A stretch of 34,092 bases of DNA from Azospirillaceae bacterium (GTDB taxonomy: Bacteria; Pseudomonadota; Alphaproteobacteria; Azospirillales; Azospirillaceae), in NCBI GenBank assembly GCA_028281465.1, contig JANQJV010000199.1, positions 1-34,092 of the forward strand, in the 5' to 3' direction. Below the pieces are notes generated by a model. It was given only the letters and a program-made list of their open reading frames with translations, did not search any database and was not told where the DNA came from. The position numbers were made by a program, and so were the translations under genes. Within the stretch, counting starts at the first letter, position 1; every line of letters begins with the position of its first letter. Below are positions 1-34,092 of this stretch, piece after piece.

Positions 1-146
1 GGAGCGCCGACGCCTCGTCGGCCTCGTGTGCACGCCGGTGCGGGGGCCGCCGTCGGATGGCCACAGCTCCGCGGACGGCGGACGGTGTCCGGTGTTCCCC
101 CGCCGTGCGGGGTTGACGGGCTGGGCCGACGGGGCGTCGGCGCTCC
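1..146. repeat. Pair of perfect hairpins forming a large inverted repeat
   Basis: GCCGACG at 6-12 pairs with CGTCGGC at 16-22 around a 3-base loop, and the same 7-base arms recur at 125-131 and 135-141. The two hairpins are also complementary to each other: 1-14 pairs perfectly with 133-146, and 16-23 with 124-131. Between them 47-54 can pair with 74-81 and 40-46 with 97-103, so the segment could fold as one long branched rod. It may be a structured RNA, a terminator-like or cruciform DNA element, or a by-product of GC-rich coding sequence. The window edge prevents a decision. The pairing is seen directly; any function is inference. Confidence 0.45.
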
Positions 147-171
147 GGGATAAAGCCACCGTTTCATTCAT
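1..171 (-). CDS. Possible N-terminus of a gene leaving the window (weak)
   Basis: Reading leftward from an ATG at 171, the frame stays open to the window edge (57 residues). The product begins MNETVALSRSADAPSAQPVN and is rich in Pro, Arg and Ser, like a disordered N-terminal tail. There is no clear Shine-Dalgarno sequence, no domain is visible, and the same bases carry strong inverted repeats. A plus-strand frame is also open here, to a stop at 236-238. GC-rich DNA gives long chance frames, so this is only a possibility. Confidence 0.2.
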   Translation of the reverse strand, partial: MNETVALSRSADAPSAQPVNPARRGNTGHRPPSAELWPSDGGPRTGVHTRPTRRRRS

Positions 172-267
172 GGCGGGTCGGGCGGTAGCACGGTGTGGAA
201 CTAATGTGATTTTGGAACAAACCGTCGTCGCAGAGTGACTCAATCTGCTCGAGATTTTGCTCTGGCA

Positions 268-1668
268 TTACTCGCCGGACAGCCAACGCCACGGCCAACC
301 GGTCGCCGTCGGCGCCTCCTCCGGTGGATTGCCGGCGTCACTCGGTGCGCTGACCGGCATGACCGATGGTGGTGCAGCCGAACCGGAATCTGGGTGTGGC
401 AAAACAATCTGGAGAGTCGGCGCCGGATCGGAGGCCGGCGTGCGTATCCAGTCCTCTGGCAGCCAACCGACCAGAAAACGACTCCAGGTCGGTGCCGTCT
501 CAGCGTCGCCCTCGCCCATATCGCCAATCGGTTCCAGGGGAATCGCATTGACCAGATCGTGACCGCCATCGCCAATCGCCGACCACACCATCTCATGGCC
601 GAAATAGGCCACCACCTTGGTCACCGCTTCCAACACCGCAATGGATCCGGCGGTACTCAAATCGCCCGTGAGAAGCCAGCTCAACAGCATGGTGTCCGCC
701 GAGGCTAAGACCCGCCAGGATATTGTCTTCTGCAGCGCACGCAGCCAGGACGGATCGGTCGCATCCGGATCGATTTCCGCCAGGGCTCGGGCCTCCAGCA
801 AATCGCTCTGGCTGCGGAACGCATCATCCGACAGGACACCCTGGTCGCGTAATGCACGAAGCCGCATCAGACGGTTGTCAATCAGACTGGGCACGGCACC
901 GGTCAAAGCATCCCAGGGCATCGCAGGTGGACGACTGAGAACGGAGCGGCCACCCAGGCCAGCGACGACGGCGGAACGCACACCGGTGACCCATGCCACC
1001 AGTTGCGCGACGAACGCCGCACGCGGCGTGTCGGTACCGACGCGGTCGGGATGCCACACGCTGGCCTGCCAAGTATCGGCAGGTGCCGGTGTAAACCCGG
1101 CCTCAGCGGGGTTGAAATAATAGCGGACATCGAGAAAGGCACGACTGTCGGCTGCGACGATCCCGGCAACCAGCCAGGTCGCCGGCAGCACCAGACCGTG
1201 CCGACGCGCCAGCAACACCGTATCGCTCCACGCCTGAGCCGACGATAGGCCGACCACGGAGCGCACATGGCTGACAAAGGAGCAGTGTGCGGTGCCCATT
1301 GCCCCGTGCAGCACGGCATGGGACAAGCCCGGTCGCGCACAGGCGGCGGCGACATCCCAGCCACTATCCACATCAATGGTGTTTGTGCGGATCGCCACCA
1401 TGGCCGGTATCCCATGACCGACCCGCTGCACGAGAATCACGGTTTGCACCGTACCGAACGCCTCACCGGTCTCGCTGTGCCGTTCCGTATGCCCGAGCCC
1501 GGTCACCTGCCATGTCCCGGCGGGTAGCGGCACGGGCTTCCCGGCGATCTCGATGGTGGTCTCGAACGACGGTCCAAGGCCATCGTCCGCCCCCAGTGCC
1601 GAGGAGGTTGGGATCAAGAGCGAACAGGCCAGCAAAAGGCCGGCTAAAACTGGAGCAAGTGTCTGCAT
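268..1668 (-). CDS. Exported protein with SHOCT-like segment and DUF2061 membrane domain
   Basis: Unknown function. The preferred start is the ATG at 1668, where translation opens directly with a signal-peptide-like segment (MQTLAPVLAGLLLACSLL). A start at 1752 would add 28 polar residues and overlap the SURF1 gene. The product has 466 residues. Residues 30-250 are unrecognised and may be extracytoplasmic. Residues 266-294 (RLRALRDQGVLSDDAF and on) resemble a SHOCT short helical domain. Residues 313-366 match DUF2061, with KTISWRVLASADT, a hydrophobic stretch and then EAVTKVVAYFGHEMVW. The tail is rich in Pro, Ala and Ser. DUF2061 is usually a small stand-alone membrane protein, so the fusion to a long exported region is unusual. 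The gene lies 55 bases downstream of SURF1 on the same strand, possibly co-transcribed. The DUF2061 call is fairly sure, the SHOCT call tentative. Confidence 0.75.
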   Translation of the reverse strand: MQTLAPVLAGLLLACSLLIPTSSALGADDGLGPSFETTIEIAGKPVPLPAGTWQVTGLGHTERHSETGEAFGTVQTVILVQRVGHGIPAMVAIRTNTIDVDSGWDVAAACARPGLSHAVLHGAMGTAHCSFVSHVRSVVGLSSAQAWSDTVLLARRHGLVLPATWLVAGIVAADSRAFLDVRYYFNPAEAGFTPAPADTWQASVWHPDRVGTDTPRAAFVAQLVAWVTGVRSAVVAGLGGRSVLSRPPAMPWDALTGAVPSLIDNRLMRLRALRDQGVLSDDAFRSQSDLLEARALAEIDPDATDPSWLRALQKTISWRVLASADTMLLSWLLTGDLSTAGSIAVLEAVTKVVAYFGHEMVWSAIGDGGHDLVNAIPLEPIGDMGEGDAETAPTWSRFLVGWLPEDWIRTPASDPAPTLQIVLPHPDSGSAAPPSVMPVSAPSDAGNPPEEAPTATGWPWRWLSGE

Positions 1669-1723
1669 GCGTCGGGAGCACGGATGGGGAACGGAAAACC
1701 ACTGGGCGTGCCAGCGGTTATGG

Positions 1724-2464
1724 TCAGTCAAAGCCGGGTTGGCGTTGGCCATCCCGCTTGAGGTAGACCCAATAAACGACGACGAGCGCCAAAGCCAGAC
1801 CGAACCAGGTCAAAGCATACCCCAAGTGGTTCTGCGGCAAGTCGACTCGGGTTTGCCCGGGCACTGGCAAACCGCTCGGCGGTGCCGGGCGCACGGCATC
1901 GACCACGACCGGCGCAAGAGAATCTGACTCGACGCCAACGGCCCGAGCCATTGCCGGCAGATCGAACCAAAACCAAAGATTGTCGGTCGGCTGATTGTCC
2001 GGCACAAAAGCACGCTGGGCACCAGGCAGACGGGCGATCCCTTCCACCGTGACCTCACCTGTGAGCTGGCCGTCGGCCCGTCGGTCCGATGCGCGCCGAT
2101 CGAGCGGCACCCAGCCGCGGTTTACGAGGACCACGCCGGCACCATCAGCGCGAACCAAGGGGGTGATCACATGGATACCGGCACGTCCCTGATGGGTTCG
2201 GCCAGTGACGTGCAGCTCCCGTCCATGCAGGAAACGGCCGCGCACGCTGACACGCCGATAGTCCAAGGACGATGGCGTCCCGATCTGCGCCGGCAGGACC
2301 AAAGGAGGAGCGGTCATGCGTGCTTCCATATGCGCCACGAGCGCATTCTTCCAGTCACGCCGTTCCCATTGCCATATCCCCAGGCCGATCAACACGCTGA
2401 GGGCCGGCAGCATGGCCAACGTGAGCCAAACACGGGTCGGTGCGCGACGGAGACGGACAGTCAC
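1724..2464 (-). CDS. SURF1 family protein (cytochrome oxidase assembly)
   Basis: SURF1 proteins are inner-membrane factors that help insert haem a into subunit I of aa3-type cytochrome c oxidase. The product has 246 residues, a normal SURF1 length. It has an N-terminal membrane helix followed by the family signature LGIWQWERRDWK (about residues 28-39), a periplasmic domain with VLVNRGWVPLDRR, and a C-terminal helix preceded by LGYALTWFGLALA. I chose the GTG at 2464 because AAGGGGG lies five bases upstream. The longer frame from 2623 would overlap the divergent gene starting at 2618 and adds 53 residues unlike the family. No cox or ctaB/ctaG gene is present nearby, although SURF1 often sits at the end of a cox operon. 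Family assignment is very secure. Confidence 0.9.
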   Translation of the reverse strand: MTVRLRRAPTRVWLTLAMLPALSVLIGLGIWQWERRDWKNALVAHMEARMTAPPLVLPAQIGTPSSLDYRRVSVRGRFLHGRELHVTGRTHQGRAGIHVITPLVRADGAGVVLVNRGWVPLDRRASDRRADGQLTGEVTVEGIARLPGAQRAFVPDNQPTDNLWFWFDLPAMARAVGVESDSLAPVVVDAVRPAPPSGLPVPGQTRVDLPQNHLGYALTWFGLALALVVVYWVYLKRDGQRQPGFD

Positions 2465-2617
2465 CCTTTCCCCCTTCACAATTGCTGACGGTACCGGGAC
2501 GGCTCCATGACCCGGCTTGTCCGCCCCTGACATCCCCGGTATAGCATGGCTGCTCAAATCAATCGGTTGCAACCACCGGCTGTCGACCACAGTCCGGTGC
2601 GTTAAGGAGATGCCGTG

Positions 2618-3256
2618 ATGCACAAAAGGGTTTGGGGCCCACGCCTCGGCACCCTCATGGCCGCCGCCATCGTCATGCTGACTGGATCATTGCATGCGGC
2701 TGACACCTTCACGAATGCCGATCGGGCGCGCGCCCTGGTGGACCGCTTTCATGCTGACCTGCTGGAAACCATGCGGAACGGAGACCAGCTCGGCTTCGAC
2801 GGCCGGGTCAACCAACTGGCCCCGGCCGTTACCGAGGCCTTCAACTTGCCGTTCATGACCCGAATTGCGGTTGGGTTTCAATGGCGCCAACTCACGCCCG
2901 AAGAACGACACGCGGTGATGGATAGTTTCAGCGCTTTCACCGTGGCCAGCTATGCCCACAACTTCGCCTCCTATGCGGGGGAACGGTTCGATCTCGTGGA
3001 CGTGGTGGCCGGGCGTGACGGCCGCTGGATTGTCAAGACCCAGTTGATACCCAGCAACAGCGAGCCGGTCGATCTGAACTATCTGACCCAGACCTTCGAC
3101 GGCGACTGGCGCATCTTCGACGTGTTGTTGTCCGGCACAATCAGCGAACTCGCCAACCGGCGCTCGGAATTCGCCGGCGTGCTGCGGCGCGACGGGGTGG
3201 AGGGCCTGATCGCGTTGTTGGATGAGAAAGTCGCCGATTTCCGTGATGAGGAATAG
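2618..3256 (+). CDS. MlaC/Ttg2D-family periplasmic phospholipid-binding protein
   Basis: MlaC-type proteins shuttle phospholipids through the periplasm between outer- and inner-membrane Mla complexes; hopanoid-associated HpnM belongs to the same family. The product is 212 residues with a signal peptide (hydrophobic core about residues 11-26, likely cleavage after HAA or HA). The mature part has the family pattern: R-A-L-V-D-R-F near the start, FNLPFMTRIAVGFQWRQLTPEER in the middle (listed here only as the LPFMTR and LTPEER motifs), and DWRIFDVLLSGTISE near the C-terminus. AAGGAG at 2604-2609 is ideally spaced (8 bases) for the ATG at 2618; a GTG at 2615 is a less likely alternative. It is divergent from SURF1. 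No mlaDEFB genes or hopanoid genes are next to it, so partners must be elsewhere. Confidence 0.85.
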   Translation: MHKRVWGPRLGTLMAAAIVMLTGSLHAADTFTNADRARALVDRFHADLLETMRNGDQLGFDGRVNQLAPAVTEAFNLPFMTRIAVGFQWRQLTPEERHAVMDSFSAFTVASYAHNFASYAGERFDLVDVVAGRDGRWIVKTQLIPSNSEPVDLNYLTQTFDGDWRIFDVLLSGTISELANRRSEFAGVLRRDGVEGLIALLDEKVADFRDEE

Positions 3257-3366
3257 AACGGTCAACCGGTTCGAGGATCGACCGATCGATCAGGACGCAT
3301 CCCGACCGCACCAAGAACGGACACGGCAGGTCGCCACCGACAAAACTAAAGACGGCAGAACGGAAG

Positions 3367-3391
3367 AGGGCGTCCCAATGCGGGACGCCCT
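3367..3391 (-). terminator. Strong hairpin downstream of the OmpA-type gene
   Basis: A perfect 10-base-pair stem (AGGGCGTCCC / GGGACGCCCT) with a 5-base loop lies 45 bases beyond the stop of the minus-strand OmpA-type gene and 110 bases after the plus-strand MlaC-like gene. On the minus strand it is followed by a pyrimidine-rich stretch but no clean T run. It could terminate both convergent genes. Confidence 0.6.
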
Positions 3392-3436
3392 CCACCTTGA
3401 ACAGACATTTCGGCGCCGTTGCTGGCACCACAGAGC

Positions 3437-3982
3437 CTATTGCAACAGGATCTGAGCCCGGCGATTGCTCGGTTCCCGCACGCCGTCCGGCGTTTCCACC
3501 AGCAGATCGGTCTCACCCAGACCATCGGTGAAGACCAGATCGCCGTCGACACCGTTGAACTCGAGCTCGCCCTTGACCGCGTTGGCGCGGCGGTTGGACA
3601 GGCCGAGATTGTAAGCGGCCGATCCGGAGGTGTCGGTGTGGCCAACCACTGACACACCGGTGCTGCCCAACTCCATGGCGCCATCGGCCGCCCGCGCGAC
3701 GATGCCCGCCGCCTCCGGCGTGATTTCGGAGCTATCGAAATCGAAGAACACCAGGTATTCGGTCGGAACAATCGGCGCCGGCGCCGGTGGGGCTTCCACC
3801 GGGCAATCGAAGCTGCCGCTGTGGATGACATACAGGCCATCGCCATGGATGACCGGAATTTCATCGCCGTGGAAAACCGGGTTACAGATCACGCCCTCTT
3901 GGGCCGCGGCCGGCGCAACCGGCAACGCGAACGCCAAGGCAAGCGCACCGAGGATGGTAGAGGTGAACAGGGTAGCCTTCAT
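3437..3982 (-). CDS. Small OmpA-family peptidoglycan-binding outer-membrane or periplasmic protein
   Basis: The C-terminal half is an OmpA-like domain that binds the diaminopimelate of peptidoglycan. Of 181 residues, 1-28 are a signal peptide ending near APAAAQ. Residues 29-70 are a short linker with two cysteines (C33, C60) and a Pro/Ala hinge. Residues 76-181 show the domain: FFDFDSSEITPEA, VVGHTDTSGSAAYN (115-120 include the key Asp), LSNRRANAV with the conserved Arg, and NRRAQI at the end. There is no lipobox, so it is not an obvious Pal lipoprotein, and it lacks the eight-stranded barrel. I chose the ATG at 3982 because it opens the signal peptide and has GGAGA 7 bases upstream; longer starts add unrelated residues. 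It stands alone on the minus strand. Confidence 0.85.
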   Translation of the reverse strand: MKATLFTSTILGALALAFALPVAPAAAQEGVICNPVFHGDEIPVIHGDGLYVIHSGSFDCPVEAPPAPAPIVPTEYLVFFDFDSSEITPEAAGIVARAADGAMELGSTGVSVVGHTDTSGSAAYNLGLSNRRANAVKGELEFNGVDGDLVFTDGLGETDLLVETPDGVREPSNRRAQILLQ

Positions 3983-4732
3983 CGTGGGTCTCCGAATGTC
4001 TACGAGAATCACAAAGTTAAGATGCCTGTGCCGATGGACGTGCCAGGACCGGTCTACCGGGCTGCGCCGCCCCGGTCGACGAGATACGGCGATCGCCCCA
4101 TCATGCCCGCCGCCGTTGCCGACCGACGTGATCCACAAAGTCCGATCCGCCGCGATGAACCAGATCGGGCGCCCCGCTGCCGAATGTCCAATAGCTACCC
4201 GACAACGCGAAACAATGCCGGATCACACCACCCACACCGCGCGGGGCAGCCCCCTTGGACGCTGTGTGCCGAGACCGACAGCCCTACCGCCCATCGATGC
4301 CCTTGACACCTCCACTGACTGCGGAGGAAAAGTGAGGCTACCCGGCACCGGTTGGAGCGCTGGCTCCAGAACACACCACCGGAACACCCCCACTTCCTCC
4401 CCCTCGGCTCAACCGCCGTCGGTCTGCATCGACCCGCCAACCCGGCAAATGATCCATAGCGACGCCGTTTCACTCAATAATGACAGTACAGCACCCGGCA
4501 TCCCGGTTGAATGGAGCCGCCTATACTTGACACTTTTACCCCACTTCTGTGGCGAGGTTGCCACAAAACCGGTGGTGTCTGTTGCCCCGATGTTGCTGCC
4601 ACCTTCGCTTGTCTAGCAAGGGCCCGTGGTCGATCGACCAACCTGTTGTGTGCTTATCAGCACTCCGGAGCGCTGCCCCACGGGGGTGCTGCACTCCGGA
4701 GCCGACCAATGGGCCCAGTGTCGCCGAAACCC
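3983..4732. other. 750-base stretch without a convincing gene
   Basis: It lies between the OmpA-type gene and livK. Open frames here are short, unlike any family I know, and Cys/Arg/Pro-rich as expected from chance translation. A small inverted repeat TGGAGC-GCTG-GCTCCA sits at 4353-4368. The first 150 bases must hold the OmpA-type promoter, but I cannot place -35/-10 boxes with confidence. A larger hairpin element at 4660-4702 is listed separately. A small RNA could be hidden here; I see no direct evidence for one. Confidence 0.5.
4660..4702 (-). terminator. Direct-repeat hairpin downstream of livK
   Basis: GCACTCCGGAGC occurs twice, at 4660-4671 and 4691-4702. Its core CTCCGGAG is self-complementary, so the two copies can pair with each other around an inner CCCC-GTG-GGGG hairpin (about 4676-4687). 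It lies about 30-70 bases past the livK stop, at the end of the liv cluster. That suits a transcription terminator or an mRNA-stabilising structure, although no T run follows. Confidence 0.4.
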
Positions 4733-5833
4733 TTACTGCATTTCAGCGTAGGTGCCGTCGTTCCACTCGTAGAAGACGTAAGCGGTCTGCTCGATATCAC
4801 CCTTTTCGTCGAATGACAGCGGGCCAATCACCGTGTCAAAGCTGTTGGCCTTGATGTCAGCGATCTTCCCATCCAGGTCCATGCCGGCGCGGCCAACCGC
4901 ATCAACGAACACCTGCACCGCGGCATAGGTATAGAGCGTGTAGCCTTCCGGCTCATAGCCGCCGGCGCGGAAACGCTCGACGATCTCTGCCGCCGTTTCG
5001 AAATTGCGCGGATCGGGGCCGAACGTCATCAGCGTGCCTTCGCCAGCGTCACCGGTGATCGCCCAGTATTCATTGGTGACCAGGGCATCACCGGAGATGA
5101 GCTGGGTGTCCATGCCCTGTTCGCGCATCTGGCGCACCATCAGGCCGGCCTCGGTGTGATACCCGCCGACATACAGCACGTCGACCCGGGCTTCCTTGAG
5201 CTTGGAGACCAGGGCGGAATAGTCCTTTTCACCAGCGGTGTACGCTTCGTACAGGACTTCCTCGATGCCGAGCGCGTTCAATGCCGCCTTGGTCTCGTCG
5301 GCCAGGCCCTTGCCATAGGCGGTCTTATCGTGCACCACAGCAACACTGGCACCGGCGAAATTCTCGGCAATGTACGCACCTGCGACCATGCCCTGCTGGT
5401 CGTCACGGCCGCAGGTTCGGAAGACGTTGTCGAACCCCTGCTCGGTCAGGGTCGGGTTGGTTGACGCCGGAGAGATCTGGAGAATGCCCTCTTCATAGTA
5501 GACCGCGGAAGCCGGGATCGAAGAGCCGGAGCAGAAGTGGCCGGCGACGAACACCGCGCCTTCATTGACCATCTGGTTTGCCACGGCCACGGCTTGCTTG
5601 GGGTCGCAGGCATCGTCGCCGACCACCAGACGAACCGGCTCACCGTTCAGACCCCCGGCGGCATTGATGTCGGCGACCGCGAGTTCAGCACCGCGCTTCA
5701 TCTGGTCGCCGAACGTCGCGTACTGACCCGTGATCGGACCGGCGACGCCGATAACGATCTCGGCCTGGGCAACCGTGGCACCAAGCAAGGCAACGGTTGC
5801 AGCCGTCGCAACGAGAGCGCTCTTGAAAGTCAT
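4733..5833 (-). CDS. livK: Branched-chain amino-acid ABC transporter, periplasmic binding protein
   Basis: This is the periplasmic binding protein that hands amino acids, probably Leu/Ile/Val or relatives, to the LivHMGF complex. The product has 366 residues, normal for type I periplasmic binding proteins of the LivJ/K family. The signal peptide ends AQA before EIVIGVAGPITG. Family features are the GVAGPITGQYATFGDQM opening, AVADINAAGGLNG, DDACDPKQAVAVANQMV, and SPASTNPTLTEQG, which contributes to ligand binding. I chose the ATG at 5833 because it opens the signal peptide and has GGAG 8 bases upstream; frames starting earlier add a basic non-signal extension. It is the last gene of the liv cluster, 168 bases after the DUF6867-type gene, so it may also have its own promoter. 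Exact substrate cannot be read from sequence. Confidence 0.9.
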   Translation of the reverse strand: MTFKSALVATAATVALLGATVAQAEIVIGVAGPITGQYATFGDQMKRGAELAVADINAAGGLNGEPVRLVVGDDACDPKQAVAVANQMVNEGAVFVAGHFCSGSSIPASAVYYEEGILQISPASTNPTLTEQGFDNVFRTCGRDDQQGMVAGAYIAENFAGASVAVVHDKTAYGKGLADETKAALNALGIEEVLYEAYTAGEKDYSALVSKLKEARVDVLYVGGYHTEAGLMVRQMREQGMDTQLISGDALVTNEYWAITGDAGEGTLMTFGPDPRNFETAAEIVERFRAGGYEPEGYTLYTYAAVQVFVDAVGRAGMDLDGKIADIKANSFDTVIGPLSFDEKGDIEQTAYVFYEWNDGTYAEMQ

Positions 5834-6001
5834 TGGACTTGCTCCGTCTCTGTCGTCGTTGATTTCCCGTTTTCCCCGAAACCGGGATCCTCCCTCCGCC
5901 GGCACGGGGCAGCGTCCCGGCAAGGCCGCCACTCTATACCCGAAAATGACGACGACGGAAACGCCTGCCCCAAGGGTCGAGCAGGCTTTTCGCCAATTTG
6001 C

Positions 6002-6358
6002 TCACACATCCGCCGTGTCGGAGCGGGGCCGCCAGGTGAACGGCCCGGTGCGTTCGTAGAGCCACGGATACTGTGTGACCATGCGTCGGGCCCGGGTCAA
6101 CGCATAGGAGATCCAGGCAATACCGAACAAGATCACGGCATGGATTAGATACCCCGACAAGGTGAGCAGCTCACCCTCGAACAAGGCATACAGCAAAAAC
6201 CGGTCCGCCAGCCCGAGCAAGGCGCTGTAGATCACGACGAATCCCAACGGCTTCCAGCCGGTGGCCATGGCCTGCCCCATCAGGAAAGCGCAGCCCCCCA
6301 TGAGGATGATCGTCAAACCGATGAACACCGGCAGCGTCGTACCCAGGATCAGTTCCAT
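6002..6358 (-). CDS. Small membrane protein of the liv cluster (DUF6867-like)
   Basis: The product has 118 residues and about three hydrophobic helices (residues 10-30, 38-58 and 68-86), followed by a conserved-looking cytoplasmic tail with RARRMVTQYPWLYERTGPF. I recognise it as the DUF6867-type protein found inside alphaproteobacterial branched-chain amino-acid transporter operons; that name is from memory and moderately sure. Function is unknown; position suggests an accessory subunit or regulator of the permease. AAGGA lies about 10 bases before the ATG. It begins 26 bases after livF. Confidence 0.75.
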   Translation of the reverse strand: MELILGTTLPVFIGLTIILMGGCAFLMGQAMATGWKPLGFVVIYSALLGLADRFLLYALFEGELLTLSGYLIHAVILFGIAWISYALTRARRMVTQYPWLYERTGPFTWRPRSDTADV

Positions 6359-6384
6359 TGTGGCCCGTCCTTTTGCACCGGCAC

Positions 6385-7098
6385 TCAGTGCCGGCCGCCC
6401 TCCAGATACGCGGCGCGAACCTCTTCATTGGCCAGAAGTTCGGCCCCGGTGCCGGTCAACTCGATCCGGCCATTGACCATGACATAGCCGCGGTGCGCCA
6501 GTTTCAGGGACAGGTGTGCGTTCTGCTCCACCATGAAGATGGTCACGCCACTGTCCCGGTTGATCTCTTCGACGACTCTGAAAATCTGCTTGACGATCAT
6601 GGGTGCCAAGCCGAGCGACGGCTCGTCCAACAACAGTAACCGCGGACGGCTCATCAAGGCGCGGCCGATCGACAGCATTTGTTGCTCACCGCCGGACAAC
6701 GTGCCGCCACGCTGGTCGGCGCGCTGTTTAAGAATCGGAAATAGGGTATAGACCCGCTCCAGGGAGTCGGCAAAGCCGCTCTTGTCCGCAGTCAAGGCCC
6801 CCAGTTGCAAGTTCTCGAACACCGTCATGCGAGGGAAAATGCGGCGGCCTTCCGGGGACTGCGCAATACCGAGACGAATGATCTCGAAAGTTGGGCGACG
6901 CGTGATCTCCACGCCGTCGAACCAAATGTGTCCGAACCGAGCCGGCGGGCGACCACATACTGTCATGAGCAAGGTGGTCTTGCCGGCACCATTGGCACCG
7001 ATCAGAGTCACAATCTCACCCTGATGCACGTCAATGTCGACGCCCTTCAGCGCCTCGATGGCGCCATAGTAGGTGTGCACATCCGTGATCTTCAGCAT
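6385..7098 (-). CDS. livF: Branched-chain amino-acid ABC transporter ATPase LivF
   Basis: LivF is one of the two cytoplasmic ATPases that power the LivHM permease. The 237-residue product has Walker A GANGAGKT at residues 34-41, a Q-loop region near IAQSPEGRRIF (78-88), the ABC signature LSGGEQQ at 134-140, Walker B LLLLDEP at 154-160, and a switch histidine after VEQNAHL. The SPEGRRIFPRMTV motif is typical of LivF rather than LivG. It starts 3 bases past the livG stop, so the two are translationally linked. All catalytic motifs are intact. Confidence 0.93.
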   Translation of the reverse strand: MLKITDVHTYYGAIEALKGVDIDVHQGEIVTLIGANGAGKTTLLMTVCGRPPARFGHIWFDGVEITRRPTFEIIRLGIAQSPEGRRIFPRMTVFENLQLGALTADKSGFADSLERVYTLFPILKQRADQRGGTLSGGEQQMLSIGRALMSRPRLLLLDEPSLGLAPMIVKQIFRVVEEINRDSGVTIFMVEQNAHLSLKLAHRGYVMVNGRIELTGTGAELLANEEVRAAYLEGGRH

Positions 7099-7101
7099 GG
7101 C

Positions 7102-7962
7102 TCACGCGCTCCGGCGCCCGGCTTCGGCCCCCGCGACGCCGCGGTCCGCCTCATCCTCTTCTTCGCCCAGATAGGCGCGGATCACCGCCGGGTCGCGGCG
7201 GACGTCATCGGGCGGACCGTCGGCGATCTTGCGCCCGTAGTCGAGCACAACGACATGGTCAGAAATCCCCATGACCACGCTCATGTCGTGCTCGATCAAC
7301 AACACGCCGATCCGGTGCTCATCCCGGATGAACTGCAGCAACCGGCTCAATTCATTGGATTCGCGCGGGTTGAGACCGGCCGCTGGTTCGTCGAGACACA
7401 GCATGGCCGGTTCGGTGCACATGGCCCGGGCGATCTCAAGCTTGCGTTGGGCGCCATAGGGCAGATTGCCGGCCTGCCAGTCGGCCACATCCACAAGGCC
7501 CATACGGTCGAGCCAATACCGTGCCAGATCAACCGATGCCCGCTCAGCCTTGCGGTAATTGGCGAGGCCGAGCAACCCGTAGATCGTAAACCCGGACGCC
7601 TTCATCAGCTTGTTGTGCTGGGCGACGATCAGGTTCTCCAGCACACTCATACCCGAAAAAAGCCGAATGTTCTGAAACGTTCGCGCCACCCGCGCCTTCT
7701 GCGCGATCTCATAGGCTTCCATGCGTTCCAGAAAGTAAGTCCGCTGCGGCAGATTGAGGGCTAGCTGGCCGACAGTGGGCGTATAGAAGCCGGTCATGCA
7801 GTTGAACACCGTCGTCTTGCCGGCCCCGTTTGGGCCGATGATGGCGGTGATCTGGCGGTCCATGGCCCGGAACGAAACGTCACTGACGGCAATGAGGCCG
7901 CCAAAGCGCATGGTCAGATGATCGACCTGCAACAGAGGCCTTTGGGAATCTCGCGCACTCAT
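7102..7962 (-). CDS. livG: Branched-chain amino-acid ABC transporter ATPase LivG
   Basis: LivG is the second ATPase of the transporter. It has 286 residues, with Walker A GPNGAGKT at 43-50 followed by TGFYTPTVG, the typical LivG segment VARTFQNIRLFSGMSVLEN, signature region LPYGAQRKLEIARA (LivG proteins normally carry this Y/G-A-Q form instead of LSGGQ), Walker B LCLDEPAAGLNP, and the switch region LLIEHDMSVVM. The ATG overlaps the livM stop by 4 bases (ATGA), showing translational coupling. The C-terminal tail is rich in acidic residues and Ala and is slightly longer than usual. Confidence 0.93.
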   Translation of the reverse strand: MSARDSQRPLLQVDHLTMRFGGLIAVSDVSFRAMDRQITAIIGPNGAGKTTVFNCMTGFYTPTVGQLALNLPQRTYFLERMEAYEIAQKARVARTFQNIRLFSGMSVLENLIVAQHNKLMKASGFTIYGLLGLANYRKAERASVDLARYWLDRMGLVDVADWQAGNLPYGAQRKLEIARAMCTEPAMLCLDEPAAGLNPRESNELSRLLQFIRDEHRIGVLLIEHDMSVVMGISDHVVVLDYGRKIADGPPDDVRRDPAVIRAYLGEEEDEADRGVAGAEAGRRSA

Positions 7963-9452
7963 TGCCGCGCCTGCGCCTCCACGAGCTGCTGATGCGCACT
8001 CTTGCGTTTATGCAGGAAAATGGTCGGGTCCCGATGGGCCAAGAGGCCACGCGGCCGCCACAACATGATCAGCACCATACCGGCCCCGAATGCCAGCATG
8101 CGATATTGCTCCAACTCACGGAACCATTCTGGCAGGCCGATCAGCACCAGAGCGGCCACGACAACACCAACCTGACTGCCCATGCCGCCGAGCACGACGA
8201 TCGACAGAATGATCGCCGACTCCAGGAAGGTGAAGCTTTCCGGACTGATAAAGCCCTGACGGGTGGCGAAAAACGCGCCGGCAAAACCGCCCCACATGGC
8301 GCTGATGGAGAACGCGGCGAGTTTGATCGAGACCCGATTGATGCCGAGCGAGGCACAGGCGATATCATCTTCGCGCAACGCTTCCCAAGCCCGACCCAAG
8401 GGCATTCTGCGGATGCGAATGGTGAAAAAGTTGACGACCAGCGCCAGCACCAAAATCAGGTAGTACAAGAAGATCATGCGGTGCAGCGTGCTGAAATCCA
8501 GATCGAACATGTGGTGGAATGCCACCTCGTCGCCACGCGGCCGGCGCGTGAATTCGGCCAGACCAAAGAAACTCGGGCGCGGGATACCGGAAATACCATC
8601 CGGCCCGCCGGTAAATTGATACCAGTTCAAAAGGATGACCCGAATGATCTCACCGAACCCCAGTGTCACGATGGCGAAATAATCACCGCGCAGCCGCAGC
8701 ACCGGAAAGCCGAGCAGCAAGCCGGCCACTGCCGACAGCAGGCCGGCCAGGGGCAGGCAGAGCCAAAAACTCATGTCGAAATAGAACGCCAGCAAGGCAT
8801 AGGAATACGCACCAACGGCGTAGAACGCGACGTAACCCAAATCGAGCAAGCCGGCCAGACCGACAATGATGTTCAGCCCCCACCCAAGCATGATGTAGGT
8901 GAGGATGAGGATGCCGATGTCGAGCAGGCGACGGTCGGCGAACGGCATCAGCGGTAACAGGATGGCGAACCCGATGGCCACAGGTCCGAGCCAGAAGGTG
9001 GCGTCCTGGATATGGGCGGCGAAACGGTCCCAGCGCTGTGTGCGTTCGGTTTGCGTCAAGTGCGAGCGTTGCGCATACAGTCTGAGGCCGGCCATGATGC
9101 CGATGACGACGCAGCCAACGACGCTGATCAGTTGCAACGCCATGGTCGGAAACGGCAACAAAGCGCTGACCGGCAAGCCAATCAGCGCCCCCGCCAACAC
9201 CGGCAGCGAGAGACCCTGCCGGTTGAGCGAAAGGGCGAACCGGCCGAGCGCCACCAGAACCACGGAGACCGCGACTTCGATCAGGCGGGTTTCGATGGAG
9301 AGGCCGCCCAGGGCTTCGACCGTGCGGAATCCGACCAACGGAAGCGTGAACAGCAGCGCCACCGCCCCGCCAAGAAAACCGTCGTGCAACGCAATGGCCA
9401 TAATGGGGGGGGCCGAGACGCTCCCCCGGGATGCGGACACCTGCGCACTCAT
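7959..9452 (-). CDS. livM: Branched-chain amino-acid ABC transporter permease LivM
   Basis: LivM forms the membrane channel with LivH. The product has 497 residues from the ATG at 9452. Residues about 170-470 are the conserved permease domain, with GLNIIVGLAGLLDLGYVAFYAVGAY, LRLRGDYFAIVTLGFGEIIR and the EAA-like cytoplasmic loop GRAWEALREDDIACASLGIN (only short motifs cited). The N-terminal 160 residues add extra helices, as in other long proteobacterial LivM proteins; E. coli LivM is about 425. I chose 9452 because GAGAAGG lies 9 bases upstream; the alternative start at 9494 would overlap livH by 38 bases. It ends with a 4-base overlap into livG. Confidence 0.9.
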   Translation of the reverse strand: MSAQVSASRGSVSAPPIMAIALHDGFLGGAVALLFTLPLVGFRTVEALGGLSIETRLIEVAVSVVLVALGRFALSLNRQGLSLPVLAGALIGLPVSALLPFPTMALQLISVVGCVVIGIMAGLRLYAQRSHLTQTERTQRWDRFAAHIQDATFWLGPVAIGFAILLPLMPFADRRLLDIGILILTYIMLGWGLNIIVGLAGLLDLGYVAFYAVGAYSYALLAFYFDMSFWLCLPLAGLLSAVAGLLLGFPVLRLRGDYFAIVTLGFGEIIRVILLNWYQFTGGPDGISGIPRPSFFGLAEFTRRPRGDEVAFHHMFDLDFSTLHRMIFLYYLILVLALVVNFFTIRIRRMPLGRAWEALREDDIACASLGINRVSIKLAAFSISAMWGGFAGAFFATRQGFISPESFTFLESAIILSIVVLGGMGSQVGVVVAALVLIGLPEWFRELEQYRMLAFGAGMVLIMLWRPRGLLAHRDPTIFLHKRKSAHQQLVEAQARQ

Positions 9453-9456
9453 CGGC

Positions 9457-10374
9457 TTAGACCTTCTCGATTTCCGGTCGACCGAACAACCCACTTGGCC
9501 GGAAGATCAGCACCAGAACGAGGATGGAGAACGCCGCGACGTCCTTGTATTCGATGGTGAAATAAGCCGACCAGAACGCTTCGATCAATCCGATCAGAAG
9601 GCCGCCCAGCATGGCGCCGGGGAGTGAGCCGATCCCTCCCAGCACGGCGGCGGTGAAGGCTTTGATGCCGGCCAGGAAGCCGATATAGAAATCGACCACC
9701 CCGTAATACATGGTGGTCATGACGCCAGCCACCCCTGCCAGGGCCGCCCCCATCACGAAGGTGAGGGAGATCGTGCGGTCGACGTCGACCCCAAGCAAAC
9801 CAGCCATAACCTTGTCCTGCTCGCAGGCGCGCTGGCATCGCCCCAGTTCCGTCGTGGTGATCAACCGCCAGAACGCCACCATCAGGAACAACGTCAAGCA
9901 GATGATGATGATCTTCAGGTAGCTCACGTTGACGGCGAAACCGTCGGCACGTTCCATGATCACGAAGCCGCCCTCGATCACCGGCTGGATCGGTTTGACT
10001 CGGGCGCCTTGCACGAGCTGCACATAGTTCTGCAGGAAAATCGACATGCCGATCGCCGAGATCAGCGCAGCGAGGCGGAAGGACGCGCGCACCGGGCGGT
10101 AGGCCACGCGCTCAATGGTCCAGCCGTAGACACTGGTGAAGATCATGGCCATGGCCAGCACCACCAACACTGCCAGCGGGACCCAGGTGATCCCCAGGAG
10201 TCCCAGAATGGTGAAGCTGATCACAGCAACGAAGGCACCGATCATGTAAATCTCGCCGTGGGCGAAATTGATCATGCCGATGATTCCGTAAACCATGGTG
10301 TAACCAATCGCTATAAGGCCATAGATTGCCCCGAGCGTGAGACCATTAATGAGCTGGTCGACGAAGTATTCCAT
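9457..10374 (-). CDS. livH: Branched-chain amino-acid ABC transporter permease LivH
   Basis: This is the first gene of the liv cluster and the partner permease of LivM. The product has 305 residues, the usual LivH length, with about eight membrane helices. Characteristic motifs are LINGLTLGAIYGLIAIGYTM at the N-terminus, GMINFAHGEIYMIGA, the cytoplasmic ELGRCQRACEQDKVMAGLLG loop that contacts the ATPase, and AAVLGGIGSLPGAMLGG near the end. The ATG at 10374 has only a weak Shine-Dalgarno sequence. The upstream 590 bases must contain the operon promoter. Its stop overlaps the ribosome-binding region of livM. Confidence 0.92.
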   Translation of the reverse strand: MEYFVDQLINGLTLGAIYGLIAIGYTMVYGIIGMINFAHGEIYMIGAFVAVISFTILGLLGITWVPLAVLVVLAMAMIFTSVYGWTIERVAYRPVRASFRLAALISAIGMSIFLQNYVQLVQGARVKPIQPVIEGGFVIMERADGFAVNVSYLKIIIICLTLFLMVAFWRLITTTELGRCQRACEQDKVMAGLLGVDVDRTISLTFVMGAALAGVAGVMTTMYYGVVDFYIGFLAGIKAFTAAVLGGIGSLPGAMLGGLLIGLIEAFWSAYFTIEYKDVAAFSILVLVLIFRPSGLFGRPEIEKV

Positions 10375-10446
10375 TCCAAGCCTGTTCGCGGGAGGTCGGA
10401 CAAACCACCGGCGTCCATGCGCTGAGATAGCGCAAACACGTCAGTT

Positions 10447-10499
10447 GCCCGATAAAGGACGTTCGGGCGATAAGCGGCGGGACCACCCTTCCGGGGTGG
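10447..10499 (-). promoter_or_regulatory. Two adjacent hairpins in the livH upstream region
   Basis: GCCCGA at 10447-10452 pairs with TCGGGC at 10463-10468, and CCACCC at 10483-10488 pairs with GGGTGG at 10494-10499. They lie 70-130 bases upstream of the livH start. They could form a leader structure acting as attenuator or operator for the transporter genes, or be unrelated small palindromes. No T run follows either hairpin, so a simple terminator is unlikely. Confidence 0.3.
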
Positions 10500-10722
10500 C
10501 GGCAGGACGCTAGCTCGGAAACACGATTCCTTTAGTTAGCTTATTGAGCGTAGCCGAAACGCCCTCTGCGAGCAAGGATTTAACCAAGCCGAATGGTCGC
10601 ATCACACACTGCTGCCAGCCGATCGGCAGCACAACGAACCGCCACCTCGGTCGCGCAGATCGATCAAACCGACCCGAACGGCTCGTTTGATCCGGTGTCC
10701 GAGAGTCCGCCGAGATTGACTA

Positions 10723-10749
10723 TTCTGGAGGCGGCTCTTCTGGAGGCGG
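10723..10749. repeat. Two-copy 15-base tandem repeat
   Basis: TTCTGGAGGCGG occurs at 10723-10734 and 10738-10749, separated by CTC. The AGGAGG-like cores recall a duplicated Shine-Dalgarno sequence, but the open frame that follows on the plus strand is short and unconvincing. Confidence 0.5.
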
Positions 10750-10964
10750 GGTGGCATTGGTGTGGGGATTGTTAGGACCGCCGGTCGCAGCAAGGGGCTG
10801 CGAGCAAAGGTGCCCCCAGCCATCGGCCGGCCCATGGCTCCGACAACCAGCGCGTCCGCATGCTGCGCCGTTGCTTGTCGGGGCGACGAGGCCGCACACC
10901 ACAGCCGCCGAAGGATCGCGCTCCCCGCGCAATCGCCCCGAACCGACCAAGTTGGCGTGCCGGA

Positions 10965-12353
10965 TCAGAGATCTGACGGCACGGCGACGCTGCTGGCAGC
11001 CAATTGCTCAGCAAGGCTGTGTTTGAGGCGCTCAAGCCCCTCGACACTGCTGGATTCCGCCCGGGCGACCAGAACATCCTGGGTGTTCGATGCACGCAAC
11101 AACCACCAGCCGTCCGGCGATAAGACACGAACCCCATCGATATCAACGACCTGGAGTTTCGGGTCATCCGCCACGCGGGCCCGCACTTCCTCGACCACGG
11201 CGAATTTGCGTGCCTCATCGGTCTGGAGGCGAATCTCTGGTGTGTTGAACACAACTGGCAAACGCTCCCGAAGCGCTGCCAGAGGAATGCCGGATCGAGC
11301 CACCAGGTCGATCAGCCGCACAGCGCCATACAACGCGTCGTCGAAGCCATACCAGCGGTCATTGAAAAAGATGTGGCCGCTCATCTCGCCGGCGAGGGGC
11401 GCCCCGGTCTCGGCCATCTTGGCTTTCAGCAGCGAATGCCCCGTCTTCCACATCAGTGGTGTACCGCCCAGGCGCGTAACCTCGTCGAACAGAGTCTGAC
11501 TCGCCTTGACGTCGGCGATCACCGTGGCCCCCGGCCGGTCCGCCAAGACCTCGCCGGCAAAGATGGCGACCAACTGGTCACCCCAAACAATCCGGCCAGT
11601 CCCGTCCACAGCACCGATGCGGTCACCATCGCCATCGAATGCGACACCGAGGTCGCATCCGTTCTCGCGGACCACCCGTTGCAAGTCGACAAGATTCTCG
11701 GGTACCGTCGGATCAGGGTGGTGATGGGGGAACCGACCATCAACCGCATCGTAGAGCAGGACATGCCGCCCCGGAAGGGCTGCGGTCAACCGTCCGAGAA
11801 CGGCGGCGGTGGCCCCATTTCCAGCATCCCAAGCAACGGTCAGGCCAATGCCCCCCAGGTAATCCTGCTGCAAGCGCTCGATATAGGCCGACGACACATC
11901 CACCTGGCGCACCGACCCCGTGCCGTGCTCCCAGTCGCCCTGTGCCGCCAGGCGACCGAGGGTCTGAATATCGCGGCCGTAGAACGGTCCGCTGTTCAGC
12001 ACCATCTTCACGCCATTGTAGTCGGGCGGGTTGTGCGAACCGGTGACGATGACGCCAGCGTCGGCATGGCGATACTTGACGGCGAAATACACCATCGGCG
12101 TCGGCCCTAGGCCATGCCGTTCGACATGGATGCCCGCCGAGACCAAGCCGTCCACCAGAGCCTGCTCGAGAACCGGCGAACTCAGGCGACCGTCGTAGCC
12201 GACACAGACTCGATAGCCGTTGCGCCGACGCACGACGGTGCCGAAGGCCGCACCGACGGCACGATAATCTGCCTCGGTCAACGTTTCCCCGACAATGCCG
12301 CGGATGTCGTATTCCCGCAAAATCGAGGCATGGAAGACGTGCTGGCGCGTCAT
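10965..12353 (-). CDS. Phosphomannomutase/phosphoglucomutase
   Basis: This enzyme of the alpha-D-phosphohexomutase family interconverts hexose-6-phosphate and hexose-1-phosphate (mannose and/or glucose), feeding sugar-nucleotide synthesis. The 462-residue product contains all four active-site loops: TGSHNPP with the phosphoserine S106, the metal-binding DGDGDR (D240, D242, D244), the sugar-binding GEMSGH (322-327), and the phosphate-binding RASNT (420-424). The GEMSGH form fits AlgC/ManB-type dual-specificity enzymes, but specificity cannot be fixed by sequence alone. After RASNT the usual QP or EP is QD, a minor oddity. I chose the ATG at 12353, where homology begins (REYDIRG); AGGTG lies 6 bases upstream. 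It starts 7 bases past the ugd stop, so the two are co-transcribed. Confidence 0.9.
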
Positions 12354-12360
12354 GGCACAC

Positions 12361-13692
12361 CTAGTCTTGTTCTGGCGTGGCGACGCCGGCCGGCCGGCCA
12401 ATGGATGTGTACCGGAACCCGGCGGTTGCCATCTCCGGCGGTTTGTAAATGTTGCGCAAATCAACCATCACCGGAACCCGCAGCAGCGACTTCACTCGCT
12501 TCAAGTCGAGGGCCCGGAATTCGTTCCATTCCGTCATGATCGCCACCGCATCGGCCCCATCCAGGGGTTCATAGGCGTTCTGGCACCAGGTTACGCCTTG
12601 CAGCAACCGAGCGGCTTCGGCCATGCCGGCCGGATCGTAGGCTCGTACCTGGGCACCTCCGGCCTGTAGCGCGGGAATCACCTCCAGTGCCGGACTTTCG
12701 CGCATGTCGTCGGTGTTCGGCTTGAAGGTCACCCCGAGGATCGCGATCGTCTTGCCATCGACCGACCCGCCGCAGGCCGAGACGATTCGCTCGGCCATGC
12801 TTTGCTTGCGCAGCCGGTTGACGTCGACCACCGTCTCGACAATGCGCATGGGGGCTCCCGCGTCCTGCGCCGTCCGCACCAACGCCAAGGTATCCTTCGG
12901 GAAACAGGACCCACCATAGCCGGGCCCGGCGTGCAGGAATTTGCGCCCGATGCGACCATCCAGACCGATACCACGGGCCACGTCGTGCACATTGGCGTTG
13001 ACCTGTTCACATAGGTCGGCGATCTCATTAATGAATGTAATCTTCGTGGCCAGAAAGGAATTGGCGGCGTATTTGATCAGTTCAGCGGTTTCCAGGGTGG
13101 TCACGACCACGGGCGTTTCGATCAGGTACAACGGGCGGTAAAGCTGACCCATCATCGCGCGGGCCCGCTCCGACTCCGTGCCGATGACAACCCGATCCGG
13201 ACGCATGAAGTCGCTGATGGCCGAGCCTTCCCTCAGGAATTCGGGATTGGAACAGACGTCGAAATCGGCATCCGGACGAATGCCGCGGATGATGCGTTCG
13301 ACTTCCCGACCGGTGCCGACCGGCACGGTGGATTTGGTCACGACCACGGTATAGCCATCAAAACCGCGGGCGATTTCCTCGGCGGCGCGGTACACGTAGC
13401 TCAAATCGGCGTGCCCGTCGCCCCGGCGGCTGGGCGTGCCGACGGCAATGAACACCGCATCCGCATCGCGCACCGCACTATTCAGGTCTCCGGTGAACGA
13501 CAACCGTTCCGCACGGACGTTCTTTGAGACCAGGTCCTCCAGACCGGGCTCGTAGATCGGGATTTCGCCGCGCCGCAGGCGGGCAATCTTGGCCTCATCC
13601 TTATCGACACAGACCGTCGTGACCCCGAACTCGGAAAAGCAGGCGCCGGATACCAATCCGACATAGCCCGTTCCAACCATGCAGATCCGCAT
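12361..13692 (-). CDS. ugd: UDP-glucose 6-dehydrogenase
   Basis: The enzyme oxidises UDP-glucose twice, with NAD+, to UDP-glucuronate for capsule, exopolysaccharide or lipid A modification. The product has 443 residues. The Rossmann NAD site GTGYVGL is at residues 8-14, STVPVGT at 121-127, the substrate loop with EFLREGSAI at 151-159, and the catalytic cysteine C263 in [10 protein letters not shown]. Two ATGs lie six bases apart; AGGGGG sits six bases before the second (13692) and touches the first, so 13692 is preferred. The gene lies between galU, which makes its substrate, and the phosphohexomutase, all on one strand. Confidence 0.93.
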
Positions 13693-13722
13693 TGTCATCC
13701 CCCTGCCCGCCGTTTCCGCGGA

Positions 13723-14607
13723 TTACTGCCCGCACGCGCGCCCGTATTGCCGCAAAAGCGTGCGCATATTGTCGGCCATGTCGGTGCGGGTTAGGGCGTG
13801 GGCGATCGAAGCCTCCAGGAATCCGATTTTACTGCCGCAGTCGAACCGTCGACCGTCAAATCGAAATCCGTGGAAAGGCTGCAAGCCGATGAGCTGCGCC
13901 ATGGCATCGGTGAGCTGAATTTCGCCACCGGCACCCGGCCTGTGCCGCTCAAGATGTTTGAAGATATCCGGTTGCAGAATGTAGCGCCCGATGATGGCCA
14001 GAGTCGACGGAGCCTGGTCCGGGTTGGGTTTTTCAACCACTCCGGCGACGACGACGCTCCGGCCCTGATCCTGCGCAACATCAACGATGCCGTAGCGTTT
14101 CACCTGATCCCGCGGCACGTCAACCACAGCGACCATGTTGCCACCCACCTGCGCGTAGTGGGCAACCATCTGCTTCAGACAGGGTGTGTCGGAGAGGATA
14201 AAATCGTCCGGGAGGATAACGGCGAAAGGATCATCGCCGATCATCTCGCGGGCACACCAAACCGCGTGCCCAAGACCCAACGGCATGGTTTGGCGCGTGT
14301 AGAACAACCGTCCGGGTTCAATCTCGGTGTTGCGCGCCGCATCCAACGCTTCCAGATTGTGCCGAACCTCAAGGGTCTTGTTCAGCTCCATATCCGTGTC
14401 GAAGTGATCCTCGATGGCGCGCTTGCCGCGACCGGTGACGAAGACCATGTCCTCGATGCCGGCAGCCCGGGCTTCCTCCACCGCATGCTGGAGCAATGGC
14501 TTATCAACCAGCGGCAACATTTCTTTCGGAATGGCCTTGGTTGCGGGCAAGAAGCGCGTGCCGAGCCCGGCGACGGGAAAGATGGCTTTGCGAATCGGCT
14601 TGTTCAT
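13723..14607 (-). CDS. galU: UTP-glucose-1-phosphate uridylyltransferase
   Basis: GalU makes UDP-glucose from glucose-1-phosphate and UTP. The 294-residue product has the nucleotide-binding opening FPVAGLGTRFLPATKAIPKE (residues 10-29), the sugar-binding VDKPLLQHAVEEA, a GHAVWCAR motif, and the LPDD metal/nucleotide region around ILPDDFIL. I chose the ATG at 14607, as homology starts right after it; upstream starts add about 56 residues unlike the family and overlap the J-domain gene. The Shine-Dalgarno sequence is weak. Thirty bases separate it from ugd, giving the order galU-ugd-mutase in transcription. It lies directly downstream of the two VWA/J-domain modules on the same strand. Confidence 0.92.
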   Translation of the reverse strand: MNKPIRKAIFPVAGLGTRFLPATKAIPKEMLPLVDKPLLQHAVEEARAAGIEDMVFVTGRGKRAIEDHFDTDMELNKTLEVRHNLEALDAARNTEIEPGRLFYTRQTMPLGLGHAVWCAREMIGDDPFAVILPDDFILSDTPCLKQMVAHYAQVGGNMVAVVDVPRDQVKRYGIVDVAQDQGRSVVVAGVVEKPNPDQAPSTLAIIGRYILQPDIFKHLERHRPGAGGEIQLTDAMAQLIGLQPFHGFRFDGRRFDCGSKIGFLEASIAHALTRTDMADNMRTLLRQYGRACGQ

Positions 14608-14713
14608 TCCGGGTTTGAAACTCTTGAAATCGGATAACCGATCCAACGGCATGGCGTGGACCGCTCGACACACCCGCGCTGCCCATCGGTCCGAGGCCAG
14701 CGCATCCACCATC

Positions 14714-15532
14714 TTACTGCAACAACCGGTCGCGCGCTTGGTTGATTTTCGCCGCCAAATAGGTTGAGCCGCCATGATCCGGATGAACCCGCTGCATGAG
14801 GCGGTGGTGGGCTTCCTTCACGGCCCGGGTCGACGCATCGGGTGTCACGTCCAAGATCAAACAGGCTTCGTCGAAGGACATGGACTCTGCCAGCGCCCCA
14901 TTGCCGGAGCGTGCCGACGCCCGTGCCGCTGCGGCCTGCTCCTTCTCCCAGGCATCGGGAAATGTGCGGCGCAGCCAGGTTTCCAAGAGCTGCGCCGATT
15001 GTTGATCGGCCCGCTCGCACTCGCGTTGCAGACTCAACCCCTCATCAAACGACAAGGCCTTGAGTGGCTTGCCGCGCAACGGCCCTCGCAGGATGCGACC
15101 GCTCAGACTTCCCGAGTTGATATCCAGCTTCATAGTCAGGTAGCGGGTCTCGACCCGCGAAATCTGCTTGCGGCGCGGTTTCGGCGTCACCCATCGAATC
15201 AACCACTCAAAGCTGGGCAAACGAAGGCTGGGTGCCTTGCCGCCCAGATAGGAAGGAATCGATGGTTGCGATTTCAGTACCTTGTCTTCTTGCGCGACCA
15301 CGATGCGCACAAGCACAACCGTTCCGGCCACCAGCGACATGCCGACGAAGGCGACGATCGAAAGAAAGAGATGGCCAAGCTCGTACAGGAAGTCGCCGAA
15401 AAATACGGCGACCCCAAACAGGAAAATGGCGAAGGCGTCCGTCACGACCGCTGGTTTGGCGAGGACGATACCTCGAACCAGCACCGCCGCAGCTATGACG
15501 AAGACCACACCGAGAATGATGGCCGGCAGCAT
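14714..15532 (-). CDS. Membrane-anchored Tim14/Pam18-like J-domain protein (module A)
   Basis: J domains stimulate the ATPase of Hsp70 (DnaK). This 272-residue protein has N-terminal hydrophobic helices (about residues 3-24, 30-50 and 57-78), a basic linker, a middle region (about 130-200), an Ala/Arg-rich hinge, and a C-terminal J domain (about 217-272) with the catalytic HPD at 250-252. The C-terminal J domain, HPDHGGS and LAAKINQARD strongly recall mitochondrial Tim14/Pam18 (HPDKGGS...AKINEAKD); Tim14-like proteins are known in alphaproteobacteria. The middle region, with MKLDINSGSLSG and QSAQLLETWL, is shared with the paralogue at 16819-17538 and I cannot name it. It begins 21 bases after the VWA gene, so they form one unit. 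The Shine-Dalgarno sequence is weak. The J domain is secure; its client is unknown. Confidence 0.85.
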   Translation of the reverse strand: MLPAIILGVVFVIAAAVLVRGIVLAKPAVVTDAFAIFLFGVAVFFGDFLYELGHLFLSIVAFVGMSLVAGTVVLVRIVVAQEDKVLKSQPSIPSYLGGKAPSLRLPSFEWLIRWVTPKPRRKQISRVETRYLTMKLDINSGSLSGRILRGPLRGKPLKALSFDEGLSLQRECERADQQSAQLLETWLRRTFPDAWEKEQAAAARASARSGNGALAESMSFDEACLILDVTPDASTRAVKEAHHRLMQRVHPDHGGSTYLAAKINQARDRLLQ

Positions 15533-15553
15533 TCGGACACGACCGTTTCGGCC

Positions 15554-16453
15554 TCAACACGCCGTCTGAGCGAGGTCTACCTGGTGGGTCAGCAGCCGCA
15601 GCACGCCATCGCCACGGGTACGGCTCAAGTCGCGTAACGCGCGACGGCCACCGGATGCGTAAACCGCCACCGCATTCAGCAACTCACGCAATTGGTCCGG
15701 GCTGGCCGCGTTAAAGGCCGCATAGGCACCGCCGCTGTGGCGCGCGATATCCTGATAGATGCCGCGTACCGTCTCGTCGGTGCCTTCCTGGAACATGAAG
15801 ATCGGCACCCCAAGCAGACCGGCCTCACCCGCCAAGCGGAACAACTGTTCGCGGTTCTCCTCGACGCTGTCGCCGACGTAAACCAGTGCGCTGATCCGCG
15901 CCTCCCGGTGTTCGCGCAAGGCGTGTTTCAACACCCGCCGAATCTGGGTTTCACCGGCCAGGCACTCAACCGCACGCATCCACTTGACGATTTCCTCCGG
16001 ATGGTTGGCCCAGGCACTCGGCGTGAACTCGCACAAGCCTCGGAAATACACAAGCTGAACCTCCAGTCCGCCAAAACTCGACGCACTGTTGAACATTTCC
16101 GCCTGGGTTTCGATCGCCCGCCGCCATGTTGCCTGGCGGCTGGCGGTGGCATCCATGCCGAAAATCAGTCGGCCGGTACCAAGGGACGGCATGCGGCTTT
16201 GCATGGCGCTGAGAAAAGTGTCAACCGACGGCCGGGAGGCGACGGCACGTTCACCAGCAGCAAAGAAACCGAACCGGCTGAGCGCCGTTCGGGTCGGCTC
16301 GGCTGCCACGTCCAGTCGGGCCGGCAGCCCAGCGACATCCGTCGCACGCCACTGCGCACCTGCGAATAGGGATTGCACGCCCTCGGCAACATCCTGCCAC
16401 AACGCACTGATGGGGGTGGCCGTCTCCTTCACGGTCCAGCTCTTTTTCTGCAT
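15554..16453 (-). CDS. VWA-domain protein with intact MIDAS (module A)
   Basis: VWA domains bind partner proteins through a divalent metal (MIDAS). This 299-residue protein has no signal peptide or membrane helix, so it is probably cytoplasmic. All MIDAS parts are visible: D101-A-T-A-S105 in FGMDATASRQ, T169 in GETQI, and D195 in YVGDSVEE. Residues 1-75 form an extra N-terminal region absent from the paralogue at 17865-18590; the rest aligns with that protein throughout, including GGLEVQLVYFRG and ISALVYVGD. I chose the ATG at 16453, which has GAGG 9 bases upstream; starting at 16816 would add 121 poorly protein-like residues. It is translated just ahead of the J-domain gene. Role unknown; a metal-dependent adaptor presenting clients or partners to the J protein is inference. 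Confidence 0.8.
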   Translation of the reverse strand: MQKKSWTVKETATPISALWQDVAEGVQSLFAGAQWRATDVAGLPARLDVAAEPTRTALSRFGFFAAGERAVASRPSVDTFLSAMQSRMPSLGTGRLIFGMDATASRQATWRRAIETQAEMFNSASSFGGLEVQLVYFRGLCEFTPSAWANHPEEIVKWMRAVECLAGETQIRRVLKHALREHREARISALVYVGDSVEENREQLFRLAGEAGLLGVPIFMFQEGTDETVRGIYQDIARHSGGAYAAFNAASPDQLRELLNAVAVYASGGRRALRDLSRTRGDGVLRLLTHQVDLAQTAC

Positions 16454-16818
16454 TGGTCCAGTCCTCGGATTCTTGTTGTGCGTTTTTTTTCCTGCGGTCG
16501 TTGGGGTCACCACGGGTGGGAGGCCGCAGATTGGTGCAACACCGAGAGTGCTGCTGCGAAGCGTGCACAGTAGCCGGTTTGGCCACAGTGCCCGCGTGGC
16601 ATTTCGCCGCGATTCCCCGACCGTCTGCAAGAGAAAAAAACCGAAGTATTTTGCTTGTTCATCTAATGATCCGGCCGACCAGCGGCCCACGATGGGAAGT
16701 CCTTTCTTTAATTGGGGCTTTCTTGCCGGAACACCATCGCTGATCGATGGGTTGCGACCCATCACCACAACAACGGACGCCACACCTGGCACGCGGACAG
16801 CGGTCCTTCCGCCCAAAG
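16454..16818. other. 365-base gap between the two VWA/J modules
   Basis: An open frame on the minus strand continues upstream from the VWA gene, but its translation (many Arg, Ser and Thr, no family pattern) looks non-coding. The region is locally AT-richer than its surroundings, with T runs around 16484-16492 and A runs around 16633-16640. That fits a promoter for module A. A small hairpin GGCCG-ACCAG-CGGCC lies at 16673-16687. No gene supported. Confidence 0.45.
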
Positions 16819-17538
16819 CTATGGAGTCAATAGCAAATCGCGTGCGGCATTGATCTTGGCGGCCAAAAAACCCGACCCGCCGTGATCGGGGTGCACGGCC
16901 TGCATCAGGCGCCGATGCGCCTCCTTAACGGCCTCCGGCGACGCCCCGGGTTCAAGACCGAGGATGGAATAGGCTTGGGCCCTGGTCATCGGTCCGTCAT
17001 CGCCCATCTGCGCCCCGGCGCCCGTGCCCGACTCCTGCTCCTCCCGCGCAGAACGCCACGACGAACCTTGCATACGGTCAAGCCACCCCTCCAGAAGCCG
17101 GGCCGACTGAGGGTCTTCGGTTTCAGCCAGGCGCAGGAGATCAAGCAGCTCGGCCAGACTCAAATCGACCAGAGAGCGACCAGCGTATGGCCCCGCTAGA
17201 ATTTCCCCCTGCATGGCACCGCTGTCATGGTCCAAGCGCATATGCAGGATGCGGGTGCGCACCTCGGAGGTCTGTCCCGGTGTGGGTCGAGTGCGCCACG
17301 GCACCGGACCACCCGCATTGCGCCAGCGCCAGATCAGCATTGCGAGTGGCAACACGGTCGCCAGCACCAAACCGAGTCGCCCAGTCACCGCCAGAAAAAG
17401 GATGAGACCTATGCCAACCGTGATGGCCGCGGTCCGCACCACCCGCGCCAAAACACGTGGCGCCGTGGTCAGAAAGGCGCGCAAAAGACAGTACACGCCG
17501 GCCAGAACCGCGATCCCCAGAAGGAAGTATCCGAGCAT
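16819..17538 (-). CDS. Membrane-anchored Tim14/Pam18-like J-domain protein (module B)
   Basis: Paralogue of the protein at 14714-15532, with 239 residues from the ATG at 17538. Two or three N-terminal hydrophobic helices lie within residues 1-70. The shared middle region (about 92-160) contains MRLDHDSGAMQGEILAGPYAG and QSARLLEGWLDR (cited as short motifs), then comes a Gly/Glu-rich hinge, and the C-terminal J domain has HPD at 216-218 followed by HGGSGFLAAKINAARD. Conservation of the middle region between the two copies, despite divergent membrane parts, argues that it has a specific function. The upstream Shine-Dalgarno sequence is weak; I chose this start because the hydrophobic helix begins right after it. 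It lies downstream of its VWA partner with a 326-base gap. Confidence 0.83.
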   Translation of the reverse strand: MLGYFLLGIAVLAGVYCLLRAFLTTAPRVLARVVRTAAITVGIGLILFLAVTGRLGLVLATVLPLAMLIWRWRNAGGPVPWRTRPTPGQTSEVRTRILHMRLDHDSGAMQGEILAGPYAGRSLVDLSLAELLDLLRLAETEDPQSARLLEGWLDRMQGSSWRSAREEQESGTGAGAQMGDDGPMTRAQAYSILGLEPGASPEAVKEAHRRLMQAVHPDHGGSGFLAAKINAARDLLLTP

Positions 17539-17864
17539 GATGGTTTGCGCCGTCCCTTGAAATCTATCCCGTCCGGACCGTTCCGCCACCGTCTCGGCGG
17601 TGGGCAGGAACGTCAAGCACCCCACTTATTCTGCCTGACCCCGTGTGCCGACAAGCGGTGCTGAGTCGTTTGCCGCTCCCCTTGGTTCGCGGAAAATGCT
17701 CCCACTTCTTGTTTTTTCAGCAAATCGTCGCAGAACAAGACAATTGCTCGTGATTTGTCCAAAGCTGGTTTCCCACTCAGGGGATGCAGCCAGAACCGTG
17801 CTCGTTCTGTGTTCGACCGCATTTTCGGACCGCGAAACCATCCCCACTTCCACCGAAATGGGTT
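17539..17864. other. 326-base gap between VWA and J genes of module B
   Basis: Two overlapping short minus-strand frames exist here (within 17613-17853), but neither has a ribosome-binding site or recognisable motif. The segment separates the module B genes, unlike the tight 21-base spacing in module A. A decayed gene or a separate promoter for the J gene is possible; I see no specific signal. Confidence 0.4.
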
Positions 17865-18590
17865 CTAACGCGAAGACGTCCCGGCGACCATGTAAGTCAG
17901 GCGCTGTACGGTGTCTCCCTTACCACGGCCATAGGCTTCCAGGGCGGGAACGCCACCCGCTGCAAACGCGGCGACCGCCCCTAAAAGCTGGCGCAACTGG
18001 TCGGCGCTATGCGCATCGAACGGACAATAAGCACCGTGGCTCAACCGGGCGACTTGCTCGAACGCCACCCGCGCGCCCGGTTCACCGCCTTCATGGAAGA
18101 GGAACACGGGGGTGCCAGCCAAACCGAGCTGGCCAGCCACATGACACAGATCGTCAACCGGTTCTTCCATGTGATCGCCGACAAAGACCACCGCATGGAC
18201 CCTCTGGTGCGTGGTCTCCTTCAACGCGTGGCGCAAGACCCGCACGATCTGCGTGCGTCCACCCAGGCATGACACGGCCGTCATGCGCTGCAGCAAGGCC
18301 GTCGCATTGTTCACCCACCCGCTGCTCCGGCACTCCCTGAAGCCACGATAGTAAACGAGCTGAATCTCCAGCCCACCGAGCGCCTCACTGGCCAGGAACA
18401 TCTCGCCTTGCAAGTCGCACGCCCGATCCCAGGTTGGCTGACGGCTGGCCGTCGCGTCCAGGGCGAACATCAACCGACCGCGACACCGCCCCATGTCGAC
18501 CGGCGCCGGAACAGCGGCCATGTGCCGCAAGAACGCATCGACCGCATCCCTTTTGGTCCCAGCGCTCGGAACCGACTTTCCATCTGCCAT
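17865..18590 (-). CDS. VWA-domain protein with intact MIDAS (module B)
   Basis: Paralogue of the protein at 15554-16453 and shorter (241 residues), lacking its N-terminal extension. The MIDAS is complete: D45-A-T-A-S49 in FALDATASRQ, T113 in GRTQI and D139 in VFVGDHMEE. Shared blocks include GGLEIQLVYYRGF, QIVRVLRHALKE, GTPVFLFHEGG and HSADQLRQLLGAVA. No signal peptide. AAGGAG ends about 8 bases upstream of AGCATG, placing the start at the ATG at 18590; a GTG at 18602 would overlap that ribosome-binding site. It starts about 100 bases after the hybrid kinase on the same strand, so they may be co-transcribed. Function unknown. Confidence 0.8.
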   Translation of the reverse strand: MADGKSVPSAGTKRDAVDAFLRHMAAVPAPVDMGRCRGRLMFALDATASRQPTWDRACDLQGEMFLASEALGGLEIQLVYYRGFRECRSSGWVNNATALLQRMTAVSCLGGRTQIVRVLRHALKETTHQRVHAVVFVGDHMEEPVDDLCHVAGQLGLAGTPVFLFHEGGEPGARVAFEQVARLSHGAYCPFDAHSADQLRQLLGAVAAFAAGGVPALEAYGRGKGDTVQRLTYMVAGTSSR

Positions 18591-18689
18591 GCTGCCGCCC
18601 ACTCCTTCGCATACGGCACATCAGAAATGGGCCGGACCCTGGGTTTCGTCCAGCCGCAACAACCGTCCGCGCCGTCCCGGACGTGACCC

Positions 18690-21600
18690 TTAGGCAGGGC
18701 CCTGCAGGGTTTGTGCGTACAGCTCGATTCGGTGCAATTCACGAAGGCTCTGCTCCGCCAAGGGCGGAATCGTCGCCACCTCGCCGTGCACCACAGCCAA
18801 CTCGATCTGCTCGCCGATCTCGGCCAGGGCCTGTGCGCCCAGAGTGCGCGCAGCCCCTGCCAGTTTGTGGGCGTTACGCCGCACAACCTCCCAAGTCCCG
18901 GTTTGGAGCGCGTTGTTGAGCTGACTCTGTATGTCAAGGTTGGCGTTGAGGAATTCGGCGATCAATTGCCGGATCAAGGCCGGATCGGAACCGAACAAGC
19001 TTTCGAGATAGGACCAATCGACCGGTTCCGCCATGGCCGGAAGAGATGCTGCCTGTACCATGGGCGGGACCACGACCGCGCCGAACGGCGGGCCGGGTAA
19101 GGGCACATATCGTTCGAGAATACGCTTCAGCTCAATGATACGCAGGGGCTTACTCAAAGTTTCGTCCATGCCGGAGGCAAGGCAGCGTTGCACATCGTCC
19201 TCCATCACATTGGCTGTGATAGCAACGATCGGCAGATGCAAACCGGTCTTGCTCTCTTCGGACCGGATTGCGCGCGACAGCGCATAGCCGTCCATCTCCG
19301 GCATCAGGCAGTCTGTCAACAGCAGGCCGAACCGCCTGTGCCGCAACAGCGCCAGCGCCTCCTTGCCATGGGTGGCCAACTCCGCTGCATAACCGAGCAG
19401 GGTGAGTTGGCGGTGCAAGACCTGCCGGTTGATGACGTGATCGTCGACGACCAGGATCAACCGGCCGGCCGCCTCCGCCTGTGTGACGGACGGCGCCACC
19501 GGCCCCGAGACGACGGTGGATACCAACGGTTCACCAGTCGGTTCTGCCTCCGCCGGTTGGCGCCCGAGGGCGGCCAGAATCGCGCGAACAAGCTGCGCGC
19601 GGCGTACCGGCATAGCCAAAGCGGACACGCGCTCAGACGCGGTCGCGGCCGGTGTCAGACACAGATGCACGACCGGCACCGACGCCGCGTTCGACAACAA
19701 AGCCCCTGCCGCCGTGCCCGCGGGGCCGGACAACACCACGACGACATTGGCCGCCGATGACATCCACCCAGGTGCCTCCGGACCAGTCCCAACGGCGAGA
19801 CTGACCACGCTGACCTCAGCCGCTTCGGCCTCCAACAAACGCAACAGGGCGGTGACATGCGCCGGATCAGCCCCGTCATCGACCAATCGAATGCGGACGT
19901 TGGCCAATCGCGAGCCGATCTCCGGCGCTGGTACCCTGCCCAGCGTCAGCCGCACCCAGAATCGGGACCCAACACCGAGCGTGCTGTCGAGACCGATGTC
20001 GCCTCCCATCAACTCGGTGAGACGACGACAGATCGACAAGCCGAGCCCGGTGCCGCCATGCTGACGCATGGTCGCCGCATTCGCCTGCGTGAAGGGCTGG
20101 AACAACTTGCCCCGATCCTCCGGCGAAATGCCGATCCCCGTATCCGCGATGGACAGCACAACGGTGACCATGTCACCGCTGATCCGGTCCAGATCCGCAC
20201 GGACGGTGACCGACCCGGCCGCTGTGAACTTGACCGCATTGCCGGCAATGTTGAACAAAATCTGACGCAACCGCACCGGATCGCCAAGCAGCCTCGTCGG
20301 TAAGGCCGGATCGACCCAGACCGCCATGAACAGGCCCTTCTTGCGTGCCTGTGGCGCCAGGGTCTCGCCAACACCCTCGACAATGCCCGCAAGCGACAAG
20401 GGGACCCGTTCCAACTCCAGACGTCCCGCCTCGATCTTGGAGAAGTCCAGGATATCGTTGATGATGGTGAGCAGGGCCGTCGCCGACTCCCGTACCACTG
20501 AGATCAATTCACGCTGTTCAGCGTTGAGCGAGGTGAATTCGAGCAGCTCCAACATGCCTTGAACGCCATTCATGGGCGTACGGATCTCGTGGCTCATGGT
20601 GGCCAGGAACAGCGACTTGGCTTGATTGGCCGCTTCCGCCTCGGCCCGCGCCGCTTCCGCCGCGCGGGTCGCCTCAGCCAACTCCCGAGTCCGCACCTGC
20701 ACCTGTCGCTCCAGGTCGCGGTTGAGATCGCTGAGCGCTTCGTACAGGCAGACGTTGTCGTAGCCGATGGCGAGCTTGCTGCAAAAAACCTCTAGCAAAC
20801 GGCGTTCGTCGTCTAACACCGGCTGACCACGTCGGATGACCAGAACGGACCGGCCGCCCGGTTCCGATCGCAACACGACGACGGCGTGGTGGAACGCGAA
20901 TCGGCTGTTGCCGCTGCGAATCGATGCTTCCACATCCTGCCGTTCCGAGAGGGACAACATTTCGGCCGGCGGCCGGCCAGTGTTGGCCAGAAAAGCCCCC
21001 TTCGCGGCCAACACGGTGAACGCCTCGGGTTCGGCAGGATGACCGCTGCAGATCATCGACCCGTCCGGACCGTGCAGCATAAGATCGAGCTGTCTCAGTG
21101 TCTCGTCGACAAAGGCTTTGCTCGAACGACGATCCAGGAGGACCGACGATGCATTGAGAATTTTCTCCAAACCGATGCGATGTCGTTCGATCGATGAGAT
21201 ATCCTGGTAGCTGCGCAAGGCGGCGACGACGGATGTGAAGAGTTTCTGAGCCGTCAGCTCAGCCTTCGATTTGTAGTCGTTGATATCATAATTCAGAATC
21301 ACATCGCGTTCTGGCGCCTGCCCCGGCTGACCGGTGCGCAGAATGATCCGGATACGTGTATTGCCCAATGTCTCACGGATGTATCGGACGAGGCGCAAAC
21401 CGGCATCGTCGGACTCCATCACCACATCCAGCAGCACCACAGCGATTTCAGGATCTTGCTCCAGAATCGACCGGGCCTCACGACCCGACGCGGCGCTCAG
21501 AAACGTGACTGGGCGGTTCTGGAATGTGAAGCCACGCAGCACCATGCGGGTCGTGGCGTGGATAGCCTCATCATCATCAACAATCAAAATAGACCAAACG

Positions 21601-21791
21601 CCGCCACGTGAAGCAACGGATAATGAGTCATAATCATCCCGCACCTCACCATTTAGTACATCATCATCGACAAACAGAAGATCGTCATCACGACCCCCGG
21701 TCCGGTCCAATCGACCAACCGCAATCGCCGCCGTATCCGGTCGCGAATTGACAGGGAGCCATTCAGATGTCATGCCGTTCGACGGTCCCAC
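18690..21791 (-). CDS. Hybrid sensor histidine kinase/response regulator with DUF3369-like sensor and HPt
   Basis: A 1033-residue cytoplasmic phosphorelay protein with no membrane segment. Domains in order: receiver (about 65-195; phosphoacceptor D122, acidic D72/D73), DUF3369-like sensory region (about 200-350), coiled coil (355-392), HisKA with H401 in TMSHEIRTPMNG, HATPase with N518 and DTGIGI (550-555) and GGTGLGLSI (579-587), a degenerate receiver-like segment (about 632-745), a canonical receiver (778-897; D827, K881), and a C-terminal HPt with H975 in NAHKLAGAARTLG. The receiver plus DUF3369 front end is a known pairing in bacterial regulators. The GTG at 21791 has GAGG 7 bases upstream; an ATG at 21773 is an alternative without a Shine-Dalgarno sequence. 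No cognate transcription factor is adjacent; the next genes downstream are the VWA/J modules. Confidence 0.92.
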   Translation of the reverse strand: MGPSNGMTSEWLPVNSRPDTAAIAVGRLDRTGGRDDDLLFVDDDVLNGEVRDDYDSLSVASRGGVWSILIVDDDEAIHATTRMVLRGFTFQNRPVTFLSAASGREARSILEQDPEIAVVLLDVVMESDDAGLRLVRYIRETLGNTRIRIILRTGQPGQAPERDVILNYDINDYKSKAELTAQKLFTSVVAALRSYQDISSIERHRIGLEKILNASSVLLDRRSSKAFVDETLRQLDLMLHGPDGSMICSGHPAEPEAFTVLAAKGAFLANTGRPPAEMLSLSERQDVEASIRSGNSRFAFHHAVVVLRSEPGGRSVLVIRRGQPVLDDERRLLEVFCSKLAIGYDNVCLYEALSDLNRDLERQVQVRTRELAEATRAAEAARAEAEAANQAKSLFLATMSHEIRTPMNGVQGMLELLEFTSLNAEQRELISVVRESATALLTIINDILDFSKIEAGRLELERVPLSLAGIVEGVGETLAPQARKKGLFMAVWVDPALPTRLLGDPVRLRQILFNIAGNAVKFTAAGSVTVRADLDRISGDMVTVVLSIADTGIGISPEDRGKLFQPFTQANAATMRQHGGTGLGLSICRRLTELMGGDIGLDSTLGVGSRFWVRLTLGRVPAPEIGSRLANVRIRLVDDGADPAHVTALLRLLEAEAAEVSVVSLAVGTGPEAPGWMSSAANVVVVLSGPAGTAAGALLSNAASVPVVHLCLTPAATASERVSALAMPVRRAQLVRAILAALGRQPAEAEPTGEPLVSTVVSGPVAPSVTQAEAAGRLILVVDDHVINRQVLHRQLTLLGYAAELATHGKEALALLRHRRFGLLLTDCLMPEMDGYALSRAIRSEESKTGLHLPIVAITANVMEDDVQRCLASGMDETLSKPLRIIELKRILERYVPLPGPPFGAVVVPPMVQAASLPAMAEPVDWSYLESLFGSDPALIRQLIAEFLNANLDIQSQLNNALQTGTWEVVRRNAHKLAGAARTLGAQALAEIGEQIELAVVHGEVATIPPLAEQSLRELHRIELYAQTLQGPA

Positions 21792-22089
21792 GCGTCCACC
21801 TCACCCTCGATTCGGAATTGTCAACCGGCTACGGGACCATGCGGGGATGCCATAGCGCGATCCAATCCTTGCCAGGACGTTAAGGAAATCGCCAACCCAC
21901 GTCGAGTGGTCGTATGCAATAAACCACCCGTCACGCGGATTCGTGACCGGCAGCGCGGAATTAAGGCTTGTTTCATAAACCGGAGTGCACGCACAGCTCA
22001 CCCGTGGGCATCGGTTCACCGTGGTCGGACGCTCCGGTACACGGACCACCGGCGTCGGGTTTGAGCCGAACGGAATGGAAGACAGGCCG
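21792..22089. other. Divergent intergenic region between kinase and radical SAM gene
   Basis: 298 bases separate the two divergent starts and must contain both promoters. A minus-strand frame of 82 codons (21801-22049) is open but lacks a ribosome-binding site or any family likeness. A relatively AT-rich stretch TTAAGGCTTGTTTCATAAAC near 21961 could belong to the plus-strand promoter; boxes cannot be fixed. Confidence 0.4.
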
Positions 22090-23139
22090 ATGACCGATCA
22101 GGGCACAACCAATGGCGCACGGTCAGATGTCACCAAGACGGTGCGCGCCCTCCCCTATGGAGCCCATCACGGTCGCCTTGATCTGACCCGAGCGCTCCCC
22201 CTGGCAACACCGCTGTCTCTGCTGATCGACCCGGGCAATGCCTGCAACTTTCGGTGTTTCTTCTGTGCCACTGGACAGCGGGACCTTCTGGCTCAGGTGG
22301 GCCGGCCGAAAGGCCTGATGCCGGTCGCCCTGTTCGAGAAGATCATCGACGATCTGTCGATGTTTCCCAATCCGCTGAAATCGTTACATCTCTATAAAGA
22401 TGGCGAACCCTTGGTGCATAAACACTTCACAGACTTGGTGCGCCATGCCAAGCAGGCCGGCGTGGCCTACCATGTGGAAACGACCAGCAACGGCGCCCTG
22501 CTCACCGCCGCCACAACGGAAGCAATCCTGGAAGCCGGGCTCGACGGCATTCGCATTTCCGTCTACGGCACCAACGATCGGGAGTACGCCGAAACCACGC
22601 GTTCCCCGATCGGCTATGACACGGTATTGACCAACGTGCGCTTTCTGGCGCGGCGGCGCGACGAAACCAGTGCTGGGCTGCACATCCACTGTAAGCTGCT
22701 GACCAAGAACCTGGATGCCACGGCACGCAGCCGGTTCTTAGAAGATTTTGGCCCTATCTCCGACAGTATCTTTGTGCACCCGGTGCATGGCCAATCTCTG
22801 GCATTGCCCGATTTCCAGAAGACACCAGACACTGAACGGCAGGTGTGTTCTGAGCCTTTCATAAAGTTGGCGATCAACTTCGACGGACAAGTCTCGGCAT
22901 GCTGTGCTGATTGGGCCATGCGCGCGATTGTTGGCGACGTCAAGCAGCAATCCGTCCACGCTATCTGGAACGGTCCTGAGCTGCATAAGTTTCGAATGCT
23001 GCATTTGGCCGGCCGCCGGTTCGACCTGGATGCCTGCCGTTCCTGCTGCTATATCACCAGCCTGCCGGTTGAAAACAACCTGGATGCCGTCGCCAGGACA
23101 TTAGCGAACCGCTATGCCGATGCCATGGCGGCAGACTAA
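22090..23139 (+). CDS. Radical SAM/SPASM-domain enzyme of unknown substrate
   Basis: Radical SAM enzymes use a [4Fe-4S] cluster to cleave S-adenosylmethionine and start radical chemistry. The 349-residue product has the cluster motif CNFRCFFC (C52, C56, C59) in IDPGNACNFRCFFCATG, a GEP motif (KDGEPL, about 104-109), SNGALL (133-138), and a C-terminal SPASM-like region with C253, the pair C271-C272 in VSACCADW, GDVKQQSVHAIWN, and C316, C319, C320. SPASM proteins typically modify peptides or sugars. GGAAG lies 8 bases before the ATG at 22090; earlier in-frame ATGs at 22075 and 21985 are less well placed. There is no precursor peptide or pathway gene next to it. Domain call secure, role open. 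Confidence 0.88.
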   Translation: MTDQGTTNGARSDVTKTVRALPYGAHHGRLDLTRALPLATPLSLLIDPGNACNFRCFFCATGQRDLLAQVGRPKGLMPVALFEKIIDDLSMFPNPLKSLHLYKDGEPLVHKHFTDLVRHAKQAGVAYHVETTSNGALLTAATTEAILEAGLDGIRISVYGTNDREYAETTRSPIGYDTVLTNVRFLARRRDETSAGLHIHCKLLTKNLDATARSRFLEDFGPISDSIFVHPVHGQSLALPDFQKTPDTERQVCSEPFIKLAINFDGQVSACCADWAMRAIVGDVKQQSVHAIWNGPELHKFRMLHLAGRRFDLDACRSCCYITSLPVENNLDAVARTLANRYADAMAAD

Positions 23140-23315
23140 GCCATGTCTTGAGGTGTGGTGATCTGCTGGCGCGACATGTCGGGGAACCAGAGCCTCTGGA
23201 CAGCCTGCGCACCCAATGACCGTTAAGCTGGGCAGGCGATCCAATACGGGACGCCTTCCCTGCGGCCAGGAGGTCGGCGCACCGGGACCCAAACGACGCG
23301 CTGTCAAAAACCCCC

Positions 23316-23330
23316 AAAAAGCGGCTTTTT
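23316..23330. terminator. Small AAAAAG/CTTTTT hairpin
   Basis: AAAAAG at 23316-23321 pairs with CTTTTT at 23325-23330 around a 3-base loop. It is preceded by CCCCC on the plus strand. It is 177 bases past the radical SAM stop and 190 bases past the bacterioferritin stop, so it could serve as a weak terminator for either; the stem is short and AT-only apart from one pair. Confidence 0.25.
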
Positions 23331-23437
23331 CTGCGTCTTCCAACGTCCGTGGGCACCCATGCAGCGGTTCGATAGTGTGATCATAGAGAGGTGAGAACGG
23401 ACACCCAAACCCCACACCGTGTGCAGCCGCTCTCACA

Positions 23438-23502
23438 CCGACCCCGAAGGCCGACCCCGAAGGCCGACCCCGAAGGCCGACCCCGAAGGCCGGCCCCGAA
23501 GG
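23438..23502. repeat. Five tandem copies of a 13-base unit
   Basis: The unit CCGACCCCGAAGG repeats at 23438, 23451, 23464, 23477 and 23490; the last copy differs by one base (CCGG for CCGA). The period of 13 is not a multiple of three, so it is not a coding repeat. It ends 16 bases before the bacterioferritin stop codon region (downstream side). Such perfect short repeats usually vary in copy number between strains. Confidence 0.95.
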
Positions 23503-23518
23503 TTAAGACGCTGTCGCC

Positions 23519-24001
23519 TCACCCAGCCTCTCCACCATGCATCTGCTCCTGCTGATAGTTTTGCAAACCGACCCGTTGCACCAGTTCGATCTGCGTTTCT
23601 AGCCAGTCGATATGCTCCTCGGTTTCCTTCAAGATATGCTGAAAGACGTTTCGCGACTCGTAATCCGCAATCTGTTCGCAGTAGGCAATCGCATCAATCA
23701 AGCCGCTGCGATTGTTCATTTCTGCTGCTAAGTCGCATTCAAACATCTCGGGCACGGTTTCACCGATCTTCAGTTTGTGAATATCCTGAAGATTAGGCAG
23801 GCCCTCCAAAAACAGGATGCGCTCGATCAGGATATCGGCATGTTTCATCTCACCGATCGACTCTTGAAGAACATAGGCGCCGAGGCGGAGAAGCCCCCAA
23901 TTCTGCAGCATGCGTGCATGCAAGAAATACTGATTTATCGATGTCAATTCATTAGTTAAAATCGTGTTGAGGTGACGAATAACTTGCGGATCACCTTTCA
24001 T
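23519..24001 (-). CDS. bfr: Bacterioferritin
   Basis: Bacterioferritin forms a 24-subunit shell that oxidises and stores iron and binds haem between subunits. The 160-residue product aligns without gaps to E. coli Bfr: MKGDPQVIRHLN start, NQYFLHARM, haem ligand M52 in ESIGEMKHAD, FLEGLPNLQD and GLQNYQQEQ. Ferroxidase ligands E18, E51, H54, E94 and H130 are present, but position 127, Glu in E. coli, is Thr here (KETEEH), with Glu at 126 and 128. Some alphaproteobacteria carry two Bfr subunit types, one haem-binding and one catalytic, which could explain this; no second bfr or bfd is visible here. GGAGG lies 9 bases before the ATG at 24001, which fixes the start. Confidence 0.93.
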   Translation of the reverse strand: MKGDPQVIRHLNTILTNELTSINQYFLHARMLQNWGLLRLGAYVLQESIGEMKHADILIERILFLEGLPNLQDIHKLKIGETVPEMFECDLAAEMNNRSGLIDAIAYCEQIADYESRNVFQHILKETEEHIDWLETQIELVQRVGLQNYQQEQMHGGEAG

Positions 24002-24123
24002 TGTGGCTGTCCTCCATGTGCCTGTTTCGGCGCTGCGCGCCGCTGGGAGCGATGTGACAAGTATAGGCCGCGCAGTACCGGGTGCAAACCCCACCGGGCA
24101 CGACCTCGCGGTGGCGGTGCCGG

Positions 24124-25185
24124 TCAGCGACCCGCATCGCCACCGTCCGTCGGCTGCTCTTTGACGCGAGCGGCGTCCGTACCCTGCGCACCCTGCCGCA
24201 GGTCCGCGGCCGCCCGTGCCGCCGCCACCTTGGCAGCAATCATCTGATGCAAGCGGCTGCGATAGCCGTTGACGGCATCGGTCACCTCTTGTACCAGCTC
24301 TTCTGCTGCCCGCTCGGCCGCGGCAGCGCGTAACAAGCCATGCGCGATCTTGCGCAACTGCGCCAATTCGGCCGCCTGGATCGAGTCTGGACTCTTCAAG
24401 GCCCGATCGGCCAACACGGCCAACCTTTTGCATGCGGTTTCAATTTTGCCGTCGGTTTTGCCTGCCACCAACCGCTGGGTGAGATCGTCCAACACGGCCG
24501 GGATGCGGGCCAAATGCTCCACGGCCATGCGCTCGACCGGGCGTTGGCCAAGCCCAGGCAATGCGAACTCAACCAGAAAAGGAATCTGGAACGCATTGCG
24601 TACGACCTTCTGCTGGCGTAGGGCCTCCAGCGCCTGATCCGACAAATCTCGGATATTGATTTTGTCGTACTGTCCAATTGCTTTCAGGCGCAATGAGTTG
24701 GGTACATCGATCAAAGGAATCTGGGTGCCGCTGCGCGGCGATTTTCGCCGGTCCGGGCCAGTGTAATCGGCGGTTACGACGAATCTCTTGCGGTTTTCGA
24801 TCAACCCGGTGATGCGATCTTGAACCTGGCGCGGCGCGGCAGGCTTGACGAGAAGATCGTCGGCGCCCGAATTGGCCACTTTAGACAGGATGCCGGTGGT
24901 CGGGTTCCAGGTGGTAACAACCAGACACACAAAGGGGTTGACCTGTCCCGGGTCGTTGCGCACCCAGCGGACGATCTGGAATGTCTCGCTACTACCATTC
25001 TCCGCATCCATGAGCACCAGATCCATTTGGCCTCGGGTCAAAACCTCCCGCAACGCGCCCGGTGCAGAAACCAAGGTAACCCGCTTGACCCGCATGCGCA
25101 CCAGGATGTCGCGCAGCAAACGCGCCGTTCCTGGCTGCGGATCAGCGATCAGAACCTCAAGCTGGCTGAGATCGTAGTCGCTCAT
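24124..25185 (-). CDS. Receiver-domain protein with helical C-terminal region
   Basis: A single-receiver signalling protein of 353 residues. Residues 8-128 form a response-regulator receiver, with D15 in LIADPQP, phosphoacceptor D60 in LVLMDAENG, the Thr pair in VVTTW (91-92) and K114 in LLVKPAAP. Only one of the usual two acidic residues is seen at the first site. A GPDRRK motif (about 145) follows, common in alphaproteobacterial receiver proteins of this type, then about 180 residues of mostly helical Ala/Leu/Arg-rich sequence with no DNA-binding or enzymatic motif. The ATG at 25185 is preferred to a GTG at 25230. Possibly a protein-interaction output; function unknown. It is upstream of bfr by 122 bases on the same strand. 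Confidence 0.82.
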   Translation of the reverse strand: MSDYDLSQLEVLIADPQPGTARLLRDILVRMRVKRVTLVSAPGALREVLTRGQMDLVLMDAENGSSETFQIVRWVRNDPGQVNPFVCLVVTTWNPTTGILSKVANSGADDLLVKPAAPRQVQDRITGLIENRKRFVVTADYTGPDRRKSPRSGTQIPLIDVPNSLRLKAIGQYDKINIRDLSDQALEALRQQKVVRNAFQIPFLVEFALPGLGQRPVERMAVEHLARIPAVLDDLTQRLVAGKTDGKIETACKRLAVLADRALKSPDSIQAAELAQLRKIAHGLLRAAAAERAAEELVQEVTDAVNGYRSRLHQMIAAKVAAARAAADLRQGAQGTDAARVKEQPTDGGDAGR

Positions 25186-25405
25186 GGACCGTGGGACGCC
25201 GGATGGGGCTTCGAAAACAAAGGCCCGCACGCCAGGACCCGTGCCGGGTTCGGCCTACCGTGCGATCCCGCCTTGATGGCAAGGGTTAGCGGGTCAGCGC
25301 CCCATTTGCAACGGTGAGGCTCCACGACATTCGTCAGGTCCAGTTCCCTCGATGCACCCCCAACGCTATGCTAGTCTCCCTCCCTGTTGACGCACGCCGG
25401 CTACC

Positions 25406-26215
25406 ATGAGCGAACCCGCCGAAATCTTCACCTATGCGCCCGATGAACTCATCTTCCGGCAGGGTGAACGGGGCGACTGTGCCTATCTCATCCGCGATGG
25501 CAAGGTGGACATCTCCGTCCTCAATCGGGGAGAGAGAGTGCTTGTGGCGACCCTTGGCGCCGGCGAAGTGTTCGGGGAACTGGCGCTCATCGATGGGTCG
25601 CCACGCAGTGCATCGGCGACCACCAGCAGCGGCTGTGAATTGGTCGTCATCACCGCCAGCGTTTTGGAACGAGAGCTGGACAAACTTGACCCTTTCATGC
25701 GCAGTTGGGTCCAGCACATGGCGGTGCTGATTCGCAAGACCCTCAAGCGCACACAGAACGTCCTTGGCCCTCCGCCCCTTTCCGCCTCAGGCCCATCCCT
25801 CGCCGCAGCCCCATTAAAAACGCGGCCCCTCAACGAGGTCGTGTGGACGCCACGGCAGCAGTTGCATGTTTTTGACCGGCGTGTCGTCGAACTTGGCGAG
25901 GTCATCTTCCAAGAGGGCGAACCGGGTTTCCGCGCCTATATCCTGCGTTCCGGCGAAGTTCAGATCACAAAGAAAATCAATGGTTTTCCGCGACCTTTGG
26001 CGCGCATCAAACCAAACCAGATCTTCGGCGAATTGGCCCTGATCGACGGCCGACCGCGGAGCGCTTCGGCCACGACGGTGCACCGCAGCGAGCTGCTCAT
26101 CGTCGATGCCGGGCGCTTTCAGGAAAAACTGTCGAAACTCTCCAAATTCTCGCAGTACTGGATTCGCGCCTTGACTCGGCGTTTACGAGACGTGTCCGCT
26201 CGCATCGAAGACTGA
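25406..26215 (+). CDS. Tandem cyclic-nucleotide-binding-domain protein
   Basis: The 269-residue product consists of two cyclic-nucleotide-binding domains (about 8-115 and 157-265) joined by a Pro/Ala-rich linker (120-145). Each has a phosphate-binding-cassette-like motif: FGELALIDGSPRSASATT at 56-73 and FGELALIDGRPRSASATT at 207-224, with the cassette Glu and Arg kept. There is no helix-turn-helix, so it is not a Crp-type transcription factor, and no kinase, channel or other output domain. Its layout recalls the paired domains of protein kinase A regulatory subunits, but that is only an analogy. Likely a cAMP- or cGMP-responsive adaptor acting on an unknown partner. No good Shine-Dalgarno sequence is visible before the ATG. 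Confidence 0.87.
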   Translation: MSEPAEIFTYAPDELIFRQGERGDCAYLIRDGKVDISVLNRGERVLVATLGAGEVFGELALIDGSPRSASATTSSGCELVVITASVLERELDKLDPFMRSWVQHMAVLIRKTLKRTQNVLGPPPLSASGPSLAAAPLKTRPLNEVVWTPRQQLHVFDRRVVELGEVIFQEGEPGFRAYILRSGEVQITKKINGFPRPLARIKPNQIFGELALIDGRPRSASATTVHRSELLIVDAGRFQEKLSKLSKFSQYWIRALTRRLRDVSARIED

Positions 26216-26238
26216 CGTCGGCTCACGGCCCCAACCAC

Positions 26239-27372
26239 TCAAAAGCGCCGACTGTCGTCGAGTCGCCCCTCGGCGGCCGCAACCAGGGCGGTGACAATTC
26301 TAAGGTGTTCGGTGTCAAAACCCACCGATTCAGGCGCCAGATGACCAAACACCCAGATCTCCGGCGGTGTGGCATCAGCCAGAGCCCGCACGGTGATGGC
26401 AAGCGTGAAAATCAGCGCATCGGCTTCACACGAGAGCACGCCGTCCTGAACCGCGGCCTGGGGCAGATTGCGGACGTTCCCGAGAACCAACGCCGTACGA
26501 TTGACGCATACCGTGGCCATCTCTCCCAGGAACAGCCGGGAGTATTGACCAACGGGCAGGGCAAGGTCATCCACCTGCAAGAAAAACCCCATCAGATCGC
26601 CTAGCGACCAAACCACATTGGCCCATGGAAACGGGCTTGCACCGATTTCCTCGTCCTGCAGAACATGGGAAGCAACGAAGCCGGCGTCGATCAAATGGCG
26701 GGCAATCTCGACGCGGTCAAACACCGGCTGTGGCGATCGGGCCAACAGGAAGGCTGCATCCGGGCCCGCTTCAGAACCGGGCGCGGGACCCAATCCACCT
26801 CCGTGCCGCGTGGCAGGCGGATCACCAACGCCCGACGCGAACGGATTCTGCTGCTCCGGCTCGCTGTGGTTGGCGAAACAGCGGTCCAGTGCCGCCAGTG
26901 CATCGGCCATATGCACCAGAGTGTAGCGCAAAGCCGTTTGGGCAGTCTCAATCAGCAGGCCATCACCCAAACGGACGGCTTCGGCCCAGTCAGGGTCGTA
27001 CCCGAGCGGAATCTCGACGGCCGTACCATCGATGACCTGGGCCGCGACCACGCCGGTCCACACGTCGTCGACCCGCATCGTGACGGGATATTGCGTACCG
27101 ATTTCGTCCAATGCCCAAGACGGATCGGACAATCCCAGACTGTAGCCCCAGTCGCCACGCACGACGATCAGCGTGGTGCCTGATTCGACAGGTCGTCCGA
27201 CCGTACAATACGAGAAGCGCTCGTCGCGCATCACGGCGCCACCGGACCAACCGGCGACCGTGAACTCGGACTCGGGCAGGATCTGGGCAACCGCCGAGGC
27301 GGGCACGCCGGCATTCCCAAACCAACCTGCCACCAGTGCGGCCGCGCCGACCGTCACCCATCGCATCCCCAT
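26239..27372 (-). CDS. Exported protein of unknown function
   Basis: I do not recognise this family. The 377-residue product begins with a signal peptide (hydrophobic about residues 6-29, likely cleavage near AVA). The first third (FTVAGWSGGAVMRDERFSYC, then a region on RGDWGYSLGLSDPSW) faintly resembles invasion-associated-locus-B-type domains, which compare protein samples with C and W residues, but not enough to assign. Cysteines occur at about residues 56, 165, 289 and 316. A low-complexity Pro/Gly segment at 175-205 divides two halves. GGGGGAG lies 8 bases before the first ATG (27372). It ends a minus-strand run spoVR-accA-MAPEG-this gene and may share their transcript. Confidence 0.65.
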   Translation of the reverse strand: MGMRWVTVGAAALVAGWFGNAGVPASAVAQILPESEFTVAGWSGGAVMRDERFSYCTVGRPVESGTTLIVVRGDWGYSLGLSDPSWALDEIGTQYPVTMRVDDVWTGVVAAQVIDGTAVEIPLGYDPDWAEAVRLGDGLLIETAQTALRYTLVHMADALAALDRCFANHSEPEQQNPFASGVGDPPATRHGGGLGPAPGSEAGPDAAFLLARSPQPVFDRVEIARHLIDAGFVASHVLQDEEIGASPFPWANVVWSLGDLMGFFLQVDDLALPVGQYSRLFLGEMATVCVNRTALVLGNVRNLPQAAVQDGVLSCEADALIFTLAITVRALADATPPEIWVFGHLAPESVGFDTEHLRIVTALVAAAEGRLDDSRRF

Positions 27373-27399
27373 GCGGCACGCTCCCCCCGCCGAACGCTG

Positions 27400-27909
27400 T
27401 CACCCAACGGATTGAAATACCAGATACACCACCAGGCCAGCGTTGACGTTGAGTGTAATCGCCATTCCCGGCGCCCGGACATAAGGATGGATCAGATAGC
27501 CTAAGAAGAACAGGGCCCGCCCGACCACAAACGCCCACACCACGAGCGTGGTCAAGCCAAGACGCTGGTCCGGCAGCGTCATCGCAAAGGCAAAGAACAA
27601 CGGCAAAAAGGCAATGCTCTGCTCTACCGTGTTCGCCAAAGCCCGCTGGAGAACACGAAACGACCGACTCTCCGGATCGTCGATCGGGTTAAAAGCGAGG
27701 TCGCGGCCCCGCCCAGCCGCGACCGCGAAGACCATCCCCAGAACCACGGCACCGATCCAGCCGGCCAAGCCTGCAGCATGCACCAGGCGATCGGTTCCCA
27801 CGGGACCATCGAATGCGGGCATCGCCAGCCAGAACATGAGCCAGGCGATCACACTGACCGTCCCATTGACCACCACGGCGGCCAGGAGCAACCGGGATCG
27901 GCGGGTCAT
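27400..27909 (-). CDS. MAPEG-family membrane protein
   Basis: MAPEG proteins are small integral membrane proteins that include glutathione S-transferases and related enzymes. The 169-residue product has four hydrophobic helices (about 7-29, 45-65, 95-112 and 121-165). The family core is visible: RVLQRALANTVEQSIAFLPL with the conserved Asn and Glu, and WAFVVGRALFFLGYLIHPY with the Arg and Tyr. The N-terminal loop is longer than in the shortest family members. Bacterial relatives are mostly uncharacterised, so an enzymatic role is only possible. It begins 15 bases after the accA stop and is likely co-transcribed. Confidence 0.82.
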   Translation of the reverse strand: MTRRSRLLLAAVVVNGTVSVIAWLMFWLAMPAFDGPVGTDRLVHAAGLAGWIGAVVLGMVFAVAAGRGRDLAFNPIDDPESRSFRVLQRALANTVEQSIAFLPLFFAFAMTLPDQRLGLTTLVVWAFVVGRALFFLGYLIHPYVRAPGMAITLNVNAGLVVYLVFQSVG

Positions 27910-27924
27910 GGCATTGTGCCAAGA

Positions 27925-28881
27925 TCAGGCCAGGCCAGCATGTCCGATGGCAAGGAATTTCTCGCGCCGCCGGATACGCAAGGTGGCACCGTCCTGACGC
28001 ACCAGTGGCCCCAGCATCTCTTCCACGGCATCGCCCACCGCCTGAATGGTCAAGGCCGGGTCGCGGTGGGCGCCGCCGACCGGCTCGGACACGATGCCAT
28101 CGATGACGCCCAATTCCTTGAGGTCCTGCGCGGTGAGACGGAGTGCGATCGCCGCTTCGCCCGCCAGGGCCCCATTGCGCCACAGAATAGAGGCGCAGCC
28201 CTCCGGCGAGATGACCGAATAGATCGCATGCTCCAACATCAACACCCGATCGGCCGTGGCGAGAGCGATGGCTCCGCCGGACCCCCCCTCGCCGATCACC
28301 ACCGAAATCAAAGGTACCTTGATCCGCAGGCAGGTTTCGATGCAGCGGGCAATCGCCTCGGCTTGGCCACGTTGTTCGGCGCCAACTCCTGGATAGGCGC
28401 CCGCGGTATCCACCAGCGTCACCACCGGTAGCCGGAACCGATCGGCCAACAACATAAGCCGCGCAGCCTTGCGGTATCCCTCCGGCCGAGCCATGCCGAA
28501 ATTGTGCGCGAGCCGCGACTCCGTATCCGAGCCCTTCTCCTGGCCAATGATGACAGCGGAATAGCCCCGGATTCGGCCCAATCCTCCAATAATGGCACGG
28601 TCTTCGGCAAAGTTGCGGTCACCGGCCAAAGGCGTAAAGTCCTCCACCAAGGTCGCCAAGTAATCGCAGAAATGCGGACGATTGGGGTGCCGCGCCACCT
28701 GGACCTTCTGTACCGGCATGAGTTTTGCGTAGGTCTGACGCAACAGCCGATCGGCCTTGCTCTCCAGCTTGCCGACCTCTTCCTGGATGTTGAGGTCACC
28801 ATGATTGGTGAGCTGACGCAGTTCTTCGATCTTGCTTTCGAGTTCAGCGATCGGTTTTTCGAATTCGAGAAAGGTCAGCAT
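27925..28881 (-). CDS. accA: Acetyl-CoA carboxylase carboxyltransferase subunit alpha
   Basis: AccA with AccD transfers the carboxyl group from carboxybiotin to acetyl-CoA, giving malonyl-CoA for fatty-acid synthesis. The product from the ATG at 28881 has 318 residues, the typical AccA length, and starts [18 protein letters not shown] as the family does. Motifs include [44 protein letters not shown], and the oxyanion-hole regions [11 protein letters not shown] and [11 protein letters not shown] longer start at 28983 would add 34 unrelated residues. No accD is nearby; accA standing apart from accD is normal in proteobacteria. The Shine-Dalgarno sequence is weak. Very secure. Confidence 0.95.
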
Positions 28882-29012
28882 GGCATTGGCGGCACGGCAA
28901 CGGGGCGACGGACTGTTTTGACCGCCAGCTTTAGACGATCGCATGGCCGCATAAAAGTGAGAACCGTCATCCGATTGCGACACAGTGGCAGCGACACGAA
29001 CGGCAGGTGAGG

Positions 29013-30551
29013 CTAGAACCGGTCAAACAGGTTCAAGGTCGGACTGGCCGAGTGCTCCTTCAGCACCGCATCGGACATTGCCGAAACCTCAAGCATCACG
29101 ACCACATAGCCCCAGAGATTGGCCAGGTGGCGCAGCACCGCCTTGCTTTCCGCCGCATCCAGCAACTGCCCGTCGAGCACCCGATGATGCAGCATCAGCT
29201 TGCGATCGCCTTCAAGATCGACATCGATGATCTGGATATTCGGCTCCAGGCAGGATAGGTCGTGCTGCAGGGCCAGCGCGCGCCGGATGATGCGGTAGCC
29301 GCGTTCGTTGTGGATGCGGTCGACGCGCAAGTGTGGCAAATCAGTGTCGTCGCGCAGCTTGAACAACCGTAGCTTGCGAATCAGGGCCGGGCTGAGAAAC
29401 TGCAATATGAAGCTCTCGTCACGGTAATTGGCCCAAGCATCCTTCAGTGTCTCCACTGGATCGCGGTTACCAGCGATATCGGGGAACCACGCGCGGTCCT
29501 CCTCGGTCGGCTCCAAGCACATGCGCTCAATATCCGACATCATGCCGAAACCGAGCGCATACGGATTGAGGCCACTGAAGCGTGGATCGTCGAAATCCGG
29601 CTGGAAAATCACGCTGGTGTGGCTATGCAGCAATTCCAGCATGGCCCCGTCGCTGATTTGTCCAGTTTCATGCAACCGGTTCATGATGTAATAGTGAACC
29701 CAAGTCGCACACCCTTCATTCATGACTTTGGTTTGCTTTTGTGGATAAAAGTACTGCGACACATGGCGCACAATCCGTATGATCTCACGCTGCCACTGCT
29801 CGAGTCGAGGCGCCTTCTTCTCCAGGAAGTACAGCAGGTTCTCTTCCGGCAACCCCAGCAGGGCGCGGCGTTCGCTGAGCGACTTGACCTCCTGTGTGGC
29901 GCCTGACGGTTTCGGCACCGTGCGCCAGAGGTCGTTGTACATTTTTTCCTGATATTCCAGGCGTTCGCGCTCGCGCTTTTGTTCGCGCGCCAGGTCTGGG
30001 TAGCGCCGCTTGGGATAGCGATGCACGCCATGGCCCATGAGCGCATGCGCGGCATCCAGCACATGTTCCACACGCTGCTGGCCGTAGCGTTCCTCGCATT
30101 GGGCAATAAAGCCCTTGGCAAAATCGAGATAATCCAGAATACCCCGCGCATCCGTCCATAGTTTAAAGAGGTGATTATTCTTGAAAAAATGGTTATGTCC
30201 GAATCCCGCATGCGCCATGACCAATGTCTGCATGGTCATGGTGTTTTCTTCCATGATGTAGCTAATGCACGGGCTCGAGTTGATCACGATCTCATAGGCC
30301 AGGCCGCGCAACCCGCGCCGATACAGGGCCTCATCGCGAGCGAAGCGCTTGCCGAAGGACCAATGCTTGTACATCAGCGGCATGCCGATGGACGAATACG
30401 CATCCAGCATCTGCTCAAAGGTGATGACTTCAATCTGATTGGGATAAAGGTCGAGCCTGAGGTCCTGTTCGCCGATGACCTCAATAGCGTCGTAGGCGCG
30501 CTGGATCTTATCGTAGTCCCAATCGGCGCCGTCGTAGATCAATTCGCCCAT
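29013..30551 (-). CDS. SpoVR family protein
   Basis: SpoVR is a widespread protein (YcgB in E. coli) named for a Bacillus sporulation locus; its biochemical role is not established. The product has 512 residues, matching the usual 500-510. Recognisable blocks are [29 protein letters not shown], the Asn/Cys-containing [15 protein letters not shown], the His-rich [14 protein letters not shown], and [20 protein letters not shown]. In many proteobacteria it is encoded with the serine kinase PrkA and the VWA protein YeaH; neither is next to it here. GGGGAG lies very close (3-4 bases) to the ATG. It heads the minus-strand run leading to accA. Confidence 0.92.
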
Positions 30552-30835
30552 AAGCTCCCCGACTGCGTGCGCAGGTCAGGCGCGGCACCCCGTCCCGGCC
30601 GCCCCGTTGGATGACGCCGCGCCCCTCCCTAAGACCCCTACCTACGGAGAGAGTAAACACGCAAGCCCCGGTTCTCAAAGGGTCAGCCGTCCTGCGCCCG
30701 CGATTTCGAAGCGCGGCAGCATCCGTCACATCGCCTTGACCGAGGCTTGACTTGCCGCCGACACGGGCCGCGCCAAACTGACCGAATGGGGCAAGCTCCC
30801 CCTGGTTCCCACGAGACATGGAGGTGCTGAGCAAA

Positions 30836-31720
30836 ATGGCAACGGCGACCCTGAACCGACGCCCAATATGGCAACACCTCGTTGGCGGCACGATCCTGTT
30901 CAGTGTGCTCGGCTTTCCCTCGCCAGCACTGGCGTTTCTGGAACGCTGGCTGGCACCCGACAAAAACCTCTGGGATGTCTGGATGGCCAACGACCCGGCG
31001 GCTTCCGGACAGATCGATCATAGGGCATGGGACGCCTTGCTCAAGACACACATCGTGCCGGGCACCGACGGCATTCACCGCTTCGCCTACGCAGACGTGA
31101 CCACGGCGGACCACCGATCACTGACAGCTTATCTCGACCGCATGGCCAAGGTCAGCATTTCCCGCCACCGTCGCTCTGAACAGTTCGCCTACTGGGTCAA
31201 TATCTACAATGCGCTGACGGTGAAACTCATCCTCGACCACTACCCAGTCGAGTCCATCCGATCCATCAACATTTCTCCAGGGCTGTTTTCTCTCGGCCCA
31301 TGGGATAAAGCACTCATAACCATCGAAGACCGGTCGGTTACTCTGAATGACATCGAGCACCGGATTCTTCGACCGATTTGGAACGACCCACGCATCCATT
31401 ATGCGGTCAACTGTGCGTCGATGGGCTGTCCGAATCTCCACAGCGAGGCTTTTACTGCCGATAACACCGAAGCGTTGCTGGAGCGGGGGGCCCGCGCCTA
31501 TGTCAACCACCCGCGCGGCGTCCGCATTGCCGACGGCCAACTCCATGTCTCCAGCATCTACAACTGGTTCCGAGAAGATTTTGGTGGCAGCGAGCGCCGC
31601 ATCATCGACCACCTCCGCCGCTACGCAAAACCCGACCTGAACGAACGTCTGGCCGATTTCCGGCGCATTGACCGCTTCGCCTACGACTGGAACCTCAATG
31701 ACGTCGCAGCCGAACGCTGA
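30836..31720 (+). CDS. DUF547-domain exported protein
   Basis: The product has 294 residues. A hydrophobic segment at residues 17-32 followed by PALA suggests a signal peptide. The DUF547 domain covers about residues 115-240: EQFAYWVNIYNALTVKLIL, LGPWDKALITIEDR, LNDIEHRILRP, HYAVNCASMGCPNL with its two cysteines, and a final LHVSSIYNWFREDF. DUF547 has no established function; its Cys/His conservation suggests catalysis, but that is unproven. GGAGG at 30820-30824 overlaps the first in-frame ATG (30818), so the ATG at 30836, 11 bases downstream, is the better start. It is divergent from spoVR and convergent with the HD-GYP gene. Confidence 0.87.
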   Translation: MATATLNRRPIWQHLVGGTILFSVLGFPSPALAFLERWLAPDKNLWDVWMANDPAASGQIDHRAWDALLKTHIVPGTDGIHRFAYADVTTADHRSLTAYLDRMAKVSISRHRRSEQFAYWVNIYNALTVKLILDHYPVESIRSINISPGLFSLGPWDKALITIEDRSVTLNDIEHRILRPIWNDPRIHYAVNCASMGCPNLHSEAFTADNTEALLERGARAYVNHPRGVRIADGQLHVSSIYNWFREDFGGSERRIIDHLRRYAKPDLNERLADFRRIDRFAYDWNLNDVAAER

Positions 31721-31728
31721 CACCGCGG

Positions 31729-31751
31729 CCCCAGACGCCTGCGGTCTTGGG
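31729..31751 (+). terminator. Possible terminator after the DUF547 gene
   Basis: CCCCAGAC at 31729-31736 pairs with GTCTTGGG at 31744-31751 with one mismatch around a 7-base loop. It starts 9 bases after the stop codon. The following TAGCCTTTG holds only a weak T stretch, so termination is plausible, not certain. Confidence 0.4.
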
Positions 31752-31916
31752 TAGCCTTTGCACCAGCGTGGGTGATTGGTGATCCAACCTCGCCGTCTGG
31801 ACAGTGTTTGCAAAGCGCCCAGCCAGATGTGATCAATCGGCATAAAAGACATCTATGTGGGTCCGACGTTGACGGTGAAAGCGATGCACGCCCGCCATCA
31901 CGCAGCGACATGGATA

Positions 31917-33122
31917 TCACACCGCCGATCGCGACGTGGCCGGGATGTCAGGAACAACACCTTCACTGCGCATCACGTCAATGAAGGTACGCAACAGGCC
32001 AGGTTCCAAATGATTACCAGCCATGTTGGCCATGACGACGAAGGCTTTTTCCGGTGCCATGCCAGACCGATACGGACGGTGGTCGGTGAGTGCCGAATAG
32101 ACATCGGCAATAGCGGTCAAAACCGATGGGCTGTCGATCTGGCCGCCTTTCAGGCCGAACGGATATCCGGTGCCGTCCAGCTTTTCATGGTGCCGCTCAC
32201 CGACCAGCACCAGGTCGTCTTCCACACAACCACTCATGCGCAAAAGACAGCCCGATTGCTCAGGATGCTGGCGCATGATCGTCCATTCTCGGTCGGTCAG
32301 TCTGGATGGTTTGTTGAGGATCGGTAACGGTGTACGGACCTTGCCGACATCGTGCAGCAGCCCAGCCTGGGCTAAACGTAGTGTATCGCTGCGACGCATT
32401 CCCAATCCTTGCGCAAAAACAGACAAAAAAGCACCAACCTTGAAGCTGTGCACGAACGTATAGTCGTCATGATCCTTCAAAGCCCTCAGCAGTTCCGGGA
32501 TGCGCCGATTGGCAGCAATGTCAGCAATTGCCGAACTTGCATCACGGACCATGGTCATCGTCTCCGGCGTCACAGCACCACCATTCCGGAAGACCGCATC
32601 ATGCAACGCTTTGCCTTTGGTCAATGCCAGACGTGGGCCATCCTCCAGAGTTTCCCAATACCGTTCCAAATGGTGCGACATTAGCTCCATGAACTGCGAC
32701 ACCACACGGGCCGAATTAATGGGCCGAGTCGCCACGGCCCCCACAGTGCCATCCCGTACACTGGTCACCGCTCTCTGGTCATTCTCATCGGCCACCATCA
32801 AGATCGGAATGCTCCGACTTTCCGGAATGTCGCGCGCGAAGGAGGCCACGTCGTAGCCATCGAGGCAATCGACGCGATCGCTGATAATGAGCGCCCCATA
32901 TGGCTTCGTCTGCAAGAGGCTGAGACAAGCCCACCCGTCTGACACCACTGTCAGGTGTCCCAGGCCGGCTAAAACCTCTGACAATGCCAGTTGGTCTTCG
33001 GTGTGGGCGCTAGCCAGGAGAATCTCGTACATGGTCGAAACCGGCCGCTCTTGCTGTGACTCTGGTCGCAATGATCGGTTGCCAGAACACTCCAATTCTG
33101 CCTCCCGAAAACCCAGCTTCAT
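31917..33122 (-). CDS. HD-GYP phosphodiesterase with degenerate receiver domain
   Basis: HD-GYP proteins hydrolyse cyclic di-GMP. The product has 401 residues from the ATG at 33122, which has GGGGAG five bases upstream. The ATG at 33032, where the receiver begins, lacks a Shine-Dalgarno sequence but would remove a 30-residue tail. Residues about 31-150 resemble a receiver: the Asp of IISDRVDCLDGYDV is kept, but the N-terminal acidic pair is missing (LLASAHTED) and the usual Lys-Pro is ATRPIN. Residues 215-385 form the HD-GYP domain, with LLHDVGK, MRQHPEQSG, GERHHEKLDGTGYP, and DVYSALTDHRPYR, all conserved. So the catalytic half looks intact and the input half may not be phosphorylated normally. 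Confidence 0.9.
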   Translation of the reverse strand: MKLGFREAELECSGNRSLRPESQQERPVSTMYEILLASAHTEDQLALSEVLAGLGHLTVVSDGWACLSLLQTKPYGALIISDRVDCLDGYDVASFARDIPESRSIPILMVADENDQRAVTSVRDGTVGAVATRPINSARVVSQFMELMSHHLERYWETLEDGPRLALTKGKALHDAVFRNGGAVTPETMTMVRDASSAIADIAANRRIPELLRALKDHDDYTFVHSFKVGAFLSVFAQGLGMRRSDTLRLAQAGLLHDVGKVRTPLPILNKPSRLTDREWTIMRQHPEQSGCLLRMSGCVEDDLVLVGERHHEKLDGTGYPFGLKGGQIDSPSVLTAIADVYSALTDHRPYRSGMAPEKAFVVMANMAGNHLEPGLLRTFIDVMRSEGVVPDIPATSRSAV

Positions 33123-33871
33123 ACAATCTCCCCAAACCCTCTTATTTGCCTATGGCAACTGACTGCCCGGATAATGCGCTCAGTGAGCACAAATTGCGCC
33201 GCGAGCCGGGCGTTGATTCGCCACCGCATGGTCCTCTGTTCGGTATTCCACACCGCAGTCCAATGAACCCGTATCATATAATACCATCATCCATTCTCCA
33301 AGAGGTCGTCATACCGGCTCACCACACCGGCACCCGGACCACCCAGCCAAACCCGGCCAACTGGTCGGGCGCCCACAGTGTCCACCAAGCAGGCAGATGG
33401 AATGCCAGGCCACACCTCAACGATGAGCACCATCAGGAAACCAAGAGCAGCCAACGCAATGCCGCCCACGTCGGAGAACCGTCGGGGCAGGGCCAAGCCA
33501 CCAAACTGTGACCCGTCAGCAGCATGGTCACGGTCACCACCATGGTCATCCGCCACCTTCCCCCCGAGGGAACAGTGTAGAGGATCATGCCAGTGGACAG
33601 GTCCTCAATGGATGTGGCCGAATACGGGGAAACATGGGGCGATCTCCTGGTCACACGCAACGGCCCCGAGACCGGGACGCAGGGCGAGCCAGTCCCTGCG
33701 TGCCTTGGGGAGGGAGGATAGATCGTGCCAAGCGGTGGGGTTCTGGATGGCCGTCGAGACCACCCCGACTCCGACGGGAAGGCTTTTTGTCGCCCAGACT
33801 GTCCTACCCGTCTGCCAAGACCGCGAGCAGCGCCGATTGGATGCACAGACTGATACCAACGGCCCGAAACA
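33123..33871. other. Roughly 750 bases without a convincing gene
   Basis: Several frames are open on both strands but overlap each other and lack family motifs; those on the minus strand near 33600-33950 read into the GC-rich repeats. The left end must hold the promoter of the HD-GYP gene. Only one small frame (33433-33549) has a good ribosome-binding site and is listed separately. Confidence 0.45.
33433..33549 (-). CDS. Candidate 38-residue hydrophobic small protein
   Basis: The ATG at 33549 follows GGGGGGAAGG with six bases between. The 38 residues (beginning MTMVVTVTMLLTGHSLVAW) are largely hydrophobic and could form one or two short membrane segments. An overlapping minus-strand frame (33287-33556) also encodes a hydrophobic stretch further on, so a frameshifted remnant of a larger membrane protein is an alternative. 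No homologue is known to me. Confidence 0.3.
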   Translation of the reverse strand: MTMVVTVTMLLTGHSLVAWPCPDGSPTWAALRWLLLVS

Positions 33872-34091
33872 ATGGCTGGTCCTCGGGTCGCCCTGTTTCG
33901 GAGCGCCGGCATCCGTGCCGGCTGGACCGCCGGCTTCCAGCCGGCCCGGACCACGCCCAGCAGCCGGCCGCCAAGATGGCGATGGCTGGTCCTCGGGCCG
34001 CCCTGTTTCGGAGCGCCGGCATCCGTGCCGGCTGGACCGCCGGCTTCCAGGCGGCCCGGACCACGCCCAGCGACCGGCCGCCAAGATGGCG
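33872..34091. repeat. Two tandem copies of a 110-base GC-rich repeat
   Basis: The copy at 33872-33981 is repeated at 33982-34091 with only a few substitutions (for example GGGTCG to GGGCCG, and CAGCCGGCC to CAGGCGGCC). Each unit contains GCCGGC-ATCCGT-GCCGGC, a hairpin, plus GGACCGCCGGCTTCCAGCCG-type sequence with further GCCGGC palindromes. The array may continue beyond the window. A period of 110 shifts the reading frame by two at each copy, so the open frames across it are not a conserved protein. It resembles dispersed REP-like palindromic elements. Confidence 0.95.
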
Positions 34092-34092
34092 G

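Follow-up and report, generated by a model that had tools for sequence, protein, structure and literature searches.

A VWA protein and a Tim14-type membrane J protein encoded side by side in Alphaproteobacteria: a possible functional unit

The window, i.e. the whole stretch of 34,092 nucleotides from a member of the Azospirillaceae that was analysed here, contains two tandem gene pairs on the minus strand between positions 18590 and 14714, each consisting of a VWA gene followed by a gene for a protein with a C-terminal J domain. The order on this strand is hybrid histidine kinase, VWA1, J1, VWA2, J2, galU, ugd and a phosphoglucomutase gene, the last three lying downstream of the pairs (Table 1). 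All four pair genes were found where the original prediction had placed them, in the same order and on the same strand, and its view that neither pair is decaying holds with respect to the motifs, as both VWA copies possess a full MIDAS and both J copies the HPD motif. The ATG starts given in the table are the probable ones, judged by start codon and upstream sequence. The codon-position GC content is gene-like and uniform with that of the neighbouring genes (GC3 0.71–0.74), and a pattern scan for promoters and terminators between the genes gave no more matches than in shuffled sequence.

Table 1. Genes and spacer of the two VWA-J pairs and their surroundings in the window
Feature	Position	Strand	Remarks
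Hybrid histidine kinase	21791-18690	minus	
VWA1 (type A)	17865..18590	minus	soluble VWA protein, 241 aa; MIDAS D45-x-T47-x-S49 / T113 / D139; probable start ATG 18590
VWA1-J1 spacer	17539..17864	minus	326 bp, unusually long; 12-140 bp in most other pairs, measured between profile edges
J1 (type A)	16819..17538	minus	239 aa; N-terminal membrane helices, middle domain, C-terminal Tim14-type J domain; probable start ATG 17538
VWA2 (type B)	15554..16453	minus	299 aa; N-terminal extension of ~60 aa; MIDAS complete; probable start ATG 16453
J2 (type B)	14714..15532	minus	272 aa; HPD kept; hairpin turn LDINSG (H104 to I); probable start ATG 15532
galU-like nucleotidyltransferase	13723..14607	minus	conserved gene downstream of pair; context, not core
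UDP-glucose dehydrogenase (ugd)	12361..13698	minus	conserved neighbour, context
Phosphoglucomutase/phosphomannomutase	10965..12464	minus	conserved neighbour, context; start probably inside this ORF

The predicted structure of the VWA protein (AlphaFold model, pLDDT 88) is a VWA domain with a Rossmann-like alpha/beta fold, whose top structural matches are the VWA domains of TFIIH p44 and Rpn10 (Z ~18). Its sequence scores fall below the Pfam cut-off, and comparison of the sequence with solved structures gave no convincing link. The MIDAS residues D45, T47, S49, T113 and D139 are invariant in 82 of 82 aligned members of the protein family, both window copies included. Hydrophobic helices are predicted at the N-termini of the J proteins and are absent from the VWA proteins, in agreement with the proposal of a soluble VWA protein and a membrane-anchored J protein. 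No VWA-J gene fusions occurred among the ORFs examined, and the NCBI product names are only 'VWA domain-containing protein' and 'DnaJ domain-containing protein'. In Azospirillum brasilense, of which non-pathogenic laboratory strains exist, the two proteins are WP_137142927.1 (VWA) and WP_175426645.1 (J). A role as an anti-phage defence system is not supported: none of the four window proteins matched a PADLOC defence family, and the VWA gene is found in 80/80 genomes of one genus, unlike defence genes, which are typically sporadic.

In J1, hydrophobic helices are predicted at residues 2-24, 27-52 and 55-74, giving a membrane part of about residues 1-74, followed in the predicted structure by a beta3-alpha3 middle domain (~90-170), a flexible linker and the J domain (184-239) with HPD at 216-218. 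In this predicted topology the J domain presumably faces the cytosol. Within the middle domain an exposed hairpin turn, LDHDSG (residues 102-107), connects the predicted strands 98-103 and 108-113. HPD is kept in all 78 aligned family members. The J domain belongs to the Tim14/Pam18 type, being more similar to Tim14 than to DnaJ or DjlA: the Tim14 profile matches with an E-value of 1.6e-18, the next best with 1.1e-8, and in structure, too, Tim14 is the closest (2guz_A, Z 10.3). The simple Tim14/Pam18 architecture of a single membrane segment plus J domain is however not present, as the protein has additional membrane helices and the middle domain. An HPD-less J-like paralogue, such as a Pam16-like partner would be, was noted in passing in one genome.

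The two window copies share 46% identity in the VWA and 45% in the J proteins, which is far beyond chance and which bears out the proposed divergence of the copies. In both trees copy 2 groups with the galU-adjacent pair of G009, a genome from another genus of the family, with support of 100/98 for VWA and a weaker 90/68 for J. Among the 82 genomes of this bacterial family 41 contain the VWA gene. A type-B copy occurs in just two of them, G009 and the window genome, and the tandem arrangement of both pairs is confined to the latter; two other genomes of the class also contain two pairs each, every VWA with its own J. The pairs are arranged in tandem as predicted, but a recent tandem duplication is ruled out by the low identity and by the sister pair of copy 2 in another genus. 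From the trees and identities, the window pairs are best described as ancient paralogues retained in tandem, and they have probably become specialised; they may serve separate clients, as the original prediction suggested. Neither this age of the copies nor the Tim14/Pam18 type of the J domain had been recognised in that prediction.

Of the 289 genomes surveyed in the class, 100 contain both the VWA gene and the long J gene, one the VWA gene only, 11 the long J gene only and 177 neither (totals of 101 and 111), an association with a Fisher p of ~1e-63, in which kinship is ignored and p values are thereby inflated. The single VWA-only genome encodes a divergent VWA. In these genomes 98 of 104 VWA genes are immediately followed by a long J gene on the same strand, and in 39 relatives the J gene adjoins every VWA gene. 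A scan of named sequences yielded 480 relatives, with J adjoining VWA in 79 of the 80 loci kept, the exception being a locus that stops at a contig end; carriers include Azospirillum, Skermanella, Kiloniella, Thalassobaculum, Nisaea, Halochromatium and Thiohalocapsa. In a phylum-wide sample the VWA gene was present in 23 of 299 genomes. Co-occurrence and adjacency hold across the class and extend to some Gammaproteobacteria; rarity outside this genome, which would have spoken against the proposed pairing, is clearly not what was found, given that 100 of 101 VWA carriers in the class also have the long J. The reverse dependence is looser, and the 11 genomes with long J alone indicate that J can persist without VWA.

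The most frequent gene order is mipZ-VWA-J-galU-ugd-pgm, followed at some distance by a gene for a D-Ala-D-Ala carboxypeptidase. No MoxR-type AAA+ gene was found in this conserved neighbourhood, where J, galU, ugd, pgm, MipZ and the D-Ala-D-Ala carboxypeptidase are the recurring members. It could be argued that VWA and J are mere neighbours with independent functions, because the arrangement of genes near mipZ and galU is generally conserved in Alphaproteobacteria. There are however five genomes in which the two genes are unlinked, in two of them by ~1 Mb on one contig, and all five retain both, with MIDAS and HPD unbroken and a hairpin of the form D-H-x-[ST]-G; in two unlinked genomes the ancestral operon is split exactly between VWA, in the mipZ region, and J, with galU-ugd-pgm. 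The pair also occurs in loci lacking the mipZ-galU operon. In addition, VWA and J distances are correlated (0.66 for the 55 loci that have all three of VWA, J and galU), and the correlation is still 0.585 once galU is removed. Retention of both genes after separation together with correlated divergence favours a functional link over mere neighbourhood, which we regard as quite improbable.

An alternative function would be in envelope polysaccharide or nucleotide-sugar metabolism, with GalU, Ugd or a polymerase as the client. This would explain why galU, ugd and pgm share an operon with the pair, as the order VWA-J-galU-ugd-pgm recurs (the galU cluster is found at 54/100 loci) and J remains with galU when VWA relocates. 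On the other hand, galU distances correlate weakly with those of VWA or J over the same 55 loci (0.17 and 0.26), and upstream mipZ is an alternative recurrent neighbour. Furthermore, galU is absent beside the pair in the Gammaproteobacteria-type loci, i.e. 24 loci, most titled Gammaproteobacteria, in which VWA and J are the only neighbours recurring in most loci, and on a Microvirga plasmid where VWA and J overlap by one base. As these loci keep the pair without galU, the pair is a unit of its own. A role in envelope polysaccharide or nucleotide-sugar metabolism is unlikely.

A possible contact site emerged from comparing J proteins with and without a VWA partner. In a set of 159 long J proteins, H104 of the hairpin turn is present in 128 of the 134 that come from genomes with VWA, but in only 9 of the 24 that come from genomes without it. 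Differences with VWA presence are also seen at L102, G107, R155 and S222, whereas D142 and most J-core positions are alike in both groups; D142 was accordingly dismissed as a specific VWA contact (0.95 vs 0.96). The pattern was first spotted in 11 VWA-less genomes, and of the 13 added later six agree and seven, all from one genus, disagree. On the J tree the VWA-less proteins form 11 clades, seven without the motif, one mixed and three which keep it. These three clades all belong to the one genus (7 genomes), in which DH[DN][ST]G is kept after VWA loss and in which HPD is altered to NAD in two genomes and to YPD in a third. One nominal H104 within the motif-less clades sits in a scrambled stretch. 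In three of four families LDH is present in VWA-bearing members and not in VWA-less ones, and at one locus with two J genes the VWA-adjacent J has LDHDTG, the other LDPDTD. We read these patterns as a relaxed constraint on J after VWA loss, particularly in the hairpin, which suggests but does not prove docking there. A direct acidic MIDAS ligand is uncertain, because D103 and D105 are not invariant. Six J proteins from VWA-bearing genomes lack H104, among them J2 of the window. The two window pairs are therefore not equivalent, since J2 has lost a residue kept by almost every VWA-paired J, and this loss may reflect specialisation or a partial loss of the usual contact, despite the MIDAS and HPD in both copies.

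Taken together, we consider it about an even chance (0.5) that VWA and J form one functional unit in which the VWA protein docks on the hairpin turn of J, yielding a DnaK-recruiting module at the inner membrane. The J protein would be anchored in the inner membrane by its N-terminal helices, with the middle and Tim14-type J domains presumably in the cytosol, and would recruit and activate DnaK at the membrane through HPD. The soluble VWA protein would bind J, or a shared ligand, by its metal-bearing MIDAS face, the exposed turn being the leading candidate for the docking site, and could thereby position or regulate DnaK action on a membrane-proximal client. What the data show are the protein families, their intact motifs, the linkage, co-retention and co-divergence of the two genes and the hairpin loss, whereas docking, metal dependence and DnaK recruitment at the membrane are inferences. 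The adaptor role envisaged by the original prediction, in which a metal-dependent VWA protein would deliver clients to a DnaK-recruiting J protein, fits with the conservation of both MIDAS and HPD.

A scan of viral contigs yielded ~99 VWA relatives, and a J gene was absent in 79 of the 80 kept, which was unexpected. These genes are situated in a cassette with genes for a primase-like protein and a Cas4-type exonuclease, and several contigs also contain integrase and terminase small-subunit genes. The viral proteins match the cellular family in the MIDAS and in R50, W54, R82, W92, C108, Q114, E142 and E143, and fall outside the cellular clade (support 0.95); one phage-type VWA had no match in a collection of known phages. 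A more far-reaching view would be that of a distinct Hsp70 targeting system, in which VWA acts as a metal-dependent receptor on the Tim14-type J protein, itself the bacterial equivalent of the J protein of the mitochondrial import motor, and is mimicked by temperate phages, whose J-less VWA would serve to engage the host J/DnaK during replication. We regard this as rather doubtful. The phage-borne relatives provide an independent handle.

The VWA protein might instead be chiefly a regulator of J, not a client adaptor, comparable to Pam16 restraining Pam18 or CbpM restraining CbpA. Such a role fits almost as well as that of an adaptor, because VWA depends on J more than the reverse: it almost never occurs without a long J, while J sometimes occurs without VWA. 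Moreover, the Tim14-type J protein Pam18 is itself regulated, namely by Pam16 (PMC12953747). Conversely, the metal face is wholly conserved even in the J-less phage VWA, suggesting a ligand beyond J, and no likeness of VWA to Pam16 was seen. We treat a mainly regulatory function as a tentative possibility. With the functional unit proposed above, the association of VWA proteins with chaperones would reach beyond the AAA+ MoxR proteins to Hsp70. Because its J domain is of the Tim14/Pam18 type, the pair also bears on the role of bacterial relatives of the mitochondrial import-motor J protein: the J protein of the pair comes with a seemingly obligatory partner, which is amenable to deletion, mutation and pull-down in common laboratory alphaproteobacteria.

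Searches of an open-access library yielded no described system that pairs VWA with a membrane J protein of the Tim14 type, in line with the original prediction, and an earlier description elsewhere is possible. Several known systems are nevertheless similar in part. Tim14/Pam18 of the mitochondrial import motor likewise carries its J domain at the C-terminus, preceded by an N-terminal membrane part, but the proteins described here contain a middle domain in addition, their predicted membrane helices number two to three, their putative partner is a VWA protein and not the J-like Pam16, and there is no TIM23 context. Tim14-like proteins of alphaproteobacteria (TimB) have reportedly been described by Clements et al. 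in 2009. DjlA, a proteobacterial membrane J protein, shares the membrane anchor and the C-terminal J domain, but identity with DjlA was rejected as the window J reaches 28 bits on the NCBIfam DjlA equivalog, whose cut-off is 162. CbpA-CbpM also combines, in a unit of two genes, a J protein with a small modulator; its modulator family is however unrelated to VWA, and CbpA is a soluble protein whose J domain is N-terminal. Finally, the MoxR-VWA pairs RavA-ViaA, NorQ-NorD and CoxD-CoxE likewise place a MIDAS-bearing VWA gene beside that of a chaperone component, which in our case is a membrane J protein of the Hsp70 system instead of an AAA+ ATPase. That MoxR AAA+ chaperones work with VWA proteins as partners is established (PMC7159879).

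Members of the VWA family are also encoded on about 99 viral contigs (L141-L220 being the loci retained from these), where the MIDAS and top-face residues are all present, a J gene almost never accompanies them and the setting is a phage replication/recombination cassette. The viral protein is possibly a mimic of the host VWA protein.

At L130, a divergent VWA protein of 313 aa follows a short, 146-aa J protein that has no middle domain. The two genes are in reversed order, overlap by 4 nt and lie next to a VirD4/TraG-like gene; possibly they are a second form of the pair, one that is mobile. No J gene was found in the vicinity of the solitary L129 VWA; the gene after it encodes a protein of 438 aa that is probably a coiled coil. 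Behind the single VWA of L086, the adjacent J protein keeps the hairpin turn as LDHDTG and the second has LDPDTD. In the window, the place often taken by mipZ in relatives is held by a hybrid histidine kinase whose domains are receiver, DUF3369, HisKA, HATPase, receiver and Hpt.

Coordinates of the features discussed
Feature	Locus	Positions
Hybrid histidine kinase	Window	18690-21791
One VWA, then two tandem J genes	L086	6141-8237
Divergent VWA and short J protein	L130 (G366:C1:1001000-1012000)	5004-6382
Solitary divergent VWA, then 438-aa protein	L129 (G121)	4680-6622
Solitary HPD-less J2 relative	L037 (G009)	8640-9488

In three VWA-less genomes of one genus (L224, L226, L228) the HPD of the J protein is changed to NAD or YPD, which is a sign of decay following VWA loss. 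HPD is also lost from the J-like domain of a solitary J2 relative in G009, whose likeness to Pam16 is limited to architecture.
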